Made by a program: the position numbers and the translations under genes | Notes under the pieces: model-generated | The model's database searches: none | What the model was told of the DNA's origin: nothing | What the model saw: the letters and a program-made list of their open reading frames with translations, nothing else | From: Chitinophaga filiformis | GTDB taxonomy: Bacteria; Bacteroidota; Bacteroidia; Chitinophagales; Chitinophagaceae | Length of the DNA stretch: 64,000 nucleotides | Assembly (NCBI RefSeq): GCF_021646545.1 | Contig: NZ_JAKIRP010000010.1 | Coordinates: 1-64,000 of the forward strand | Direction: 5' to 3' | Shown here: positions 1 to 64,000 of the stretch, one piece after another | Numbering within the stretch: the stretch's first letter is position 1 | How the letters are laid out: each line of letters starts with the position of its first letter

Positions 1-102
1 TGCAATAATCTGACGCCTAATCAGGCTCATTTAGCCAGTGGAGCATTAAAGCGAAGATGGATCGCTAAAAAGAAGGTAAAAACAACAGAAATAGCAGTGT
101 AA
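1..102 (+). CDS. C-terminal end of a DDE integrase-type transposase (partial)
   Basis: The window opens inside a reading frame that gives 33 residues and a TAA stop at 100-102. It contains LTPNQAHLASGALKRRW followed by a lysine-rich tail. This resembles the extreme C-terminus of integrase-core transposases of the IS3/IS481 type, where a 'LTP.QAH' segment precedes a basic 'KRRW' end. The rest of the gene lies outside the window, so family and intactness cannot be judged. The stop codon overlaps the first of several TGTAAAG boxes, suggesting that the gene runs right up to an element end. It could also be a domesticated integrase fragment. Confidence 0.55.
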   Translation, partial: CNNLTPNQAHLASGALKRRWIAKKKVKTTEIAV

Positions 103-148
103 AGCTTAATTTGCACATCTGTAAAGCTTAATTTGCGCATCTGTAAAG
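98..148 (+). repeat. Tandem 22-bp repeats beginning TGTAAAG
   Basis: Two adjacent 22-bp units (98-119 and 120-141) begin TGTAAAGCTTAATTTGC and differ at one base. A third TGTAAAG box starts at 142. The boxes recur at 173 and 206 and, inverted, near 702 and 737. Repeated short boxes next to a transposase gene are typical of transposase-binding ends such as those of IS21-like elements; that role is inferred here. Confidence 0.6.
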
Positions 149-267
149 CAAATAATGAATTATTTCAATAACCTGTAAAGTCAATCCTGAAACTTCTTGC
201 AAAAACTGTAAAGTTTTTCTGTACTAAGACACTATGCGGGAAATACTGATTTTTACTGCTTCTTTAT

Positions 268-369
268 CCGCTTAGATACCGCTTTGATACCCATTATCCT
301 ACGTTAATCCTACGTTCATGAACGTAGGATTAACGTAGGATAATGGGTATCAAAGCGGTATCTAAGCGG
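268..369. repeat. Perfect 102-bp palindrome, no loop (palindrome 1)
   Basis: Bases 268-318 are the exact reverse complement of 319-369, centred on CATG, so 51 bp pair with no loop. Each arm is itself built from pairs of near-repeats: CGCTTAGATACC beside CGCTTTGATACC in the outer half, and TATCCTACGT beside TAATCCTACGTTC in the inner half. There is no T-run like that of a simple terminator. Perfect palindromes of this size are normally unstable in bacteria, so its persistence implies recent origin, arm-to-arm correction, or selection. Confidence 0.95.
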
Positions 370-410
370 GTCTCAGGTAAACCGAAACCAGGGTTAAGGT
401 TCGGTCGATG

Positions 411-492
411 TTCGGTCAACCTAGCCTCATCCTCCCTTCATCTTCCGTTCGGGAACGGAAGATGAAGGGAGGATGAGGCTAGGTCGACCGAA
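411..492. repeat. 80-bp palindrome with 2-nt loop (palindrome 2)
   Basis: The 31 bases 420-450 pair perfectly with 453-483 around a GG loop. Pairing continues outward to 411/492 with a single mismatch (418/485), giving about 40 bp of stem. The tip reads CTTCCGTTC-gg-GAACGGAAG. The left flank also carries direct copies of GTTCGGTC. The inner arm resembles that of palindrome 3, with different bases compensated on both arms. Confidence 0.95.
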
Positions 493-538
493 TCTCAACT
501 ATATCTCAGGTACATAAAAGTTACCTGACCCACTCCGG

Positions 539-653
539 TACCAATCCGGTACCAACGGTGTACCAATGGCCTCATCTTATGTTCATCTTACGTTCAAAAC
601 GTAAGATGAACATAAGATGAGGCCATTGGTACACCGTTGGTACCGGATTGGTA
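539..653. repeat. Perfect 56-bp stem with 3-nt loop (palindrome 3)
   Basis: Bases 539-594 are the exact reverse complement of 598-653, with a CAA loop. The outer part of each arm is about three near-copies of a GGTACCAA-like unit. The inner part is two near-copies ending CATCTTACGTTC. The tip matches the CTNCGTTC...GAACGNAG plan of the other two palindromes. As RNA it would form an extremely stable hairpin on either strand. Confidence 0.95.
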
Positions 654-769
654 GTGAATCTTTATCGAACACAAAGCCCGAAATGTCTGAGAACAAAAAA
701 AACTTTACAGTTTTACGGTGGAGGTGCAGGATTGACTTTACAGGATGACCGCCTTCTCAACAGCAATAC

Positions 770-1588
770 TTACTGCCTGCCAAAAAACCTGTTAAAATAA
801 AACAACTGGTACATGATCGAATTACTCCAGTAATCCCAGTTATGCTCTCCGGGACGTTCAATATAATCGTGAGAAATGCCTTGCTCCAGCAAACGTTGGT
901 GTAACTGGCGGTTCACATCTATGAAAAAGTCCTTTACACCGCAGTCGATGATCAGTGACAGGGAATCGTTCTTTAAACCGGACAATTGGTTCACCACCAC
1001 ATTTTTGTCCCAGTTTTCAGCATGTTCTTTATACGCACCCAGTCTGAGCGCCAGATCCCAGTTATTAGGGAAAGGCCGGAAATCCACTCCCCCGCTCATA
1101 CTGCCTGCTGCGCCAAACGTCTCCTGATGACGGATGGCCAGGTACAGCGCTCCATGTCCGCCCATACTTAAGCCTGTAATAGCACGGTACTGGCGCGCGG
1201 CCTTGGTGCGGTAATGCTGATCTATCCACGCAGGGATCTCCTTACCTACATATGTTTCAAAACGCATGGCACTGTCTACAGGACTATCAAAATACCAACT
1301 GCTGAAACCCCCATCAGGAAATACCAGTATTTCCTGGTAGACATCCGCCATGGCGGGAACCGCAGCGATTTTCTTAACGTAATCAGCATAGTTGCCGCTA
1401 TAACCATGCAGTATGTATACCACCGGATAACGCTGTTTTGCCTTATCCTTATAGCTGTCGGGCGTTACTACCACGCACTTGATGCTTCTGTGCATAGCTT
1501 TGCTGAAAATGGCAATTGTGTCCACGCTGGCGGCCTTTGTAGTCAAAAAACCGCTTAAGATTAACAGCGTTCCTATCAGATACTTCAT
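770..1588 (-). CDS. Secreted alpha/beta-hydrolase esterase (esterase D/FrsA-like)
   Basis: 272 residues with an N-terminal signal peptide (about residues 1-20, ending TTKAAS). The body is the putative-esterase fold of the esterase D / tributyrin esterase group: an oxyanion-hole segment YILHGYSGN near residue 58, the nucleophile elbow GLSMGGHGA with Ser141, an acidic residue in the IIDCGVKD segment (Asp215 or Asp220), and His249 in PGEHNW. This indicates a periplasmic or surface carboxyl-ester hydrolase; the substrate is unknown. It is transcribed away from the SPFH gene. Upstream (115 bp) it shares the intergenic region with that operon, and downstream it faces the palindrome region. No terminator is obvious after it. 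Confidence 0.85.
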   Translation of the reverse strand: MKYLIGTLLILSGFLTTKAASVDTIAIFSKAMHRSIKCVVVTPDSYKDKAKQRYPVVYILHGYSGNYADYVKKIAAVPAMADVYQEILVFPDGGFSSWYFDSPVDSAMRFETYVGKEIPAWIDQHYRTKAARQYRAITGLSMGGHGALYLAIRHQETFGAAGSMSGGVDFRPFPNNWDLALRLGAYKEHAENWDKNVVVNQLSGLKNDSLSLIIDCGVKDFFIDVNRQLHQRLLEQGISHDYIERPGEHNWDYWSNSIMYQLFYFNRFFGRQ

Positions 1589-1642
1589 AACCAGAATTTT
1601 GCTTCAAAATAATCCGTTTAGGTTATGCCTGCAAATTATTAG

Positions 1643-1672
1643 TTGGAGAGTGATTTATTTTGATTACTTTTG
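1643..1672 (+). promoter_or_regulatory. Bacteroidota-type promoter of the SPFH/Arc operon
   Basis: TTG at 1643-1645 is followed after 19 bases by TACTTTTG at 1665-1672, an exact match to the TAnnTTTG -7 element of Bacteroidota. The start codon is at 1704, giving a short leader. Confidence 0.65.
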
Positions 1673-1692
1673 ATATCATATTGATATCAAAA
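1668..1692. promoter_or_regulatory. Dyad operator candidate over the SPFH/Arc promoter
   Basis: A perfect 11-bp inverted repeat, TTTTGATATCA and TGATATCAAAA, is separated by TAT. It overlaps the -7 element and the expected transcription start. The operon's second gene encodes a ribbon-helix-helix protein, a class that binds such dyads as dimers or tetramers, so autoregulation is a reasonable inference. Confidence 0.6.
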
Positions 1693-1703
1693 CAACATTA
1701 CTT

Positions 1704-2579
1704 ATGGAAAAGATCATTAAGCCCGTATCGGGCTACCTTGCTATTGTTATGGCCCTGATCAGCCTCCCCTTATCCATCATCTTTTTCGTTATGCTGGGAC
1801 AAACCGCCAATGCCGGCTATTTCTTCCTGGCAGGGTTATTTTTCCTTGCCTTTATCTTCCTTGTGAAAGGCATACTGATCGTAAACCCCAATCACTCCCG
1901 TGTACTCACCTTCTTCGGTAAATACATCGGTACAGTGAAAGAAAATGGACTGATGTGGGTGAACCCGTTATACAAGACAGTACACCTGTCTTTAAGGGCG
2001 CATAATCACAACGGACAACAGTTAAAAGTGAACGACAAACTGGGTAACCCCATCGAAATTGCCGCCGTTATTGTATGGAGGGTAAGTGATACTTACAAAG
2101 CATCTTTCGAAGTAGACAACTATCTGCAGTATGTGAACGTACAGAGCGAAGCGGCTGTGCGCCACCTGGCAGTAAGCTACCCCTACGACAGAATGGAAGA
2201 AGAAGGCGCAGAGCAGGACATCACCCTCCGCGATGGTGGCGATAAAGTGAACGAGATGCTTGAAAGAGAGTTGAATGAACGTCTCGGCCCCGCCGGTATC
2301 ACTGTACTGGAAGCACGTATCAGTCACCTGGCTTACGCCCCTGAAATTGCAGGCGCCATGTTACAACGCCAGCAGGCAACTGCGATCGTTGCTGCCCGTA
2401 CCAAGATCGTGGAAGGCGCTGTAGGTATGGTGGAACTGGCACTGGACAGGTTATCACAGAAAGATATCGTGGTACTCGATGAAGAACGTAAAGCAGCAAT
2501 GGTATCGAATTTGCTGGTTGTACTTTGCGGTGAATCGAAAGTAGCACCTGTTGTCAATACCGGTACACTACATCAATAA
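1704..2579 (+). CDS. SPFH/Band 7 domain membrane protein
   Basis: 291 residues. Two N-terminal hydrophobic helices (about 8-30 and 38-60) are followed by an SPFH/Band 7 domain (about 55-235). The domain includes the segment [23 protein letters not shown] and the [28 protein letters not shown] helix typical of stomatin/slipin-like proteins. A helical C-terminus follows. Such proteins form membrane-associated oligomers; the cargo is unknown. The gene is followed after 16 bp by a small ribbon-helix-helix gene and lies behind a clear promoter with an overlapping dyad. ATG 1704 fits the promoter spacing. Confidence 0.88.
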
Positions 2580-2595
2580 TCAGTAAATAAGGGGT

Positions 2596-2787
2596 ATGGC
2601 GGATAAGAAATCATTCGTATTAAGGGTTGACAGCGAGACTTATGAGGCACTTGAAAAATGGGCTGCTGATGAGTTCAGGAGCATCAATGGTCAGCTGGAG
2701 TGGATCATACACCGCGCCCTGAAAGAGGCTGGAAGAACGCCCAAAAAGGGCACTCCCGATAAAGACAAACCCGGAAAGAAACAATAA
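2596..2787 (+). CDS. Arc-type ribbon-helix-helix DNA-binding protein
   Basis: 63 residues. The N-terminal strand KKSFVLRVDSETYEALEKWA and the following helices (DEFRSINGQLEWIIHRAL) match the Arc/MetJ ribbon-helix-helix fold, in which the short beta strand inserts into the major groove. The C-terminal 15 residues are lysine- and proline-rich and probably flexible. It is co-transcribed with the SPFH gene and is the obvious candidate to bind the 11-bp dyad at 1668-1692. A toxin-antitoxin role is possible in principle but there is no toxin-like partner here. Confidence 0.8.
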   Translation: MADKKSFVLRVDSETYEALEKWAADEFRSINGQLEWIIHRALKEAGRTPKKGTPDKDKPGKKQ

Positions 2788-2818
2788 AAAAAGCCGCGAA
2801 TTTTTCGCGGCTTTTTTA
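2788..2818 (+). terminator. Intrinsic terminator after the Arc-type gene, probably bidirectional
   Basis: The stem AAAAAGCCGCGAA pairs with TTCGCGGCTTTTT around a short T loop, followed by a T-run on the plus strand and an equivalent run on the minus strand. It sits between the plus-strand Arc-type gene and the 3' end of the minus-strand peptidase gene. Confidence 0.85.
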
Positions 2819-2831
2819 TGTATGATGCTTA

Positions 2832-5159
2832 TTATTTTCTTGCTTTCTGCATCGGGTTACCACCGGTAGATGCACCACGTACACTCTGTGACTGACGGAA
2901 CAGTTCAAAGCGGGACGGAGCTACTACACGAGGCCATGTATTGTTGGACTCATCGATATCAGCAGTTTCACGCTGAGGATCCAGTTTGATAGCCACTACC
3001 TCTTTGTCCTTCGCGAACACCTTGGATACATGGTTTTCGCTCTTACGCCAGATATACGCAGAGATACGGTCAGTTTCCTTAGTACCATCTGCATATGTCC
3101 ACTCGATGATCAGTGGCATTACCAGACCTCCTACGTTGGAGAAAGATACTTCATAGAAGTTCTTCTTGCTCTCATACAGGCGCTTCTCTTCAGGAGATAG
3201 TCCGGCAGTGAAAGTTTCATAGGCCGCCTTATCTTCCGGTGTTACTTCAAAGCGGTTCCATTTCACGTAGAAGTCCTGCAGGCTTGTATCCTGATCTACC
3301 ACAAACTGCATACCGGCAGCCTTGTTACGGGCACGGGATATGTGGTCAGCAGCGCGATCGTACTTCTGTTTTGCTTCCGCTTTGCTGATCTGCGGATTTT
3401 TTGTATCCAGGCGGAACCATTTCACGCTATCCAGGGAAATATCAACTGGTTCGATACCATAGAACCAGCCACGCCAGAACCAATCCAGGTCTACTGCAGA
3501 TGCATCTTCCATGGTACGGAAGAAGTCAGCAGGTGTTGGATGTTTGAATGCCCATCTGCGTGCATATTCACGGAAAGCGAAATCGAACAATTCTCTGCCC
3601 ATTACCGTCTCACGCAGAATGTTCAGCGCAGTAGCTGGTTTTGCGTAAGCATTTGGTCCAAACTGTACGATGTTCTCAGAGTTCACCATGATAGGCTCCA
3701 GCTGATCTTTCGGCATCTTCATGTAGTCGGTGATCTTGTAGGCCGGTCCGCGGTTGGAAGGGAAGTTATTGTCCCACTCCTGTTCTGTCAGGAACTGGCA
3801 GAAAGTATTCAGACCTTCATCCATCCATGTCCACTGACGCTCGTCAGAGTTCACGATCATCGGGAAGAAGTTGTGTCCTACTTCGTGAATGATCACACCG
3901 ATCATACCGTTTTTGGTAGACTCGGAGTAAGTACCGTCTTTCTCTGCACGACCGTAGTTGAAGCAGATCATCGGATATTCCATACCATTGGCAGCTTCAA
4001 CGGAGATAGCTACCGGATAAGGGTAAGGAATGGTGTGTTTGGAATATGTCTTAACGGTATGCGCTACTACTTTGGTAGAGTAACGGTTATACAGCGGATA
4101 AGCTTCCGGACCGTAATAAGACATCGCCATTACTTTCTTACCTTCCACATTGGTAGCCATCGCATCCCATACCAGGCGGCGGGAAGATACCAGGGCGAAG
4201 TCACGTACATTCTGCGCTTCATATACCCATGTCTTACGACCCGTAGCATGTCCTGCCAGTGCTTTCTTAGCCTCATCCAATGTTACCACTTCCACAGGCT
4301 GTTTTGCAGACTGTGCCTGCTGCCAGCGCTGGAATTGTGCGGATGTCAGCACGTCTTTGTAGTTCTGACATTCACCGGTAGCACCTACCACGTGATCAGC
4401 AGGAACGTTCATGCTCACTTTGAAATTACCAAAGGTCAGCGCAAACTCACCACGGCCGGTGAACTGTTTGTTCTGCCATCCCTGGAAGTCGGAATATACT
4501 GCCAGGCGTGGATACCACTGGGTAATTGTATAGAGGTAGTTCTTGTCTTCAGGAAAGTATTCATAACCACCACGGCCGCCCTGTACCATACGGTCAGAGA
4601 TGTTGTACCACCACTCTACCTTAAAGCGGAGCTTCTGGCCCGGCTGCAGTGTCTGTGGCAGGTCAATGCGCATCATGGTCTGGTTGATGGTGTAAGGTAA
4701 AGCCTTGCCGCTTTCGTCGGTCAGCTTCACGATGTTCACACCGAATTTCTTGCTGCCCGGATTACCCAGTATGCCGTTTACAGTACGCATACTCATCTTT
4801 TCAGACATAGAGCTGCCATCGAAGCTGTTGTTGTCGCTTTTCAGGTCGTGCTCATTTTCGTCCAGCTGCAGCCAGATGTAGGTCAGCGGGTCGGGCGAGT
4901 TGTTGTAATACGTAACAGTTTCCGCACCTGTGAGCTTCTGCTGCTCATCGTCCAGCGTAGCGGTAATGTCGTAGTCAGCCCGTTGCTGCCAGTATTTGGG
5001 TCCGGGCGCGCCGGAAGCAGAGCGGTATTCATTAGGATCTGTCAGCATAGTACCCAGCTGCTCAAAGCGGTTACCATGATTAGAGCCTGGATTTTGCGCC
5101 TGCGCCAATGCCGTCATAAAGCATAGGGCCAGTGCCAGTTTGAAGGATTTTTTTCTCAT
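2832..5159 (-). CDS. Secreted M1 family zinc metallopeptidase
   Basis: 775 residues from ATG 5159 (a TTG two codons earlier is less likely). The signal peptide is MRKKSFKLALALCFMTALAQ. The zinc site is HEVGH at about 425-429, with the third ligand Glu about 448 in WMDEGLN, the HExxH-(18)-E pattern of M1 gluzincins. The substrate-recognition motif is degenerate (GMEYPMI, where aminopeptidase N has GAMEN). The C-terminal 200 residues are a less conserved domain rich in charged residues. It probably cleaves peptides in the periplasm or at the surface. HupE/UreJ is 44 bp upstream on the same strand, a common neighbourhood in Bacteroidota. Confidence 0.9.
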   Translation of the reverse strand: MRKKSFKLALALCFMTALAQAQNPGSNHGNRFEQLGTMLTDPNEYRSASGAPGPKYWQQRADYDITATLDDEQQKLTGAETVTYYNNSPDPLTYIWLQLDENEHDLKSDNNSFDGSSMSEKMSMRTVNGILGNPGSKKFGVNIVKLTDESGKALPYTINQTMMRIDLPQTLQPGQKLRFKVEWWYNISDRMVQGGRGGYEYFPEDKNYLYTITQWYPRLAVYSDFQGWQNKQFTGRGEFALTFGNFKVSMNVPADHVVGATGECQNYKDVLTSAQFQRWQQAQSAKQPVEVVTLDEAKKALAGHATGRKTWVYEAQNVRDFALVSSRRLVWDAMATNVEGKKVMAMSYYGPEAYPLYNRYSTKVVAHTVKTYSKHTIPYPYPVAISVEAANGMEYPMICFNYGRAEKDGTYSESTKNGMIGVIIHEVGHNFFPMIVNSDERQWTWMDEGLNTFCQFLTEQEWDNNFPSNRGPAYKITDYMKMPKDQLEPIMVNSENIVQFGPNAYAKPATALNILRETVMGRELFDFAFREYARRWAFKHPTPADFFRTMEDASAVDLDWFWRGWFYGIEPVDISLDSVKWFRLDTKNPQISKAEAKQKYDRAADHISRARNKAAGMQFVVDQDTSLQDFYVKWNRFEVTPEDKAAYETFTAGLSPEEKRLYESKKNFYEVSFSNVGGLVMPLIIEWTYADGTKETDRISAYIWRKSENHVSKVFAKDKEVVAIKLDPQRETADIDESNNTWPRVVAPSRFELFRQSQSVRGASTGGNPMQKARK

Positions 5160-5203
5160 AAACAAGTCTATATTACAAAGGTCAGCAGCTTGGTTGATAC
5201 TGC

Positions 5204-5794
5204 TTACTTAACCATTAATTCCTGATACCGCTCAGCGGCCATCATAAAAGCAACCCCGAAAATGGCGGACGACAGGAACAAACTCCAGTCTCTCCGCTTT
5301 ACGCGCCGGATATTTACGACAATAGCTGCCAGTAAAAGTACGCCCGTAACAATCAGGATCTGGCCAAATTCCAATCCCAGGTTAAAGGCCAGCAGGGGAC
5401 GAACAATATTTGTCTGTGTTCCCAATAAACTTTTCAGGTAACCGGAAAAACCCATTCCATGGATCAATCCGAAAAAACCTGCAAAATAGTAGTTGATCTG
5501 TAACTTGCCGGGAACAGTTTGCTTCCTTATTACATTTGAAAAAGCTGTGATGGCTATTGTCACCGGTATAAGGAACTCTATCAGGCTGCTTTTTATGAAT
5601 ACTACGTTCGTTACGCTCAATGCAAGAGTAATAGAATGTCCTATTGTAAACGCAGTCACCAGCACCAGTACCCTTTTCCAGTCTTCCAGCAGGTAAACAG
5701 CACATAATGCAGCAATAAATAATATATGATCTATACCGCCCCAATCCACAATATGCTGCCATCCCATCTGAAAATACATCACAAACTCGTTCAT
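5204..5794 (-). CDS. HupE/UreJ family membrane protein
   Basis: 196 residues with about six predicted membrane segments. Family features are visible: the N-terminal WGGIDHILFI (Asp22, His23), His53 in TIGHSITLAL, HGMGFSGY (His112) and an intramembrane Glu142 in NLGLEFGQ. HupE/UreJ proteins are thought to move nickel or cobalt, but this branch lies next to an M1 peptidase and DUF6702 rather than hydrogenase or urease genes, so the metal role is unproven here. It is divergent from DUF6702 (70 bp between starts). Confidence 0.82.
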   Translation of the reverse strand: MNEFVMYFQMGWQHIVDWGGIDHILFIAALCAVYLLEDWKRVLVLVTAFTIGHSITLALSVTNVVFIKSSLIEFLIPVTIAITAFSNVIRKQTVPGKLQINYYFAGFFGLIHGMGFSGYLKSLLGTQTNIVRPLLAFNLGLEFGQILIVTGVLLLAAIVVNIRRVKRRDWSLFLSSAIFGVAFMMAAERYQELMVK

Positions 5795-5864
5795 TACCCT
5801 ATATTTGTTGCCAGTTTCAGTAATTATACAAAGGTCATTTTAAAATTTAAAATTTTTTAGGCAA

Positions 5865-6350
5865 GTGGGGGTATTATTATTTAAATGGTTGCTTACGGCA
5901 TTGACGGTATTACATCCTTTCTATGTGAGCGTTACGGAAATAACGCACGACAAGTCCAAAAATGAGTTGCAGGTAAGTTGCCGCATCTTTGCCGATGACC
6001 TGGAAAATGCCATTAAAAAGCAGTATAAAGCGCCCCTGGATATCGTACATCCTGCCAACAGGGCGGTAACCGACAGCCTGATAGCAGGTTACCTGGCCAG
6101 ACACCTGTTTGTGACCATCGACGGTAAAGCCGTACGCCTGCAATATCTTGGCTACAAGATCGAAGAAGAGGCAGCCTGGTGCTTCCTGGCTGCTGAAAAG
6201 ATACCGGCCTTCAAACGCGCCCATGTCAGGAATAACATCCTGTATGACGAGCATCCTAACCAGATCAATATGATCCATGTGATCCAGAACGATGTGCGCA
6301 AAAGCACTAAACTCGATAACCCGAAAGCGGATGCTGATTTTTCCTTCTGA
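5865..6350 (+). CDS. DUF6702 family protein
   Basis: 161 residues starting at GTG 5865; no in-frame ATG gives a comparable N-terminus. A hydrophobic segment (about residues 3-20, LLFKWLLTALTVLHPFYVSV) suggests export. Then comes the characteristic start of this family, HPFYVSVTEI.H......L..S.RIF.DDLE. The function is unknown. It is divergent from the HupE/M1 pair and likely works with them. Its stop lies only 5 bp from the 3' end of the pigment cluster's last gene, and I see no terminator between the two. Confidence 0.75.
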   Translation: MGVLLFKWLLTALTVLHPFYVSVTEITHDKSKNELQVSCRIFADDLENAIKKQYKAPLDIVHPANRAVTDSLIAGYLARHLFVTIDGKAVRLQYLGYKIEEEAAWCFLAAEKIPAFKRAHVRNNILYDEHPNQINMIHVIQNDVRKSTKLDNPKADADFSF

Positions 6351-6355
6351 TCCGG

Positions 6356-7645
6356 CTAGCGCCTGTCAATGAACTTGATAGGCTTCCTGCTGCCTTCCGG
6401 AAACTGCATTTTCATGATATCGGCCTGGGAAACGTAGCGTACCTCCGGTATCACTCTCAGTTTCGCCTGCAGGTAAGAACGGATCTTACGGTCAATGTCC
6501 TCCGTTTCCGCCACCGGCCACAGATGCAGCAGTATATCGTCTGTGCCTATTTCGTTAGAGAATACTTCCACCACAAACTCCCGTACTTCCTCCATATCAT
6601 TCAGCAGGTCAAAAAGCGCAGGTGGGTATAAGGTAGTGCCCTTGTATTTGATCATCTGTTTGCGTCTGCCTATCACGGGCGATAAACGCATGGTATGCCT
6701 GCCGCAGGAACAAGGCTCGTCATAATAACGGCAGATATCCCCTGTTTTATAACGCAACAGTGGCATGCCTTCCACGCCCAGGGTGGTGATGGTTACCTCT
6801 CCGTCCTCACCAGGACCAACAGGTTGATTGTTATCGTCCAGCAGCTCTATGTACAGCAGCTCCGGGTGATGATGTCCCCCCTGCCCTGCCTTACATTCGG
6901 TAAAGGCTGTCTGCATTTCTGTGGAGGCATAGGTGGAATACAGCTTGATGTTCCACTGTTCTGTGATCTTCTTGCCCAGTACATTCAGGGAGAAGTCTAC
7001 GTTACGGATATTCTCTCCGATACAAACCGCACTCTTTACGGAAGAGTCGTTGATATCGATATTGTGTTCTTTTGCAAAAGCGATCAGCTTCACAATGAAG
7101 GAAGGTACCGCTACGATGGTAGTGGGCTGTATGCGGCGGATATTCTCCCATTGCAGGGAGGGTACGCCCGGCCCAACGCGCAGCACACCGGCGCCCAGCT
7201 TACGGATGCCGTTGTAGTAAGCCATACCCGCCATAAACTGGCGGTCCAGCGTCAGCATCAGCTGGTAAATGTCATTTTCAGTACCATCTGCACAGCAGAA
7301 GGATATGTATTCATTGTAGCTGAGACGCTCCTGGTCTTTCTGTGTCAGCGCAATAATAACGGGGCGGCCCAGCGTGCCTGAAGTAGTTGTATATTCAGCG
7401 ATCTTGCTTTTATCCACACATAAAAAGTCCCAGTTCTGCTCCTGCAGATGTTCTTTGGTAACGGGCGGGATCAGCCACAGATCGTTCAATGATTTAACGG
7501 TAGAAGGCTGTATACCATGGTCTGCGAACCATTGCCGGTAAAAAGGCGAAAACTCACGCAGGTACCCCAGCAGGTGCAATACTTCTTTCTCCTGGAATTG
7601 CCTGATAGCCGTTCGTGGCTGCAGTTCAATGTTAGGTATATACAT
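6356..7645 (-). CDS. Phenylacetate-CoA ligase-like AMP-binding enzyme (aryl starter activation)
   Basis: 429 residues of the PaaK-like adenylate-forming family. Visible are the phosphate-binding loop YTTTSGTLGRPV (about 86-97), the STYASTEM segment equivalent to the A5 motif, the TGDICRYY motif with its conserved Asp, and RRKQMIKYKGTTLYPP leading into the C-terminal domain. In an aryl-polyene pathway the natural substrate would be the aromatic acid made by the ammonia-lyase (4-coumarate or a modified form), activated for loading on CoA or ACP; that is inference. It is the last gene of the cluster, 12 bp after the acpS-like gene. Confidence 0.82.
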   Translation of the reverse strand: MYIPNIELQPRTAIRQFQEKEVLHLLGYLREFSPFYRQWFADHGIQPSTVKSLNDLWLIPPVTKEHLQEQNWDFLCVDKSKIAEYTTTSGTLGRPVIIALTQKDQERLSYNEYISFCCADGTENDIYQLMLTLDRQFMAGMAYYNGIRKLGAGVLRVGPGVPSLQWENIRRIQPTTIVAVPSFIVKLIAFAKEHNIDINDSSVKSAVCIGENIRNVDFSLNVLGKKITEQWNIKLYSTYASTEMQTAFTECKAGQGGHHHPELLYIELLDDNNQPVGPGEDGEVTITTLGVEGMPLLRYKTGDICRYYDEPCSCGRHTMRLSPVIGRRKQMIKYKGTTLYPPALFDLLNDMEEVREFVVEVFSNEIGTDDILLHLWPVAETEDIDRKIRSYLQAKLRVIPEVRYVSQADIMKMQFPEGSRKPIKFIDRR

Positions 7646-7657
7646 GGTACTCAGTTT

Positions 7658-8035
7658 TCAGATCTCTATTACCACCATGGCAATAGCGGTTGCTTTCACA
7701 TGGGATAAGGAAACCAGTATCTGTTTAATCTGTAATTCACTATAGCAGGACACAGCATTACCGGTCAGCTGTAGTAAGGGTTTTCCTGTTTCCTCATTCC
7801 TGATCTCTATCTCGTTGAAGTTGATCTTTCCGTGCCCCCAGCCTGTGCCCATGGCTTTCAGGAAGGCTTCCTTCGCGGCAAAGCGGGCTGCATAGGACTC
7901 AGCAGGATTGGCCTGTTGCTCACAATAAGCTATTTCATGCGGTGTAAATACCATGTCCCGGAATCCTTTTCCTTTTTCCATCTTCGCCGCAACGCGGTCT
8001 ACTTCGATGATATCAGTACCGATCCCGTATATCAT
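7658..8035 (-). CDS. acpS: 4'-phosphopantetheinyl transferase, AcpS type
   Basis: 125 residues, a normal AcpS length. The N-terminus MIYGIGTDIIEVDR holds the metal-binding Asp8, and the RFAAKEAFLKAMGTGW motif holds the second ligand Glu. It transfers phosphopantetheine from CoA to the conserved Ser of acyl carrier proteins. Lying between two pigment genes with 1 bp and 12 bp gaps, it probably activates the two cluster ACPs (Ser41 and Ser39). Whether it also serves the fatty-acid ACP depends on whether the genome has another acpS. Confidence 0.9.
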   Translation of the reverse strand: MIYGIGTDIIEVDRVAAKMEKGKGFRDMVFTPHEIAYCEQQANPAESYAARFAAKEAFLKAMGTGWGHGKINFNEIEIRNEETGKPLLQLTGNAVSCYSELQIKQILVSLSHVKATAIAMVVIEI

Positions 8036-8036
8036 G

Positions 8037-9725
8037 TTAATTACTTTTAGCGCATTTCTCCAATTGTGTGCGGATATGATCTTCCTCTCCTTTCGTTGCT
8101 ATCACTTTGGTCAATGCTGTTTTATAATAACCGGCTGCAGCTGTATACTGTTTATGCTTAAACGCATAATCGCCCGCCAGCACATAAGCATGATAGTATT
8201 CAGGATTAAGACGGATCAGTTGTTTTACATCAACTTCCTTCCCATCCATGATCTCAGCCTTCATTGCCCTGAAAGCTACGAAAGATCTATAATCCTGCGT
8301 TTGCAGGAAAGGATCTGCTGCTATGGTCTGTGTGCTGTCATAGATCTCGTGGTCATATTGCAGCCCTTTCATGTTAAACACAGAGTCCAGGTTATAAGCC
8401 ACAAATTTACCCAGCTGCCAGGGGGCTGTAGATACCCATACCATCTTCTTCTTAGGCTCAAATACCACGGCATGGTGCGCGATCAGCTGATTAATCGCTC
8501 TTTCATTTCCCATGCCGATATTCTCTCCGCGCAGTCCGTAGCGGTCGCGCAGGATGTCGACTGTCTTCTGCACGGTATTCGGCCCATGCTGTTGCAGTAG
8601 TTCTGAAAGGCGGTTGAAGCGGTAACCGGAAGCAGTTTCATCTCTTTGTTTGATGTTCTTTTCTTCCTTACCCAGCGTAGCGCCCTGGAAGTGATTGGTA
8701 CAGGTGATGAATTGTTCCTTAGGATCGTATATATCTATCTTCTCAGGCGTTTTCTCGATAATAGCTGCGCGATTATCTTCTGCGGAACCTACCAGGAAAG
8801 ATTCTGATACGAACATCTTATGCTTGTTGGCGATAGTCCAGGCCTCATCGATGTTCTTCGCATACTGCAGTATTTCTCTTGCTACCAGCGACACAGGTGT
8901 GGCGGAACCGGTAGGAATATCACTTTTATCGGCATTGATGGTAACTGTCAGTCCTTTTTCATTCATACCTGAAGCTACGCCTGTAAAACCCGCCCAGGTC
9001 ACCATCATAAAGCGGTAACCCTTTTCAGGGCGATAGAATGCTACTATCTTATCTTCTGCGAATTTATCGCCTACATAAAAATCAAAGTTGCGGCCAATGA
9101 TCAGGCTACTGTCGGCAGAAGCGCCATTCCAGGTGCCGAAAGAGGTACAGGCTACAAGCGCCATATTCTGCAGGGCGTGCCCTATATCGTGTGCAGCGTG
9201 ATAGTTGAGGATGCGCTCATAGTTAGAGCCGATGAAATCATATCTGTCAGATGCGGAAAAAGAGATACCATAGATCTCTTCTTTGTTTTCTTCAGCGATA
9301 TTATCAGCCAGATGCCTGTTAAAGAAACCTACGAAGTAGCGGAGGAATTTCAGGTACGTTTGTGAAGGGATCATTTTTTTGATCTGGTCAGTGAAATGAT
9401 CTTCCTGCCGCTGTACCAGCTCTGCTGTCAGTTTACCTTCCACTACCCCTCTTTCAAAGGGCTTTCCTTCCACATACAATTCATACAGGCCACTCTCGCT
9501 TTTGCGGAACCAGCTGTTGCCGAGGGTGTAGCTGGTACTGTCCAGCGGTTTACGCTGCCATTGAAGGGATTGTTTGTCTGCAATTGCAGGCGGGTCTATA
9601 TGTGATACGCTGACTACATAAATAACCAGTATGATCAGTAGTAATACAATCGTGCCCGTTACATATAACAGCGCCTTGCCCAGTGTACGCCATCCACTCC
9701 GTTTCTTTCCCTTATTCAATGACAT
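8037..9725 (-). CDS. C45-type autoproteolytic acyltransferase/hydrolase, membrane-anchored
   Basis: 562 residues. One N-terminal membrane anchor (about 18-40). The central domain resembles acyl-CoA:6-aminopenicillanate acyltransferase (C45 Ntn-hydrolase), with the likely nucleophile Cys193 in LVACTSFGTWNGAS, followed by a GRNFDF segment and GLTVTINADK. In this family the chain self-cleaves just before the Cys, exposing it as the catalytic N-terminus. The C-terminal 80 residues (HAYVLAGDYAFKHKQY..) look like a TPR hairpin. In the cluster it could form or break the ester or amide bond of the pigment; that is inference. It starts 12 bp after the oxidoreductase. Confidence 0.78.
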   Translation of the reverse strand: MSLNKGKKRSGWRTLGKALLYVTGTIVLLLIILVIYVVSVSHIDPPAIADKQSLQWQRKPLDSTSYTLGNSWFRKSESGLYELYVEGKPFERGVVEGKLTAELVQRQEDHFTDQIKKMIPSQTYLKFLRYFVGFFNRHLADNIAEENKEEIYGISFSASDRYDFIGSNYERILNYHAAHDIGHALQNMALVACTSFGTWNGASADSSLIIGRNFDFYVGDKFAEDKIVAFYRPEKGYRFMMVTWAGFTGVASGMNEKGLTVTINADKSDIPTGSATPVSLVAREILQYAKNIDEAWTIANKHKMFVSESFLVGSAEDNRAAIIEKTPEKIDIYDPKEQFITCTNHFQGATLGKEEKNIKQRDETASGYRFNRLSELLQQHGPNTVQKTVDILRDRYGLRGENIGMGNERAINQLIAHHAVVFEPKKKMVWVSTAPWQLGKFVAYNLDSVFNMKGLQYDHEIYDSTQTIAADPFLQTQDYRSFVAFRAMKAEIMDGKEVDVKQLIRLNPEYYHAYVLAGDYAFKHKQYTAAAGYYKTALTKVIATKGEEDHIRTQLEKCAKSN

Positions 9726-9737
9726 CTCTCTAATAGT

Positions 9738-11243
9738 TTATGCTGCGTTAATATCGTTAATGAGCTTTTCCATGCCCAGCAGTACCGAACTGGTGACCAC
9801 TGCCGTCATCGTTACGCCCAAAATTCCATGCAAGTTCAGGTTTTGCCCGGTAAGATACAAATTAGGTAACCGGGTTGCCGCTGAGATCATTGTTTTCAGC
9901 GGATCAGCCGCATCTTTCGCAATGCCGTACATGCTGCCTTCCGGCATAGCCAGATAGTCCCTGTATGTCAGCGGTGTAGAGGAATAATAGGCATGTATAC
10001 AGTTGCGGAGCCCCGGGAACTGTTTCTCCACGGCATCCAGCAGTTTCTCTGATCTTTCTTTCTTGAACGCCTGGTAGTCAGGGCACCGCACATCCGGCTG
10101 TGAGTCTGTGTTGAAAGTATTATGCCAGCGTTCCACATCTGCATAACGCATATAGGTCATGATAGACAGGTTATCGGCATACTGTTCCTTTCCTGTACCG
10201 GCAGACACAAACAGGGCATAGGTATTCGGCCAGTTATCGGAAGTATAGTTCACGCCATCCCAGGCATTATCCGAATCGTGATGATAGTAGTTATAGTTCT
10301 GGTAAGGAAAAGTACCCGGCTTCAGTACTACGTTCAGCATAAAGGTGCCTGGCGTATTCTCAAGTGTACATATCCTGGCTTTATAGGCCTGGCGCAGGCT
10401 GACGCTCTCCGTCATCTCCATGGTCTTTGCAGGATGCAGACCAGAGATGTAGTGCCTTGCAGAGACCTGTTCTCCGCTGGCCAGTACAATATGATCTACC
10501 TTGCCATCAAATTCCACGATGCGTACCACTTCTGCATTGCGGATAATATTCCCCCCATGTTCTCTGATCACTTTGTTCAGCGCACGGGATATCTGGGAAC
10601 CGCCGTCCACACATTTCCAGGAACTTTCTATATAACTGTGCTGTACCAATGCGTGTACATAGAACGGCGTCTTACCCTGCTCGCCCGCGTACAGCAGATT
10701 ATTACCTGCCAGTACATGCTGCAGTCGCTCATTCTTCGTAATACTGCTGATGAAATCGTGTGTATCAAGTCCCATTACTGATTCCTTCTCACGGTAGTCT
10801 CCCATCCGCAGGTTGAACAGGGGGAATTTGCTGCACACTTCCTGCATTTTTTCACAGTATGCATGCAGTGCATCTTTTTCTCCGGGAAAATCTTTCAGCA
10901 GTTGTTCTGTAAAATTATCATAGCCCTGGGCCAGCTTATATGCTTTCTGCTCATTGCCAAAATGAATATGATCAAATCCATCCATGTCCAGCTGCCGCAG
11001 CTTCATTTTGTCCGTGATGCCCAGGTAACGGAATACCTGGTGCAGGTTCTGCCCTTCACCTAGTCCGCCGATATAATGTACACCTGAATCAATAATTGCT
11101 TTGTCGCGCGAAAATGTTTGCAGACAGCCGCCTATCTGCCGGTTCTTTTCATAGAGGCAGACCTTGTAGCCATTCTTGCTGAGAATAGCGCCACAAACCA
11201 GGCTTCCCAGCCCGCTACCTATTATGATCACATCATATTGCAT
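9738..11243 (-). CDS. CrtI/phytoene desaturase-like FAD-dependent oxidoreductase
   Basis: 501 residues. The N-terminal Rossmann motif VIIIGSGLGSLVCGAILSKN and the following YEKNRQIGGC are typical of the phytoene-desaturase / retinol-saturase superfamily. The C-terminal FAD-binding segment LYLTGQNLNLHGILGV is also present. It probably oxidises or reduces the polyene chain or its aromatic end; the reaction is not deducible. Its start overlaps the stop region of the large MMPL fusion gene by 11 bp, so the two are translated together. Confidence 0.83.
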   Translation of the reverse strand: MQYDVIIIGSGLGSLVCGAILSKNGYKVCLYEKNRQIGGCLQTFSRDKAIIDSGVHYIGGLGEGQNLHQVFRYLGITDKMKLRQLDMDGFDHIHFGNEQKAYKLAQGYDNFTEQLLKDFPGEKDALHAYCEKMQEVCSKFPLFNLRMGDYREKESVMGLDTHDFISSITKNERLQHVLAGNNLLYAGEQGKTPFYVHALVQHSYIESSWKCVDGGSQISRALNKVIREHGGNIIRNAEVVRIVEFDGKVDHIVLASGEQVSARHYISGLHPAKTMEMTESVSLRQAYKARICTLENTPGTFMLNVVLKPGTFPYQNYNYYHHDSDNAWDGVNYTSDNWPNTYALFVSAGTGKEQYADNLSIMTYMRYADVERWHNTFNTDSQPDVRCPDYQAFKKERSEKLLDAVEKQFPGLRNCIHAYYSSTPLTYRDYLAMPEGSMYGIAKDAADPLKTMISAATRLPNLYLTGQNLNLHGILGVTMTAVVTSSVLLGMEKLINDINAA

Positions 11244-14200
11244 GTACAGGGGATAACTTTTTGATAATGAAAATTACGTTGGAGGTATATTTTGTATTGT
11301 CTATCTGTTCCATTACCGCTCCATTGGCCGTAACAATCTCCCTGATACGGGAAGAAGAGAAAAACGACAATGGCTTATCTTTCGTCTTATTGAATCCGAT
11401 CAGCTTAGTAGAAAAGAATTCAGTGAGCTTCGTGCCTTCATGCCTTTCCTTCAGATCGCTGTCACCGTCACGTACGATGATCACACCATCAGGTCCCAGC
11501 TGACTGATACAGGCGGAGAGAACCTTCTCCTGTTCGGCTGGTTGCAGGTAATGCAGCACATCACTGATCACATAGGCATCATACTGTCCGAAGGCATAAT
11601 TAGTCACATCTGCATGTTCAAAACTCACGTGTTCATTGCGCAGGTAACAATGCTGTGCGGTAATGATCTTCTCTTCATCGTAGTCTATTCCCTTCATTAC
11701 ACGTTCTTCAGACAGCCAGTGCAGCATGTAGCTCATAAAGCCGTATCCGCAGCCAATGTCGAGAATACGTCCGCGTTTAGGTAACAACTGGTCGAACAAT
11801 GCGTAGTTACCTTCAAGTTTTGTTTTAATGCGCATGTACCATTCCAGTACAGGCCCTTTGTAAATATAGTTGTAGATGAGTTGTTCCCTGAAATAAGCCG
11901 GCACTTCAATTTCCTCACGCAGTTCTTCGTATTCTGCCTTGAAATAACGGCTGATCTGTTTAGTACGCGCTGTATAATTCTCTCCCCAGGAAGTATCGCC
12001 AGCTTTGATCCTTGGCAGGTACTTCACGGTGATGGTACCATCTTTCAGCAGGAAGTCATTTTTGCTCATCGTATACGCTGTACCATGCAAGACGATCGGC
12101 AGTATATCCAGCCCCATCTGTTCTGCGATGTAGAATGCGCCCTTATGGAAACGTTTGATGGAGGCATCGGGAGAACGGGTTCCTTCCGGATAAACCACGA
12201 TAGAGTACCCCTCTTCCACCTTCTTTCTCAGCTTGTCGATACTACCTTCCGCTCCCTCTGCTACAGGATAATAATCGCCCATTTTCACTACAGCGCCGAA
12301 TACCGGTGAGTTCCATACCCACTCACTGGTCAGCAGGATCACCTTTGGATTCAACATCGTAGACACCAGGATGTCCAGGAAAGACTGGTGATTGCTGATG
12401 ATCACTGCAGGTGTTTCCATCTTCTCTCCTGCCGGATTAATGATGTTCTTTTTTACGTTACCCATGATATAGATCACGGACTTCGTATAAGCTGATAAAA
12501 TCCGGTGGTATATATATTTCGCTTTCGTCTTTTTCTTAAACGGATTGAATTTCACCAGCACCCATCCTATGACTGTCAACACCAAACAACCTGAAGTAAA
12601 GTAAGCGAAGGCAAATACAGATTTCGCCCATCCATGTAAGGTCCACGGCGCTCTGCCTTTACGCGTACGGCTCGTGATCAGCCAGTTGAAGAGCAGCGGG
12701 ATCATCACCTGCGAGATCAATACCACACAGCTGATACCGATGATAGAGATCAATGCGACGGAACGCAATGACGGGTGCTGCGCAAATATCATCACACCTA
12801 TTCCCAGTACGGTCGTAATGGCAGAAAGGAAGATGGAAGACCGGAAGGAAGAAAGGTTTTCCTCTTTACCTGACTTATACTGCTGTAACAAGCCATCCAT
12901 TGTGAAGATGCTATAGTCATCCCCCAAACCAAATATGAACGTACTGAGAATAATATTTACTATGTTGAACTTAATACCGAACAGCCCCATAATACCTAAT
13001 ATCCAGATCCAGCTGATAAGCATCGGAATAAAGGTGATCAGTGCTAACTCTATGCGACCGTAAGAAATCAATAGCGCAAAGAATACGAGCAAAGATGTCA
13101 TCCAGGCTATACTGTTGAATTCTTTACGCAACACTTCTGCCAGCCGGTTGGCCACGTATTGTTTGTCCAGCACTGTTGTATGCTCTTGTTCTCCTAAAAC
13201 TTTATATAATGCTGCTTTGCGGGCGGGATCTACTTTCAGCAGGGTAACGAGTGATACACGGCCTTTTTTCTCTGTGATAAAGTCGCCCAGGTTACCAGCG
13301 CGTAATGGCTGCAAGTCACTTTCCGGAATAGCTGTAAAGTCCTGCTGTAGCCAGTGTGCAAAGGGGGCAAATGCGGCCGCTTTATAACCCACTGCCGGTC
13401 CATGCTGCTGCAGGTAATTCACCAACTGTTGCTTCTTTTCAGGCGTCCAGTACCTGTTCCATCGCTGTATCCTTTGCTGCTGTTCCTGCCGGGACATCAG
13501 TAAAGTATTCACACCTGCGTATTTCTTTATAATACCTTGTTCCTGTAACTGGTGCACCAGTGGCAATAAACGTTCGCTGTTTTGCAATGCAACATCCAGA
13601 CTAACGCCGTCGGTAACGAGATAGATGGATTGTGCAGAATAGGCATTTACCTGATTAAACTTTGCTTCTGCGGCTTTCAGTTCAGGACGCATAAAGTTCA
13701 TGCGCATCATGTCGCTTTCAAATTCCACTTTTCCAGATGTGAAAAAGAAAATGACAGTAAGCAGCAGTATAGCAATTACCAGATATTTATTCTTCTCAGG
13801 TTTGTAGGCTGCCAGTTTATCGATCCAGGTATGCGTATAAGTCTTGGTTTGAGTCGTTTTCTCACCTAATACAATCCAATGTGGCAGGAATATCAGTGAA
13901 AACAATGCAGCACCTATCAGGCTGTATGCTGCAAATTGACCGACGTCGTGTAAAATAGGCGATTGTACAAATTGCAGGCAAAGAAAACCACCTACTGTTG
14001 TAAAGCTTCCTATGGTCATCGGTTCAGCCAGATCACGGATCACGTCACGGATGTCAGTGGCATGGCGATGGTGATTAAAAATATGCAGGGAATAATTTAC
14101 AGCAATACCCAGTACCGCAGCCCCTACCCCCAGTGCCATTCCGGAAATACTACCCTGAACAATGGCGATAATGGCTATAGAAAACAATGCACCGAACAAC

Positions 14201-15108
14201 ACTGGCAACATGATCAGTAATGGAGCACGCTTCCTTCGGAAGAAAAATGCAATCAATACTACCAGTATTGTTATTGTAATACCAAGGGTCAGCCACACAT
14301 CCTGTTTGATCTGGGTCGCATTACCCGCAGATACCGCGGCTGCTCCGAAAAAGGAAGCCTCGGTAATTGCTGTGCTTTTCTGTAGTGTATCTATTTCTGC
14401 CTGCAACCCCTTCAGAAGACCTACATTCTTTGCAGTAGCGCTCGCAGGATTGGCAGGTGTAATGAACAATAACAAATGCCGCTGATCTTTGCTCATCACA
14501 AAGCCGTCATACAGCTCGAACTGTTCATCATACTGCAGGTGCTGCAGTTTCTTAATACCCAGCCAGGACATTCCCACAGGATCGGCTGCAATAACTTTCT
14601 TCACTACCAGGCCGGCAGGTGATATCAGGGTATGATAATTATTTTCCAGTGTCTGCTGCAGCCTGTCGGGCATGATCAGCGAGTCGATCTTCTGATAGTC
14701 TTTTTCTTCCAGGAATACCGGCAGGTGTTGCTGTATCACCTGCATCAGGTCCAGCACGGCCGCGTCTTCCACCTGTGCCTGGAATTGTTTGATGTAAGGC
14801 GCATAGCGCTCGTTCACACGGGCAGTCAGCGCCTGTGCAAAAGCAGTGAGGCTGTCGGGCTGGGCGGCCTGTGTAGTATCTTTCTGAGAGATGGTGATCA
14901 CCAGTTTGTCGGCAAACCGGGAATCGTTGAACACCTGCTGTAACTTATCGAGTTTTTTGTCCTGTGGCAGGATACGGGTAATATCTTCTTCCAGCTTAAT
15001 ACGGGATGCGAAATAACCGGCCAGGAAGAAACAGGCAATGGTACAGGTCCATAGCCAGGCCTTATGCCGGTGGAAGAAATTATATATACTTACAAATAAC
15101 TTACCCAT
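11233..15108 (-). CDS. MMPL exporter + lysophospholipid acyltransferase + methyltransferase fusion
   Basis: 1291 residues in three parts. Residues 1-850: an RND/MMPL-type exporter with two sets of membrane helices (about 15-35, 270-410 and 440-460, 670-850), each set after a large periplasmic loop. Residues about 880-1060: a PlsC-type acyltransferase with the HX4D box NHQSFLD (His907, Asp912) and VVYPEGTRS (971-979). Residues about 1095-1280: a class I SAM methyltransferase with ILDIGCGYG (about 1115-1123). MMPL exporters occur in aryl-polyene clusters, where they are proposed to move the lipid pigment toward the outer membrane. One continuous frame joins transport, acylation and methylation. 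Confidence 0.85.
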   Translation of the reverse strand: MGKLFVSIYNFFHRHKAWLWTCTIACFFLAGYFASRIKLEEDITRILPQDKKLDKLQQVFNDSRFADKLVITISQKDTTQAAQPDSLTAFAQALTARVNERYAPYIKQFQAQVEDAAVLDLMQVIQQHLPVFLEEKDYQKIDSLIMPDRLQQTLENNYHTLISPAGLVVKKVIAADPVGMSWLGIKKLQHLQYDEQFELYDGFVMSKDQRHLLLFITPANPASATAKNVGLLKGLQAEIDTLQKSTAITEASFFGAAAVSAGNATQIKQDVWLTLGITITILVVLIAFFFRRKRAPLLIMLPVLFGALFSIAIIAIVQGSISGMALGVGAAVLGIAVNYSLHIFNHHRHATDIRDVIRDLAEPMTIGSFTTVGGFLCLQFVQSPILHDVGQFAAYSLIGAALFSLIFLPHWIVLGEKTTQTKTYTHTWIDKLAAYKPEKNKYLVIAILLLTVIFFFTSGKVEFESDMMRMNFMRPELKAAEAKFNQVNAYSAQSIYLVTDGVSLDVALQNSERLLPLVHQLQEQGIIKKYAGVNTLLMSRQEQQQRIQRWNRYWTPEKKQQLVNYLQQHGPAVGYKAAAFAPFAHWLQQDFTAIPESDLQPLRAGNLGDFITEKKGRVSLVTLLKVDPARKAALYKVLGEQEHTTVLDKQYVANRLAEVLRKEFNSIAWMTSLLVFFALLISYGRIELALITFIPMLISWIWILGIMGLFGIKFNIVNIILSTFIFGLGDDYSIFTMDGLLQQYKSGKEENLSSFRSSIFLSAITTVLGIGVMIFAQHPSLRSVALISIIGISCVVLISQVMIPLLFNWLITSRTRKGRAPWTLHGWAKSVFAFAYFTSGCLVLTVIGWVLVKFNPFKKKTKAKYIYHRILSAYTKSVIYIMGNVKKNIINPAGEKMETPAVIISNHQSFLDILVSTMLNPKVILLTSEWVWNSPVFGAVVKMGDYYPVAEGAEGSIDKLRKKVEEGYSIVVYPEGTRSPDASIKRFHKGAFYIAEQMGLDILPIVLHGTAYTMSKNDFLLKDGTITVKYLPRIKAGDTSWGENYTARTKQISRYFKAEYEELREEIEVPAYFREQLIYNYIYKGPVLEWYMRIKTKLEGNYALFDQLLPKRGRILDIGCGYGFMSYMLHWLSEERVMKGIDYDEEKIITAQHCYLRNEHVSFEHADVTNYAFGQYDAYVISDVLHYLQPAEQEKVLSACISQLGPDGVIIVRDGDSDLKERHEGTKLTEFFSTKLIGFNKTKDKPLSFFSSSRIREIVTANGAVMEQIDNTKYTSNVIFIIKKLSPVHAI

Positions 15109-15126
15109 ATCAATTCATACTGTACA

Positions 15127-16326
15127 CTAGCTGACCTGTTTCACAGGATCTCTACGGAAGAGGGCCAGCAGTATATAAACGAGCAAAAATGCCAGCACAC
15201 CTGCTATTATTGCCAGGGTGACAGCTCCGGTCAAATATTGAAACAAATTCTGTTTGATCATGTCAAGTGTAAGATCGCTGGTAAGCGGCGGCAGGATACT
15301 GCCGTCTGTTATCCAGATCTTTCCTGTTGCAAAACTCGCAAAGATCACAAAGGGGATCATTGGCGGCAGGCTGACATGGCAGAACATAAACACCAATGCT
15401 TTATTCAGCCGGAATAACACAGCCAATGCCAGTGCCGTCACCATCTGGAATCCCCAGATAGGTACAATACCCATAAATACGCCAAAGCCAACAGAGAGTG
15501 CCTTACGGGCATTGGTCTCTTCTTTATTCAGTACATGCTCATACCACATTATACGCCAGCTTTCAGCCTTGAACAGGAAGCGGATGAAATCGCGCGGTTT
15601 GATGTACAGGAAAGTGATCAGCACCAATACAGTATTCAGTACACTGATACGCGAAAAATCCCTGAAAGGGCGGAAATGGGACACTCTCTCCTCTGCAGGA
15701 GGATAGTATACCTTAATAGGCGCCCAGTCAATTTTAACGCCTTTCCAGGCACTGCGCACCAGCACTTCTATTTCGAACTCATACTTGGTACACCAGAAAC
15801 GCATTTTGCGCATGGCATGAACAGGATATAAACGATAACCGGATTGTGTATCCGGACCTTTCAATCCTGTTTCTACATAAAACCAGAAATTGGAAAACTT
15901 GTTCGCAAAAGTGTTCTTACCGGGCATGTTTTCCTGTTGCAGGTTACGTGCGCCGATGATGATAGCCTTGCGTTCTGTTTCCAGTTTCTCCAGCAACACA
16001 GGCAGATCAGAAGCAAAATGCTGTCCGTCGGCATCCATTGTGATGACATATTCATATCCCTGGTCTACAGCGAAGCGGAAACCACGACGCAGCGCGATGC
16101 CTTTACCCTTGTTGGATATATATTCCACCCGTTGTATTTCGGGGAAAGCATCAAGTATAGTGGATGTATTGTCAGTGCTGCCATCATTTACCACAATGAC
16201 ATGGGTGGTATAAGAGAGTACATCCCTTAATACCGCCTCCAGCGTTTTCGCATTGTTGTAGGTTGGCACCAGTACTGCAGCTTTCTGTGCAGTAAACTGA
16301 TCATGATATGTTGTAGTATCGGTCAT
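15127..16326 (-). CDS. Glycosyltransferase family 2 fused to a DUF2062 domain
   Basis: 399 residues. Residues 15-240 are a GT-A glycosyltransferase: VLVPTYNNAKTLEAVL, VNDGSTDNT and the metal-binding DAD in ITMDADGQHF (about 98-100), most like dolichol-phosphate-mannose synthase type enzymes. Residues about 255-390 are a DUF2062 membrane domain with GFGVFMGIVPIWGFQ and several hydrophobic helices. Such GT2 genes are regular members of aryl-polyene clusters; the sugar and acceptor are unknown. The gene overlaps the upstream dehydratase subunit by one base. Confidence 0.85.
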   Translation of the reverse strand: MTDTTTYHDQFTAQKAAVLVPTYNNAKTLEAVLRDVLSYTTHVIVVNDGSTDNTSTILDAFPEIQRVEYISNKGKGIALRRGFRFAVDQGYEYVITMDADGQHFASDLPVLLEKLETERKAIIIGARNLQQENMPGKNTFANKFSNFWFYVETGLKGPDTQSGYRLYPVHAMRKMRFWCTKYEFEIEVLVRSAWKGVKIDWAPIKVYYPPAEERVSHFRPFRDFSRISVLNTVLVLITFLYIKPRDFIRFLFKAESWRIMWYEHVLNKEETNARKALSVGFGVFMGIVPIWGFQMVTALALAVLFRLNKALVFMFCHVSLPPMIPFVIFASFATGKIWITDGSILPPLTSDLTLDMIKQNLFQYLTGAVTLAIIAGVLAFLLVYILLALFRRDPVKQVS

Positions 16327-16691
16327 TATGCTTCAACAAATATTCCCTGGAATTTCATAAAAGTGAGCGCCTCATATTTCAGGGATGCAGTCACTTTTAT
16401 CTCCCCCTCCTGCAGTTTGTACTGAACACCTATCTCTACCTTCGGATTCGCCGTAGGATCGATCATGTTCAGGAACTTCATCTGCGACGCCTTTTTCAGC
16501 AGCACCTTCTTCTGCAGTAGTCTTTCCAGCAGTTCCTGGATGGTCTGCATCATACAAACACCCGGCACAACGGGACGGCCAGGGAAATGTCCTTCAAATA
16601 CAGGATGGGCTGCATTCCACAAAACCTGGTAAGTTGCGGTTTCACCGGCAGACTGCTCCTGCTCAAGCGTGTATAGTTTTCCTGCTAACAT
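16326..16691 (-). CDS. FabZ-like hotdog dehydratase subunit with His but no catalytic Glu
   Basis: 121 residues, hotdog fold. The FabZ motif GHFPGRPVVPGV is intact and supplies His35. In the following helix, where FabZ has Glu (PGVLIIEALAQ), this protein has Gln49 (PGVCMMQTIQ), so half the His/Glu dyad is missing. The other hotdog protein of the cluster (26560-26979) has the reverse pattern. In aryl-polyene systems the two dehydratase proteins ApeI and ApeP work as a pair, so a shared active site is likely. Start and stop overlap with both neighbours (1 bp each), so expression is coupled. Confidence 0.8.
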   Translation of the reverse strand: MLAGKLYTLEQEQSAGETATYQVLWNAAHPVFEGHFPGRPVVPGVCMMQTIQELLERLLQKKVLLKKASQMKFLNMIDPTANPKVEIGVQYKLQEGEIKVTASLKYEALTFMKFQGIFVEA

Positions 16692-17311
16692 TATTTCTGT
16701 ACGCGTTGTAATGATATATTAAAAGTAAAGCCCTGGTGGCGGATAGCGATTGTATCCGGTACGCCGGCTTCATAATGTCCCAGCCATACCTTTACCACCG
16801 GCTTGCGTTTGGAAGATTTCTCAATCCTTTCCAGCCGCTCACAGGCAGTATCAGTGATATAATAGTTGTTGCCTTTTGCCGTAGGCACCACGGTGTAATG
16901 ATAAGTACTGTCCTGCATGACATGCGCCCGGCTCAGATCAGGTCGCAGCAATACAAGTTCAAAATCACTACGCAGTGTTTTTACCACTGCTTTTTTATCC
17001 ATCTTTGGCAGCATGTAATGTTTTACAAAACCACCATCTCTGGTAAATTCGAAATCAAAGAACTTAAAGCCCATCTCATTGGCAAATACCACCCGCAGGC
17101 TGCTGTCGGGCATCTGCTTGAAGAAAAGCAATCCGCTAAGATGATGCTGCAGTATATCCACCTGTGTGCTGTACAGGGTGTTGGCAAACTGCGGACGGAA
17201 TTTCGTAATACAATTTACATCGCCACTGCTTTGCTGCAGGTTTTTATAGGCAGAGCTACAACCGGACAATAGTCCCATCAGCAGTAAACTATTTAACAGC
17301 AAAGACCGCAT
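16691..17311 (-). CDS. Cluster lipoprotein of unknown function (DUF3261-like position)
   Basis: 206 residues. The lipobox LLSGC puts the lipidated Cys at position 18. The rest is mostly beta-strand-like, with no motif I recognise (for example VVFANEMGFKFFDFEFTRDGGF). It lies between the LolA-like gene (23 bp overlap) and the dehydratase subunit. Aryl-polyene clusters carry an outer-membrane lipoprotein beside LolA and the MMPL exporter, so a role in moving or anchoring the pigment in the outer membrane is likely by position only. Confidence 0.65.
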   Translation of the reverse strand: MRSLLLNSLLLMGLLSGCSSAYKNLQQSSGDVNCITKFRPQFANTLYSTQVDILQHHLSGLLFFKQMPDSSLRVVFANEMGFKFFDFEFTRDGGFVKHYMLPKMDKKAVVKTLRSDFELVLLRPDLSRAHVMQDSTYHYTVVPTAKGNNYYITDTACERLERIEKSSKRKPVVKVWLGHYEAGVPDTIAIRHQGFTFNISLQRVQK

Positions 17312-17924
17312 CGGGAATATTTACGTTCAGTTGTTTGTGCAAAAAGCTGATGCTGGTATCATCGCCACCCGCCTCATACATCTGGATCTTCGACACAGAA
17401 TAATCTTTCTTGTCAACCAGGAGGTGAATGGTTTTGAAATACTGCGCCAGCGATTTATTTACCGGTGTCAGCTCCAGCAGATAAGACTGGGCATTCTCCA
17501 GGATGCGGGTATTGAAGTCGGCATTATTCACCACATTGCCCTGTACACAGTCAACCGTGATCTTGTTGATCTGTTCAAACAGTTTGTTGCCTTTGGTAGA
17601 TACGCGGTTCTCTTTCTGTCCGTCCTTCGTCTTAATATCTTTTCCGTTCATCACCAGGAGATAATAGGAAGGCTGCATATATTCCATACGTACCTTATTC
17701 TCTTTCCTGAACCAGAACTTACCCTTAGATACGATCTTGTCGGATAACATGCTCAGGTTCTTCTCCTGTACAAAATCGCACTGAATGGATTGTGTAGCCT
17801 GGGAAGCCTTTGCAAACTGTTGTTTGAAAGCCGCTGCATCTGCTACCGGCTTAAAGCCCGGCTGCTGCGCCATTGTCGTTATGGCGCATGCTATACAACC
17901 CAATATCAAAAGCCATCTACGCAT
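17289..17924 (-). CDS. LolA-like outer-membrane lipoprotein carrier protein
   Basis: 211 residues with a signal peptide (MRRWLLILGCIACAITTMAQQ). The LolA fold is recognisable in FVQEKNLSMLSDKIVSKGKFWFRKENKVRMEYMQPSYYLLVMNGKDI, the concave beta-sheet that holds acyl chains. Housekeeping LolA carries lipoproteins across the periplasm. A copy inside a pigment cluster next to an MMPL exporter more likely carries the hydrophobic pigment. It overlaps the lipoprotein gene downstream and the deacetylase upstream by 8 bp. Confidence 0.8.
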   Translation of the reverse strand: MRRWLLILGCIACAITTMAQQPGFKPVADAAAFKQQFAKASQATQSIQCDFVQEKNLSMLSDKIVSKGKFWFRKENKVRMEYMQPSYYLLVMNGKDIKTKDGQKENRVSTKGNKLFEQINKITVDCVQGNVVNNADFNTRILENAQSYLLELTPVNKSLAQYFKTIHLLVDKKDYSVSKIQMYEAGGDDTSISFLHKQLNVNIPDAVFAVK

Positions 17925-18693
17925 AAGCGGGTATGTTTAATAATTTGTCGATTCGTTCAATACGGTATCCTTCCTTTTTCAGATGTTGTATCAGCGATGG
18001 CAATGCCTGTACTGTTACTTCCATCGAGTCGTGCAGCAATAATACTGCTCCCGGTCTGATACCTTGCCTGATCCTTTCCAGCAGCTGGTCTTTATCTTTC
18101 GCCACGGTGTCGAGCGAGCGGATATTCCAGCCGATGGGCGTGTAAGTACCCTTCCTGATCGCTTTGGCGAGATTCGGATTCGTCACCCCGTATGGCGGAC
18201 GGAAAAGCCTGGGTCTTTTACCTGTCACACTTTCTACTGCATCATCCACCTGTTTCATTTCAGCCAGCATTTTAGCGGAACCGAACATATCGAACCAGAA
18301 GTGATGAGAAAAGCTATGGTTTCCGATCACATGTCCTTCGGCATCTATACGACGCAATAGCGGTTCATTCCCCCCTATCCTGTTACCGATGCAAAAGAAA
18401 GCCGCGGGCGCCTGTTCTCTTTGCAGAATGTCGAGGATCTCCGGCGTATGTTGCTGCAGGGGACCATCATCGAACGTAATAGCGATCACTTTTTCTTTTG
18501 TATCGGCCGCACATACCACCGGTATATAAAAGTTCGATCCGATATTGCATGCTCCCCATACCAGCGCCGCTACATAAGGCAGCGGCAGTAACAGGAATAC
18601 CCACCAGGGCAATGTCAGCCACAGGTTATGTACCAGCAGCGCGGCTGCGAGCAACACAAACAGGCCGATATTTGCAATACGGTGTGTCAGCAT
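17917..18693 (-). CDS. Membrane-anchored polysaccharide deacetylase (NodB domain)
   Basis: 258 residues. Two N-terminal hydrophobic helices (about 8-24 and 28-48) anchor a NodB catalytic domain with all its motifs: ITFDDGP (Asp75, Asp76), GNHSFSHHFW (His126 and His130, the metal pair) and RLFRPPYG. It hydrolyses N- or O-acetyl groups from sugars or a related substrate in the periplasm. Its role in the pigment cluster is not known; it might trim an acylated intermediate. It overlaps the upstream ketosynthase-like gene by 7 bp. Confidence 0.82.
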   Translation of the reverse strand: MLTHRIANIGLFVLLAAALLVHNLWLTLPWWVFLLLPLPYVAALVWGACNIGSNFYIPVVCAADTKEKVIAITFDDGPLQQHTPEILDILQREQAPAAFFCIGNRIGGNEPLLRRIDAEGHVIGNHSFSHHFWFDMFGSAKMLAEMKQVDDAVESVTGKRPRLFRPPYGVTNPNLAKAIRKGTYTPIGWNIRSLDTVAKDKDQLLERIRQGIRPGAVLLLHDSMEVTVQALPSLIQHLKKEGYRIERIDKLLNIPAYA

Positions 18694-19751
18694 GCCGTTA
18701 GCAGGATCAGTGAATGATGCGTTTGTTTATGATGATTATAGATCAGGACCTTCTTAAACTGTTCCGGTGCCTGTCCTTTCAACAGCGCAGCAGCAGGCAC
18801 CTGTTGTTCTGCCAGTATCCTGTTGCCCAGCCACATACCGAAGGAAGCCGCAGTAGGATATTCCCCGCAGAGATGTTTGAAAGCTGCCACCGGTTTACCG
18901 GCAAACAATGTATCCTCCACATACTCATACCATTCATCTCCGCTGGCGTCTCCGTTTCGGCCGGTAATGATCATACTCACTTCATCCGGACTGCAGTTAT
19001 GCGCGGCCAGAAAAGAAGTGATTTCAGGCGAGATTTCGGCCTTACCTGCCGGTTTGTATATAGTGGTCAGTCCTGTCAGTTTAGCCTTTGTATCGGGCCC
19101 TTTTTGCGTTCCCAGCACAAAACAGGCCGCTCCCTCTCCTGCTACCGTACCATGCGTGTTGCTTTTCAGCAGCTGCTCATGGGTAACGGGCTCTTTCTTG
19201 TACAGATCGAAGCGGGAAAGGATATTGAAACTATGATTGGTCAGTTCGTCCATGGCACCTGCAAGGATGCTGGAAGAACGTCCTTCTCTCAGTATCATGA
19301 TGCTGTCCAGCAAAGCACTTTCGAAAGAGAAGGCTTTGTGCACAAAAGTATTGTTGTATGCATGACAGCCCAGCATTAACGCGATCTGTCCTGCTACGGT
19401 ATTATGAGTGGACTGGATGAACGCTGTGGGCGTTAACATCTCTTCCTGCTGATTGATCATTTTTGAAAGGAAAACACCGGTATCATCCAGGCAGCCATAC
19501 GCAGTTCCGGTGATGATCGCATCGGGGATCTGCACGCCTGCTTCCTGCAGACTAAGCTTCGCTGCAGCCACGCCCATTTTAATAACACGGCTCATGCGGC
19601 GTATCAGCTTCACATCTATCCATTGTTTATAATCAGGCTCCCACGCCTTCAGGCGCGGCCCTTCCCAGGGCAACACCGCAGCCGGGAATGCGTTACCTGC
19701 CGCAGTCTCCTGCGGTGACACACAACCTGTTCCTTGTATATAGATGTTCAT
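18687..19751 (-). CDS. Ketosynthase-like chain-length factor without active Cys
   Basis: 354 residues with the thiolase/ketosynthase fold (IYIQGTGCVSPQ, ITGTAYGCLDDTG, STHNTVAGQIAL). Where ketosynthases carry the nucleophile in a TACSS-type motif, this protein reads HKAFSFESALLDS (about 138-150), with no Cys. It therefore resembles the KS-beta/chain-length-factor partner that sets polyene length. It starts only 3 bp after the stop of the catalytic KS at 19755-20969, as expected for a heterodimer like ApeO-ApeC. Confidence 0.8.
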   Translation of the reverse strand: MNIYIQGTGCVSPQETAAGNAFPAAVLPWEGPRLKAWEPDYKQWIDVKLIRRMSRVIKMGVAAAKLSLQEAGVQIPDAIITGTAYGCLDDTGVFLSKMINQQEEMLTPTAFIQSTHNTVAGQIALMLGCHAYNNTFVHKAFSFESALLDSIMILREGRSSSILAGAMDELTNHSFNILSRFDLYKKEPVTHEQLLKSNTHGTVAGEGAACFVLGTQKGPDTKAKLTGLTTIYKPAGKAEISPEITSFLAAHNCSPDEVSMIITGRNGDASGDEWYEYVEDTLFAGKPVAAFKHLCGEYPTAASFGMWLGNRILAEQQVPAAALLKGQAPEQFKKVLIYNHHKQTHHSLILLTAC

Positions 19752-19754
19752 ATT

Positions 19755-20969
19755 TTACGATTGCGCATTTTTTGAAAATACCAGGCTGGAACAGTTACCG
19801 CCAAAACCAAAAGAGTTTGACATCACGTGTTGCAGCTGCTGCCCTGCAGAGAACTTCGTAACCGGTGAAAAAGGCAACTCTTTCATCTGTTTACTGAAAT
19901 TCGCGTTGGGATAGATCACACCCTCTTTCACTGCCCAGGCAGAAAAAACGGCTTCTATGCCTCCACTGGCGCCCAATGTATGCCCTGTGAAGGACTTGGT
20001 ACTGCTTACCGGCGGATAATGCGGTGCAAAAAGGCGGGCAATAGCTGCACCCTCTGCCGAGTCATTATTCTGGGTCCCGGTACCATGGAGATTAATATAA
20101 TCGATGTCTTCCGGCTTGATACCGCTCATGTCCAATGCTGCCTGCATGGCCAGGAAATTACCCGTGCCATCAGGGGAAGAAGCCGTCTGATGATAGGCAT
20201 CGTTAGCATTGGCATAGCCACTCAAACGGCACCAGGGCTGCTTGCTGGCAGGCAGTTCTGCTGCCAGTGCATCGCTGATCAATACAACATATCCGGCGCC
20301 TTCTCCAAGATTCAACCCGGTGCGGGTGTCGTCGAAAGGACGGCAGGCGGCAGGATCAAGTATCATCAGCGTATTAAAACCATTGAGTGTAAAGCGGGTC
20401 AGCGCGTCGGTACCGCCGGCTATCACCACATCCACGAGGTTATTCCTGATCAGCCTTGACCCATACATCAATGCATTTGCACTGGAAGAACAGGCGGTGC
20501 TGATAGTCGAAATATGGTGACGGATGCCCATTGCATCGGCCACCAGCTCAGTAATGGCGCCACATTCATGATGTACCACCTGGCTCAGATGACCTTTGGA
20601 AGGGTCCTGCAGGTAGTCTGCAAAGAAGTCTTCCGTCTTGTCCATACCGCCCACTGTATTAGCGGAAACAAAGCCTACGCGGTACTGGCTGATATCTCCA
20701 AGCCCTGTACTGTTCCAGGCTTCCTGCGCGGCCACACGGCTTAGCAGGGCTGTACGGCTGATCTTTTCAGGCATACCCGTCCAGCCGGCCAGTGTAACGT
20801 TGGATGCTTTTACTTCCACTACCGGAAATGTATGGCGATGCACAGAATGCAGATACTCCATATGGGCCATACCGGGCTCCATACGTTTGAATGCCTCAAG
20901 GCATTCAGACAGGTTGTTCCCTATGCCGCAAATGACGCCACCTCCGGCAATCCATACATCACTATGCAT
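19755..20969 (-). CDS. Beta-ketoacyl-ACP synthase (KS-alpha) of the pigment cluster
   Basis: 404 residues, FabF type. The active Cys160 lies in STACSSSANALMYG. The two catalytic histidines are in HGTGTQNND (about 295) and SFTGHTLGASGG (about 330). It extends the polyene by decarboxylative condensation of malonyl-ACP, together with the adjacent Cys-less partner. The gene shares one base with the upstream ACP gene, its likely substrate carrier. It is distinguished from housekeeping FabF by its cluster location, not by any one motif. Confidence 0.88.
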   Translation of the reverse strand: MHSDVWIAGGGVICGIGNNLSECLEAFKRMEPGMAHMEYLHSVHRHTFPVVEVKASNVTLAGWTGMPEKISRTALLSRVAAQEAWNSTGLGDISQYRVGFVSANTVGGMDKTEDFFADYLQDPSKGHLSQVVHHECGAITELVADAMGIRHHISTISTACSSSANALMYGSRLIRNNLVDVVIAGGTDALTRFTLNGFNTLMILDPAACRPFDDTRTGLNLGEGAGYVVLISDALAAELPASKQPWCRLSGYANANDAYHQTASSPDGTGNFLAMQAALDMSGIKPEDIDYINLHGTGTQNNDSAEGAAIARLFAPHYPPVSSTKSFTGHTLGASGGIEAVFSAWAVKEGVIYPNANFSKQMKELPFSPVTKFSAGQQLQHVMSNSFGFGGNCSSLVFSKNAQS

Positions 20970-21229
20970 TATTTAGCGGTTTGATGCGCGGTAATAAATT
21001 CAGCGATGGTACGCACGGAATGGAATATTTCCGGGCCCTGCTCAGGATTTGCAATACGGATACCGTAATGCTGCTGCAGCAGTACGATTATTTCCAGCGC
21101 ATCGATAGAGTCCAGACCCAATCCATCCTTGAACAAAGGCTGATCATCCCCGATATCTTCAGGTTTTACTTCCTGCAGGTTCAACTGCTCTACGATCTGG
21201 GCTTTCAGCGCCGCCATCAATTTTTCCAT
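20969..21229 (-). CDS. Acyl carrier protein (first of two)
   Basis: 86 residues. The phosphopantetheine site is Ser41 in GLGLDSIDALEI. It would carry the growing polyene after activation by the AcpS-type enzyme at 7658-8035. Helix II (SIDALEIIVLLQQHYGI) is typical of type II ACPs. The stop shares a base with the KS start, implying coupled translation. Confidence 0.9.
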   Translation of the reverse strand: MEKLMAALKAQIVEQLNLQEVKPEDIGDDQPLFKDGLGLDSIDALEIIVLLQQHYGIRIANPEQGPEIFHSVRTIAEFITAHQTAK

Positions 21230-21252
21230 GGTTATTATTACTGTATATTAAT

Positions 21253-21867
21253 TTAAATACTTACTGCTTTCAGCAGATTGTCTGCATTAAATACCAATCC
21301 CCCACCGGTACGTTCTACCTTGTACAGCATCACTTCATACACTGGTCCCATTACTTCCACCCATCCACAGAGACAGGCAGCAACAGCATTTTCCAGGAAC
21401 AGCTGATTGATATATCCGGCCAGGAATCCCGGATCAAATGCATCGGTGGTAAAAAAGGCATTCTCTCCTTTAAAGCCGTGACGGATGCTGATCTCCCCCA
21501 TTACGATATTGGCCAGTGTGTATACAAATAATGCCGGACTGGCAATATCTTTCACTGTATCAAAATACCGCAGGTCGGTGTCGAGACTGGCGCTTTTGTT
21601 AGCCAGTATCAGGCCCACACTTTCAGGCGGGTAACTGCTCAGCGGGGCATCTTTCAGCAGTATTTCTGCTGCCAGCCACCCCAGCTTGCTCAGCGGGTCC
21701 ATTTTGTGGAACTTAGGATACTGACCGGAAAACTGATCATATCCTGACCGCAGGAAATCCTGCAATTCCAGGTCCTGCGACGTTTCCCACAACAGTGCTC
21801 CATCCCTGTATATCCGGTTGTTCCGGATCACACAACTTCCTGTTATATATGCCTCGCCGTTATACAA
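21253..21867 (-). CDS. Half-length ketosynthase-like protein without catalytic residues
   Basis: 204 residues, about half the usual ketosynthase length. The pattern YITGSCVI, KMDPLSKLGWLAAEILL, VGLILANKSASLDTDLRYFDT and ASPALFVYTLANIVMGEISIRHGF follows the N-terminal half of the KS fold, but there is no active-site Cys and no C-terminal half with its histidines. It is probably a non-catalytic structural or gatekeeping subunit that associates with one of the ketosynthases. It starts 1 bp after the halogenase stop and ends 23 bp before the ACP gene. A degraded KS is the alternative, but the frame is open and tightly packed in the operon. Confidence 0.68.
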   Translation of the reverse strand: MYNGEAYITGSCVIRNNRIYRDGALLWETSQDLELQDFLRSGYDQFSGQYPKFHKMDPLSKLGWLAAEILLKDAPLSSYPPESVGLILANKSASLDTDLRYFDTVKDIASPALFVYTLANIVMGEISIRHGFKGENAFFTTDAFDPGFLAGYINQLFLENAVAACLCGWVEVMGPVYEVMLYKVERTGGGLVFNADNLLKAVSI

Positions 21868-21868
21868 G

Positions 21869-23116
21869 CTATTGGTCCTGTTTTATAATTTCTGTTAATT
21901 CGATGGTACGCGCTAAACGTTTCAGTGCTGTATCATGATGCTGCACGAAAGGATTGCTCATGTCCCATACATATCCTGCCAGTACTGAACAGATCTGATT
22001 TTTCACTTCCGGACGCTGCTCTTCAGAGAAGAAGATCTTGTCGAGGGTACCCTCATACCAGGCCATTACATAAGAGCGGAAGGTATTCACACCCTGCATG
22101 GTAGGCGCCATATATTCCTTATCCCAGTCAACCGCTTCCCCTTTCAGCTTACGGATCACCAGTTTAGCGGCAGTCTGCGCGGAAACACAGGCCAAAGTTA
22201 CGCCAGATGAGAAAATAGGGTCCAGAAATTCTGTTACGTTGCCTGTCAGCACAAAACCTTCTCCATAGAACTTATCTGTGGTAGCGGACCATGACTCTAG
22301 GATGCGAGGTTCAAACACCAGTTCCACATCACGGAAACGCTCTCTCGTATAAGGTTCAGCTTCCAGCAAAGCACGGTATTGCTGCTCCGGTGTACCCGGA
22401 TAAGCTGCAAAAAACGAAGGATCGCCTACAAAACCGAGAGAAGTCACGCCGGTGGAGAATGGAATGATCCAGATCCAGGTACCCGGCTTGTGTACCACTG
22501 CTGTAATTCGGTTAGGCTCGTCTGCCATGGAACGGCGTACGTCCACTGTATGTGCAAACAAGGCCTTACGCGGCTGCAGGTTTGAACTTTTTTCCAGGTT
22601 GAACAGACGGGGTATAACCCTGCCATATCCGCTGCCGTCTACGATGAAACGGGCAGCTATTTCACTTTTATTACCGTGTATATCTTCTACTGTTGTTACA
22701 GAGTCTGATCCGTTGAAGCGGATGGCGGTCACCGTCGTTTCATAACATACAGGTACGCCCATTGACTCCACAGTATCTGCAAGTGTCTTGTCAAAGTCAG
22801 CCCGGGTCACCTGCCAGGTCCAGTTCCAGCCTGGTGTATGTTGTTCTTTAAAGGTAAAGTCGCATACGCTGTTGCCTTTCACGAACTTGGCGCCATACTT
22901 TTCCTGGAACCCTTTGGCCTTAATGGCATCGATAAAACCGGCTTCTTCCAGCGCTTCCATACTACGTGGCAGCAGGCTTTCACCTATCACAAAGCGGGGG
23001 AATTTCAGCTTTTCCACTATTTTCACAGAATAACCTGCCTGGTGGATAATGGATGCCGCCACTGTTCCGGAAGGGCCCGCACCTATCACTAATACGTCTA
23101 CCTTTTCTGTTGTCAT
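21869..23116 (-). CDS. Flavin-dependent halogenase-like enzyme
   Basis: 415 residues. FAD-binding GAGPSGTVAASIIHQAG (12-28) and the following EKLKFPRFVIGESLLP match the flavin-dependent halogenase branch of the monooxygenase superfamily. The diagnostic WxWxIP motif is present as WIWIIP (residues 214-219). The segment FQEKYGAKF around residue 75 is where phenol halogenases hold the catalytic Lys. It probably chlorinates or brominates the phenolic ring of the coumarate-derived starter or ACP-bound aryl polyene, and would need a separate flavin reductase. Chlorinated flexirubins are known in the phylum. Confidence 0.8.
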   Translation of the reverse strand: MTTEKVDVLVIGAGPSGTVAASIIHQAGYSVKIVEKLKFPRFVIGESLLPRSMEALEEAGFIDAIKAKGFQEKYGAKFVKGNSVCDFTFKEQHTPGWNWTWQVTRADFDKTLADTVESMGVPVCYETTVTAIRFNGSDSVTTVEDIHGNKSEIAARFIVDGSGYGRVIPRLFNLEKSSNLQPRKALFAHTVDVRRSMADEPNRITAVVHKPGTWIWIIPFSTGVTSLGFVGDPSFFAAYPGTPEQQYRALLEAEPYTRERFRDVELVFEPRILESWSATTDKFYGEGFVLTGNVTEFLDPIFSSGVTLACVSAQTAAKLVIRKLKGEAVDWDKEYMAPTMQGVNTFRSYVMAWYEGTLDKIFFSEEQRPEVKNQICSVLAGYVWDMSNPFVQHHDTALKRLARTIELTEIIKQDQ

Positions 23117-23147
23117 AGATATGTTTTATGGAGTGGTATTATGGAGA

Positions 23148-24215
23148 CTATTTTCTTTTACATTTTAACAGTGTGTAGCTAAGTCCCATCTGGTTATTCT
23201 CTTCAACTATCTGTAGGCCCGCATCTTCAATACATTTAAAGAAATCGTCTGTATGATACATCTGGCTGTTACCATTTGCCATAGCGGTAAAATACAATGA
23301 CGTCTGCTGGAGGCAGAAAGCGGCCGATTTAAATGGCTGCCTGTTCCAGAACGGCTCCAGGATAAAGATGGTACCATTCTCTGTCAGCGCTTCACGGCAG
23401 CGTTTCAGGATGGAAACGATCTGCTCTTCTGAGAAGCAATCCAGGAACTGGCTCATCCAGATAGCATCAAATCCGGATGGGAAAGGCAGGCTTTCATCCA
23501 GGATGTTGGCTTCATGGAAAGTCACACGGTCAGCTACGCCAGCTTCTTTTGTTCGTTGCTGCGCGATGGCGATCTCTCCCGGCAGGTCAAACATGGTCAC
23601 TTTTACGTCCGGATCGTAGGCGGTTACAGCCAGTGTCCATTTCCCGGTATTACCACCGATATCCAGCAGTGTACGCGGTTTATTTTCAAATACGATCGGC
23701 AGTGCCTGTGGGAATGCCAGATCGGAATAGTAATGATCGAAATCAAACCAGCTCTTGCCTATTTCCGGCGGCAGTAGTGGCAATCCGGGATAGATCGTTT
23801 CCCAGGGGCCCAGCTCCTTTAATCCGGCAGGTCTTCCTTCCCTTAAACTATCCTGCAGGTGGTCCATACCACGGTAGCAGATGTCCTGCGAGAAGTTCAT
23901 GTTAATGCGGGTCAGCTTATCATGCAGGATAAAATAACCTGTCTTTGTCAGAATGTATCGTTTATCATTCACAATAAGCAGTTCGATACCGAGGCCCGCT
24001 TCCAGCAGTACGCGTACGGCATAACGGGAGAGCGATACCTTTTCCAGTACTTCTTCAATGGTCAGTCCCTTTTGTCCGGCGTCACTGATAGCCTGCAGGA
24101 TGCCCATATCACGCAGGGCACGGGTAGCCTGAAATGCTATCGGCGCAAAAGCCAGTCTCAATGCTGCTTCCTGCGCCTGTAGTGCTGTTTTCGTTTCTTT
24201 AGTAAAAAACTCCAT
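23148..24215 (-). CDS. SAM-dependent O-methyltransferase (winged-helix plus Rossmann domain)
   Basis: 355 residues. The N-terminal half is helical, with a winged-helix dimerisation region. The C-terminal half has the SAM motif LLDIGGNTG (about 183-191) and the acidic motif VTMFDLPGEIAIA, typical of small-molecule O-methyltransferases. A ring hydroxyl of the aryl polyene is the plausible acceptor, but this is inferred from position. It is 17 bp downstream of the KS at 24233-25381 and 31 bp upstream of the halogenase, placing both tailoring steps together. Confidence 0.82.
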   Translation of the reverse strand: MEFFTKETKTALQAQEAALRLAFAPIAFQATRALRDMGILQAISDAGQKGLTIEEVLEKVSLSRYAVRVLLEAGLGIELLIVNDKRYILTKTGYFILHDKLTRINMNFSQDICYRGMDHLQDSLREGRPAGLKELGPWETIYPGLPLLPPEIGKSWFDFDHYYSDLAFPQALPIVFENKPRTLLDIGGNTGKWTLAVTAYDPDVKVTMFDLPGEIAIAQQRTKEAGVADRVTFHEANILDESLPFPSGFDAIWMSQFLDCFSEEQIVSILKRCREALTENGTIFILEPFWNRQPFKSAAFCLQQTSLYFTAMANGNSQMYHTDDFFKCIEDAGLQIVEENNQMGLSYTLLKCKRK

Positions 24216-24232
24216 TCTGAATTAAGATTAGA

Positions 24233-25381
24233 TTATTTCGAAAATATCATGGCTGCATTACAACCGCCAAAACCGGATACCGTCTTTAGAAAATGTTGCA
24301 TAGGCTTGCTACTCAGCTGGCTGCTCACCATTACCGGGTGAGGTACGCCCAGGGACTGGAATCCCAATGTGGGAATGACCAGTTGTTGCTGTAGTGCATG
24401 CATGCCTATCACGGCTTCAATCAATCCTGCCGCACCTAATGTATGCCCATAATAGCCTTTAAGGCTGTTCACAGGCACGTCCAGCAGTCCTGCCAGGTGG
24501 AGCGCCTTCGATTCCATTTCATCATTGTACAGCGTTGCAGTACCATGTGCGGAAACAAAACCGATATCTGCAGGCGTCAGCCCTGAACCCTTCATCGCCT
24601 GTTGCATGGCTGTACTCAGCTCTGCCCCGGTACGGGAAGGCCCGGAAATGTGGTTAGCGTCGTTACTCACTGCTCCTGCTCCTACACGAATGGAAGCAGG
24701 AGTAATGTATGCTTCATTGCTGGTCAGTATCACAGTAGCTGCTCCTTCCCCTAATGTCACTCCTTTACGGTTGGCGTCAAAAGGCCGGCATGGCTCGCTG
24801 CTGACGGCCTGGAAAGACTGGAAGCCAGATAATACGAACCTGGTCACCACATCTGCCCCGGTCACTACCGCATGGTCATAACGGCCGGAAAGGATCAGCC
24901 TTCTGGCTGTTAAAATAGCCAGCAAGCCTGAGATGCAGGCGTTGCTGACTACAATCGGATCTTCTGTATAATTAAAATACTGTGCTACTTTTTTTGCAGT
25001 ATGGAACAGTTCCATTTCCTGCAAGGGCGCATTGGCAGGATCTTCCTGCTGCTCCAGCAGCTCAATGTTCCCTTTCGTGGTAGATACAATGAAAGCGGTA
25101 CGGCCATCTGTAATGTCAATGGATGTTCTGTCCAGTGCATTCTGCACGGATAACATCAACAGTTGTTCGAACTTTGTATACTGTTCCAGGCTTTCTTCAT
25201 TCCAGCTTTTCTCCAGCTGGTCGGGAGCCATCATTGCCGCATAAAACGGCGCCGCCGACATGGCGGGATCGTCATGCAGGCGGATGCCGCTCAGGCCATT
25301 CCTTACATTTACAAAGTTCTCCTCGGTTGTTCTGCCCAGTGGCGACAGGATATTATCTGCCACTACATACACACTTTTCAT
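24233..25381 (-). CDS. Beta-ketoacyl synthase (second Cys-bearing KS)
   Basis: 382 residues. The nucleophile Cys149 is in VVSNACISGLLAI, and the histidines lie in HGTATLYNDEMES and YYGHTLGAAGL. It is shorter than typical FabF (about 410). It overlaps the thioesterase start by 4 bp (ATGA), so their translation is coupled. Aryl-polyene clusters have a separate KS (ApeR-like) besides the KS/CLF pair; this or the KS at 28371 would fill that place. Confidence 0.85.
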   Translation of the reverse strand: MKSVYVVADNILSPLGRTTEENFVNVRNGLSGIRLHDDPAMSAAPFYAAMMAPDQLEKSWNEESLEQYTKFEQLLMLSVQNALDRTSIDITDGRTAFIVSTTKGNIELLEQQEDPANAPLQEMELFHTAKKVAQYFNYTEDPIVVSNACISGLLAILTARRLILSGRYDHAVVTGADVVTRFVLSGFQSFQAVSSEPCRPFDANRKGVTLGEGAATVILTSNEAYITPASIRVGAGAVSNDANHISGPSRTGAELSTAMQQAMKGSGLTPADIGFVSAHGTATLYNDEMESKALHLAGLLDVPVNSLKGYYGHTLGAAGLIEAVIGMHALQQQLVIPTLGFQSLGVPHPVMVSSQLSSKPMQHFLKTVSGFGGCNAAMIFSK

Positions 25382-25830
25382 CTTTTCACATTATTAGGAG
25401 CAATGATCTGCCCATACTGTGCTTTCCATTTTTCAAAAAACGGAGGGATGGTCAGCTGCAGCGAAGACGTAGCTACATCCAGGAATACCTGGAGGGAACT
25501 CCCATCGGCTACCAGCTCACCGGTTACAAAATTGTACAGTTTGTATTCAAACCTGATCTTTGCAGCGGCAGTATTCACATAAGTGGTTTCCACAACTACA
25601 CGGTCTCCGTATCTCAGTGAACGCTTGTAATTGCATTGTACATTCACAACAGGTACGGTATACCCTTCTTTATAAATATCGAGATAACGTAGCCCGTATT
25701 TTTCACCGAAAGCCTCTCTCCCATCTTCAAAATAGCGAATATAGTGTCCATGCCATACTATTCCCAGCGGATCGGCTTCATTGAACTTCACAAGTATATT
25801 CGCGCTCTCGGTCAATACAGGACTCATCAT
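25378..25830 (-). CDS. YbgC/4-hydroxybenzoyl-CoA-type thioesterase (hotdog)
   Basis: 150 residues. The motif FNEADPLGIVWHGHYIRYFE is the 4HBT-family signature, with catalytic Asp20. Such enzymes cleave acyl-CoA or acyl-ACP thioesters. Here it may release the aryl-polyene acid or act as a proofreading enzyme on stalled ACP. It follows the secreted hypothetical protein by 18 bp and overlaps the next KS. Confidence 0.85.
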   Translation of the reverse strand: MMSPVLTESANILVKFNEADPLGIVWHGHYIRYFEDGREAFGEKYGLRYLDIYKEGYTVPVVNVQCNYKRSLRYGDRVVVETTYVNTAAAKIRFEYKLYNFVTGELVADGSSLQVFLDVATSSLQLTIPPFFEKWKAQYGQIIAPNNVKR

Positions 25831-25848
25831 TTTATTTTTCCGGATTAA

Positions 25849-26547
25849 TTACAGCAGGCTGGCATGGCTTTTCACAGCTGCCACCCGTGTTTCAGCAGTA
25901 GCTGCAGATTTGCTCTTCCACTCTTTATATTTTCCATGATCGATGGAATTCAGCACTTTGTAGATGGTATAAGCCCAGTAGTTACGGAAACCAAAGCCCT
26001 GTGCCTTACCAGTGAAACGTTCTGTCAGCAGTACTTTTTTGCTGGAAAGATCTATCAGTGTAGCGTATATGTAAGCTTCCTTATTTGTCTTACTCATACC
26101 ATCCATAATAAATACCAGTCCGATACCTTTCTGGCCATGGAGATCGTATTTCTTCACATGCTTATCAATGTCTGCAGCTGTCAATCCTTTTTCCAGGTCA
26201 GCAACACCATTGGCCTTGATGGTAGCAGGATTCACTCCTTCATTGAGTTTCTGTACCGCTTCCAGGAAGTTGCTCACACTGGTCCTTTTGAAGGTACCGG
26301 CAATGTCATACTTCTTGGATTCTGTAACGATCACGTTGTTGATCGGCTCGAATTTGCTCACAATTTCCGCGGCAGTTGCTGTTTCTCCCTCTACTTTGGT
26401 GGCAGAGAAATCAACACCGAGGTAAGTCAATGGGGTGGATTCATTGCTGAAAAATTCTTTCAGGGTCTGTGCATAGCTGCTTCCGGCAGACAAACACACA
26501 AATACTAAAGCAAAACTTGCCAGCAGGCATTTCTTTAAGGTGGTCAT
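25849..26547 (-). CDS. Secreted protein of unknown function in the pigment cluster
   Basis: 232 residues. A clear signal peptide (CLLASFALVFVCLSAGSSYA) directs it out of the cytoplasm. The mature part has alternating strands and helices and no motif I know; the C-terminal third includes GFGFRNYWAYTIYKVLNSI. It lies 12 bp after a dehydratase subunit and 18 bp before the thioesterase, so it is surely part of the operon. It could be a periplasmic partner of the export genes. Its mature domain should be compared with proteins at the same position in other flexirubin clusters. Confidence 0.6.
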   Translation of the reverse strand: MTTLKKCLLASFALVFVCLSAGSSYAQTLKEFFSNESTPLTYLGVDFSATKVEGETATAAEIVSKFEPINNVIVTESKKYDIAGTFKRTSVSNFLEAVQKLNEGVNPATIKANGVADLEKGLTAADIDKHVKKYDLHGQKGIGLVFIMDGMSKTNKEAYIYATLIDLSSKKVLLTERFTGKAQGFGFRNYWAYTIYKVLNSIDHGKYKEWKSKSAATAETRVAAVKSHASLL

Positions 26548-26559
26548 TACAAATGGATT

Positions 26560-26979
26560 TTATGGGTTTATGAAAATTTTCAATTCACATTGCGCCATTA
26601 CTTTTCCGTTCAGGGTCACTTTGGCCGCTACCATGGTAGCGTTAAACACCTGACTCTGTATCTCTGTAGTAGTCTCGATAAAGGAGCCGGCGGGAGGGAA
26701 TTCAAACACTTCAAAGTCTTTCACGGCGCCAATGAAGCCGATAGGAACAGGCGTATTTTCCTGCTGGGCCACATACCCTACGCGGGCGGCTGCAGTCTGT
26801 GCCATGTTCTCCAGCAGTCCGGGTGATTTCAGCACGCCATCTTCCACAAAAAGATTATCGGCTGCGATCTGCAGGCCGGTGCGGGTGATGTTGTCTTTTA
26901 CTTCCAATATGCCGCTGATCATTACTATCGGTGTACGTTGCGGTATATATGCTGTAACGTTGTCGGTGTGGATGAACAT
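26560..26979 (-). CDS. Hotdog dehydratase subunit with Glu but no catalytic His (ApeP-like)
   Basis: 139 residues. It aligns with FabZ/ApeP-type hotdog proteins: the N-terminal YIPQRTPIVMISGI and the central helix PGLLENMAQTAAARVGY keep the Glu (Glu57) in the position of FabZ EALAQ. The HFPG motif that normally brings the His is absent (NLFVEDGVLKSPG instead). It is thus the mirror image of the subunit at 16326-16691, which has the His but not the Glu. A heterodimeric dehydratase for the conjugated polyene is the best reading. It lies 9 bp after the acyltransferase gene. Confidence 0.78.
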   Translation of the reverse strand: MFIHTDNVTAYIPQRTPIVMISGILEVKDNITRTGLQIAADNLFVEDGVLKSPGLLENMAQTAAARVGYVAQQENTPVPIGFIGAVKDFEVFEFPPAGSFIETTTEIQSQVFNATMVAAKVTLNGKVMAQCELKIFINP

Positions 26980-26988
26980 AAAATCTGC

Positions 26989-27879
26989 TTATTTATCTTC
27001 CGGTATTTCCCAAAAATCGTAATAGTTAAACCATTGTTCAGGATATTTCTTCACCATGACTTCCAGTTCCTGAACAAAATCCTGAACGGCAGTTTCTACG
27101 CCCTGCCTGCGGCGGCCATGATATTCTCTTGGCGGAGTTGCATATAAGTGGTAATGACTGCTGGTTTCCTTAAAAGCAAATACAAGCGATACCGGCACCC
27201 TGAATGTAGCTGCCAGCAGGAAAGGTCCTGCCGGAAAGCGGGCATCCGCTCCCAGAAAAGGTGCGGCTACCGTTTTATTACCCTTCAGAAACCTGTCTGC
27301 ATGCATACACACCAGTTCCTGGTTGCTCAGCGCTTCATTAATAGCGTAAATGTGCGATAAATCATCCTTAATAACAATAATATTCACATTACGTTCGCCC
27401 GTCACGGATGACAAATACTTTTTGATACGCTCATGCTCGCCATCAAACATGACAATGTTAATGCGCGTTTCCAGGCGCTGGAACAGGTGCCCGGCCACTT
27501 CCCAGTTACCCAGGTGGGCACTGAGCATGATGCCTCCCTTGCCGGCGGCAGTAATTTCCCGGAGGTAATGTTCTCCCTCAAATTCGAAGGTGAACCTGTT
27601 CCTGATGCCGGACATTACAACGACCTTGTCGATCAGCACCTGACCGAATACATAATAGTTCCGGTATACGCTGACCAATGACCGCCACCAGCCATATCCT
27701 ACCCTGGTATGAAAATATTGAAAAATGGGGCGTGAAGAGCTGTAGGAAAACAGAAAATAATATGCGGCTACAAACCTTAGTAATACATAAGCAGGCAGTA
27801 CGCCCCCATAACGCAATGTCCCGATAAAAATACTGTACCCCAGCTTATTTCCCTTGGATTTCCCCTCCCAGGAAGGCAT
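26989..27879 (-). CDS. LpxL/HtrB-like lysophospholipid acyltransferase
   Basis: 296 residues. The acyltransferase HX4E box is SAHLGNWE (His122, Glu127), as in lipid A late acyltransferases. A second basic block, MHADRFLKGN, and a FLGADARFPAGPFLLA segment are also typical. It likely transfers an acyl group, possibly the polyene acid, from ACP to a lipid acceptor. One base is shared with the upstream ACP gene, which fits an ACP-dependent enzyme. The N-terminal hydrophobic stretch (about 30-46) suggests inner-membrane attachment. Confidence 0.82.
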   Translation of the reverse strand: MPSWEGKSKGNKLGYSIFIGTLRYGGVLPAYVLLRFVAAYYFLFSYSSSRPIFQYFHTRVGYGWWRSLVSVYRNYYVFGQVLIDKVVVMSGIRNRFTFEFEGEHYLREITAAGKGGIMLSAHLGNWEVAGHLFQRLETRINIVMFDGEHERIKKYLSSVTGERNVNIIVIKDDLSHIYAINEALSNQELVCMHADRFLKGNKTVAAPFLGADARFPAGPFLLAATFRVPVSLVFAFKETSSHYHLYATPPREYHGRRRQGVETAVQDFVQELEVMVKKYPEQWFNYYDFWEIPEDK

Positions 27880-28136
27880 TATACCAGTTCTTTTTGTTTG
27901 ATACGATCAGCCACGTAGTCGTAAAAATCCTGGAAAGTGGCTATTCTCTGAAAATCTTCCGGATTTACCTTAAATCCGAAGTTGTTTTCAATTACAACTA
28001 CCAGGTCAATGTAGTCAAGGCTATCCAGATCAAGGGTAGACTTCAGGTTGGCATCAGGCGTTATCTTGTTTCCATCCGCTTCAAATTCCTCTACCAGGAA
28101 TGCATTTGTGATTTGTATGATTTCTTGTTTGTCCAT
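27879..28136 (-). CDS. Acyl carrier protein (second of two)
   Basis: 85 residues with Ser39 in LDLDSLDYIDL as the phosphopantetheine site. It differs clearly from the first ACP, so the two may serve different steps (starter loading and extension, or a separate acyl moiety). It begins the second block of the cluster after a 234-bp gap and overlaps the acyltransferase start by one base. Confidence 0.88.
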   Translation of the reverse strand: MDKQEIIQITNAFLVEEFEADGNKITPDANLKSTLDLDSLDYIDLVVVIENNFGFKVNPEDFQRIATFQDFYDYVADRIKQKELV

Positions 28137-28297
28137 ATCAGTGTAACTCTAGGATATAGGTTGATCTATATTCGTGATTATTCAGAATTAAAAAGTTCGC
28201 TTAGATTGGCTGTTAATCCGGGCCTATGTTCCTTATAATTTTACTTCTAATGATAGTTTAGCTGATCAACCTTTCTTGCATTCGTTTTTTAGTCCCT

Positions 28298-28305
28298 CAA
28301 AGGTA
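28298..28305 (-). promoter_or_regulatory. Possible -7 element ahead of the second ACP gene
   Basis: The 234-bp gap 28137-28370 holds one exact TAnnTTTG match on the minus strand (TACCTTTG). No TTTG or TTG lies at the right distance upstream, and the leader would be about 150 nt. I see no gene or hairpin terminator in this gap. Confidence 0.3.
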
Positions 28306-28370
28306 TAAATATCCGGGCAGATATTACATATCGCCTCTTTTGTGGTGTTAAAGTGTTGACAGTTAACTAT

Positions 28371-29594
28371 TTACTTCGTCCATTTCCTGACTATCAGGGA
28401 AGAATTAGTTCCCCCAAAGCCAAAAGAATTAGACAAAAATATATTAAAATCTTTATTAATGGTGGTATTGTTGATATTTAATCTGGCTGCTGCTCCATCG
28501 GGGTTCTCCAGGTTAATATTCGGTGCAATAAAACCATTCTGCATCATCAGCATGGAATAAACGATTTCACTCGCTCCCGCCATCCAGCATTCATGTCCTG
28601 TCATCGATTTGGTAGAGCTGACATACGGTCTTGATCCACCGAACACCTGGTCGATCGCTGCTGCTTCACTTGCATCTCCTGCCGGCGTACTGGTAGCGTG
28701 TGCATTGATATATTCAATGTCTTTTGCCTGCAGCCCTGCATCCTGTAAAGCGATCTGCAGTGAACGCACGGGTCCGTCTATTGTGGGGTTGGAGATATGC
28801 GCTCCGTTGGAAGAGAATCCATAACCAATTACCTCAGCAAGGATATTTGCTCCCCTGCGCTGGGCCGATTCCAGGCTTTCCAGGATCACGGTAGCCGCGC
28901 CGCCACTGGGCACCAGGCCATCACGGTCACGATCGAACGGACGGCTGGCTTTTTCAGGCTCATTCTCTCTTACAGAGAACGCTGCAATGGCATCGAAGTT
29001 ACCCATAGAGTAAATGTTGATCTCCTGGGCGCCACCACAAACCACACAATCCTGCATACCGTTGCGGATAAACATATAGCCCAGACCGATAGCGTGGGAG
29101 CCGCTTGCACAGGCCGCACTCACGCTGAAGTTAATCCCTCTCAGCTTAAAGATGGTGGCAAGGTTCATGTTCACGGTAGAGTTCATGGTCTGGAACACAG
29201 AGCCGGAACCTACCAGCATGGTATCCTTCTTCTCCCGCATAATATCGGTAGCTTCTATCACAGGCTTGGAGGAGCTGTCGTTACCGAACAGCAATCCTAC
29301 TTCCGTATTTTCTATATAATCCGGATCTATTTTGGCCTGCTCCAGCGCTTCACGGGTACTCATAAAAGCGAATTCCGCCTGCTCCGGCATCATCATGCGG
29401 GCACGGCGGTCAAGCACTCCTTTCAGGTCGGGACGGTCTACATAACCGGTTAAACCCGAACGGTATCCGAAAGCCTTCCTGGCAGGGTCCAGAATAATAC
29501 CGGATTTCCCTTTATATAAAGAATCACGTACCTCCTCCAGGTTCTTACCTATACAGGAATAAACGCCCAATCCTGTGATCACCACTCTGTTCAT
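28371..29594 (-). CDS. Beta-ketoacyl-ACP synthase (third Cys-bearing KS)
   Basis: 407 residues from ATG 29594 (MNRVVITGLGVYSCIG); a TTG three codons earlier is less likely. The active Cys162 is in VSAACASGSHAIG. The histidines are in NAHATSTPAGD and KSMTGHECWMAG. The second is unusual in having ECWMAG where most KS have a TLGAAG-like stretch, which points to a distinct KS class. It likely performs the first condensation or early extension. It sits directly after the tyrosine ammonia-lyase and FabG genes. Confidence 0.86.
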   Translation of the reverse strand: MNRVVITGLGVYSCIGKNLEEVRDSLYKGKSGIILDPARKAFGYRSGLTGYVDRPDLKGVLDRRARMMMPEQAEFAFMSTREALEQAKIDPDYIENTEVGLLFGNDSSSKPVIEATDIMREKKDTMLVGSGSVFQTMNSTVNMNLATIFKLRGINFSVSAACASGSHAIGLGYMFIRNGMQDCVVCGGAQEINIYSMGNFDAIAAFSVRENEPEKASRPFDRDRDGLVPSGGAATVILESLESAQRRGANILAEVIGYGFSSNGAHISNPTIDGPVRSLQIALQDAGLQAKDIEYINAHATSTPAGDASEAAAIDQVFGGSRPYVSSTKSMTGHECWMAGASEIVYSMLMMQNGFIAPNINLENPDGAAARLNINNTTINKDFNIFLSNSFGFGGTNSSLIVRKWTK

Positions 29595-29668
29595 ATAAAT
29601 CAATTTGGACCAGGAACATAAGATCAGACATCAGCTTCCTGATACCTTCCTTCACCTCCTGGTTATAA

Positions 29669-30397
29669 TCATGTGTATAGTCCTCCGTTAATAGATAACA
29701 CCTCTCCTGTAATGTAGGAGGATGCTGAAGAAGCAAAAAATGCAACAGCTTCCGCTACTTCTTCCGGCGTACCAAAACGGTTCATAGGTACCTGTGCAGC
29801 CAGTTCTTTCTCGTTCAGCTCAGCCGTCATATCGGTTTTGATAAAACCCGGGGCTACAGCGTTCACTGTTACGCCGCGTTTAGCTACTTCCTGGGCCAGC
29901 GCTTTGGTGGCACCTATCACCCCTGCTTTGGCTGCAGAGTAATTTGTCTGACCGGGCAGACCTTTAATACCCGACAGGGATACAATGTTGATGATGCGTC
30001 CGTAACGTTTCATCAGCATATTGTTCAGCACCTGTTTTGTGACGTTAAAGAAGCCATCCAGACTAATGTTCAGCACATTCCTCCACTGGTCGCTGTTCAT
30101 CCAGAAAAGCAGGTTATCTTCACGGATACCGGCATTATTCACCAATACCTGGATCTGTTTCTCTTTGTTGTTCTCTACCCAGCCGCCTAACACAGCCTGT
30201 ACCTCCTCATTATTACCGACATTGAACTGCAGCAATTCTCCATCGCTCCCTTTGGCTCTTACCGCTTCCAGCGTTTCAATGGCCGCAGCTTCATTGCCCT
30301 TATAATTGATAATTACATGGTACCCCAACTCGGCCATCTTCACACATATCGCCCGTCCTATACCCCTGGAGCCACCCGTTATTAAAGCACATTTCAT
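29669..30397 (-). CDS. 3-oxoacyl-ACP reductase (FabG-type SDR)
   Basis: 242 residues. The NAD(P)-binding motif TGGSRGIGRA (8-17), NNAG (about 87-90) and the catalytic Ser140, Tyr153 and Lys157 (YSAAKAG) are all present. It reduces the beta-keto group after each condensation before dehydration. It is located 20 bp after the ammonia-lyase gene; its C-terminus SSYITGEVLSINGGLYT is standard for FabG. Confidence 0.9.
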   Translation of the reverse strand: MKCALITGGSRGIGRAICVKMAELGYHVIINYKGNEAAAIETLEAVRAKGSDGELLQFNVGNNEEVQAVLGGWVENNKEKQIQVLVNNAGIREDNLLFWMNSDQWRNVLNISLDGFFNVTKQVLNNMLMKRYGRIINIVSLSGIKGLPGQTNYSAAKAGVIGATKALAQEVAKRGVTVNAVAPGFIKTDMTAELNEKELAAQVPMNRFGTPEEVAEAVAFFASSASSYITGEVLSINGGLYT

Positions 30398-30417
30398 CCG
30401 ATAATTGTTTTAGTAGG

Positions 30418-31956
30418 TTACCATGCTATTTCAGGATCATGCTGTAACAGGTATTCCTTGATCTTTTTAGCGTCTTTATACTTAGGACTGTCCTCAATAA
30501 ATTTAGGAAAAATTGCCCTTACTTCACTGTATATGCGATGTGAGAAGGATGACAGTTTCGCATGACAGTTGAGGTAGTCAACCGCCTGCAACATCGTCAT
30601 TACCTGTATGGCCAGTACCTCGTACGCATTCTCAATAACACGGTTGGTCATCAACGCTGCATTACATCCCATGCTCACAATATCCTGATTGTCGTTATTG
30701 TTGGGAATGCTATGCACATACATCGGGAAGGATAGTGTCTGGTTCTCAGCCACAGTTGATGTAGCGGTAAACTGAATACCCTGCATACCGAAGTTCAGTC
30801 CCAGTTTGCCGAGGTTCATGAATGGCGGGAACTTGTGGTTCAGCTTTTCGTTCATCAGGTAGTTCAACTGTCTTTCAGACAGCATGGACAGCTTGGTGAT
30901 CGCGATCTTTACCTTGTCCATTTCCAGGGAGATATAGTCGCCATGGAAGTTACCACCATGGAATACATTCTCCTGGTGATGGTCTACCACGGGGTTGTCA
31001 CTTACAGAGTTCAGTTCCTGCACAACGATCTTTTCAGCTGCTACCAGCGTATCGTAGATAGGGCCTAACACCTGTGGTACACAGCGCAGGGAATAATATT
31101 CCTGCACTTTATCTTTAAAGATCTCTTCTTCCAGTTCTTTATAGAAATGGTCAGGACGGTGCCTGATCATCTTACTATCTTTCAGGATGTTGCGCATAGC
31201 GGCCGCCACCTTATTCTGTCCTTCGTGAAGCTTTACAGCATTCAGTTCTTTGGAAAGATGGTCATCAAACGCTTCTACAACTTCATTGATCATGGCCGAG
31301 AGGATGCAGCTCCAACCCAACAGTTTCTTGGCTTCGATGATATTCACCAGGCCAACACCGGTCATAGCGGAAGTACCGTTAATAACAGCCAGACCTTCAC
31401 GGATGTGCACACCCATTGGCTTGATACCTAACTGGGCAAATACTTCGGCTGTTGGACGCAGTACGTCCTCATATACCACTTCACCCTCACCTATCAGTAT
31501 CAGTGCCAGATGGGCCAGCTGTACCAGGTCGCCGCTGGCGCCTACGCCACCGTGCTCGTATATACAAGGATAAACGTTCTTATTGATCAGATCGCGGAGC
31601 AGGATCACCACTTCCGGGTGTACACCGGAATGCGCCTGCATGAAGCTGCTGAGGCGCGCTATCATGAGGCCTTTTGTTAACAGCGGCGGCATGTATTTGC
31701 CAGCTCCTGAACTATGGCTGCGGATAAGATTGTACTGTAACTGATGTGTATCGCTCTCACTGATGCGATATTGTGCCATGGGGCCGAAGCCGGTATTGAT
31801 GCCATAAATCAGCTTCTTGGAGGCAAATTTCTTTAAAAACTCAAAGTTGTGCGTTACTTGCTGTAAAGCGGCTTCATCCAGGCTCAACTCTTCCCCGTTA
31901 AACAACACGCGGTACACTTCGTCCAGTGAAAGCACCTTACTCCCTAAAACAACCAT
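30418..31956 (-). CDS. Tyrosine ammonia-lyase, first enzyme of the pigment cluster
   Basis: 512 residues of the histidine/phenylalanine/tyrosine ammonia-lyase family. The MIO cofactor triad Ala140-Ser141-Gly142 lies in GGVGASGDLVQLAHL. The catalytic Tyr51 is in YGINTGFGPMAQYR. The active-site segment QLQYNLIRSHSSGAG, GGNFHGDYISLEMDK and SIPNNNDNQDIVSMG closely follow the characterised Flavobacterium johnsoniae tyrosine ammonia-lyase. It deaminates L-tyrosine to 4-coumarate, the starter of flexirubin. It is the promoter-proximal gene of the cluster, so it likely sets the flow into the pathway. Confidence 0.9.
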   Translation of the reverse strand: MVVLGSKVLSLDEVYRVLFNGEELSLDEAALQQVTHNFEFLKKFASKKLIYGINTGFGPMAQYRISESDTHQLQYNLIRSHSSGAGKYMPPLLTKGLMIARLSSFMQAHSGVHPEVVILLRDLINKNVYPCIYEHGGVGASGDLVQLAHLALILIGEGEVVYEDVLRPTAEVFAQLGIKPMGVHIREGLAVINGTSAMTGVGLVNIIEAKKLLGWSCILSAMINEVVEAFDDHLSKELNAVKLHEGQNKVAAAMRNILKDSKMIRHRPDHFYKELEEEIFKDKVQEYYSLRCVPQVLGPIYDTLVAAEKIVVQELNSVSDNPVVDHHQENVFHGGNFHGDYISLEMDKVKIAITKLSMLSERQLNYLMNEKLNHKFPPFMNLGKLGLNFGMQGIQFTATSTVAENQTLSFPMYVHSIPNNNDNQDIVSMGCNAALMTNRVIENAYEVLAIQVMTMLQAVDYLNCHAKLSSFSHRIYSEVRAIFPKFIEDSPKYKDAKKIKEYLLQHDPEIAW

Positions 31957-31995
31957 TATTTTAAATTAAATTATTTGATTATGTAAAAAAGTGCT

Positions 31996-32028
31996 CAAAA
32001 TTAGCAAAAAACAATTACGAATCACAAA
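31996..32028 (-). promoter_or_regulatory. Promoter of the flexirubin cluster
   Basis: On the minus strand TTTG (32025-32028) is followed after 21 bases by TAATTTTG (31996-32003), an exact TAnnTTTG match. The ammonia-lyase ATG is at 31956, giving a leader of roughly 35 nt. Confidence 0.65.
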
Positions 32029-32090
32029 TGGAGACCTACGTAATTTATCGGTATGATAATCATACGCATCTGCCATTTACAATTCGTAAT
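32014..32090. repeat. Imperfect inverted repeat flanking a short palindrome upstream of the ammonia-lyase
   Basis: ATTACGAATCACAAATGG (32014-32031) pairs with CCATTTACAATTCGTAAT (32073-32090) at 15 of 18 positions. The region between them contains the palindrome GTATGAT-A-ATCATAC (32051-32065). The left arm overlaps the -33 element of the cluster promoter. It could be an operator or just an intergenic repeat. Confidence 0.5.
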
Positions 32091-32116
32091 CAGACCAGTC
32101 CTTTACCCCATTCGGG

Positions 32117-33418
32117 TCAGCCTTCCTCTATCGCATCTTCCGGCGCTTCCACCAGTACTTTATCGATACGGTGGGCGTCCATATCTACAATTTCAAAGGT
32201 GAAACCCCGCCACTCAAATTTTTCTCCGATCTTCGGGATATGCTCCTGATGGTGCAGGATAAAGCCGGCCATAGTATCAAATTCCTGTTCAAATTCTGCC
32301 ATCCAGTCTTCCTTGTCAAATCTGGCGAGAAAGTCATAGAAAGGGATCTGCCCATCCACCAGGTAGGAACCATCATCCCGGCGCACTATTTCATAGTCGT
32401 CATCCTGACCGGTTTCCGGCATGTCTCCTACAATGGCTTCCAGTATATCATTCAGGGTGATCATTCCCAGGAAAGTACCATATTCATCTACTATAAACGC
32501 AGCATGACTCTGTGTTTCCTTGAACTTCTCCAGTACCTGGTAAGCAGAGTTATTCTCTGGTACGAACAGGGGCTTTTTCATAATGCGGGCCAGTTCATGA
32601 CCTGTGTCGGCCGCCGCAGTATAAAGGTCCTTGATGGTAATAATACCGAGAATATTGTCAATAACGTCATCGCATACCGGGTATACGGAGTGCGGACTAT
32701 CCATGATCTTGCTACGGATGACCGGTTTAGGGTCATTGATGTCCAGGTATACGATATCCGTGCGGTGTGTCATGAGGGAGGTGATGTTACGGTCTCCCAG
32801 GTGAAATACCCTTTCGATGATCTCCTGCTCGGTCTCCTCAATAGCGCCTGTAGTAGTGCCTTCGCTGATCAGCGCTTTGATCTCTTCTTCCGTGACATTG
32901 TTGTCGGTGTTGGGTTTCAGATTAAAGATATTCACCAACATGTTGGTAAATATGGTCAACAGCCAGATGAACGGATAGGTGATCATAGACACCCATTTCA
33001 TAGGCGCTGCTGTTTGCCGGGCAATGGCTTCCGGACGAAGGATGCCCAGGCGTTTGGGCACCAGCTCTCCCAGTACAAGCGTAAAGTAGGTGACCACTAC
33101 CACGATAATGGTAATGGCAATACCATCGCTATAGGAACTTAACTGTGGATAACCGGAAATATATTCAACCAGGCGTGGTTTCAGGCTGATTCCTGATAAT
33201 ATACCTATTAAAATGCTGATAAGTGTGATTCCGACCTGGACAGTGGAGAGAAACCTGTCCGGATTGCTGGCCAGTTTGAGCGCAGCTTTTGCCTTTTCAT
33301 CCCCTTTATTAGCCAGATATTCCAGCCTTGCTTTACGTGCATATTCCATGGCGACCTCTGACATTGAGAATAAGCCATTTAGCAAAATGAGGATGAGGAT
33401 AATGACGACGACTTCCAT
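32117..33418 (-). CDS. CNNM/CorC-type transporter (hemolysin family protein)
   Basis: 433 residues. Residues 1-190 form the CNNM/DUF21 domain with four hydrophobic helices (LILILLNGLFSMSEVAM at the start). Then come two CBS motifs (about 205-330, including MTHRTDIVYLD and GTFLGMITLNDILEAIVGD) and a C-terminal CorC/HlyC domain. The family is linked to magnesium or other divalent cation efflux, not to true hemolysis. It lies 24 bp downstream of the ZIP transporter gene start, suggesting a shared metal-homeostasis unit. Confidence 0.87.
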   Translation of the reverse strand: MEVVVIILILILLNGLFSMSEVAMEYARKARLEYLANKGDEKAKAALKLASNPDRFLSTVQVGITLISILIGILSGISLKPRLVEYISGYPQLSSYSDGIAITIIVVVVTYFTLVLGELVPKRLGILRPEAIARQTAAPMKWVSMITYPFIWLLTIFTNMLVNIFNLKPNTDNNVTEEEIKALISEGTTTGAIEETEQEIIERVFHLGDRNITSLMTHRTDIVYLDINDPKPVIRSKIMDSPHSVYPVCDDVIDNILGIITIKDLYTAAADTGHELARIMKKPLFVPENNSAYQVLEKFKETQSHAAFIVDEYGTFLGMITLNDILEAIVGDMPETGQDDDYEIVRRDDGSYLVDGQIPFYDFLARFDKEDWMAEFEQEFDTMAGFILHHQEHIPKIGEKFEWRGFTFEIVDMDAHRIDKVLVEAPEDAIEEG

Positions 33419-33442
33419 GTTTAAAAGGCTAAAAATAAAGAA

Positions 33443-34174
33443 TTATTCAAATATTAAGGTAAGAAATGCTAAAAGCAGCCCTGCCGCTATTGCAATTACT
33501 TTACGATAGCTCAATTCATGGTGTTTAGTGCCGCTTTCGTAAAAAATAGTGGTAGAAATGTGCAGAAATGCGCCTATCACTAGTGCCACGATGTAAGCTG
33601 TAATATTGGATATATACGCAGAATGTTGCCCCAGTACAGATGCCAGCAGCGCCGCAACAGGCGTAACGAGTGAAAAAATGATCAGGATACGCCAGAGTCT
33701 TCCTCCCTGTTGATGCGCGTGCATCATTACGGTGATCAGTGTAAACGCCTCCGGCAGCTTATGCGCAGCTACCCCTATGACCAGCGAGGCCAGGGCCGCC
33801 CGGTCCTCAAACTGAAAGCCCAGCGGAATACCTTCCATAAAGGCATGGATTGATAGTCCCAGCAGCAGGGGAAAAATGTGTACGTGGTGGTGACCATCTT
33901 TCGGAATGTGGGTATGCCCGTGTTCCGTTCCATGGGATAATGCCTGCAGGGCTACCTGCAGGAAAAAACCCAGTACGATATAGATACCGGCTTTATGTCC
34001 CAGTTCATGATACACTTCCGGCAACAGATGCATGATAGTGACCCCAAACAGACAGGCGCCGGTAAATGCCAGCATATAGATCGGAAAGTTGGGGGTTACC
34101 CTTCTTACCATCATGGGAATTAAACCGCCGCCAAACGTGGCCAGTAAAATAACTAAAAGAAAGATCCAGTTCAT
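33443..34174 (-). CDS. ZIP family metal transporter
   Basis: 243 residues with about eight hydrophobic helices. A histidine-rich cytosolic loop (HGTEHGHTHIPKDGHHHVH, near 121-139) and the intramembrane motifs HLLPEVYHELGHKAG and HKLPEAFTLITVMM are typical of ZIP proteins that import zinc or other divalent metals. Its start overlaps the stop of the PAP2 gene by 4 bp. I see no metal-box operator upstream. Confidence 0.85.
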   Translation of the reverse strand: MNWIFLLVILLATFGGGLIPMMVRRVTPNFPIYMLAFTGACLFGVTIMHLLPEVYHELGHKAGIYIVLGFFLQVALQALSHGTEHGHTHIPKDGHHHVHIFPLLLGLSIHAFMEGIPLGFQFEDRAALASLVIGVAAHKLPEAFTLITVMMHAHQQGGRLWRILIIFSLVTPVAALLASVLGQHSAYISNITAYIVALVIGAFLHISTTIFYESGTKHHELSYRKVIAIAAGLLLAFLTLIFE

Positions 34175-34749
34175 GTTGTTAATTCAGGTTCCAGTCTGAT
34201 ACGCCGCTGAAAGAAACCGGCACTTAAGGTACCGATCATGATACCCAGTACACCGCCTCCTATCACATCCAGCGGGTAATGGACGCCTACATATACCTGT
34301 GCATAACAGACTGCCAGCGCCCAGACAAAAAACAGAGAGGCATATAATTTTGAGATATGCCTGAAAGTGAGGAAACAAAAAGTGCTCAGTGCAAAATGAT
34401 TGGCTGCATGGGAAGAGGTAAAACTACCGCTGCCAGGACAATATACGACCAATACTCTTACAAAATGCTGCATCAGCGGGTCCCGGCATGGTCTTATTCT
34501 CCCCACAAGCTCTTTGATATGCAAGCTCGACTGATCAGCGAGACCAAAAGTGACCAGGAAAAAGACTATCCACCAGAACCCTTTCCAACCGTAGTTGATC
34601 GTTACAAACAACAGCAGAAAAAGGTACACCGGCGCCCATACATATGGCTCCCTTAACCAGGGTATGATAGCATCCAGCACGGAATTCCGCCACACGTTAT
34701 TAATATAGAAAAAGAGTTTGTAGTCCAGTCTAAGCAGTCTTTCCAGCAT
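34171..34749 (-). CDS. PAP2 family membrane phosphatase
   Basis: 192 residues, about five membrane helices. The three phosphatase motifs are visible: KELVGRIRPCRD, SGSFTSSHAANHFA and YVGVHYPLDVIGG, with the catalytic histidines in the second and third. It hydrolyses lipid phosphates such as undecaprenyl diphosphate or phosphatidate in the membrane. The gap to the upstream methyltransferase gene is 2 bp; the next gene overlaps by 4 bp. Confidence 0.87.
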   Translation of the reverse strand: MLERLLRLDYKLFFYINNVWRNSVLDAIIPWLREPYVWAPVYLFLLLFVTINYGWKGFWWIVFFLVTFGLADQSSLHIKELVGRIRPCRDPLMQHFVRVLVVYCPGSGSFTSSHAANHFALSTFCFLTFRHISKLYASLFFVWALAVCYAQVYVGVHYPLDVIGGGVLGIMIGTLSAGFFQRRIRLEPELTT

Positions 34750-34751
34750 GG

Positions 34752-35519
34752 CTATTGTTTTGTAGCAATGATGATCAGTCTTGGCGAATGCTGTTCATCG
34801 TAACTATTGAAATGATAGTCTCCAAAGATATCTGTTATTTGTAAACCCTGATGGGCGAACATTTCCTGAAAATCGTGGAGGGTAAAGGCACTTACATTCT
34901 CGGTAAATGTGGTCCGGTATAAGCGGGAACGGTCCAGGATGTTGATCTGCTTCTGGAATTTTCCATCATTTACCTCCCGGGCAATATCGAACACCACCTC
35001 GCCTTTCTCTTTCACTTCAAAAGGCACCAGATTAGCTTCGACATATGGACTGTTCAGGTAGTCCAGCACCAGGCAGCCTCCCGGTTTCAGGGCATTCCGC
35101 ATAGTACGTAATGCATTCTCGTTCTCCCTTTCCGTATCAAAATAACCAAAGCTGGTAAAAAAGTTAAATACAAAATCAAAATAGTTCACCCTGAAAGGCA
35201 GACGCATATCATGCTGGTAAAAGCTGAGATGATCATTTTCCAGCTTTTGGGCAATGTTGATGCTGCGGATGGAAAGGTCGATACCTGTGACCGTATATCC
35301 TTTTGATGCCAGGTAACTGGAATGGCGACCGGTGCCACAGGCTACATCCAGCATGGTGGCATTAGCAGTCGGACGCAGATAGTTCAACAGCTTGTCTATA
35401 AAAGTTGCCGCTTCTGCATTATCCCTGTTATCGTACAACAGGTGATAGTAAGGAGAATTGAACCAATCTTTAAACCATTGTTTTTGTATTTCCACTGCTA
35501 ACTCATTAAAAACTTCCAT
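34752..35519 (-). CDS. Class I SAM-dependent methyltransferase
   Basis: 255 residues. SAM-binding motif MLDVACGTGRHSSYLASKG (about 57-75) with the acidic VTGIDLS after it. The C-terminal part, with FTSFGYFDTERENENALRTM, matches the methyltransferase type 11/25 group. The substrate is unknown. It lies in a short run with an LTA-synthase-like gene and PAP2, so a lipid or cell-wall intermediate is possible. Confidence 0.82.
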   Translation of the reverse strand: MEVFNELAVEIQKQWFKDWFNSPYYHLLYDNRDNAEAATFIDKLLNYLRPTANATMLDVACGTGRHSSYLASKGYTVTGIDLSIRSINIAQKLENDHLSFYQHDMRLPFRVNYFDFVFNFFTSFGYFDTERENENALRTMRNALKPGGCLVLDYLNSPYVEANLVPFEVKEKGEVVFDIAREVNDGKFQKQINILDRSRLYRTTFTENVSAFTLHDFQEMFAHQGLQITDIFGDYHFNSYDEQHSPRLIIIATKQ

Positions 35520-35542
35520 GATCAGATGAACGCCCCAAAGCT

Positions 35543-37555
35543 CTATTTTTTATTATTAAACATCAAATATCGGGTGCTTTCGTAAAATGCCCGCGTTAAA
35601 TTATCGAGCGCTTTTGCCGTATCCGGATATTGTGCACTCACATTTTTCAGCGGGTCTCCCTGCATATCATACAGATAGGCTGCCTGGGTCTTCGTATTGA
35701 TCTCATACATATAGCGTTCCCCTATCATAGATATATACCCCTGGAGGTTTTTGGCATAGCTGGCAAAAGCATACCTGCTTGTCTGCGCAGTATCCAGCAT
35801 ATCCTGTCCCAGCGTATAGTTCTTCACCGGCATACCCACCAGTTTCGCCATTGTCGGATAAATATCTACCAGGCTGACCGCATAATTGATCACCTGGGGC
35901 TTTACCAGTGCCGGGGCATAGATAAAGCAGGCGGAATGTACTGATCCGCTGACCAGTTCATACTCCGGGGTAGGCATAAAATGGTAAGGATTCAGGGTAC
36001 AGTTATGGTCTCCGAACATGATAAAAATGGTATTGTCCAGGTATCCTCCTTTTTTTGCCAGATCGATGAGATGCCCTATGTTATAATCCTCATAACGGAT
36101 AGCATTCAACTGATCTATGGAAACGAATCCTGATTTTTTAAACTGCTCTTTATCAATATCCCGGGCGCTTATCCTTTTAAAACCGCCGCCCCCATTTGTG
36201 GTCGTATATGGAGGATGATTGTCTGCCAGCTGCAGGAATGCCACAAATGGCTGTTGCCGTTTGCCGGCGTCCCTGAATATTTCGTCTGCCTCTGTGATCA
36301 GATCGTAGTCAGATACGCCCCATACATCCGCTTTAGGCGATTTAAAATAGCCTTCTTCGTAGATCTTCACCCCTTCCACGTTATTCGTGAATACGGCCCT
36401 GATATTGGCCCAGTTGGTATTTCCTCCCAACAGGTAGTATTTCTCATACCCCTTGAACTGGTCCAATACCACCCGCTGGTCGATCATCTTTGGATGACGG
36501 GACGCAGTTTTTGTCAGACTGATATCAGGCAGGCCGGTAGTCACCCCGTACACCGTTCTGGCCGTACTGACGGCAGGTACATAGAAGTTGCGGAAAAGGA
36601 TCCCGCTGTCGGCCAGCCTTTGCATATTGGGCGTAGGCTGCATCGGGTTATTGTGCATACTGGTAACGGCCGCTCCGGTCGATTCCAGCATGACCAGTAT
36701 CACGTTCATTTTCTTTTTGTCTGCGCCGGGGATCTCACGCAGGAAGTTGAGTTTTTCCACATCCGGTTGCTGTACTCCCAGGTATCGCGCCATCACAGGA
36801 TAAAGCTCTCTCGTCTTGTTTATGTCATAGGTGTCCGTTTTACCGGATATGTTAGCAACAAAGTACAGCACAGGGTTCAGCGCCAGACTGGTCACCCCGT
36901 TATCCCTGGTGAACATGGCCTGGCTCCAGCGTAGCGGGAAGTAGGCTATACTGGCATAAATACCGGCAGCAAACACGATGACCATAGAGAACAGCCAGCC
37001 ACTGTATTTCCAGTTGCTGAGTTTCACAGCCGGTTCATGCGCCAGTCGGCGATAGGAACGGATAAACTGGTACGAAATCAGGAACAGGAACAGTCCGATG
37101 CCCACCATTGTGCGTACAACCGGATAGCTCTGCCACAACATCCTGGCATTGTCAGCCCGTTCTCCTGCTGCCAGGAAACGGGTAATGGTAGGGTCCATGC
37201 GCAGGCCCAGGTAAGCATAATGTCCCAGGTCGAACACATAGCCGAACGTCAGCACCAGGTAGACCAGGAAGAGATAGACAAAAACCGGCTTTCTGATGGC
37301 CGGTTTTGTAAAGAAGCTATTTCTGAAAATGAAAGCAATCAGCAATAAGGGAACGGTCAGGATCAGGGCTAGTCGCATATCGAATCTCAGCCCCAGCGTC
37401 CAGGCCTTCAGGATGGCCCCGCTATCCGTAACGGTAGTTTTAAAGAAAAACAGAAAGAAAACCAGACGAAAAACGACCATGAAGAGATATAGGAATAAGG
37501 CCTGGATAATCACATATCGAATATACCGGGGTATACTCTTCCATAAATATTTCAT
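35543..37555 (-). CDS. LTA synthase-like sulfatase-fold membrane enzyme
   Basis: 670 residues from ATG 37555 (MKYLWKSIPRYIRYV). A longer frame starts at 37609, but the -7 element at 37586-37593 lies inside it, so the shorter start is favoured. Five N-terminal membrane helices are followed by an extracellular alkaline-phosphatase/sulfatase domain with the metal-site MLESTG and the Thr nucleophile region STARTVYGVTTGLPD, and FGDHNCTLNP near the C-terminus. Such enzymes transfer glycerol phosphate or phosphoethanolamine to glycans or lipids at the cell envelope. It is divergent from glmM. Confidence 0.85.
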   Translation of the reverse strand: MKYLWKSIPRYIRYVIIQALFLYLFMVVFRLVFFLFFFKTTVTDSGAILKAWTLGLRFDMRLALILTVPLLLIAFIFRNSFFTKPAIRKPVFVYLFLVYLVLTFGYVFDLGHYAYLGLRMDPTITRFLAAGERADNARMLWQSYPVVRTMVGIGLFLFLISYQFIRSYRRLAHEPAVKLSNWKYSGWLFSMVIVFAAGIYASIAYFPLRWSQAMFTRDNGVTSLALNPVLYFVANISGKTDTYDINKTRELYPVMARYLGVQQPDVEKLNFLREIPGADKKKMNVILVMLESTGAAVTSMHNNPMQPTPNMQRLADSGILFRNFYVPAVSTARTVYGVTTGLPDISLTKTASRHPKMIDQRVVLDQFKGYEKYYLLGGNTNWANIRAVFTNNVEGVKIYEEGYFKSPKADVWGVSDYDLITEADEIFRDAGKRQQPFVAFLQLADNHPPYTTTNGGGGFKRISARDIDKEQFKKSGFVSIDQLNAIRYEDYNIGHLIDLAKKGGYLDNTIFIMFGDHNCTLNPYHFMPTPEYELVSGSVHSACFIYAPALVKPQVINYAVSLVDIYPTMAKLVGMPVKNYTLGQDMLDTAQTSRYAFASYAKNLQGYISMIGERYMYEINTKTQAAYLYDMQGDPLKNVSAQYPDTAKALDNLTRAFYESTRYLMFNNKK

Positions 37556-37585
37556 GTAAACGTAGCTGTTGATTAATTTGACATG

Positions 37586-37593
37586 CAAAAGTA
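37586..37593 (-). promoter_or_regulatory. -7 element for the LTA synthase-like gene
   Basis: Minus-strand TACTTTTG matches TAnnTTTG exactly and lies about 30 bp upstream of ATG 37555. No good -33 TTG is seen. Confidence 0.4.
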
Positions 37594-37723
37594 TGCTAAA
37601 CTGTGGCATTAATGAAAAACGGTGTAAAGTTTCCTAACCCCTATATAAATGGCCCACATTAAAACTATAACACATCTATATAATTAATATTTAATTAGAA
37701 AGGAGCGCTATATGTTTAATTCA

Positions 37724-37755
37724 TTTGTCTATTGCTGATTGTAATTTTATATTTG
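37724..37755 (+). promoter_or_regulatory. Promoter of glmM
   Basis: TTTG at 37724-37727 is followed after 20 bases by TATATTTG at 37748-37755, an exact TAnnTTTG match. The glmM start codon lies 16 to 25 bp downstream, so the leader is very short. Confidence 0.65.
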
Positions 37756-37779
37756 CCCTTCCTTTAAAAATTGAAATTC

Positions 37780-39162
37780 GTGGCACTGATCAAATCGATT
37801 TCTGGCATTCGCGGAACCATCGGGGGCAAACCTGGAGAAGGACTCTCACCTCTCGATGTTGTAAAGTTCACAGCAGCATTCGGCACATGGCTCATCAAAC
37901 AATCCGACAACAGGAAAGTAGTAATAGGACGGGACGGACGCATTTCAGGTGAAATGGTGAAACAACTCGTAGTTGCTACGCTCAACGGATTGGGCCTGGA
38001 TGTTGTGGATCTTGACCTCTCTACCACGCCTACAGTTGAAGTAGCTGTAAAGGCAGAGCAGGCCGCAGGTGGTATCATCCTTACGGCGAGCCACAACCCC
38101 AAAGAATGGAACGCCCTGAAGCTGTTGAACAGTGAAGGCGAATTCATATCCGGCGATGATGGAGCGATCGTACTCGATCTGGCTGCACGCGAAGATTTCA
38201 CCTTTGCAGATGTCAATAAACTTGGCACTTACAGAAAAGATGACAGTTACCTGCAGAAACACATCGATATGGTTGTGAACTATCCCCTGGTGGATGTTCC
38301 CGCTATCAAAGCCCGCAACTTTAAAGTGGTGGTGGACGCTGTCAACTCTACCGGCGCTATCTTCATTCCTGCCCTGCTGAAGGCATTGGGAGTAGAAGAG
38401 GTGACCGTATTGTTCGATGAAGTGAATGGCCGTTTCAGTCATAATCCGGAGCCACTGCCGGAAAACCTTACCGCGTTAAGCAACGAAGTGAATAAATCCA
38501 GTGCAGACCTGGGTATTGCTGTAGATCCTGACGTAGACCGCCTTTGCTTCGTATGTGAAGATGGCAGCATGTTCGGTGAAGAATATACCCTGGTGGCAGT
38601 AGCTGATTATATACTGAAAAGCCGCAAAGGAAACACTGTTTCCAACCTTTCTTCCACACAGGCACTGAAAGATGTAACGCTGAAGAATGGTGGAGAATAC
38701 CATCCTTCCGCAGTAGGAGAAGTGAATGTAGTGCGTAAAATGAAAGAGGTAAACGCGGTGATCGGAGGTGAAGGTAATGGCGGTATCATCGTACCAGATC
38801 TGCACTATGGCCGTGATGCCCTGATCGGTATTGGCCTCTTCCTCAGCCATGTGGCACAGACCAAAAAGAACCTGAAAGCCCTGCGCAACAGCTACCCTGA
38901 CTACTTCATCTCCAAAAACAAGATTGAACTGGACAAAGGTGTGGATGTAGTGACCATCTTTGATAAGATCAAGGGTAAGTACAGGAACCAGCCAATTAAT
39001 ATAGAAGACGGTCTGAAAATAGAGTTCGACAGGGACTGGGTACACTTACGTACCTCCAATACGGAACCTATTATCCGGATTTATGCGGAAAGCCAGAATG
39101 AGACTACGGCCGATAATATCGCCAAACGTATCATGCAGGACATCCGTGAGTTTATGCACTAA
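37780..39162 (+). CDS. glmM: Phosphoglucosamine mutase
   Basis: 460 residues from GTG 37780 (MALIKSISGIRGTIGG); a TTG at 37771 would add three residues. The catalytic phosphoserine is Ser104 in TASHNPKEWNALK, the metal-binding loop is DPDVDRL and the sugar-binding segment is GGEGNGG. It interconverts glucosamine-6-phosphate and glucosamine-1-phosphate for UDP-GlcNAc, peptidoglycan and LPS. The C-terminal phosphate-binding RTSNTEPIIRIYAE is intact. It has its own promoter and a strong downstream terminator, so it stands as a single unit. It belongs to the phosphohexomutase family, and the name follows the close match to Bacteroidota GlmM. Confidence 0.9.
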   Translation: MALIKSISGIRGTIGGKPGEGLSPLDVVKFTAAFGTWLIKQSDNRKVVIGRDGRISGEMVKQLVVATLNGLGLDVVDLDLSTTPTVEVAVKAEQAAGGIILTASHNPKEWNALKLLNSEGEFISGDDGAIVLDLAAREDFTFADVNKLGTYRKDDSYLQKHIDMVVNYPLVDVPAIKARNFKVVVDAVNSTGAIFIPALLKALGVEEVTVLFDEVNGRFSHNPEPLPENLTALSNEVNKSSADLGIAVDPDVDRLCFVCEDGSMFGEEYTLVAVADYILKSRKGNTVSNLSSTQALKDVTLKNGGEYHPSAVGEVNVVRKMKEVNAVIGGEGNGGIIVPDLHYGRDALIGIGLFLSHVAQTKKNLKALRNSYPDYFISKNKIELDKGVDVVTIFDKIKGKYRNQPINIEDGLKIEFDRDWVHLRTSNTEPIIRIYAESQNETTADNIAKRIMQDIREFMH

Positions 39163-39184
39163 TTTCCAACTACTTAGAAAATAT

Positions 39185-39228
39185 CAACCGGCGGATGCAT
39201 GTATTTGTGTCCGCCGGTTGTTTTTTTT
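39185..39228 (+). terminator. Intrinsic terminator of glmM
   Basis: CAACCGGCGGA pairs with TCCGCCGGTTG around a 14-nt loop and is followed by a run of eight T. The words TTTGTGTCCGCC recur just after it (39251-39262), immediately ahead of the next gene. Confidence 0.85.
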
Positions 39229-39295
39229 GGTTTTCTAAAAAAATCAGACATTTGTGTCCGCCAACGGCATTTTTTTATCAAAAACCACCACCACC

Positions 39296-40423
39296 TTGAA
39301 AAGAATTTATTTTGATAATGCAGCCACCACGGCGCTGGATAAAGACGTGCTGGATGTGATGCTGCCTTATCTGACAGAAAAGTTTGGAAATCCTTCTTCC
39401 ATCTATTCGTATGGCCGTGAAACAAGACTGGCCATTGAAAACGCACGTAAATCCGTAGCTAAGATCCTGAACGCACATCCGGGAGAGATCTTTTTTACCT
39501 CAGGTGGTACTGAAAGCACCAATACTGCGGTAACTGCAGCCATCCACAACCTGGGCTGCAGGCATATCATCTCTTCTGAAATTGAACACCATGCCACCCT
39601 CCATTCTGTGGAGCATGCCCATTCAAAAGACAAGATCAGGCTGAGTAATGTAAGATTGCTACCCGACGGTCATGTGGATATGGCACACCTGCGCGAACTG
39701 CTGGCCAATTCAGCTGAACGTTGCCTGGTAAGCCTCATGCATGCCAACAACGAAATCGGCAACCTGCTCGATCTCCATGCTGTAGGTAACCTCTGCAAGG
39801 AATTTGATGCCATCTTCCATTCTGATACGGTACAGACAGTAGGACACTATGCTTTTGACCTGCGTAACACACCTGTACACTTCATCAATGGTTCCGGCCA
39901 CAAATTCCACGGCCCTAAAGGTGTAGGTATTCTTTACATCAACGAAAATGTGAAGATCACGCCGTTCATTCATGGTGGCGCCCAGGAACGTAACATGCGC
40001 GCTGGTACGGAGAACGTATACGGCATTGTTGGTTTTGCCAAAGCGCTGGAACTGGCCACTGAGCACATGGAAGAACATAGCAGGTATATTAATGACCTGC
40101 GTATGTATATGATGGACCAGTTAAAGCAGCATATACCCGGCGTAAGCCATAACGGCGACCTCTATGGCCGCAGCCTGTATACGGTGTTGAACGTGTCATT
40201 CCCTAAAACGGAAAAGAGTGAAATGCTGCTCTTCAACCTGGATATTAACGGTATCTGCGCATCTGGTGGCAGTGCCTGTACTTCCGGCGCCGATGCAGGT
40301 TCTCACGTTATCCGCGCCATCAATAGTGATCCTAACAGGATTGCGGTACGCTTCTCTTTCGCCAAAGACAATACGAAAGAAGAAATTGACGAAGTAATCA
40401 CCCGACTGAAAGAGATCATATAA
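39296..40423 (+). CDS. Cysteine desulfurase (NifS/IscS family)
   Basis: 375 residues from TTG 39296 (MKRIYFDNAATTALD), which matches family N-termini; an upstream GTG at 39254 would add 14 low-quality residues. PLP is held by Lys203 in NGSGHKFHGPKG. The mobile active Cys is about 328 in GICASGGSACTSG. It removes sulfur from L-cysteine to a persulfide for iron-sulfur clusters or tRNA thiolation. No isc or suf partner is in the window, so it may be the tRNA- or general-type enzyme. Confidence 0.88.
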   Translation: MKRIYFDNAATTALDKDVLDVMLPYLTEKFGNPSSIYSYGRETRLAIENARKSVAKILNAHPGEIFFTSGGTESTNTAVTAAIHNLGCRHIISSEIEHHATLHSVEHAHSKDKIRLSNVRLLPDGHVDMAHLRELLANSAERCLVSLMHANNEIGNLLDLHAVGNLCKEFDAIFHSDTVQTVGHYAFDLRNTPVHFINGSGHKFHGPKGVGILYINENVKITPFIHGGAQERNMRAGTENVYGIVGFAKALELATEHMEEHSRYINDLRMYMMDQLKQHIPGVSHNGDLYGRSLYTVLNVSFPKTEKSEMLLFNLDINGICASGGSACTSGADAGSHVIRAINSDPNRIAVRFSFAKDNTKEEIDEVITRLKEII

Positions 40424-40451
40424 ACGATCATACTTCAACAGACAATAAAAA

Positions 40452-40494
40452 GAAAACGGTAAATAGCAGATCGCTCTTTACCGTTTCTTTTTTA
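40452..40494. terminator. Bidirectional terminator between desulfurase and LytTR genes
   Basis: GAAAACGGTAAA pairs with TTTACCGTTTC; A- and T-runs flank it on both sides. It serves the convergent desulfurase (plus) and response regulator (minus) genes. Confidence 0.8.
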
Positions 40495-40516
40495 TGCTAT
40501 TGATATTGCAGACTGA

Positions 40517-41227
40517 TTAACTGTTCCGGTTGATCACGTCATAGAACTTTTCCCTATAGCCGTCGCTGATAGGAATAGACTGATTAGCGATCATCACGGT
40601 ATTCTTCTCTACAGAATTGATCTTATTCAGTGACACAACATAAGAGCGGTGTACCCTGATGAATTTATCTGCAGGTAAACGTGTTTCGAACGACTTAAGG
40701 CTGCGCAGTGTGAGTACTGGCTGAAATGGCGTATAAATTTTCGTATAATCTTTCAGTGCTTCGATGAATAAAATATCTTCCAGGTTGATCTTAATGATCT
40801 TGTATTCTGTCTTAATGAAGATGTAATCATTGACATGCCCGTTGTTGCTGTCACCATTCTTCTGCTGGGACATGCTTCTCAGTTCCAGCGCTTTGGTGGC
40901 CGACCGGAGAAAACGTTCAAAGGGCACTGGTTTCAACAGATAATCCACCACTTCAAGATCAAATCCTTCCAGTGCATATTCTCCATATGCCGTGGTAAAG
41001 ATCACCATGGGTGGGTACTTCAGGGATTTCATCAATTGAATACCCGTGATATCCGGCATCTTAATATCGAGGAACAGCAGGTCTACCCGCTCTTCCTGTA
41101 AAAAACGTAAAGCTTCCGTCGCATTCTCAAATGTACCCACCAGCTGCAGGAAAGGAACCTTCCTGGCGAAGTCGGTGATTATTTCCAATGCCAGTGGTTC
41201 ATCATCCACCGCTATGCACCTGATCAT
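40517..41227 (-). CDS. LytTR-type response regulator
   Basis: 236 residues. The receiver domain has the acidic pair VDDE (8-10) and phospho-acceptor Asp54 in LLFLDIKMPD. A LytTR DNA-binding domain fills the C-terminal half (DYIFIKTEYKIIKINLEDILFIEALKDY, then FIRVHRSYVVSLNKI). It is the partner of the histidine kinase upstream, whose 3' end overlaps this gene by 26 bp. The target genes are unknown; the nearby promoters show no shared LytTR-type repeat that I recognise. Confidence 0.9.
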   Translation of the reverse strand: MIRCIAVDDEPLALEIITDFARKVPFLQLVGTFENATEALRFLQEERVDLLFLDIKMPDITGIQLMKSLKYPPMVIFTTAYGEYALEGFDLEVVDYLLKPVPFERFLRSATKALELRSMSQQKNGDSNNGHVNDYIFIKTEYKIIKINLEDILFIEALKDYTKIYTPFQPVLTLRSLKSFETRLPADKFIRVHRSYVVSLNKINSVEKNTVMIANQSIPISDGYREKFYDVINRNS

Positions 41228-42455
41228 TTTTCAACACGATTTTTAAATCAACAATAAATTGGTTTTCAGATTCTGTGATTTCCAGATCATGGTCACCGGT
41301 ATACAATAATTCCAACCGTTTACGCACGTTCTGCAGGCCTATTCCCCCTTTTTCGGCCACGCGCTTTCTAAAGCGGCTGTTCTCCACTACCAGTCTCACC
41401 TGGTTCCTTTCTATTGCCAGGGCAATGGCAATGAAAGATGGTTCGGCATAACTGATCCCATGTTTAAATGCATTTTCAACAAATGGCACCAGCAACATGG
41501 GCTCTATTTTCAATCCTGCCGGATTTCCCTGCACGGCATAGTCCACCACTATATCGTCCGGCATTCTTAAACGTTGAATATCAATATAGTCCTCCAGGTA
41601 TTGCAGCTCCTGTTGCAGCTGTACCTTGTCCTCGTTGGAGTCATAGATCATGTACCGCATGATGGTAGACAGTTTGACGATGGCGTGTTCTGTCTGTGCG
41701 GAATGTTTATGTGCCAGCGAGTAGATGGTGTTTAGACAGTTAAAAAGGAAGTGAGGATTAATCTGAGACTTTAAAAATTTTAATTCTGCATTCAGATTCT
41801 CCACTTTCAGGGCTTCCCGTTGCTGTTCACTCTTAAACCATTCCTGCGCGATCTTGATAAAGCCGCTCATAAAAAGCATGAGCAAGGCGGCAAAAACCGA
41901 TTTCCGCAATATTTCCGGGAAAAGGATATAGTCGAGGAAAGACAGTTCACTCCGGGCACTGATAAATTCTTTTTTTCTGATCGAGTCGTTCAGCGTAGCG
42001 CCGGCGTATACCGGGGTTATCTGTTCCCGGTATCTCACCTTTGAATGCAGCCTGCCCTCCAGCGAATGGTACCGCATAAAGGGTGGTGGCGGAGCAAATC
42101 CCGCTTCGCGGTCCCTGTTTGGCGTCAGTACCGTTTCCTGGGAAGCGAAGGTTTTCCAGAAAACATACTCCGTAACTGCCTGTTGCATAATGATGAATAC
42201 CAGCGTTAATACAACAAAAGACAGATAGTAGACTATTTTCTTTAATGTGAAAAAACGGGGGATCAGTACATAAAAATTGAGATAAAACAATCCTATGAGG
42301 AAGAGGTTATCAACTATTTCCCTGGCAAAGAACCAGGGGTGCTGGATCTTGATCCGGTAGATAAAAAAGGGAAAGAACAGGAAGCAGGTCCAAACTACAA
42401 TATGCAGTCCTACGCTGAATAGCCGGTTCCTATAGAGTTGTTTTAAATTTATCAT
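41202..42455 (-). CDS. LytS/YehU-type sensor histidine kinase
   Basis: 417 residues from ATG 42455 (MINLKQLYRNRLFSVG); an open frame extends further upstream but lacks a family-like start. Four N-terminal helices are followed by a short linker. The phospho-acceptor His is in LKSQINPHFLFNCLNTIY, the hallmark of the LytS class, and the ATP-binding domain includes VPFVENAFKHG. It probably senses a membrane or envelope signal and phosphorylates the regulator whose gene overlaps it. Confidence 0.88.
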   Translation of the reverse strand: MINLKQLYRNRLFSVGLHIVVWTCFLFFPFFIYRIKIQHPWFFAREIVDNLFLIGLFYLNFYVLIPRFFTLKKIVYYLSFVVLTLVFIIMQQAVTEYVFWKTFASQETVLTPNRDREAGFAPPPPFMRYHSLEGRLHSKVRYREQITPVYAGATLNDSIRKKEFISARSELSFLDYILFPEILRKSVFAALLMLFMSGFIKIAQEWFKSEQQREALKVENLNAELKFLKSQINPHFLFNCLNTIYSLAHKHSAQTEHAIVKLSTIMRYMIYDSNEDKVQLQQELQYLEDYIDIQRLRMPDDIVVDYAVQGNPAGLKIEPMLLVPFVENAFKHGISYAEPSFIAIALAIERNQVRLVVENSRFRKRVAEKGGIGLQNVRKRLELLYTGDHDLEITESENQFIVDLKIVLKNDQVHSGG

Positions 42456-42565
42456 GTAGCCCAAAAGCGCGATAAACTTACACTCAATTCCCGTAAAGCG
42501 GCTGTTAAAATTTGTTAAGCGTAGTAAAAGGAATGTTAAAATTTCTGGGGAATAAAAGATCTCTA

Positions 42566-42589
42566 TGGCCAAATACAGTACTGTGGCCA
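42566..42589. repeat. Short dyad upstream of the histidine kinase gene
   Basis: TGGCC and GGCCA flank a central perfect palindrome ACAGTACTGT (42575-42584). It lies about 115 bp ahead of the kinase start, in an otherwise AT-rich region without another feature. The role is unknown. Confidence 0.45.
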
Positions 42590-42633
42590 ATATTAATATA
42601 AGTTAATATATATCTACCGGAGAGTTTTTAGTG

Positions 42634-43020
42634 CTACTCTACACCGGCTATTTTCATATCAAGCAGCTCTTGCCTGGTCAAGTCCGGTAAACCGGCCGGA
42701 TTTTTCCTAAGCTTGGCGGCGAGGAGTTCTCCCACTTTCAGTGCATCTGCCTCTGTTTTGAAAGGCGTTCTGCCCATGATCACGGGAATGAAAGGTTGTT
42801 CAATGTAAGTATGGGTGCCTTTATTGATCTTGAAGCCCCATCCTCCCCCTTCGGGTTGAAACGTAACTACCGCAATGCTGTCTTGCATTGCGGTAGCTGG
42901 CGCCTCTTCAATATGTTCAGTTTTTTCTGTTTGCCTGGACGGTTGCTGACAGGCTGTAAAGAACAGCGTTGCGGCCAATACCGGCATGCTTACAAAAAGA
43001 ATAGACTTATAATTAGTCAT
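42634..43020 (-). CDS. DUF4907 family lipoprotein
   Basis: 128 residues from ATG 43020. The lipobox FFTAC puts the lipidated Cys at 24. The mature domain (VVTFQPEGGGWGFKINKGTHTYIEQPFIPVI, then FKTEADALKVGELLAAKL) matches the DUF4907 family found almost only in Bacteroidota, where it often follows a Kelch-repeat gene. The start overlaps the end of the Kelch gene by 8 bp. The pair is likely an envelope-associated, surface-exposed unit. Confidence 0.78.
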   Translation of the reverse strand: MTNYKSILFVSMPVLAATLFFTACQQPSRQTEKTEHIEEAPATAMQDSIAVVTFQPEGGGWGFKINKGTHTYIEQPFIPVIMGRTPFKTEADALKVGELLAAKLRKNPAGLPDLTRQELLDMKIAGVE

Positions 43021-44032
43021 TAGTGTCATTTTCCTGATCTGGTAAGAATTCAAACAGATCATCCAGGTAAGTAGCGGAAGAATAACCGGTGCTCACAAAA
43101 CCTCTGCCTTTTACGGTAAAGCCTACAGCTGAGGTACGGCTTGCACCATCGAAAGCGGTCTTTTCTGTCCAGCGGTCGTTGATTGGATCATACTCCCAGG
43201 TAGTTGCACTTGAACCGGTAGTAACATAACCTTTGTTGTTGATCACAAATGCAACAGCACCGTAACGGGCGATGGAAGAATAATCATCATCGAAAGACTC
43301 GTCTGTCGCGTTTTCGATCTTTGCTTTCTCGTTCCACTGGTCGTTCGTAGCGTTGTACACATACATACGGGTAGGTGTTGTACCTGCACCGGAACCTGTT
43401 ACAACGTATGCGCTATCGCCGATCACAAAAGCAACTGCTTGTCTTCTCTTGTCTTTCAGAGAGTTAGCTGTAGACCAGGTGTTGGAAGATGGATTATATT
43501 TATAGAAATCGCTCATGTTGTTACCGCCATCATAGCCGGTACCTACATAACCCATATCTTTTAAACCGAAACCTACCGCATAATAACGGCCGGCGCCAGG
43601 GAATTCAGCTTTGCCTTCCCAGCTGTTGGTAGCAGGATCGTATGCCCAGGTATCTTTCAATGTTCTCAGATCAGCATCGCTACCGGTTGTTACATATCCT
43701 TTGCCGGCGGCAGTGAAAGCTGCTGCGCCAGTACGGGCAAGATTCCTTGTAGGATCATTCTTATCCGCCATAGACGCTATAATGGTCCAGTTATCCTTTA
43801 CCGGGTCGTATTTATAAAAAGAACTTAACCAGGTACCACCATCAACACCACTGGTACCAGTTCCTACATACGCTGTATCTCCGATCACAAAGCTCACTGC
43901 TTCCCTTCTGGCGTCTCCCTGGTAATCTGCCCTTCTTACCCAGTTACCCAGCTTGGTCGTATCTTCGCTTGATGAACAGGAGGCCAATGTAAGTACTGCC
44001 AATCCCAGAAAACATACTTTTAAATAGCGCAT
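43013..44032 (-). CDS. Kelch-repeat lipoprotein
   Basis: 339 residues. The lipobox is TLASC with Cys19. The remainder is about six Kelch blades with the pattern AVSFVIGDTAYVGTGTSG ... YKYDP..D.W, repeating near residues 45, 100, 150, 200 and 255, and closing at the C-terminus. This forms a six-bladed beta-propeller likely displayed on the outer surface. It is co-transcribed with the DUF4907 gene. The many Gly and Thr residues are normal for such propellers. Confidence 0.85.
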   Translation of the reverse strand: MRYLKVCFLGLAVLTLASCSSSEDTTKLGNWVRRADYQGDARREAVSFVIGDTAYVGTGTSGVDGGTWLSSFYKYDPVKDNWTIIASMADKNDPTRNLARTGAAAFTAAGKGYVTTGSDADLRTLKDTWAYDPATNSWEGKAEFPGAGRYYAVGFGLKDMGYVGTGYDGGNNMSDFYKYNPSSNTWSTANSLKDKRRQAVAFVIGDSAYVVTGSGAGTTPTRMYVYNATNDQWNEKAKIENATDESFDDDYSSIARYGAVAFVINNKGYVTTGSSATTWEYDPINDRWTEKTAFDGASRTSAVGFTVKGRGFVSTGYSSATYLDDLFEFLPDQENDTND

Positions 44033-44060
44033 AAGTTATTTTTACTTTTTTAATAGCTGC

Positions 44061-44089
44061 CAAAATTATCCGCACTTATTTAAGCTCAA
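44061..44089 (-). promoter_or_regulatory. Promoter of the Kelch/DUF4907 operon
   Basis: Minus-strand TTG (44087-44089) is followed after 18 bases by TAATTTTG (44061-44068), an exact -7 match. The Kelch start is at 44032. The plus-strand half of this 250-bp intergenic region has TACTTTTG near 44129 but no suitable -33. Confidence 0.5.
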
Positions 44090-44283
44090 TCACGAAATAG
44101 ATATTTGGGTACTTTTGACAGACAAATCAGGCCTTTTTATCTGCCAATTGGTTTTTTACCATCTACGGCGCCTTGCTACCCCAGCAGTAGCACAAAGAGT
44201 ACCGAAGGGTATTCGTCGATAAAAAGAGCCTATTCGCATATTAAATCAGCGTGAAGTTGGGTTCCTGTCTAAAATTGCGCTCC

Positions 44284-45618
44284 ATGAATAAAAGTATCCG
44301 CGCCAAAGTGGCCTGTAAATACCTGGTTTGTGCATTATTGATCACTGGCGCCGCCGCCTGTGATAAGGAGGGTTTTTTATATGATAATATCACAGATGAG
44401 AGTGGTACGGAGTTTCTGGTAACAGACACCATTACCATGAACATGAGCACGGCATACCTGGATTCTGTTCCTACTTCAAATCTTAGCGTAGCCCTCGTTG
44501 GTACCGCCGATGATCCTTTCTTCGGAAAAATTTCTGCAACTTCATACTGGCAGCTAAAAGCCTTTAGCGGTACTGCTATTCCCGACAGGGCCATCTATGA
44601 CTCTCTTATATTAGTGGTGCATCCCAAAACGGAATATTATGGTGATACCACGCTGACCCAGCACCTCGAAGTATATCGTGTGCAGGAAGAGATCAAAAGA
44701 CTCGGAAACAGCACCTTCCTGTACAGCCGCAGTTCATTTGCCACAGACCCTACCCCACTGGGTAGCCGGCAAATGAGGATACGTCCTCACCGCGACTCCA
44801 TATTTAAAATAAGACTGGATGATGTACTTGGAAGAGAGTTTTTTACGCTCTGCGATAAAAACTCACAGACCATCACCAACCAGCTGAATTTCTCCAGATA
44901 CTTCAAAGGCCTCGCACTGAAACCAGGTGCCAACAGCCAGGTGGTCAACGCTTTCAGGGCAGATGACTCCCTGAACCTGCGCCTTTTCTATCATACTACT
45001 CCGGGTGAGATCGTACAGGCATACATTGACTTCCCTGTTTATAATTCAGCACTACAGTTCAATCATGTCGATGTACAGCGTCCTTCAGGGTCTCCGCTCG
45101 CCACACTGAGCCCGACCAAGAAATTACTGCCTTCTTCCGCTGCAGACAACAGGTTGTTTGTACAGCCGCTGACTAACATCATCGGCCGTATCGACTTTCC
45201 TTATCTCCGCTATTTTAACCAGTTGAGCAAGTTTTCGAAGATCATGCGGGCCACACTGACCGTAAGACCAGAGAAAGCGACTTATAAATATCCATACGTT
45301 CTTCCTAACGCGCTGGTACTTGGCGTTATCAGAGATGGCAACGTCATAGAAGATACGCTCGTTTCCCCTACCACCGGCGCCGTACAATATGGTAGCCTGG
45401 TACTCGATCCTATCTATAATCAGACGACCGCCTATACTTACGATATTACCAATTATTGCATTGCACAATTAAAAGCTACTGATAATTCATACAGAGGGCT
45501 GGCGTTGCTGCCTCCAAGATCAGTCGGTCTTACTAACTTTGACCGTGCTATTCTGGGCGACAACAGGAACACGAAAAACAGAATTACAGTTCAGATTTAT
45601 TACCTGCGGTATAAATAA
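44284..45618 (+). CDS. DUF4270 family lipoprotein
   Basis: 444 residues from ATG 44284 (a GTG at 44251 is less likely). The lipobox GAAAC puts Cys at 26, followed by the family's DKEGFLYDN. The rest is all-beta. DUF4270 proteins are Bacteroidota envelope proteins of unknown function and are often near T9SS or surface-related genes. The stop codon overlaps the start of the next gene (TAATG), showing coupled translation with the outer-membrane protein. Confidence 0.8.
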   Translation: MNKSIRAKVACKYLVCALLITGAAACDKEGFLYDNITDESGTEFLVTDTITMNMSTAYLDSVPTSNLSVALVGTADDPFFGKISATSYWQLKAFSGTAIPDRAIYDSLILVVHPKTEYYGDTTLTQHLEVYRVQEEIKRLGNSTFLYSRSSFATDPTPLGSRQMRIRPHRDSIFKIRLDDVLGREFFTLCDKNSQTITNQLNFSRYFKGLALKPGANSQVVNAFRADDSLNLRLFYHTTPGEIVQAYIDFPVYNSALQFNHVDVQRPSGSPLATLSPTKKLLPSSAADNRLFVQPLTNIIGRIDFPYLRYFNQLSKFSKIMRATLTVRPEKATYKYPYVLPNALVLGVIRDGNVIEDTLVSPTTGAVQYGSLVLDPIYNQTTAYTYDITNYCIAQLKATDNSYRGLALLPPRSVGLTNFDRAILGDNRNTKNRITVQIYYLRYK

Positions 45619-46871
45619 TGCAATCAAGAATTGACTACATGAAGCGATTACAATATACGACCGGCTTATGCGGCCTGATGCTTTTACTGGGCGCAAAGGC
45701 TATGGCACAACACGGTATCAATTCACTCTATTCTGCCTACGCCATCGGCGACCAGGAGGAGCATGATTACACCCGCAACTTTGGTCTCGGCAGTACCGGT
45801 ATTGGCCGCCGTTCAGATTTTTATCTTAATGAACTGAACCCGGCCTCCTATTCGGCAATACCACGTCAGAACTTTATGTTTGATGTATCACTGCGCGCAC
45901 AATCCGTTAACTACAAAGATGCCGGTAACCTGAACCAAACGGCGGGCGACGTAAACGTCAAACGACTGGCCATGGGTTTCAAGGTGAACAACAGATGGGG
46001 TATGAGCGCCGGCTTCGGACAGTTCAGCAACGTTGATTATAAACTGATCTCTACCACATTTATAGATACATCGCCCCAGACCACCACTACCGAAGGTACC
46101 GGCGGCATTTATAAAGCGTATATATCTAATGGGGTAAGGCTGACGAAGAACTTCTCAGTAGGTGTATCCACCAACTTCCTGTTCGGTCCCAACAACGTAA
46201 CAGAAAATATCGGCGGGGATACCGTATCTACCAAGATCCAGCGTTACGCATTCAATACCAACTTCAATACCGGTATCCTGTATTCCGGTATGCTGGGAAA
46301 GAACTGGATGCTAGGCCTCGGTGCTACCTACCGCTTCAAAACAAAATTAAGCTACGAGAAAAAGCTGATCGTACAGAACGCGACGGAAACAACGCTCTTC
46401 GAAGACGATCTGGCCAAGGAAAGATATACATTACCTGAGCAGTTTGGTGGCGGTATTTCACTCACCAACGGTAGCCTCACATGGGTGGCCGACATACGCA
46501 GACAGATGTGGACTGACAGCCGCATTGTAAGCGCCAAATACAAGCTTACTAATTCTGATCGCTACTCTACAGGTCTTGAATATGCCTTCAAACGTACATA
46601 TGGTAATCAGCAGGCCGAAGGTATTATAGTACAGGCAGGTTTCTCTTATTACAAGTCATACCTGGTTGTCAATAATAACCAGATCAAGGATGTTGCAGGT
46701 ACCGCAGGTATCTCCATCCCGGCTAAATCCAATGTGCTGCGTTATTATATAGGAATTGAAGTAGGTCAGCGCGGTACTACCAGCGGCGGACTTGTCAAAG
46801 AAACTTATGTGAACGGTGTGTTCCACTTCTCATTGAGAGATATCTGGTTCCTGCGCAGAACTTACGATTGA
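45618..46871 (+). CDS. Outer-membrane beta-barrel-like protein paired with DUF4270
   Basis: 417 residues. The signal peptide is MKRLQYTTGLCGLMLLLGAK (an ATG 7 codons downstream would also give it). The mature sequence opens HGINSLYSAYAIGDQEEHDYTRNFGLGSTGIG, and alternating strands such as SAGFGQFSNVDYKLIST and FSVGVSTNFLFGP follow, consistent with a porin-like or transport-type barrel. The function is unknown. It starts within the DUF4270 stop codon, so the two proteins likely form a complex at the outer membrane. Confidence 0.7.
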   Translation: MQSRIDYMKRLQYTTGLCGLMLLLGAKAMAQHGINSLYSAYAIGDQEEHDYTRNFGLGSTGIGRRSDFYLNELNPASYSAIPRQNFMFDVSLRAQSVNYKDAGNLNQTAGDVNVKRLAMGFKVNNRWGMSAGFGQFSNVDYKLISTTFIDTSPQTTTTEGTGGIYKAYISNGVRLTKNFSVGVSTNFLFGPNNVTENIGGDTVSTKIQRYAFNTNFNTGILYSGMLGKNWMLGLGATYRFKTKLSYEKKLIVQNATETTLFEDDLAKERYTLPEQFGGGISLTNGSLTWVADIRRQMWTDSRIVSAKYKLTNSDRYSTGLEYAFKRTYGNQQAEGIIVQAGFSYYKSYLVVNNNQIKDVAGTAGISIPAKSNVLRYYIGIEVGQRGTTSGGLVKETYVNGVFHFSLRDIWFLRRTYD

Positions 46872-46898
46872 TCTGAGCTGACGGACAGTAAAATAATT

Positions 46899-46929
46899 AA
46901 AGCCCATAGCATATGCTGTGGGCTTTTTT
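46899..46929. terminator. Bidirectional terminator after the outer-membrane protein gene
   Basis: AAGCCCATAGC pairs with GCTGTGGGCTT (one G-T wobble) around ATAT and is followed by T-runs on both strands. It separates the plus-strand operon from the convergent GH1 gene. Confidence 0.85.
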
Positions 46930-46930
46930 A

Positions 46931-48307
46931 TTACTTCCTTCCGGATGTGGATTCCTTATGCAACAGCTCCCGGAACCAATATCCTGATCTCTTTATCGTT
47001 CTGCGTTGTGTTTCCGGATCTACATGCACCAGTCCGAAGCGGGCCCTGTAACCTTCCGCCCATTCGAAATTATCCGTAAGCGTCCAGGCAAAATATCCCT
47101 CCACAGGTATCCCTTCCCTCTTTGCCTTCAGCACACCCGAGAGATATTCTTCAAAATAACTGATACGGTCCCTGTCATCTACTTTTCCTTCGCTCATGAT
47201 ATCGGCAAAGGCGGCCCCACTTTCCGTTACAATCAGCTTCTTAATGCCTTTGTACGCTGCGTACTGTTTCAGAATGGCATACAGCCCCTCGCCACTGATC
47301 TCCCAGCCCAGGGCCGTTGTTGGTACCCGGCGCGCTTTAGGCTTGACCTCTGAAATACCCACCACCGGCATGAAAGCATTTCTGCGTATCACCAGCGGGA
47401 AGTAGTTCTGCACACCAATAAAATCGAAGTCGAACGATAACTGATCCCAGTCCCTCCACAGGGCATACCGCCTTTCTATGCGGCGTAACAAGGGGAAATC
47501 ATTCACCGGATATCCCATCCCCAGCACCGGCTCCAGGAACAGGCGGTTAAACAATGCGTCAGCCTTCTTTGCAGCCTGTATATCGGCCTCCTGCTGCGAA
47601 TATGGGTAAATATATGAGCAGGACAGCGTAGTCCCGATATTGGCCCCTTTTACCATTTCCCTGATCACCTTCGCTCCGGCCGCCTGCGCCAGTAACACAT
47701 GATGCACTGCAGGCAGGAAATAGGACAGGCCGAATTTGCCTGGTGCATGCACGCCCAGCATATATCCCAGAGAGGTGAAACCGAAAGGCTCATTCATCAC
47801 TACCCAGTTCTTCACCTTGTCTCCATATGCGTTCATGCAGATACGCACATATTCCTCAAACGCAAAGATCACCCCGCGGTGGCACCAGCCTCCTTTCAAT
47901 TCCAGTGCATGTGGCAGGTCCCAGTGATAAAGTGTGATGTAGGGTGTCAACCCTTCTTCCAGGCAGGCGTCTATTACACGATGATAGAAAGCGATACCGG
48001 CTGGATTAACGGCACCCGTGCCCTGTGGCAGTATACGTGGCCAGGAGATGGAAAAACGGAATACATCAAATCCCAGTTGTTTCACCAGGCGGATATCTTC
48101 CCGGTAACGGTTATAGAAATCATTTGCTATCAGTGCATTGGTGCCATCCTTGATCTTTCCTTTCCTTGAAGAGAACTCATCCCAGATAGACCTGCCCTTA
48201 CCATCAGCATCACAGGCCCCTTCATTCTGAAAAGCCGAAATGGCCACTCCCCATAGGAAGTGCTCTCCAAAATCCTGGCGGCTGAAAGGCGCGGTAAATT
48301 GTTCCAT
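46931..48307 (-). CDS. GH1 beta-glucosidase
   Basis: 458 residues, standard GH1 length. The N-terminal FLWGVAISAFQNEGA, the acid/base Glu in VVMNEPFG (about 168) and the nucleophile Glu in IVTESGAAF (about 355; TESG where most family members have TENG) identify it. No signal peptide is seen, so it acts in the cytoplasm on imported beta-glucosides or cellodextrins. It stands alone; no transporter or regulator is adjacent. Divergent from the FGE-like gene. Confidence 0.92.
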   Translation of the reverse strand: MEQFTAPFSRQDFGEHFLWGVAISAFQNEGACDADGKGRSIWDEFSSRKGKIKDGTNALIANDFYNRYREDIRLVKQLGFDVFRFSISWPRILPQGTGAVNPAGIAFYHRVIDACLEEGLTPYITLYHWDLPHALELKGGWCHRGVIFAFEEYVRICMNAYGDKVKNWVVMNEPFGFTSLGYMLGVHAPGKFGLSYFLPAVHHVLLAQAAGAKVIREMVKGANIGTTLSCSYIYPYSQQEADIQAAKKADALFNRLFLEPVLGMGYPVNDFPLLRRIERRYALWRDWDQLSFDFDFIGVQNYFPLVIRRNAFMPVVGISEVKPKARRVPTTALGWEISGEGLYAILKQYAAYKGIKKLIVTESGAAFADIMSEGKVDDRDRISYFEEYLSGVLKAKREGIPVEGYFAWTLTDNFEWAEGYRARFGLVHVDPETQRRTIKRSGYWFRELLHKESTSGRK

Positions 48308-48409
48308 AGATAAAACAAGGATGCAGTTTACGACAGTTTGTTTGTATAACTGATTATTTAATTGTTAAGGAGCCTGAAATTTAACATACAAAATAGCGAT
48401 CTTAGGCAA

Positions 48410-49462
48410 ATGTTTAGTAAACACATTACCGGATGGGCATTGAGTACGAGCCTCCTGCTGTACGCCTGCCAGGGCAATCATCCGCAACAGGCCGCAGCCA
48501 CAAACACGGCAGACCATGCCGCGATAAACGACTCACTGAACCACATGATGCTCATTCCAGGTGGCACCTTTACCATGGGCGCCAACGATGCGGAAGCACG
48601 AAAAGATGAACAGCCCCGTCATACCGTAACGGTGGATAGTTTCTGGATGGACGAACATGAAGTGACCAACGCCGAATTCGCTGTATTTGTAAAGGCTACA
48701 GGATATATAACCACAGCTGAGAAACCTATCAGCAAAGAAGAACTGATGCAGCAACTGCCGCCAGGTTCTCCTGAACCCGACAGCAGTATGTTACAACCTG
48801 GGTCACTGGTGTTTGCGCCTCCCTCCCACGCGGTGCCGCTGGATGACGTATCGCAATGGTGGTCGTTTGTGTTGGGCGCCAGCTGGCAGCATCCCGGCGG
48901 ACCAAACACCAATCTGGATGGCAAAGCACAGCTGCCGGTAGTACACATCTCCTGGGATGATGCACAGGCTTTTGCAAAATGGGCGGGCAAACGCCTGCCA
49001 ACAGAAGCGGAATGGGAATATGCAGCCCGGGGCGGCCTGAAAGATCAGCCTTATCCCTGGGGTACGGAAGCACTGACGGAAGGAAAGACCAAAGCAAATA
49101 CCTGGAATGGACATTTCCCCTATCAGAATACACAGACTGACGGTTTTGCCGGGCTGGCCCCTGTAAAAAGTTATGCACCCAATGGCTATGGATTATACGA
49201 TATGTCGGGCAATGTATGGGAATGGTGTGCTGACTGGTATGACAGCCGTTATTATCAGCAGGCAGACAATAATAACAATCCAAAAGGCCCTGCCAGCGGC
49301 TATGACCCTGACGATCCTGCCGCGCCTAAACATACGATCAGAGGAGGCTCCTTTATGTGTACTGATGAATATTGCTCCGGTTACCGGGTTACCGCAAGAA
49401 TGAAAACGTCACCGGAATCAGGACTGGAGAATCTTGGTTTCAGGTGTGTGAAAGACAAATAA
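48410..49462 (+). CDS. Formylglycine-generating-enzyme-like (SUMF1) lipoprotein
   Basis: 350 residues from ATG 48410 (a TTG at 48362 is less likely). The lipobox is LLYAC with Cys20. The FGE-sulfatase domain is complete: IPGGTFTMGANDAEA, PVVHISWDDAQAFAKWAGKRLPTEAEWEYAARGG, GNVWEWCADWY and IRGGSFMC. Two cysteines (CTDEYC, near 326 and 331) are in the region of the FGE redox pair. Family members activate sulfatases or serve as structural partners; with no sulfatase of the FGE-dependent type nearby, the role is open. It faces the M56 gene. Confidence 0.86.
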   Translation: MFSKHITGWALSTSLLLYACQGNHPQQAAATNTADHAAINDSLNHMMLIPGGTFTMGANDAEARKDEQPRHTVTVDSFWMDEHEVTNAEFAVFVKATGYITTAEKPISKEELMQQLPPGSPEPDSSMLQPGSLVFAPPSHAVPLDDVSQWWSFVLGASWQHPGGPNTNLDGKAQLPVVHISWDDAQAFAKWAGKRLPTEAEWEYAARGGLKDQPYPWGTEALTEGKTKANTWNGHFPYQNTQTDGFAGLAPVKSYAPNGYGLYDMSGNVWEWCADWYDSRYYQQADNNNNPKGPASGYDPDDPAAPKHTIRGGSFMCTDEYCSGYRVTARMKTSPESGLENLGFRCVKDK

Positions 49463-49524
49463 GCTGCAAAAATAAGGGGCCAACTTTGTGGTCAGCCCCT
49501 GTATATCATGTGCAACGTTATTGC

Positions 49525-51078
49525 TTACTTATTTTCAGACTTCTTATCTGCCGTGTCCGTATTTACGTTCGTATTGGCATTTACGGTGGTGACCGCGTTT
49601 ACATTCGTGTTGACAGAGGTCTTGTTAGTGGTATTAACGTTGGTTGTCACCTTCACAGGTTGTTGACCCGTCAGCGTCGATGTACTGGCATTGGTAACCG
49701 CTGGTTCACCAGATTTATGTACATAGTTAGTGTTAACTGTATTTACCTTCGTACCAGTATACCCTTTTGTATAAATAAATAACACCCCATTTTTACCATC
49801 TTCTCCGTATACTGCCGCATGTTCGCCCTTATAGACGTTAATAGATGCTATTTCGTCGCCCTTCAACCAGTCGGGTGCCTGATGGCCCATATTTACATCG
49901 TCTACAAAATACAGTGGCGGCTCGGTCGTCTGCCCTCTTCTAAAAGTAACGCCAGATTCAGAAGTCAGGGTAACTACATCCTTGCTGGGAACAGCAGGGG
50001 CAGCAGGTACCGGAGGAACCGCAGGAACAGCGTTGCCCGCAGGTGCTGGCGGAAGCGCAGGAGCTGCCGGAACAGCTGGTTGTGCCGTTCCTTTCGCAGG
50101 TGCCGGAGGAGGCGGTGGCGGCGGTGGTGGCACCGGTGCCGGAGGTGCAGGTGCTGCAGGTTTCGCCGTGTCTGCAGAGAAAGTAACAACAGCGAAGTTT
50201 TTTGCCGCCTTCTCAGTTTTGGCAATTGCCCTGGTAAAGTTCAGCGACAGCACTGCAATGCCCATAATGGCGCCCAGCACCACATAACGTAGCAGATGAT
50301 AGCGGGATGATCTCTTTTTATTCATCATCATAATCCTTTGTTTTAAATGTGAGAAATTGAAATTGTTTGCGATGGCCGTCGCATATGGGATCCCACTTAC
50401 TTTTATAAGACTGTATTGATAAGCTTTCGCATCCATTCCCTGCTGCAGTATGCTTCTGTCTGTGATGAATTCGAGATTCTCACGGATAGCAATGCTCATT
50501 AACCAGGCGCCGGGATTGAACCAGTAAAAGATCTTGTTCAGCTCTCCCAGCAGCACGTCCACTGTATGCCACTGCCGTACATGCACCTGTTCATGCCGGA
50601 TGATGGAAGCAAATTCCTCCGGACTATGCAGAGAAGGATTAATATAAATAGTACGCATGAATGAAAAAGGATTCACCGGCTTTTCCATTATTCTCAGCCG
50701 TTGCTCTTCCGGAGAAGAGGTAGCCCTTGTTTGCCGGTGCAGTTTCCATAAAGACAATAACTGGATCAGCAGACGTACGCTCATCACGGCTACTCCTGCC
50801 CAGAAAATATACTCCAGGAATATGTTGATAAAGGGTACAGACTGACGCGTCTGTAAAGCCGCCAGATCCGGTATATATGTTTCTGCCACAGCATTCAGGG
50901 GCTGATGCTGCTGTATGAATAATGATGGATCTATCAATGGACAAATGGCCGCACAAACAATCCCTCCCAGCAGAAAAAACCGGTTAAGCGTATAAAAAGT
51001 GAGCCGCCTTAATCCGAAATAATAAGCCAGGTAAAACAGTATTAGCACTACGTTGGCTTTAAGCAGGTAAATAAGCAT
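49525..51078 (-). CDS. M56 (BlaR1-like) sensor protease with Pro-rich linker and TonB-plug-like tail
   Basis: 517 residues. Residues 1-290: membrane protease domain with several helices and the zinc motif HEQVH (162-166). Residues 305-365: a proline/alanine-rich linker with a run of nine or more prolines. Residues about 385-440: PLYFVDDVNMGH..DWLKGDEIASINVYKGEHAAVYGEDGKNGVLFIYTKG, which follows the plug of SusC-type receptors (LYVIDGV...IESIEVLKG..A.YG..GANGVILITTK). Residues 443-510: an Asn/Thr-rich tail. It starts 5 bp after blaI. In BlaR1 systems signal-triggered proteolysis inactivates the BlaI repressor; here the tail may read an envelope or TonB-linked signal. Confidence 0.83.
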   Translation of the reverse strand: MLIYLLKANVVLILFYLAYYFGLRRLTFYTLNRFFLLGGIVCAAICPLIDPSLFIQQHQPLNAVAETYIPDLAALQTRQSVPFINIFLEYIFWAGVAVMSVRLLIQLLSLWKLHRQTRATSSPEEQRLRIMEKPVNPFSFMRTIYINPSLHSPEEFASIIRHEQVHVRQWHTVDVLLGELNKIFYWFNPGAWLMSIAIRENLEFITDRSILQQGMDAKAYQYSLIKVSGIPYATAIANNFNFSHLKQRIMMMNKKRSSRYHLLRYVVLGAIMGIAVLSLNFTRAIAKTEKAAKNFAVVTFSADTAKPAAPAPPAPVPPPPPPPPPAPAKGTAQPAVPAAPALPPAPAGNAVPAVPPVPAAPAVPSKDVVTLTSESGVTFRRGQTTEPPLYFVDDVNMGHQAPDWLKGDEIASINVYKGEHAAVYGEDGKNGVLFIYTKGYTGTKVNTVNTNYVHKSGEPAVTNASTSTLTGQQPVKVTTNVNTTNKTSVNTNVNAVTTVNANTNVNTDTADKKSENK

Positions 51079-51083
51079 AACGA

Positions 51084-51440
51084 TCAGTTTTTCTCAATCA
51101 TTTTGACGATTTCCTTTAATTCCTCCGGAGTGATCTTCTTCTCCTTTGCGAAGAAGGTGACCAGCGCCTTGTAAGAGTCTTCGAAATAATCTTTTACAAA
51201 ACCATTCATAAACTTCTGCTTGTATTCACTTTCCGCTATCACGGGCGTATACCGGTATACATTGCCCATCTTCTCACTCCTCAGATACCCCTTTTTTTCC
51301 AGGTTCTTGATGGTAGATGCCAGCGTGGTATACGGCGGCTGAGGAGCGGGATGTGCTTCTAAAAAGTCCTTCACGAACCCCGGCCCTGTTTTCCAGATGG
51401 CTAGCATTGCCACTTCTTCCTGCTGCGTCAGCTTTTCCAT
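51084..51440 (-). CDS. BlaI/MecI/CopY-type repressor
   Basis: 118 residues from ATG 51440 (MEKLTQQEEVAM); the longer open frame upstream has no family-like sequence. The winged helix includes YTTLASTIKNLEKKGYLRSEKMGNVYRYTP. A dimerisation helix follows. It represses its own operon and that of the M56 gene 5 bp downstream until the sensor cleaves it. The two dyads at 51467-51500 are the natural operator. No beta-lactamase gene is nearby, so the target is not clear. Confidence 0.88.
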   Translation of the reverse strand: MEKLTQQEEVAMLAIWKTGPGFVKDFLEAHPAPQPPYTTLASTIKNLEKKGYLRSEKMGNVYRYTPVIAESEYKQKFMNGFVKDYFEDSYKALVTFFAKEKKITPEELKEIVKMIEKN

Positions 51441-51466
51441 ATTGTTCAGTTTAAATAACAACCATC

Positions 51467-51500
51467 TACGATTGTTTCGTAAATCTACGAACTTTTCGTA
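51467..51500. promoter_or_regulatory. Twin operator dyads TACGA-N5-TCGTA upstream of blaI
   Basis: Two 15-bp dyads, 51467-51481 and 51486-51500, share TACGA and TCGTA half-sites and lie 19 bp apart centre to centre. The second lies between the promoter elements and the first overlaps the -7 element, so binding would block transcription of blaI and the M56 gene. Confidence 0.7.
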
Positions 51501-51510
51501 AACCACCAAA
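51480..51510 (-). promoter_or_regulatory. Promoter of the blaI-M56 operon
   Basis: Minus-strand TTTG (51507-51510) is followed after 19 bases by TAGATTTA (51480-51487), a one-base variant of TAnnTTTG. The blaI start is at 51440. Confidence 0.55.
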
Positions 51511-51517
51511 TAAAAAA

Positions 51518-51550
51518 AGAAAAACACCTGCTTTGGGCAGATGTTTTTCT
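51518..51550 (-). terminator. Terminator after the first TlpA-type gene
   Basis: On the minus strand GAAAAACATCTGC pairs with GCAGGTGTTTTTC around a short loop, followed by a T-rich stretch. It is placed between the TlpA-type gene and the blaI promoter. Confidence 0.7.
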
Positions 51551-51591
51551 TCTATGTTACTATGTACTTACTTTAAAATCCTTACCAGCCG

Positions 51592-52764
51592 TTATTTTCC
51601 GGCAACTTCTACTTTAAAAACCTCTTCCAGTTTCTTCTCCAGTGCATCGCCCCGCAGGTTCTTGGCAATGATATTTCCCCGGGGGTCGATCAGCAGGTTC
51701 TGGGGAATAGCCCTGATACCATATTTCTCTGCTACGTCATTTTTCCAGCCCTTCAGATCGGACACCTGTGTCCACTGCAGATTATCGGCCTGTATTGCTG
51801 CGAGCCACTTTTCCCGCTTATCGTCCAGGGAGACTGACAGTACATCAAACCCTTTATCCCGGAACCGGCTGTAAGCCTTCAGCACATTCGGGTTTTCTGC
51901 ACGGCAGGGGCCACACCAGCTGGCCCAGAAGCCTATCAGGAGATATTTTCCCTTATAGGCTGCCAGACTCACATTTTTTCCCTCAGCATCAGGCTGGGCA
52001 AAGTCTATAGCAGGTTGGCCCACGGCAGTTTTCTTTGCTGCTTCCAGTCCTGCCGCAAAATCCTTTCCTCCCGGTGTATTACGGATATTTTTTCCCAGCT
52101 TGTTGAACATAGGTTCAATTTCAGCCAGGTTAATCTCATAATCTGCATATTTATTCAATACGTAGATGGCTATTGGCGAGTTACAATTATTCTTCAGAAA
52201 GTCCCTCATCACCTGCTTCTGCTGCGCGGCCAGTTCGTCGAACTGAGGTTCCAGCTTTTTCATGCCCTCTTCGTCTTCCGCCATATACAGCTGGCGGTAC
52301 TGCCGTTCCAGTTCATCCAGACGCGCGTTCACATCTCTCAGCTGTCCGTTCAGACGGAGGTAGTCATCGTTTGCAACAGATCCTTTTACGGTAGCTTTAT
52401 TAATAGAATCTTCAGTAGTGATCGTAATATCTCCTTTGTCCAGGAACAGTGTAAGCACATCGTTCTTTCTTACCTCAGGATTCTCCTGGCCATCTTTCTG
52501 GACAGGCGGTTCCTGTACTTTGAGCAACAAATTGGCGATGGTTGCTTCAGCCAGGACGCCGGAAAAAGAAAATTTACCATCTTTAACCTCCGTGCTATCC
52601 AGTTTGTTATCACCACAACGCCTGATATTCAGATACACTTTTGCTGGTTTCTGTAAAGCTGTGACAGTGCCCTGTATCGTAAATGATTGTTCACCCTTCC
52701 ATTTTTCCTGCGCCAACAGGACCATTGGCGCAAAAAACGCCACGGCCATCATTACGGACTTCAT
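51592..52764 (-). CDS. TlpA-type periplasmic thioredoxin with N-terminal DUF4369 domain
   Basis: 390 residues. Signal peptide MMAVAFFAPMVLLAQ. Residues about 25-120 form a DUF4369 beta domain, a helical linker follows, and residues 250-390 are a TlpA/ResA thioredoxin domain with the redox motif SWCGPCRAENPN. It reduces or isomerises disulfides, or assists metal or haem maturation, in the periplasm. The C-terminal FKVEVAGK is shared in pattern with the gene at 52894. The two are paralogs separated by about 130 bp, and each has a terminator. Confidence 0.86.
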   Translation of the reverse strand: MKSVMMAVAFFAPMVLLAQEKWKGEQSFTIQGTVTALQKPAKVYLNIRRCGDNKLDSTEVKDGKFSFSGVLAEATIANLLLKVQEPPVQKDGQENPEVRKNDVLTLFLDKGDITITTEDSINKATVKGSVANDDYLRLNGQLRDVNARLDELERQYRQLYMAEDEEGMKKLEPQFDELAAQQKQVMRDFLKNNCNSPIAIYVLNKYADYEINLAEIEPMFNKLGKNIRNTPGGKDFAAGLEAAKKTAVGQPAIDFAQPDAEGKNVSLAAYKGKYLLIGFWASWCGPCRAENPNVLKAYSRFRDKGFDVLSVSLDDKREKWLAAIQADNLQWTQVSDLKGWKNDVAEKYGIRAIPQNLLIDPRGNIIAKNLRGDALEKKLEEVFKVEVAGK

Positions 52765-52852
52765 TGATTTAGATTATTTAAGACTAACGAAATTCACATA
52801 TCCCGGCAGGAAAATCAACCTGTTTGTGATAAACGGCGACAGAAATGAATAT

Positions 52853-52886
52853 AAAAAAAGCGGCCTCGTGTAGATACGAGGCCGGT
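52853..52886 (-). terminator. Terminator after the second TlpA-type gene and the trp-his unit
   Basis: On the minus strand CCGGCCTCGT pairs with ACGAGGCCG around a short loop, followed by CTTTTTTTAT. It is the first clear terminator downstream of hisIE, so the supra-operon may run to here. Confidence 0.8.
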
Positions 52887-52893
52887 AAGTTAA

Positions 52894-53982
52894 TTATTTT
52901 AATATCTGTTCCAGTTTGGCTTCCAATGCTCTGCCACGCAGGTTGCGGGCAATGATGTTCCCATTCGGGTCTATCAGGAAGTTGGCCGGAATGGCATTTA
53001 CACCATATAATTGTGCTACTTCATTACTCCATCCCTTCAGATCAGACACCTGGGTCCACTGTAGATTATCCTTCTTTACAGCCCCAACCCAGCGATCTTT
53101 GTCCTGATCAAGGGAAACCCCCAGGATGGTGAAGTTCTTGTTCTTAAAGCGCTCAAAAGCCTTCACTACGTTCGGATTTTCTGCCCGGCATGGACCGCAC
53201 CAGCTGGCCCAGAAATCAACCAGTACATATTTTCCCCGGAAGGAAGACAATTTAACCGGTTTACCGTTAATATCTTCCTGGGTAAAGTCGCTGGCTACGC
53301 CGCCGCCCTCAGTCTCTCCCTGTACACTACGCAGGTATTTGGCTGCTGTCAACCCATACTTGGATTCTTTCAGTGGCTGGCTCAGTGAATTGAAGATCTT
53401 TTCAAATTCATCCGGCTCCACGCGGTTACGTAACTCATTGAACAGTATCCACAAACTAGCCAGCTGCTTTGGGTGGCCTTTTATGAAATCCCTTCCTGCA
53501 TTCACCACATCCTCATTGAAGAGGGATGCCTTTGCACGGAAAGCATTTTTCGCCGCCTCATCATCTCCGGATATTTTTGATGCCTCAGCATTCAGGACCT
53601 GCGCGCGTTCGATCAAGGCCAGAAACGTCTTCTGATAGGCCTGCATCGCTTTGTTCTCTTCATCTCCTTTTATAGCTGTAGCAATCGGGAAACTCTGCGC
53701 ATTCAGGGTATAATGCACTGATTCCTTGCCTGTTACAAACAGTAGGGGGTTCTGAACACCCTCAAGCACGACTGCGTAAATAGACAGTCCTTTGGGCTCA
53801 GGCACCTTGAATGAGAATTTTCCACCCTTCAGGTATACTGAATCCTTCGGGCTATTATCATCATCTGAATACAGATAGAGCTTTTTGCCTTCCGCTCCCG
53901 CCAATGTACCGGAGACCTCCTGCTGAGCAAAGGCTGCACATGAGAAAAGCACCGCAAGGGTGCTGGTAACAAGTTGTTTCAT
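52894..53982 (-). CDS. TlpA-type periplasmic thioredoxin with N-terminal DUF4369 domain (paralog)
   Basis: 362 residues. The signal peptide is LVTSTLAVLFSCAAFAQQ. The N-terminal DUF4369 domain (about 20-120) and a helical middle part precede a TlpA/ResA domain with SWCGPCRAENPN. It closely resembles the adjacent protein at 51592. The start is only 24 bp after hisIE with no terminator between, so read-through from the amino-acid operon is possible, although no functional link to histidine is known. Confidence 0.86.
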   Translation of the reverse strand: MKQLVTSTLAVLFSCAAFAQQEVSGTLAGAEGKKLYLYSDDDNSPKDSVYLKGGKFSFKVPEPKGLSIYAVVLEGVQNPLLFVTGKESVHYTLNAQSFPIATAIKGDEENKAMQAYQKTFLALIERAQVLNAEASKISGDDEAAKNAFRAKASLFNEDVVNAGRDFIKGHPKQLASLWILFNELRNRVEPDEFEKIFNSLSQPLKESKYGLTAAKYLRSVQGETEGGGVASDFTQEDINGKPVKLSSFRGKYVLVDFWASWCGPCRAENPNVVKAFERFKNKNFTILGVSLDQDKDRWVGAVKKDNLQWTQVSDLKGWSNEVAQLYGVNAIPANFLIDPNGNIIARNLRGRALEAKLEQILK

Positions 53983-54006
53983 TCCTACTAATATAAAAAA
54001 TAACTG

Positions 54007-54615
54007 CTATTTATCGTGCCTTTTCTTCAGAACGGCCAATACGTCGGACAACTGGTATCCTTTTGCATTGAGCAGCACGAGATAATGGAAAAGCAGGTCT
54101 GCTGATTCGTTCAGGAACAGCTCCTCATTATCGTCTTTAGCTTCTATAACGACTTCCACCGCCTCTTCCCCTACTTTCTGCGCAATCTTATTAATTCCTT
54201 TTGCGAACAGCCTGGATGTATAGGAATTCTCCGAAGGATTATTCTTTCTCTCAGTAATAATGCTTTCGAGCTTTGACAGGAAATCATTGCTGACATTGTC
54301 TTCCTCCCAGCAGGTATCTGCGCCTGTATGGCATACCACGCCAGTTGGGATAGCCTTGATCAGCAGTGTATCACTATCGCAATCCACCCTGATCTCCTGT
54401 AGGGTCAGGAAGTTACCGCTCTCCTCACCTTTTGTCCACAGACGCTTTCTGGAACGGCTGAAAAAGGTCACTCTGCCTTCCTGCAGGGTCTTATCCAGTG
54501 CTTCCTGGTTCATATACCCCAGCATCAGGACTTTCAGTGTAGCTGAATCCTGTACTATGGCTGGCACCAGACCATCCGCACATTTGTCAAAATTTATCTG
54601 TTTGTTATTGTACAT
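54007..54615 (-). CDS. hisIE: Bifunctional phosphoribosyl-AMP cyclohydrolase / phosphoribosyl-ATP pyrophosphatase
   Basis: 202 residues. Residues 1-105 are HisI (VTFFSRSRKRLWTKGEESGN and the zinc Cys motif GVVCHTGADTCW), and residues 115-202 are HisE (a helical pyrophosphohydrolase with EEAVEVVIEAKDDNEELFLNESADLLFHY). They catalyse the second and third steps of histidine synthesis in the cytoplasm. The gene begins 58 bp after hisF. It is a standard fusion in this phylum. Confidence 0.93.
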   Translation of the reverse strand: MYNNKQINFDKCADGLVPAIVQDSATLKVLMLGYMNQEALDKTLQEGRVTFFSRSRKRLWTKGEESGNFLTLQEIRVDCDSDTLLIKAIPTGVVCHTGADTCWEEDNVSNDFLSKLESIITERKNNPSENSYTSRLFAKGINKIAQKVGEEAVEVVIEAKDDNEELFLNESADLLFHYLVLLNAKGYQLSDVLAVLKKRHDK

Positions 54616-54673
54616 GCAGTAGTCATATTTTAAAGTAAGATATACCGTCCGGCAGTCAAAATTAGTGGTTTTC

Positions 54674-55429
54674 TCAGAACCTGATATTTAAGCCTCTCTG
54701 GTACAGGTATGTTTTCAGTGCCGGGATCTCGATTTCCTTGTAGTGGAAAATGCTGGCCGCCAATGCAGCATCCGCCTGAGCGTTTTCAAACACATCCATA
54801 AAATGATCCATCGTACCTGCTCCTCCAGAGGCGATAACAGGTACATTCAGATTTTGCGACAACTTTCCGGTAATGTCCAGCGCAAACCCTTGTTTGGTAC
54901 CATCATTGTTCATGGAGGTCAGCAGGATTTCTCCGGCGCCACGTTGGACGGCTTCCTTCGCCCAGTCATAAGCCTTCGTTTCTGTTTTCACCCGGCCACC
55001 GTTCAGGTATACATACCAATCCCCATCTTCAAAGCGGGTATCAATGGCCAGCACCACACACTGACTACCGAATTCACGGGCCAGCTCGTCTACCAGTTCA
55101 GGACGTTTAAAAGCGGAAGTATTAACGGATATTTTGTCTGCGCCTGATTGCAGTAACACATTCACATCTTCTACGGAAGAAATGCCGCCGCCTACAGTGA
55201 ACGGGATATTCACATGTTTCGCAATGCGCGTCACCAGTTCAGACAAAGTCTTCCTGCGCTCATTGGTGGCCGTGATATCCAGGAACACCAATTCATCCGC
55301 TCCCTGCTCCGCATATAAAGCGCCCAGTTCAATTGGATCGCCTGCATCGCGGATATTTTCAAAGTTCACACCCTTTACTGTGCGGCCATCTTTAATATCG
55401 AGACAGGGAATAATACGTTTCGTTAACAT
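54674..55429 (-). CDS. hisF: Imidazole glycerol phosphate synthase cyclase subunit
   Basis: 251 residues, the usual (beta-alpha)8 barrel length. The catalytic aspartates are in [12 protein letters not shown] (Asp11) and [17 protein letters not shown] (near 130). It works with HisH to make imidazole glycerol phosphate and AICAR, the latter feeding purine synthesis. The gene starts 29 bp after the GNAT-hisA gene. Confidence 0.95.
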
Positions 55430-55458
55430 GATTAAAAAATTTGGAATTAAGATTGGGA

Positions 55459-56619
55459 TCAGGCATTCAATTTCAGGAATTCACTTAATTCCTGCATACT
55501 GATCCTTTCCTCATAAATTGCTTTCCCCACTATCACACCACTGCAACCTGCTTCTGCCAGTGCATGTACATCTGCCATCGTGCTCACGCCGCCACTCGCA
55601 ACAAAGTCAATCTGCGGGAAGCGTTGCAGGATCTTTTCATACAAAGCGATGGAAGGCCCCTGTAACAGTCCATCCTTTGCGATGTCTGTACAAAAGATAT
55701 GTTTTACGCCCTGTTTCACATTCTCTTCCAGGAAGTCAAATACAGACAGTTCTGTCGTTTCCAGCCATCCCCCCACAGCGATCTTCTCTTCTTTTACATC
55801 TGCTCCCAGGAAGATCTTTTCTGCACCATACTTCTTCACCCATCCTGAAAACAAGGCCGGATCTTTCACTGCTATACTACCAATCGTGGCCAGCGCAGCT
55901 CCGTTTTCATATACAATACGCAGATCATCCTCCGTTTTGATCCCACCGCCGAAATCTATCACCAGGCTGGTTTTACCGGCAATAGCTTCCAGCACTTTCC
56001 AGTTCACGACAGCGCCTTTTTTCGCGCCATCCAGGTCTACGAGGTGCAAACGGCGTACGCCGATACTTTCAAAAGCCTTGGCTACCTCCAGCGGATGTTC
56101 GTTGTACACTTTCTTCTGCCCGTAATCGCCCTGCGTGAGACGCACACATTTACCATCTATAATGTCAATAGCAGGAATAATGGTGAACCCACTCCCTGTT
56201 GCCTTATCAAGTTGCAATTTCATCTTGCAGAAAACAATATTATCTTTTGTGAAATGATCGCCCCAGAATTCATACCCGCGCTTTGTATAAAATCCTTCCG
56301 CCGTATTACGGGCATTGCACCATAAAGTGGGTATATGCTCTTTTCGGCAAAAGTCTTCCACATATTGCATCAGCATACTGCCGTATCCCTTACCCTGACA
56401 ATCAGGGTGGACAGCCAGCTTGCGGAACTGTGCCGATTGCTTTTGCGGGAACAGTGATACGATTCCTCTTAACCTTGTGTCTTCAAACAGGCCAAAATGT
56501 AAACCGTCTTCATCGTGATCTACCTGCACTGCTTCCAATGTTGCATCAGGATATAACACATCCCTGCGCAGCTGCAATGTATCTGCAGAATTGATCCTTC
56601 TTATCTGTACTGGCTGCAT
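55459..56619 (-). CDS. hisA: GNAT acetyltransferase-HisA fusion protein
   Basis: 386 residues in one frame; HisA alone is about 240. Residues 1-135 are a GNAT domain (acetyl-CoA motif [19 protein letters not shown], near 66-83; C-terminal FYTKRGYEF). Residues 144-386 are His[12 protein letters not shown] with Asp152, FGGGIK, and [11 protein letters not shown] near the end. HisA isomerises ProFAR to PRFAR, the substrate of HisF/HisH. An in-frame ATG at residue 133 could give free HisA, but the reading frame is continuous. What the GNAT part acetylates is unknown. Confidence 0.85.
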
Positions 56620-56625
56620 AGTATT

Positions 56626-57219
56626 TTATAACTTCAGGAAATTCTCCAGGATCTTCTGTCCTTCTCCTGCTGATTTTTCCGGGTGGAACTGCACTGCATA
56701 GAAATTATCTTTCTGCAATGCAGCACTGTAATTGATGACATAGTTGGTGGTAGCCACTGTATAAGGACTTAACGCCGCATAGTAGCTGTGTACAAAATAC
56801 ATGTAGGAATTTTCCGGTACATGCTCGAACATCGTGCTGTACAATCCTGTTACGTTATTCCATCCTATCTGTGGTATCTTCAGCAGGTTATCCACCGGCG
56901 ACTGGAAACGTTTTACCTCTACATCGAAAATACCAAGGCAGTTGGTATCGTTCTCTTCCGAGTGTTTACACATCAGCTGCATACCCAGGCAAATGCCCAG
57001 CACCGGCTGTTTTAAACTGGTGATGAGCTGGTCCAGTTTCCGCTCCTGCAAATAACGCATAGCGGAACTTGCCTCTCCCACACCGGGGAAGATCACTTTA
57101 TCTGCCGCCTTAATCGCTTCCGGATCGTCTGTTACCACACCTTCCACTCCCAGTCTGTCCAGTGCAAACAGCACAGAACGGATGTTACCGGCATTATATT
57201 TTATGATGACCGTCTTCAT
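56626..57219 (-). CDS. hisH: Imidazole glycerol phosphate synthase glutaminase subunit
   Basis: 197 residues, class I glutamine amidotransferase. The nucleophile Cys77 is in GICLGMQLMC; the His-Glu pair lies in the C-terminal VQFHPEKSAGEGQ. It hydrolyses glutamine and passes ammonia to HisF. It starts 13 bp after trpA, the join between the trp and his parts of the operon. Confidence 0.93.
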   Translation of the reverse strand: MKTVIIKYNAGNIRSVLFALDRLGVEGVVTDDPEAIKAADKVIFPGVGEASSAMRYLQERKLDQLITSLKQPVLGICLGMQLMCKHSEENDTNCLGIFDVEVKRFQSPVDNLLKIPQIGWNNVTGLYSTMFEHVPENSYMYFVHSYYAALSPYTVATTNYVINYSAALQKDNFYAVQFHPEKSAGEGQKILENFLKL

Positions 57220-57232
57220 ATACTCTTCTTGT

Positions 57233-58003
57233 CTATTTTACGCCAGCAATAAACTGCTGTATTGCTGAATCCAGGTTAGTTGCTTTCTCGATGGCGCGGA
57301 TAAAGGCTGTGCCTATCACTCCGCCGTTACTGTGTACTGTAGCAGCATCAAAGGTAGCTTTATCTTTGATACCAAACCCGATCAGTACGGGATTCTTCAG
57401 CTTCAATGCCTCCAGTTTTTCGAAATAAGCCTGCTGATGTCCCATGTCTTTATCCGTGCCTGTAGTTGATGAAGAAGACACCGCATATATAAATCCTTTG
57501 CTCACACTGTCTATCTTACGGATGCGTTCTTCACTGGTTTCAGGCGTTACGAGAAAGACCAGGTGCAAACCATACTTTTCAAAAACCGGCCTGTATTCGG
57601 ACTCATATTCATCCATCGGCAGGTCGGGCAGGATCACACCATCCACACCTACTTCAGCACATTTCTTACAGAAGTTCTCAATACCATACAGCAGTACCGG
57701 ATTCAGATATCCCATCAGGAGTACGGGTACATGGACCTGTTCCCTGAAATTTTTCAGCTGTTCAAACAGTACTCTTAAGCTCATACCGTTACTGATAGCC
57801 CGGGTACTGCTATCCTGGATCACAGGGCCATCTGCCAGTGGATCGGAGAAAGGCATACCGAGTTCGATAATGTCCGTGCCATATTGCTGTAGTGCCTTCA
57901 TGACAGGCAATGTATCATTCAGCTCGGGGAATCCTGCTGTACAATAAATATTCAGCACCCCCTTTCTTTTGCCGGCAAATAATTGATCTATACGATTGCT
58001 CAT
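57233..58003 (-). CDS. trpA: Tryptophan synthase alpha chain
   Basis: 256 residues. Catalytic Glu47 and Asp58 lie in IIELGMPFSDPLADGP. It cleaves indole-3-glycerol phosphate to indole, which moves through a tunnel to TrpB. It is slightly shorter than the E. coli chain (268). The gene starts 9 bp after trpB and ends 13 bp before hisH. Confidence 0.95.
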   Translation of the reverse strand: MSNRIDQLFAGKRKGVLNIYCTAGFPELNDTLPVMKALQQYGTDIIELGMPFSDPLADGPVIQDSSTRAISNGMSLRVLFEQLKNFREQVHVPVLLMGYLNPVLLYGIENFCKKCAEVGVDGVILPDLPMDEYESEYRPVFEKYGLHLVFLVTPETSEERIRKIDSVSKGFIYAVSSSSTTGTDKDMGHQQAYFEKLEALKLKNPVLIGFGIKDKATFDAATVHSNGGVIGTAFIRAIEKATNLDSAIQQFIAGVK

Positions 58004-58012
58004 AAAATATGT

Positions 58013-59239
58013 TTATACGTTACCGCCAGTATTACCGGGCAAATTACGAATGTAAGTTTCCATGTCTTTATCCCCGCGTCCACTCAAACATACTACTACC
58101 ACATCATCGGGCTTGAAAGCTACCTGTCCCAGTTTAGCCAGCGCGTGAGAAGATTCCAGTGCCGGAATGATACCTTCCAGGCGGGTCAGTTCATACGCTG
58201 CCTGTAAAGCTTCATCATCTGTCGCATTCAGGAATGTAGCGCGTCCAGTCTCATAAAGATGCGCATGCAGTGGCCCGATACCGGGATAATCCAGTCCTGC
58301 GGAGATAGAATACGGCTCGGTGATCTGCCCATCTTCTGTTTGCATCAGCAGGGTTTTACTTGCGTGGATGATACCCAGCTTACCCAGTTGCGTGGTGGCT
58401 GCGGAATGACCGGAATGTACGCCCTTACCACCTGCTTCTATAGCGATCAGTTTCACATCCGGTTCATCCAGGAAGTGATAATATGCGCCGGCTGCATTAC
58501 TGCCACCGCCGATACATGCCATCACGTAATCAGGATTTGCACGACCTGTTTTTTCCAGCAATTGTTTTTTGATCTCCTCGCTGATCACAGACTGGAAGCG
58601 GGTCACCATATCCGGATAAGGATGTGGGCCTGCCGCTGTACCAAGAATATAATGTGTATTCACGGGGTTATTGATCCAGTCGCGGATCGCCTCATTACAG
58701 GCGTCTTTCAGGGTCTGACTGCCGCTGGTAGCTGGTACTACTGTCGCACCCAGCATTTTCATACGCGCCACATTCGGCGCCTGACGCTTGATGTCGATAC
58801 TGCCCATGTACACCACACATTCCAGTCCCATCAGGGCACACACCGTAGCAGTAGCTACCCCATGCTGTCCTGCACCGGTTTCAGCGATGATACGCGTCTT
58901 GCCCAGGCGCTTTGCCAGCAGGATCTGCCCGATCGTATTGTTTACCTTATGAGCACCTGTATGGTTCAGATCTTCCCGTTTGAGATAGATCTTCGCTTTA
59001 TACTTCTCAGACAAACGTTTTGCGAAGTATAAGGGAGAAGGACGACCTACGTAGTCGCGCAACAACTGATCAAATTCTTCCTGGAATCCCGGATCACGCA
59101 GTATTGCCAGGTAATTGCGCTGTAGCTCCTCCACATTCGGATATAACATCTCCGGAATGTAAGCGCCGCCAAATCTGCCGTAAAAGCCTTTTTCATCTAC
59201 ATGATATTTAGAGCCGAACGTATTTTCCGCGATCTTCAT
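58013..59239 (-). CDS. trpB: Tryptophan synthase beta chain
   Basis: 408 residues. PLP is bound by Lys98 in [14 protein letters not shown], and the phosphate loop is in [13 protein letters not shown]. The catalytic Glu is in the EDGQ...[10 protein letters not shown] region. It joins indole and serine to make tryptophan. It begins 7 bp after trpF. Nothing unusual is seen. Confidence 0.95.
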
Positions 59240-59246
59240 GCTATGA

Positions 59247-59882
59247 TTATTTTAAATAAGTTGAATGAATCTGATCTGTAAATAACCGCACCTTTTCCAT
59301 GTTCTTCACACCCGGTTGTGTCTCAAACCTGCTGTTGACATCCACCGCAAATAAAGCAGGCAGCTGCAGCTGCATTAACTCAGGCGTTTCTTCCAGACCT
59401 ATGCCACCGCTCAGGTAGAAAGGGTGTGAATATGGATAGGTCTTCAACAATTCCCAGTTAAACCGTTTGCCGGTTCCACCATATTCCTTACCTGCTTCGG
59501 TATCGAACAGGAAATAGTCTGTCACCGGCAGATAAGCAGATAACAATGCTGACCAGTCTACGTTTTCTCCCAAGCGGAAAGCTTTTATCACCGGTACACT
59601 TTTCCGTATAACAGCACAGTACTCCGGTGTTTCATCACCGTGCAGCTGCACCATATCCAGACCATAATCAGCAATGGTACGTTGCACCTGTTCCAGTGGC
59701 GCATTTACAAATACACCTACTTTTTTGATGCCTTCCGTTTCGCGGACAGTACGGGCATCTATTTTGTGTGCCGCAAAACGCGGCGACTTTTCATAGAATA
59801 TAAAGCCGGCATAATTAACCTGGTAATTCACCAGTTGTTGCAGGTCTTCTCTCCGTGTAATACCGCAGACCTTTATTTTCAT
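59247..59882 (-). CDS. trpF: Phosphoribosylanthranilate isomerase
   Basis: 211 residues, a small (beta-alpha)8 barrel. The general-base Cys is in KVCGITR near residue 6; the catalytic Asp is in the [11 protein letters not shown] stretch near the C-terminus. It overlaps the trpC stop by 4 bp (ATGA). TrpF is homologous to HisA, encoded about 3 kb downstream in the same unit. Confidence 0.94.
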
Positions 59883-60679
59883 TGTACTGATTTATTGGCC
59901 AGTTCTGTCACAAAGTGCTCAAATGCTCTTGGCGGATTTTCCTGTTTCATAAAATGCTCCCCTATCAGAAATCCCTGGAAGCCCGCCTGTTTCAGCGTTA
60001 CAATAGCATCGGTATTGCTGATACCACTCTCAGCTACCTTACATTTATCCGCAGGGATCTGCGGCGCAAGCTCACAGGAGCGGTTGAAATCAACCTTAAA
60101 GGTGGTCAGGTCACGGTTGTTGACGCCGACCATCTGTATATGACTGGTCACTTTCTCCAGCTGATCTCCGCTATGTACCTCCAGCAATACTTCCAGTCCC
60201 AGGTTATTCGCAAAAGCTGCCAGCTGTGCTACTTCCTGCTTTGACAGACATTCTGCTATCAGCAGGATCACATCAGCACCAATAGCTTTCGCTTCCAGGA
60301 TCTGATATTCATCAATAACAAAATCCTTCCGGAGGATAGGGATATTATTCAGCGCCCTTGCCTGTTGCAGATCATCCGAAGAACCACCAAAGTATTTCTC
60401 GTCTGTCAGCACTGACAGGCCGGATGCGCCATAGCGCGTATATGCGGTTGTTACATCCTGCACAGTTACATTGCCATTGATAACGCCCTTTGAAGGAGAA
60501 CGTCTTTTGAACTCCGCAATAATACCTGTCTTCTCCGGGTCACGGAGAAACTGGGCCAATGACAGTGGTGTACGTTTGAACCAGGATACCTGTTCCAGTT
60601 CTTCCACGCTCCGCTGTTGTTTGCGGGCGGCCACTTCTGTGTGTTTGTGGGCTACTATTTCTGTCAGGATATTTTTCAT
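59879..60679 (-). CDS. trpC: Indole-3-glycerol phosphate synthase
   Basis: 266 residues. Core motifs are FKRRSPSKG, the catalytic Lys in LRKDFVID, and VGVNNRDLTTF; all catalytic residues are where the family has them. It closes the indole ring from CdRP. It overlaps trpD and trpF by 4 bp each, so translation is coupled along the operon. Confidence 0.95.
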   Translation of the reverse strand: MKNILTEIVAHKHTEVAARKQQRSVEELEQVSWFKRTPLSLAQFLRDPEKTGIIAEFKRRSPSKGVINGNVTVQDVTTAYTRYGASGLSVLTDEKYFGGSSDDLQQARALNNIPILRKDFVIDEYQILEAKAIGADVILLIAECLSKQEVAQLAAFANNLGLEVLLEVHSGDQLEKVTSHIQMVGVNNRDLTTFKVDFNRSCELAPQIPADKCKVAESGISNTDAIVTLKQAGFQGFLIGEHFMKQENPPRAFEHFVTELANKSVQ

Positions 60680-61671
60680 GATTGCAAGCTTATCAACTTC
60701 TTAAACGCATTATGCGCTGCGCCTGATTCCAGCGACTCTACAGCTGCGAGGAAACAGTCGTTATAGTTATCAAATTTCTCCATACAATACAGTCCCATGG
60801 CAGCATTAGCCAGTACGACCGAGTTCTGTGCCCAGGTTCCTTCCCCTTTCAATATCTTCATAAAGATCTTTGCTGCCGCTTCCACTGTGTTACCACCATA
60901 GATATCTTCGGGATATACCTTGCGTTTACCCAGCTGTTCAGGCGTCCAGTCTTTCTCTCCCTCATTCGTAATAACGCGCGTATCTGCAGTCAGGGAGATC
61001 TCATCATATCCGTCCAGGCTATAAACGATTGCATAGCGCTTGTCAGTCTGCTGGAACAGATAATTATACACTCTCGCCAATTCCAGGCTATACACACCTA
61101 TCAGCTGATGCTGCGCGAAAGCCGGATTCACCAGCGGGCCCAGCATGTTGAAGAAAGTACGGATCCCCAGCTGACGGCGCACACCGGCCACATTCTTCAA
61201 TGCAGGATGGAACAATGGTGCATGCAGGAAACAAACACCCGCTTCTTCTAGCTCTTCCCTGAGTTTTGCATCATCATTCTTGAACTTGTACCCGGCAGAT
61301 TCCATCAGGTTGGAAGCTCCGCTAATGGAAGATACGCCATAGTTGCCATGTTTGGCTACTTTACCGCCTGCGCCCGCTACAATGAAGCAGGACAGGGTGG
61401 ATACATTAAAAGTATTCTTACCATCGCCACCGGTACCTACTATATCAAGTACTTCATATCCATTCAGGTTCACCGGCACACATAGTTCCAGCAATGCATC
61501 CCGGAAGCCCAGCAGTTCATCTACAGTAATGCTGCGCATGAGGAAAACGGTCATAAAAGCGGCAAGCTCACTTTCATTGTACATGCCTTTTGAAATACTG
61601 ATGAGTATCTCTTTGGCCGCCTCCCGGCTAAATGTTTTATGTTCAAAAAGGTAATTGAGTATCTTTTTCAT
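60676..61671 (-). CDS. trpD: Anthranilate phosphoribosyltransferase
   Basis: 331 residues from ATG 61671 (MKKILNYLFEHK), matching family N-termini. A second ATG at 61689 overlaps the trpG stop by 8 bp and would add six residues. Motifs are DIVGTGGDGKNTFNVST (phosphate and ribose binding) and KHGNYGVSSISGA. It transfers the phosphoribosyl group from PRPP to anthranilate. The stop overlaps trpC by 4 bp. Confidence 0.94.
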   Translation of the reverse strand: MKKILNYLFEHKTFSREAAKEILISISKGMYNESELAAFMTVFLMRSITVDELLGFRDALLELCVPVNLNGYEVLDIVGTGGDGKNTFNVSTLSCFIVAGAGGKVAKHGNYGVSSISGASNLMESAGYKFKNDDAKLREELEEAGVCFLHAPLFHPALKNVAGVRRQLGIRTFFNMLGPLVNPAFAQHQLIGVYSLELARVYNYLFQQTDKRYAIVYSLDGYDEISLTADTRVITNEGEKDWTPEQLGKRKVYPEDIYGGNTVEAAAKIFMKILKGEGTWAQNSVVLANAAMGLYCMEKFDNYNDCFLAAVESLESGAAHNAFKKLISLQS

Positions 61672-61681
61672 TACTTGGAAT

Positions 61682-62251
61682 TTAAGCATTCAACCAGTTA
61701 CGAAGTATCTGTTCTCCCTGTGGCGTTAATACACTTTCGGGATGGAACTGCACGCCACTTACGTCATACTTGTTATGCTGCAGCGCCATGATATATTTAT
61801 TATCATCCCGGGCAGTTATTATCAGATCAGGCGATAATGTTGCTTCATCTACCACCCACGAGTGATAGCGGCCTACTTCCAGCTGATCGGGCAAACCATT
61901 GAACAGTCTTCCGTCCCTCGCTGTGATATTCACATTCGTTGCTACGCCGTGATATACATCTTTCAGATTGATCAGCTTTGCACCGAAAGCCTCTCCGATA
62001 GCCTGTTGACCCAGGCACACTCCAAAGATGGATTTACTCGCTGCATATTCCGTGATCAGCGGCAGCAGCAGCCCTGCTTCCTCAGGAATACCTGGCCCGG
62101 GAGACAGGATGATCTTGTCATAGTCCTTTACTTTTTCTAATGGTATTTCATCGTTGCGCACCACCGTCACTTTACCATTGATGATCTTCTCCACCAGGTG
62201 CACCAGGTTATAGGTAAATGAATCGTAATTATCGAACACCAGAATATTCAT
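61682..62251 (-). CDS. trpG: Anthranilate synthase glutamine amidotransferase component
   Basis: 189 residues. The nucleophile Cys79 lies in FGVCLGQQAIGE; PGPGIPEEAG binds glutamine; and the C-terminal FHPES contains the catalytic His and Glu. It releases ammonia from glutamine for TrpE. The gene is separated from trpE by one base. In many bacteria this subunit also serves folate synthesis; no pabB-like gene is seen here. Confidence 0.93.
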   Translation of the reverse strand: MNILVFDNYDSFTYNLVHLVEKIINGKVTVVRNDEIPLEKVKDYDKIILSPGPGIPEEAGLLLPLITEYAASKSIFGVCLGQQAIGEAFGAKLINLKDVYHGVATNVNITARDGRLFNGLPDQLEVGRYHSWVVDEATLSPDLIITARDDNKYIMALQHNKYDVSGVQFHPESVLTPQGEQILRNWLNA

Positions 62252-62252
62252 G

Positions 62253-63662
62253 TCAGATATTTTGAGCCATTATAATGGCCTGTTTTAATGCATTCAGTTT
62301 ATTGTTCACTTCTTCCAGCTCAGAAGATGCGACAGATTTCGCTACTACACCGGCGCCTGCCTGGTAGTATAATGTATTTGCCTTGCTCAACACAGAACGG
62401 ATCATGATGGCATGGTTAAAATCACCATTGAATCCTACTGATCCGATACAGCCTCCGTAGAAACCGCGGGCGGTGGGTTCATTTTCATCAATGATCTCCA
62501 TTGCCCTGTACTTCGGCGCGCCAGACAATGTTCCTGCCGGGAAAGTAGCTGCCAGCAATGAGAATGGGTTCAGTCCGGATTGTATTTTACCTGTCACTTC
62601 ACTCACCAGGTGAATAACATGTGAATAGTACTGTATCTTCCTGTATGATTCTACTTCCACATCTGTTGCCAGTCTGCTCAGATCATTCCGGGCCAGATCG
62701 ACCAGCATCACATGTTCTGCATTCTCCTTCGGATCTTCCAGCAGTTTTGCCGCCAGCTGTCTGTCCTGTTCATCATCACCCGTACGTTTGAAAGTACCTG
62801 CAATAGGATGAATAGTAGCTTTATTATCCTTAATGATCAGCTGTGCCTCTGGTGAGGAGCCCATTAATTTGTAATCGCCGTAATCGAAGAAGAAGAGATA
62901 AGGGGAAGGGTTAATAGAGCGGAGAGCGCGGTACACATTGAATTCGTCACCTTTGAACTTTTGCTGGAAGGCTCTGGAGAGTACAACCTGGAAAACGTCG
63001 CCGCGGAAGCAGTGTTGTTTACCTTTTTCGACGATCTCCATATACTGTTCATTCGTCAGGTTACTCTTTTCCTCCCCGTCTGCCTTGAAACCGTAGCTAG
63101 GTACGTCCTTTTGTCTTATCAGGGATTCAATGAGATCAAATTCGCTGTCAAGGCCTTCTATCACATTCTCACAGAGATAAAGCTCATCTTTAAAGTGATT
63201 GATGGCGATGATGTATTGATAAAAACGGTAGCGCATCAATGGGATGGTATTACCGTTCTGTTTATCCTTGTTAAATTCTATTGTTTCGAAGAACTGTACC
63301 GAATCAAATGTGCTGTATCCAAATAAACTGTGCACTACTGGCAGTACCGGCTTATCGGCGAAGGTGAAATTACCGAGGAATTTCTGCAGCTCACTCAACA
63401 CGCTTTGTTTGTTCTTGAGCTGTTTCCTTTCTGGCGGGAGATTAGGATACTTAAATTCAAAATCGGAGGTGCTGGTCACTTCAATGCCAGCAATAGGCTG
63501 GATGCAGATGAAGGAGAAACTGTTTTCACTTGCGCGATAGTCTGTACTTTCCAGCAGTACGGTACCAGGAAACTTGTCGCGGAGCCGCAAATAGATACCA
63601 ACAGGCGTGAACACGTCTGCCAGCATTTTCTTTGATTTTGATTTTACTTGAATACTACCCAT
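62253..63662 (-). CDS. trpE: Anthranilate synthase component I
   Basis: 469 residues. The tryptophan feedback-site motif LLES is in TVLLESTDYRASENSF (near 34-49), so the enzyme is probably inhibited by its end product. The chorismate-binding domain has the signatures PIAGTFKRTGDDEQDR and the C-terminal YQAGAGVVAKSVASSE. It makes anthranilate with TrpG. It is the first structural gene and lies downstream of a leader with a complete attenuator, so both enzyme inhibition and transcription attenuation apply. Confidence 0.95.
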   Translation of the reverse strand: MGSIQVKSKSKKMLADVFTPVGIYLRLRDKFPGTVLLESTDYRASENSFSFICIQPIAGIEVTSTSDFEFKYPNLPPERKQLKNKQSVLSELQKFLGNFTFADKPVLPVVHSLFGYSTFDSVQFFETIEFNKDKQNGNTIPLMRYRFYQYIIAINHFKDELYLCENVIEGLDSEFDLIESLIRQKDVPSYGFKADGEEKSNLTNEQYMEIVEKGKQHCFRGDVFQVVLSRAFQQKFKGDEFNVYRALRSINPSPYLFFFDYGDYKLMGSSPEAQLIIKDNKATIHPIAGTFKRTGDDEQDRQLAAKLLEDPKENAEHVMLVDLARNDLSRLATDVEVESYRKIQYYSHVIHLVSEVTGKIQSGLNPFSLLAATFPAGTLSGAPKYRAMEIIDENEPTARGFYGGCIGSVGFNGDFNHAIMIRSVLSKANTLYYQAGAGVVAKSVASSELEEVNNKLNALKQAIIMAQNI

Positions 63663-63692
63663 TGGTTTGTGATTGAGTGAGGGTGACTATCT

Positions 63693-63729
63693 AAAACGAA
63701 GAAGGCCCGCTGTGTAACAGCGAGCCTTC
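63693..63729 (-). terminator. trp attenuator terminator hairpin (segments 3:4)
   Basis: On the minus strand GAAGGCTCGCTG (63729-63718) pairs with CAGCGGGCCTTC (63712-63701) around TTACA, with one G-T wobble, followed by TTCGTTTT. It lies about 30 bp upstream of trpE. The T-run is modest. Confidence 0.8.
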
Positions 63730-63765
63730 CAAATTATATTTCATTACGAAACATGGCACTGTAAC
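63714..63765 (-). promoter_or_regulatory. trp antiterminator (segments 2:3)
   Basis: Segment 2 (GTTACAGTGCC, 63765-63755) can pair with GGCTCGCTGTTAC (63726-63714): ten pairs with one mismatch and a 2-nt bulge. This excludes the 3:4 terminator. Segment 2 is also needed for 1:2 pairing, TGGCAC (63792-63787) with GTGCCA (63759-63754), as in the E. coli trp leader. Confidence 0.7.
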
Positions 63766-63771
63766 ACCGTA

Positions 63772-63825
63772 TCAGGAACTGATATTGTGCCACCACCAAT
63801 GCTTGTTTGTAATATTTGTTATCAT
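63772..63825 (-). CDS. trpL: trp leader peptide MITNITNKHWWWHNISS
   Basis: 17 codons and a TGA stop. Three consecutive Trp codons (63798-63790) are flanked by His codons (HWWWH). The stop lies 7 nt before segment 2 of the antiterminator. A ribosome stalled on the Trp codons would cover segment 1 and allow 2:3 pairing, so transcription continues; a ribosome at the stop would cover segment 2 and let the 3:4 terminator form. The start is about 20 nt downstream of the -7 element. Three Trp codons in 17, where chance predicts under one, make this a confident call. Confidence 0.88.
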   Translation of the reverse strand: MITNITNKHWWWHNISS

Positions 63826-63844
63826 GTTTTAATATCTTGCGGAA

Positions 63845-63876
63845 CAAATATCCGGCGTTTTTTGAAAAGATGCAAA
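63845..63876 (-). promoter_or_regulatory. Promoter of the trp-his operon
   Basis: On the minus strand TTTG (63876-63873) is followed after 20 bases by GATATTTG (63852-63845), one base from the TAnnTTTG consensus. The leader peptide ATG follows at 63825. Nothing recognisable lies between 63880 and the window end. Confidence 0.6.
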
Positions 63877-64000
63877 TTTTTTTTGAAAAAATTTGTGAAG
63901 CGATAAGTTCCTGGCTTTCTGTTGCGAAATTGTACATCTTTTAGTGCTTTAGGCTTGCTTTCATTTTCCGGCCGCCCTGGTGTAGATCATCCTGACGGGC

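Follow-up and report, generated by a model that had tools for sequence, protein, structure and literature searches.

Long palindromes built of 11-nt units in Chitinophaga filiformis: a probable REP/BIME-like family and apparent landing site of an IS3-family element

Three palindromes beside an insertion sequence end

How three long, near-perfect palindromes can lie in a row within one intergenic spacer, and what kind of element they represent, is the question raised by this locus of Chitinophaga filiformis. The host is a soil dweller. In bacteria, a long and perfect palindrome should normally be cleaved or lose length. The stretch of DNA analysed here (the window, 64,000 nucleotides) opens a 312-kb contig, C1, of which it covers the first 64 kb; the genome, 9.07 Mb in 29 contigs, is referred to as G000. 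A sequence-only reading had pointed out the palindromes, and recomputation returned the same coordinates, arms (51, 40 and 56 bp), loops and mismatches. These arms are far above chance expectation: ten shuffles of the full 64 kb that preserve dinucleotide frequencies gave a longest arm score of 9–10. The spacer and its borders comprise the following features.

1..102, plus strand: 3' end of an IS3-family transposase gene (33 codons and a stop, by translation); the window begins at the contig edge inside the element
98..231, plus strand: right end of the IS, with TGTAAAG repeats starting at 98, 120, 142, 174 and 207; its outer end, ...CTGTACTAAGACA, lies at 231
232..234, strand not applicable: CTA, a 3-bp target duplication, matched beside the left IS end with which contig C18 begins
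268..369, strand not applicable: hairpin A, 102 bp; 51-bp arms, no loop, no mismatch; units such as CTTTGATACCC and ATCCTACGTTA
411..492, strand not applicable: hairpin B, 82 bp; 40-bp arms, 2-nt loop, one mismatch
539..653, strand not applicable: hairpin C, 115 bp; 56-bp arms, 3-nt loop, no mismatch; units such as CCAATCCGGTA and TCATCTTACGT
684..744, minus strand: solo, diverged, inverted IS right end that faces hairpin C; its outer end at 684 is 87.5 bp from the C dyad
770..1588, minus strand: neighbouring esterase gene (PF00756), whose stop is separated from hairpin C by 117 nt; served to anchor the comparison of orthologous loci

The region had been described as free of genes. At the level of open frames of 60 aa, this holds for approximately 103–769, but not for the first 102 bases, which encode the transposase C-terminus, and the region further contains the IS right end (98–231) and the inverted solo end (684–744). 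The 11-nt tandem units within the arms of A and C had also gone unmentioned.

The first 127–150 bases of the window recur at the start or end of contigs, at eight contig ends. The C-terminus, the only part of the transposase seen in the window copy, resembles those of related IS copies (L116 and L117), and the right end resembles that of an intact relative in another genome (L179 in G030). This relative has the build of an IS3 insertion sequence, namely two ORFs, an rve transposase and TG...CA ends, the IS ends reading TGT...ACA. Its second ORF matches NF033516/IS3 with 226.6 bits (NCBIfam cut-off 160) and PF00665, while the first has no match in Pfam or NCBIfam. At L117, truncated copies of the IS 3' end stand in tandem at 3900–4700, one right end being followed by a second IS tail. 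These tandem tails suggest aberrant one-ended events.

Inverted copies created falsely during assembly would offer a trivial explanation of the palindromes, and contigs do often end at the hairpin repeats. Hairpins of this kind are nevertheless carried by three single-contig genomes (G007, G070 and G086) and occur at orthologous positions of independent assemblies. The artefact that the sequence-only reading had named as its own refutation is thus contradicted, by assemblies rather than raw long reads, and its probability is practically negligible. Contigs that end at or inside near-perfect hairpins are found at L107, L108 and L233 (G010), at L316 and L326 (G087) and at L308 and L309 in the own genome. 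The hairpins account for some contig breaks in Chitinophaga assemblies.

The second refutation named there, that the palindromes are ordinary terminators, fails as well. An intrinsic terminator has a GC stem and a T-run just past a stop codon, and a scan that requires a T-run found no terminator-like site in 100–1700. Ordinary gene-end terminators are a separate class with arms of 17–35 bp: two 400-kb samples contain 22 other palindromes (arms of 17–40 bp), of which 20 are found no more than 36 bp from the 3' end of a gene. At locus L045, the solo C hairpin is flanked by two conserved terminators of this kind. The hairpins are found in gaps of every gene orientation and mostly at a distance from genes (see below), and the identification as ordinary terminators was rejected.

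Survival of the palindromes by loss of SbcCD was likewise ruled out. Genes resembling sbcC and sbcD lie side by side on contig C29; the sbcD match is above its cut-off, and the adjoining sbcC-like frame of 1284 aa is below a cut-off that one of 14 control genomes passes. Since such genes are present, absence of SbcCD is not the cause of palindrome survival.

A dispersed family and its likeness to known repeats

BLAST of positions 100–770 against the own genome gives at least 124 matches (40 of 68 candidates scored). At an arm-score threshold of at least 26, 40 of 42 retrieved stretches contributed to the catalogue, with 60 hairpins in all: 16 of type A, 18 of type B, 18 of type C, 4 of type D and 4 others. 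Four pairs of stretches represent adjoining contig ends, three via a 3-bp repeat around one IS insertion and one via a common B hairpin; the ends of C26 and C8 carry one and the same B hairpin, which is hence counted twice among the 18. Merging the contig ends leaves approximately 36 loci with 59 hairpins. Hairpins occur solo or combined, the usual composite order being D-A-B-C, and at two loci (L043 and L050) C stands on the other side of B. Several C hairpins are preceded by a type-specific flank, TATCTTCC, and followed by AATACATACTATA.

None of the 40 stretches has a hairpin within a predicted gene, the gene calls coming from a simple codon-score script rather than a curated annotation. 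In 32 stretches, 100 bp or more separate the hairpins from the closest predicted gene; the distance is smaller in eight. Where genes flank a stretch on both sides (n = 26), they are arranged in tandem in 15 cases, convergently in eight and divergently in three, compared with 197, 49 and 49 reference gaps in a 400-kb sample. With its many dispersed, extragenic, palindromic copies, the family belongs to the REPs in the broad sense. Its arms are modular: in 109 arm sequences (arm score of at least 30, some of them near-duplicates), self-identity is 0.639 at a lag of 11 and 0.179–0.328 at lags of 5–10 and 12–19.

A further intergenic repeat, also dispersed and reading roughly GTAGCGCGGGGTTTCAACCCCGGG, was seen close to several hairpins; relatives have it in their orthologous spacers.

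Queried with the window sequence, 8 of 59 genomes gave a match, all within the genus (8 of 36, the own genome included, against none of 23 outside); in G024 and G030, which are among these eight, the match is via the IS end only. A scan of an 84,980-species collection with an A-type core pattern returned 37 stretches. They come from records under the name Chitinophaga (S165, pinensis YS-16, YR627, ginsengisoli, rhizophila and filiformis) or from a single metagenome bin with the label Flavihumibacter.

Two other identities were discarded. A phage or plasmid origin is contradicted by blastn of 150–770, which matched none of 72,556 plasmid and 50,697 phage records; one viral contig has a single copy of a 20-base unit pair. 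The Rfam model mir-2041 scores above its gathering threshold on a B hairpin (L003, 1774–1841), with an alignment that preserves mainly the pairing while many letters are changed. A microRNA identity was rejected in favour of a generic hairpin match, and the passing of this model on a bacterial hairpin implies that it seems to admit generic hairpins.

The sequence-only reading knew of no standard feature class with this layout, but a near one exists in the REP and BIME repeats, which are likewise targets of IS3-family elements (PMC1525189). REP targeting is described there as experimentally supported for the IS3-family elements IS1397 and ISKpn1, and ISPsy8 breaks its REP at one point with a three-base repeat (PMC1525189). 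Common to both systems are dispersed extragenic palindromes that serve as specific IS3-family targets (PMC1525189), and the grouping of several palindrome types recalls BIMEs (PMC2817692). The Chitinophaga hairpins differ from REP and BIME repeats as described in these sources by arms of 35–58 bp that are built of 11-nt units.

Like REPs, the hairpins are dispersed, extragenic, palindromic, grouped and situated beside IS elements (PMC1525189), and they could in principle be REPs of the known kind that is mobilised by a RAYT transposase. The own genome, however, has no match to Y1_Tnp (PF01797), a search that was positive in five of 14 control genomes, and no RAYT-type transposase was found in it. 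The elements of the window also measure 102, 82 and 115 bp, whereas the REPs of the GTAG and CGTC superfamilies are 20–40 bp long and tagged by a GTAG or CGTC tetranucleotide at their end (PMC3733652). Membership in the GTAG/RAYT group was rejected on both counts, and RAYT mobilisation of the known kind is very improbable. The two superfamilies share the extragenic hairpin repeat with the present family, and CGTC repeats apparently also lack a dedicated transposase (PMC3733652). The word "Chitinophaga" is absent from the main text of that article.

Among titles and abstract openings of the open-licence PMC literature, no description of these hairpins was found. A further comparison is offered by Porphyromonas gingivalis, a member of the Bacteroidota. 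Its BrickBuilt repeats are likewise intergenic short tandem units, situated inside a MITE and 49–591 nt from the nearest coding sequences, but the units are 23 nt long, the element has small inverted-repeat ends and no long palindromic arms, and there are 19 copies in ATCC 33277 (PMC4596501). Its abstract does not mention IS3 landing (PMC4596501). By description only, the family also resembles the 92 bacterial stem-loop families, which are repeated, mostly intergenic sequences with a predicted stem-loop (PMC2267715).

IS3-family ends facing the hairpins

In the own genome, the right end of the IS lies at eight contig ends and the left end at eight. All eight contig-end right ends face an A hairpin, which places these IS copies at a palindromic repeat, as known for IS3-family elements, with the A dyad 55–88 bp away. 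The distances are 87, 88, 76, 77, 65, 55, 66 and 55 bp; in the window, the dyad of hairpin A is 87 bp from the IS end, or approximately 8 × 11. Seven of the eight left/right end pairs have 3 bp in common (CTA, TAG, ATC, AGG, AGT and twice GAT), as expected of a short target duplication, the pairs being assigned by the match itself and the partners of the two GAT pairs being indistinguishable. The unmatched pair consists of the right end on C13 (CCT) and the left end on C20 (AAA). Gene order backs only one pairing, that of C18 with C1: in five of eight relatives, the orthologues of the C18 start adjoin that of the esterase gene.

Loci from several genomes supply 32 distinct right ends, with a palindrome beginning within 130 bp in 26 and none in six. 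Applied to these 26, with the other six left out, the phase test shows the distances clustered at a period of 11 (R = 0.788, Rayleigh p approximately 1e-7); the sample is neither independent nor free of bias, because some loci were found via the IS end and others via the hairpin. A period of 10.5 fits the 26 distances almost equally well (R = 0.766; n*R2 of 15.3 versus 16.2 at 11.0). For the eight contig-end copies alone, a period of 11 gives R = 0.96 and p approximately 6e-4.

The two genomes of other species that match the window via the IS end only provide a further comparison. In the 150 bases past the right end, lag-11 runs occur in all four copies of G030 and in 5 of 10 copies of G024, another two of which have lag-22 runs alone and three neither; runs at lag 10 or lag 12 are absent from all 14 copies. 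Overall, the same IS3 subgroup adjoins differing 11- or 22-nt arrays in 11 of the 14 copies (L178–L198). The register of the target may hence be more conserved than its sequence.

On sequence grounds, adjacency, orientation, the ~11-bp phase and the 3-bp duplication together mark 11-nt arrays as the apparent landing sites of the IS3-family element. It differs from the elements with REP targets (PMC1525189) by inserting beside the hairpin, in steps of ~11 bp, and not at one point within a short REP. This is an apparent case of an insertion sequence that reads a repeating register near a palindrome.

At the window locus of G086 (L289) and G079 (L290), the end of a second IS3-like transposase lies in the same spacer. 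This spacer has thus been struck more than once.

Concerted arms, orthologous sites and the 11-nt register

The sequence-only reading had asked for active maintenance, a very recent origin or selection to explain such long arms. The layout is indeed unusual, and a need for active maintenance or turnover is supported by arms that change in concert, at orthologous sites as well. Counted across copies, changes matched on both arms outnumber pair-breaking changes in A-like hairpins (96 versus 30) and in B hairpins (12 versus 0), whereas pair-breaking changes prevail in C (6 versus 9), D (1 versus 4) and the type of G007 (0 versus 1), all these ratios being biased because the copies were detected by their pairing. 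The counts cover 44 of 53 A-like, 10 of 18 B, 10 of 14 C, 2 of 4 D and 4 of 5 G007-type copies, those with more than 12 differences from the consensus being left out. The comparison of orthologous sites is the better evidence for concerted arms.

At locus L043, a B hairpin occupies the orthologous place in the own genome and in four of eight relatives. The arm sequences differ between the genomes, yet each is self-complementary: arms measure 42 bp in the own genome (two mismatches), 41 bp in G086 (none), 35 bp in G026 (none), 46 bp in G087 (one) and 57 bp in G079 (six). In G010 and G100, a different, imperfect hairpin of 11-nt units is present, G070 has a weak one, and G099 has none at the threshold used. 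At L041, five of eight relatives hold hairpins, the types of which vary: D, A and B in the own genome, A and B in G087, a B-like and another hairpin in G086, a D-like one in G026, A in G100 and an imperfect C-like one in G010, with none in G079, G070 and G099.

The full A-B-C set of the window locus occurs in none of the eight relatives. The possibility that the relatives simply lack the element is contradicted by a B hairpin with IS ends in G079, imperfect hairpins in G070 and G099, and lag-11 tandem arrays in G026, G010 and G100; G086 has another IS3-like gene, and in G087 nothing was seen. Taken together, orthologous stretches of the window and L043 loci show lag-11 runs in 10 of 16 cases, and runs at lag 10 or lag 12 in none of the 16. 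At L045, none of 11 aligned relatives has the C hairpin. These comparisons imply that the site persists while its sequence is replaced at two or three of the four loci. At such hot spots, replacement of an old hairpin and insertion of a new one would look alike in this comparison.

The sequence comparisons establish a dispersed family with 11-nt modularity, an adjacent IS of defined orientation and phase, and arms that are paired across species. In the preferred reading, to which a probability of roughly two thirds (about 0.68) is assigned, the hairpins form a REP/BIME-like family of 11-nt-unit palindromes on which an IS3-family element lands; hairpin-templated synthesis would homogenise their arms, and copies would spread between loci. 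No coding or terminator role of the hairpins is visible. The three palindromes of the window lie in an intergenic hot spot, and an IS3-family element has inserted beside hairpin A. A DNA strand would fold at the hairpin, and replication or repair would copy one arm from the other. The arms would stay near-perfect because the DNA itself folds and one arm templates the other: 11-nt units may slip before the copying, which would then restore identity, so that a substitution, or the gain or loss of a unit, would show up on the two arms simultaneously, as the concerted changes suggest. Copying of one arm from the other on a folded strand is a known mutational route for inverted repeats in yeast (PMC8604942). 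Copies may also spread and replace each other between loci by transposition or ectopic copying, the IS3 transposase being a mere suspect; a search of the own genome revealed no mobilising enzyme for the hairpins.

One alternative holds that the hairpins are MITEs, derived by deletion from a cut-and-paste or copy-out element and mobilised in trans, with the IS3 element as a possible agent. They are dispersed and short, several C hairpins have the type-specific flanks given above, hairpin C is present at two loci where the compared relatives are without it, and solo IS ends adjoin hairpins. However, hairpins without a nearby IS end exist (e.g., L102 and several solo C loci), the IS ends lie outside the palindromes, and the IS has 3-bp duplications of its own, while no clean target duplication was found around a hairpin in the loci compared with relatives. 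The spacers are too variable for the boundaries of a single hairpin insertion to be resolved. A MITE origin is conceivable but doubtful.

According to a second alternative, selection keeps the hairpins as RNA structures, for end protection, termination or double-stranded RNA, and the compensatory changes reflect this selection. The predicted RNA fold of 150–770 is very stable (-374 kcal/mol; z = -36, 20 shuffles), the B hairpin of L043 begins 30 nt past a stop codon in G086, and 11 corresponds to one turn of an A-form RNA duplex. Pairing that is kept while the arm sequence changes is predicted equally by selection for an RNA or DNA hairpin. Against this alternative stand the T-run scan of 100–1700, the distance from genes, the use of tandem, convergent and divergent gaps alike, and the ordinary terminators that separately flank the C hairpin of L045. 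The sequence, number and type of the hairpins also vary among orthologous sites. Maintenance as RNA structures is unlikely.

More tentatively, and with less than even odds, the hairpins may represent a new class of self-templating elements, both arms of which grow, shrink and mutate jointly in quanta of 11 nt as one arm is copied from the other, which occupy long-lived sites while other copies repeatedly overwrite their sequence, survive beside SbcCD and act as dedicated, register-read IS3 landing pads. Tens of palindromes of ~70–120 bp coexist in one genome with sbcC- and sbcD-like genes, and the orthologues pair while their sequence turns over. Such retention of pairing makes hairpin-templated homogenisation of the arms testable with natural replicates.

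The 11-nt unit extends beyond the hairpins. In samples of intergenic DNA, the lag-11 excess per 10 kb is 17.4 in the own genome, 17.8 in G007 and 30.5 in G070, compared with a rate of 0.1–0.5 in coding DNA and with 1.2 in G001 and 0 in E. coli (100 kb) as controls. No palindrome of score 26 was found in a 200-kb sample of G001. The intergenic excess implies that units of 11 nt are more widespread in these three Chitinophaga genomes. This lag test with controls replaced a period count by a tandem repeat finder, which was set aside because its score threshold favours periods near 11. Eleven is not the sole repeat length: further strong lags are 27 in the own genome and 7 and 14 in G007 and G070. 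At 2.0–2.2 Mb of G070 (L266–L275), a very strong intergenic 7-nt periodicity reaches 135.6 matches per 10 kb at lag 7, and these 7-nt arrays are a second class of tandem array in the genus.
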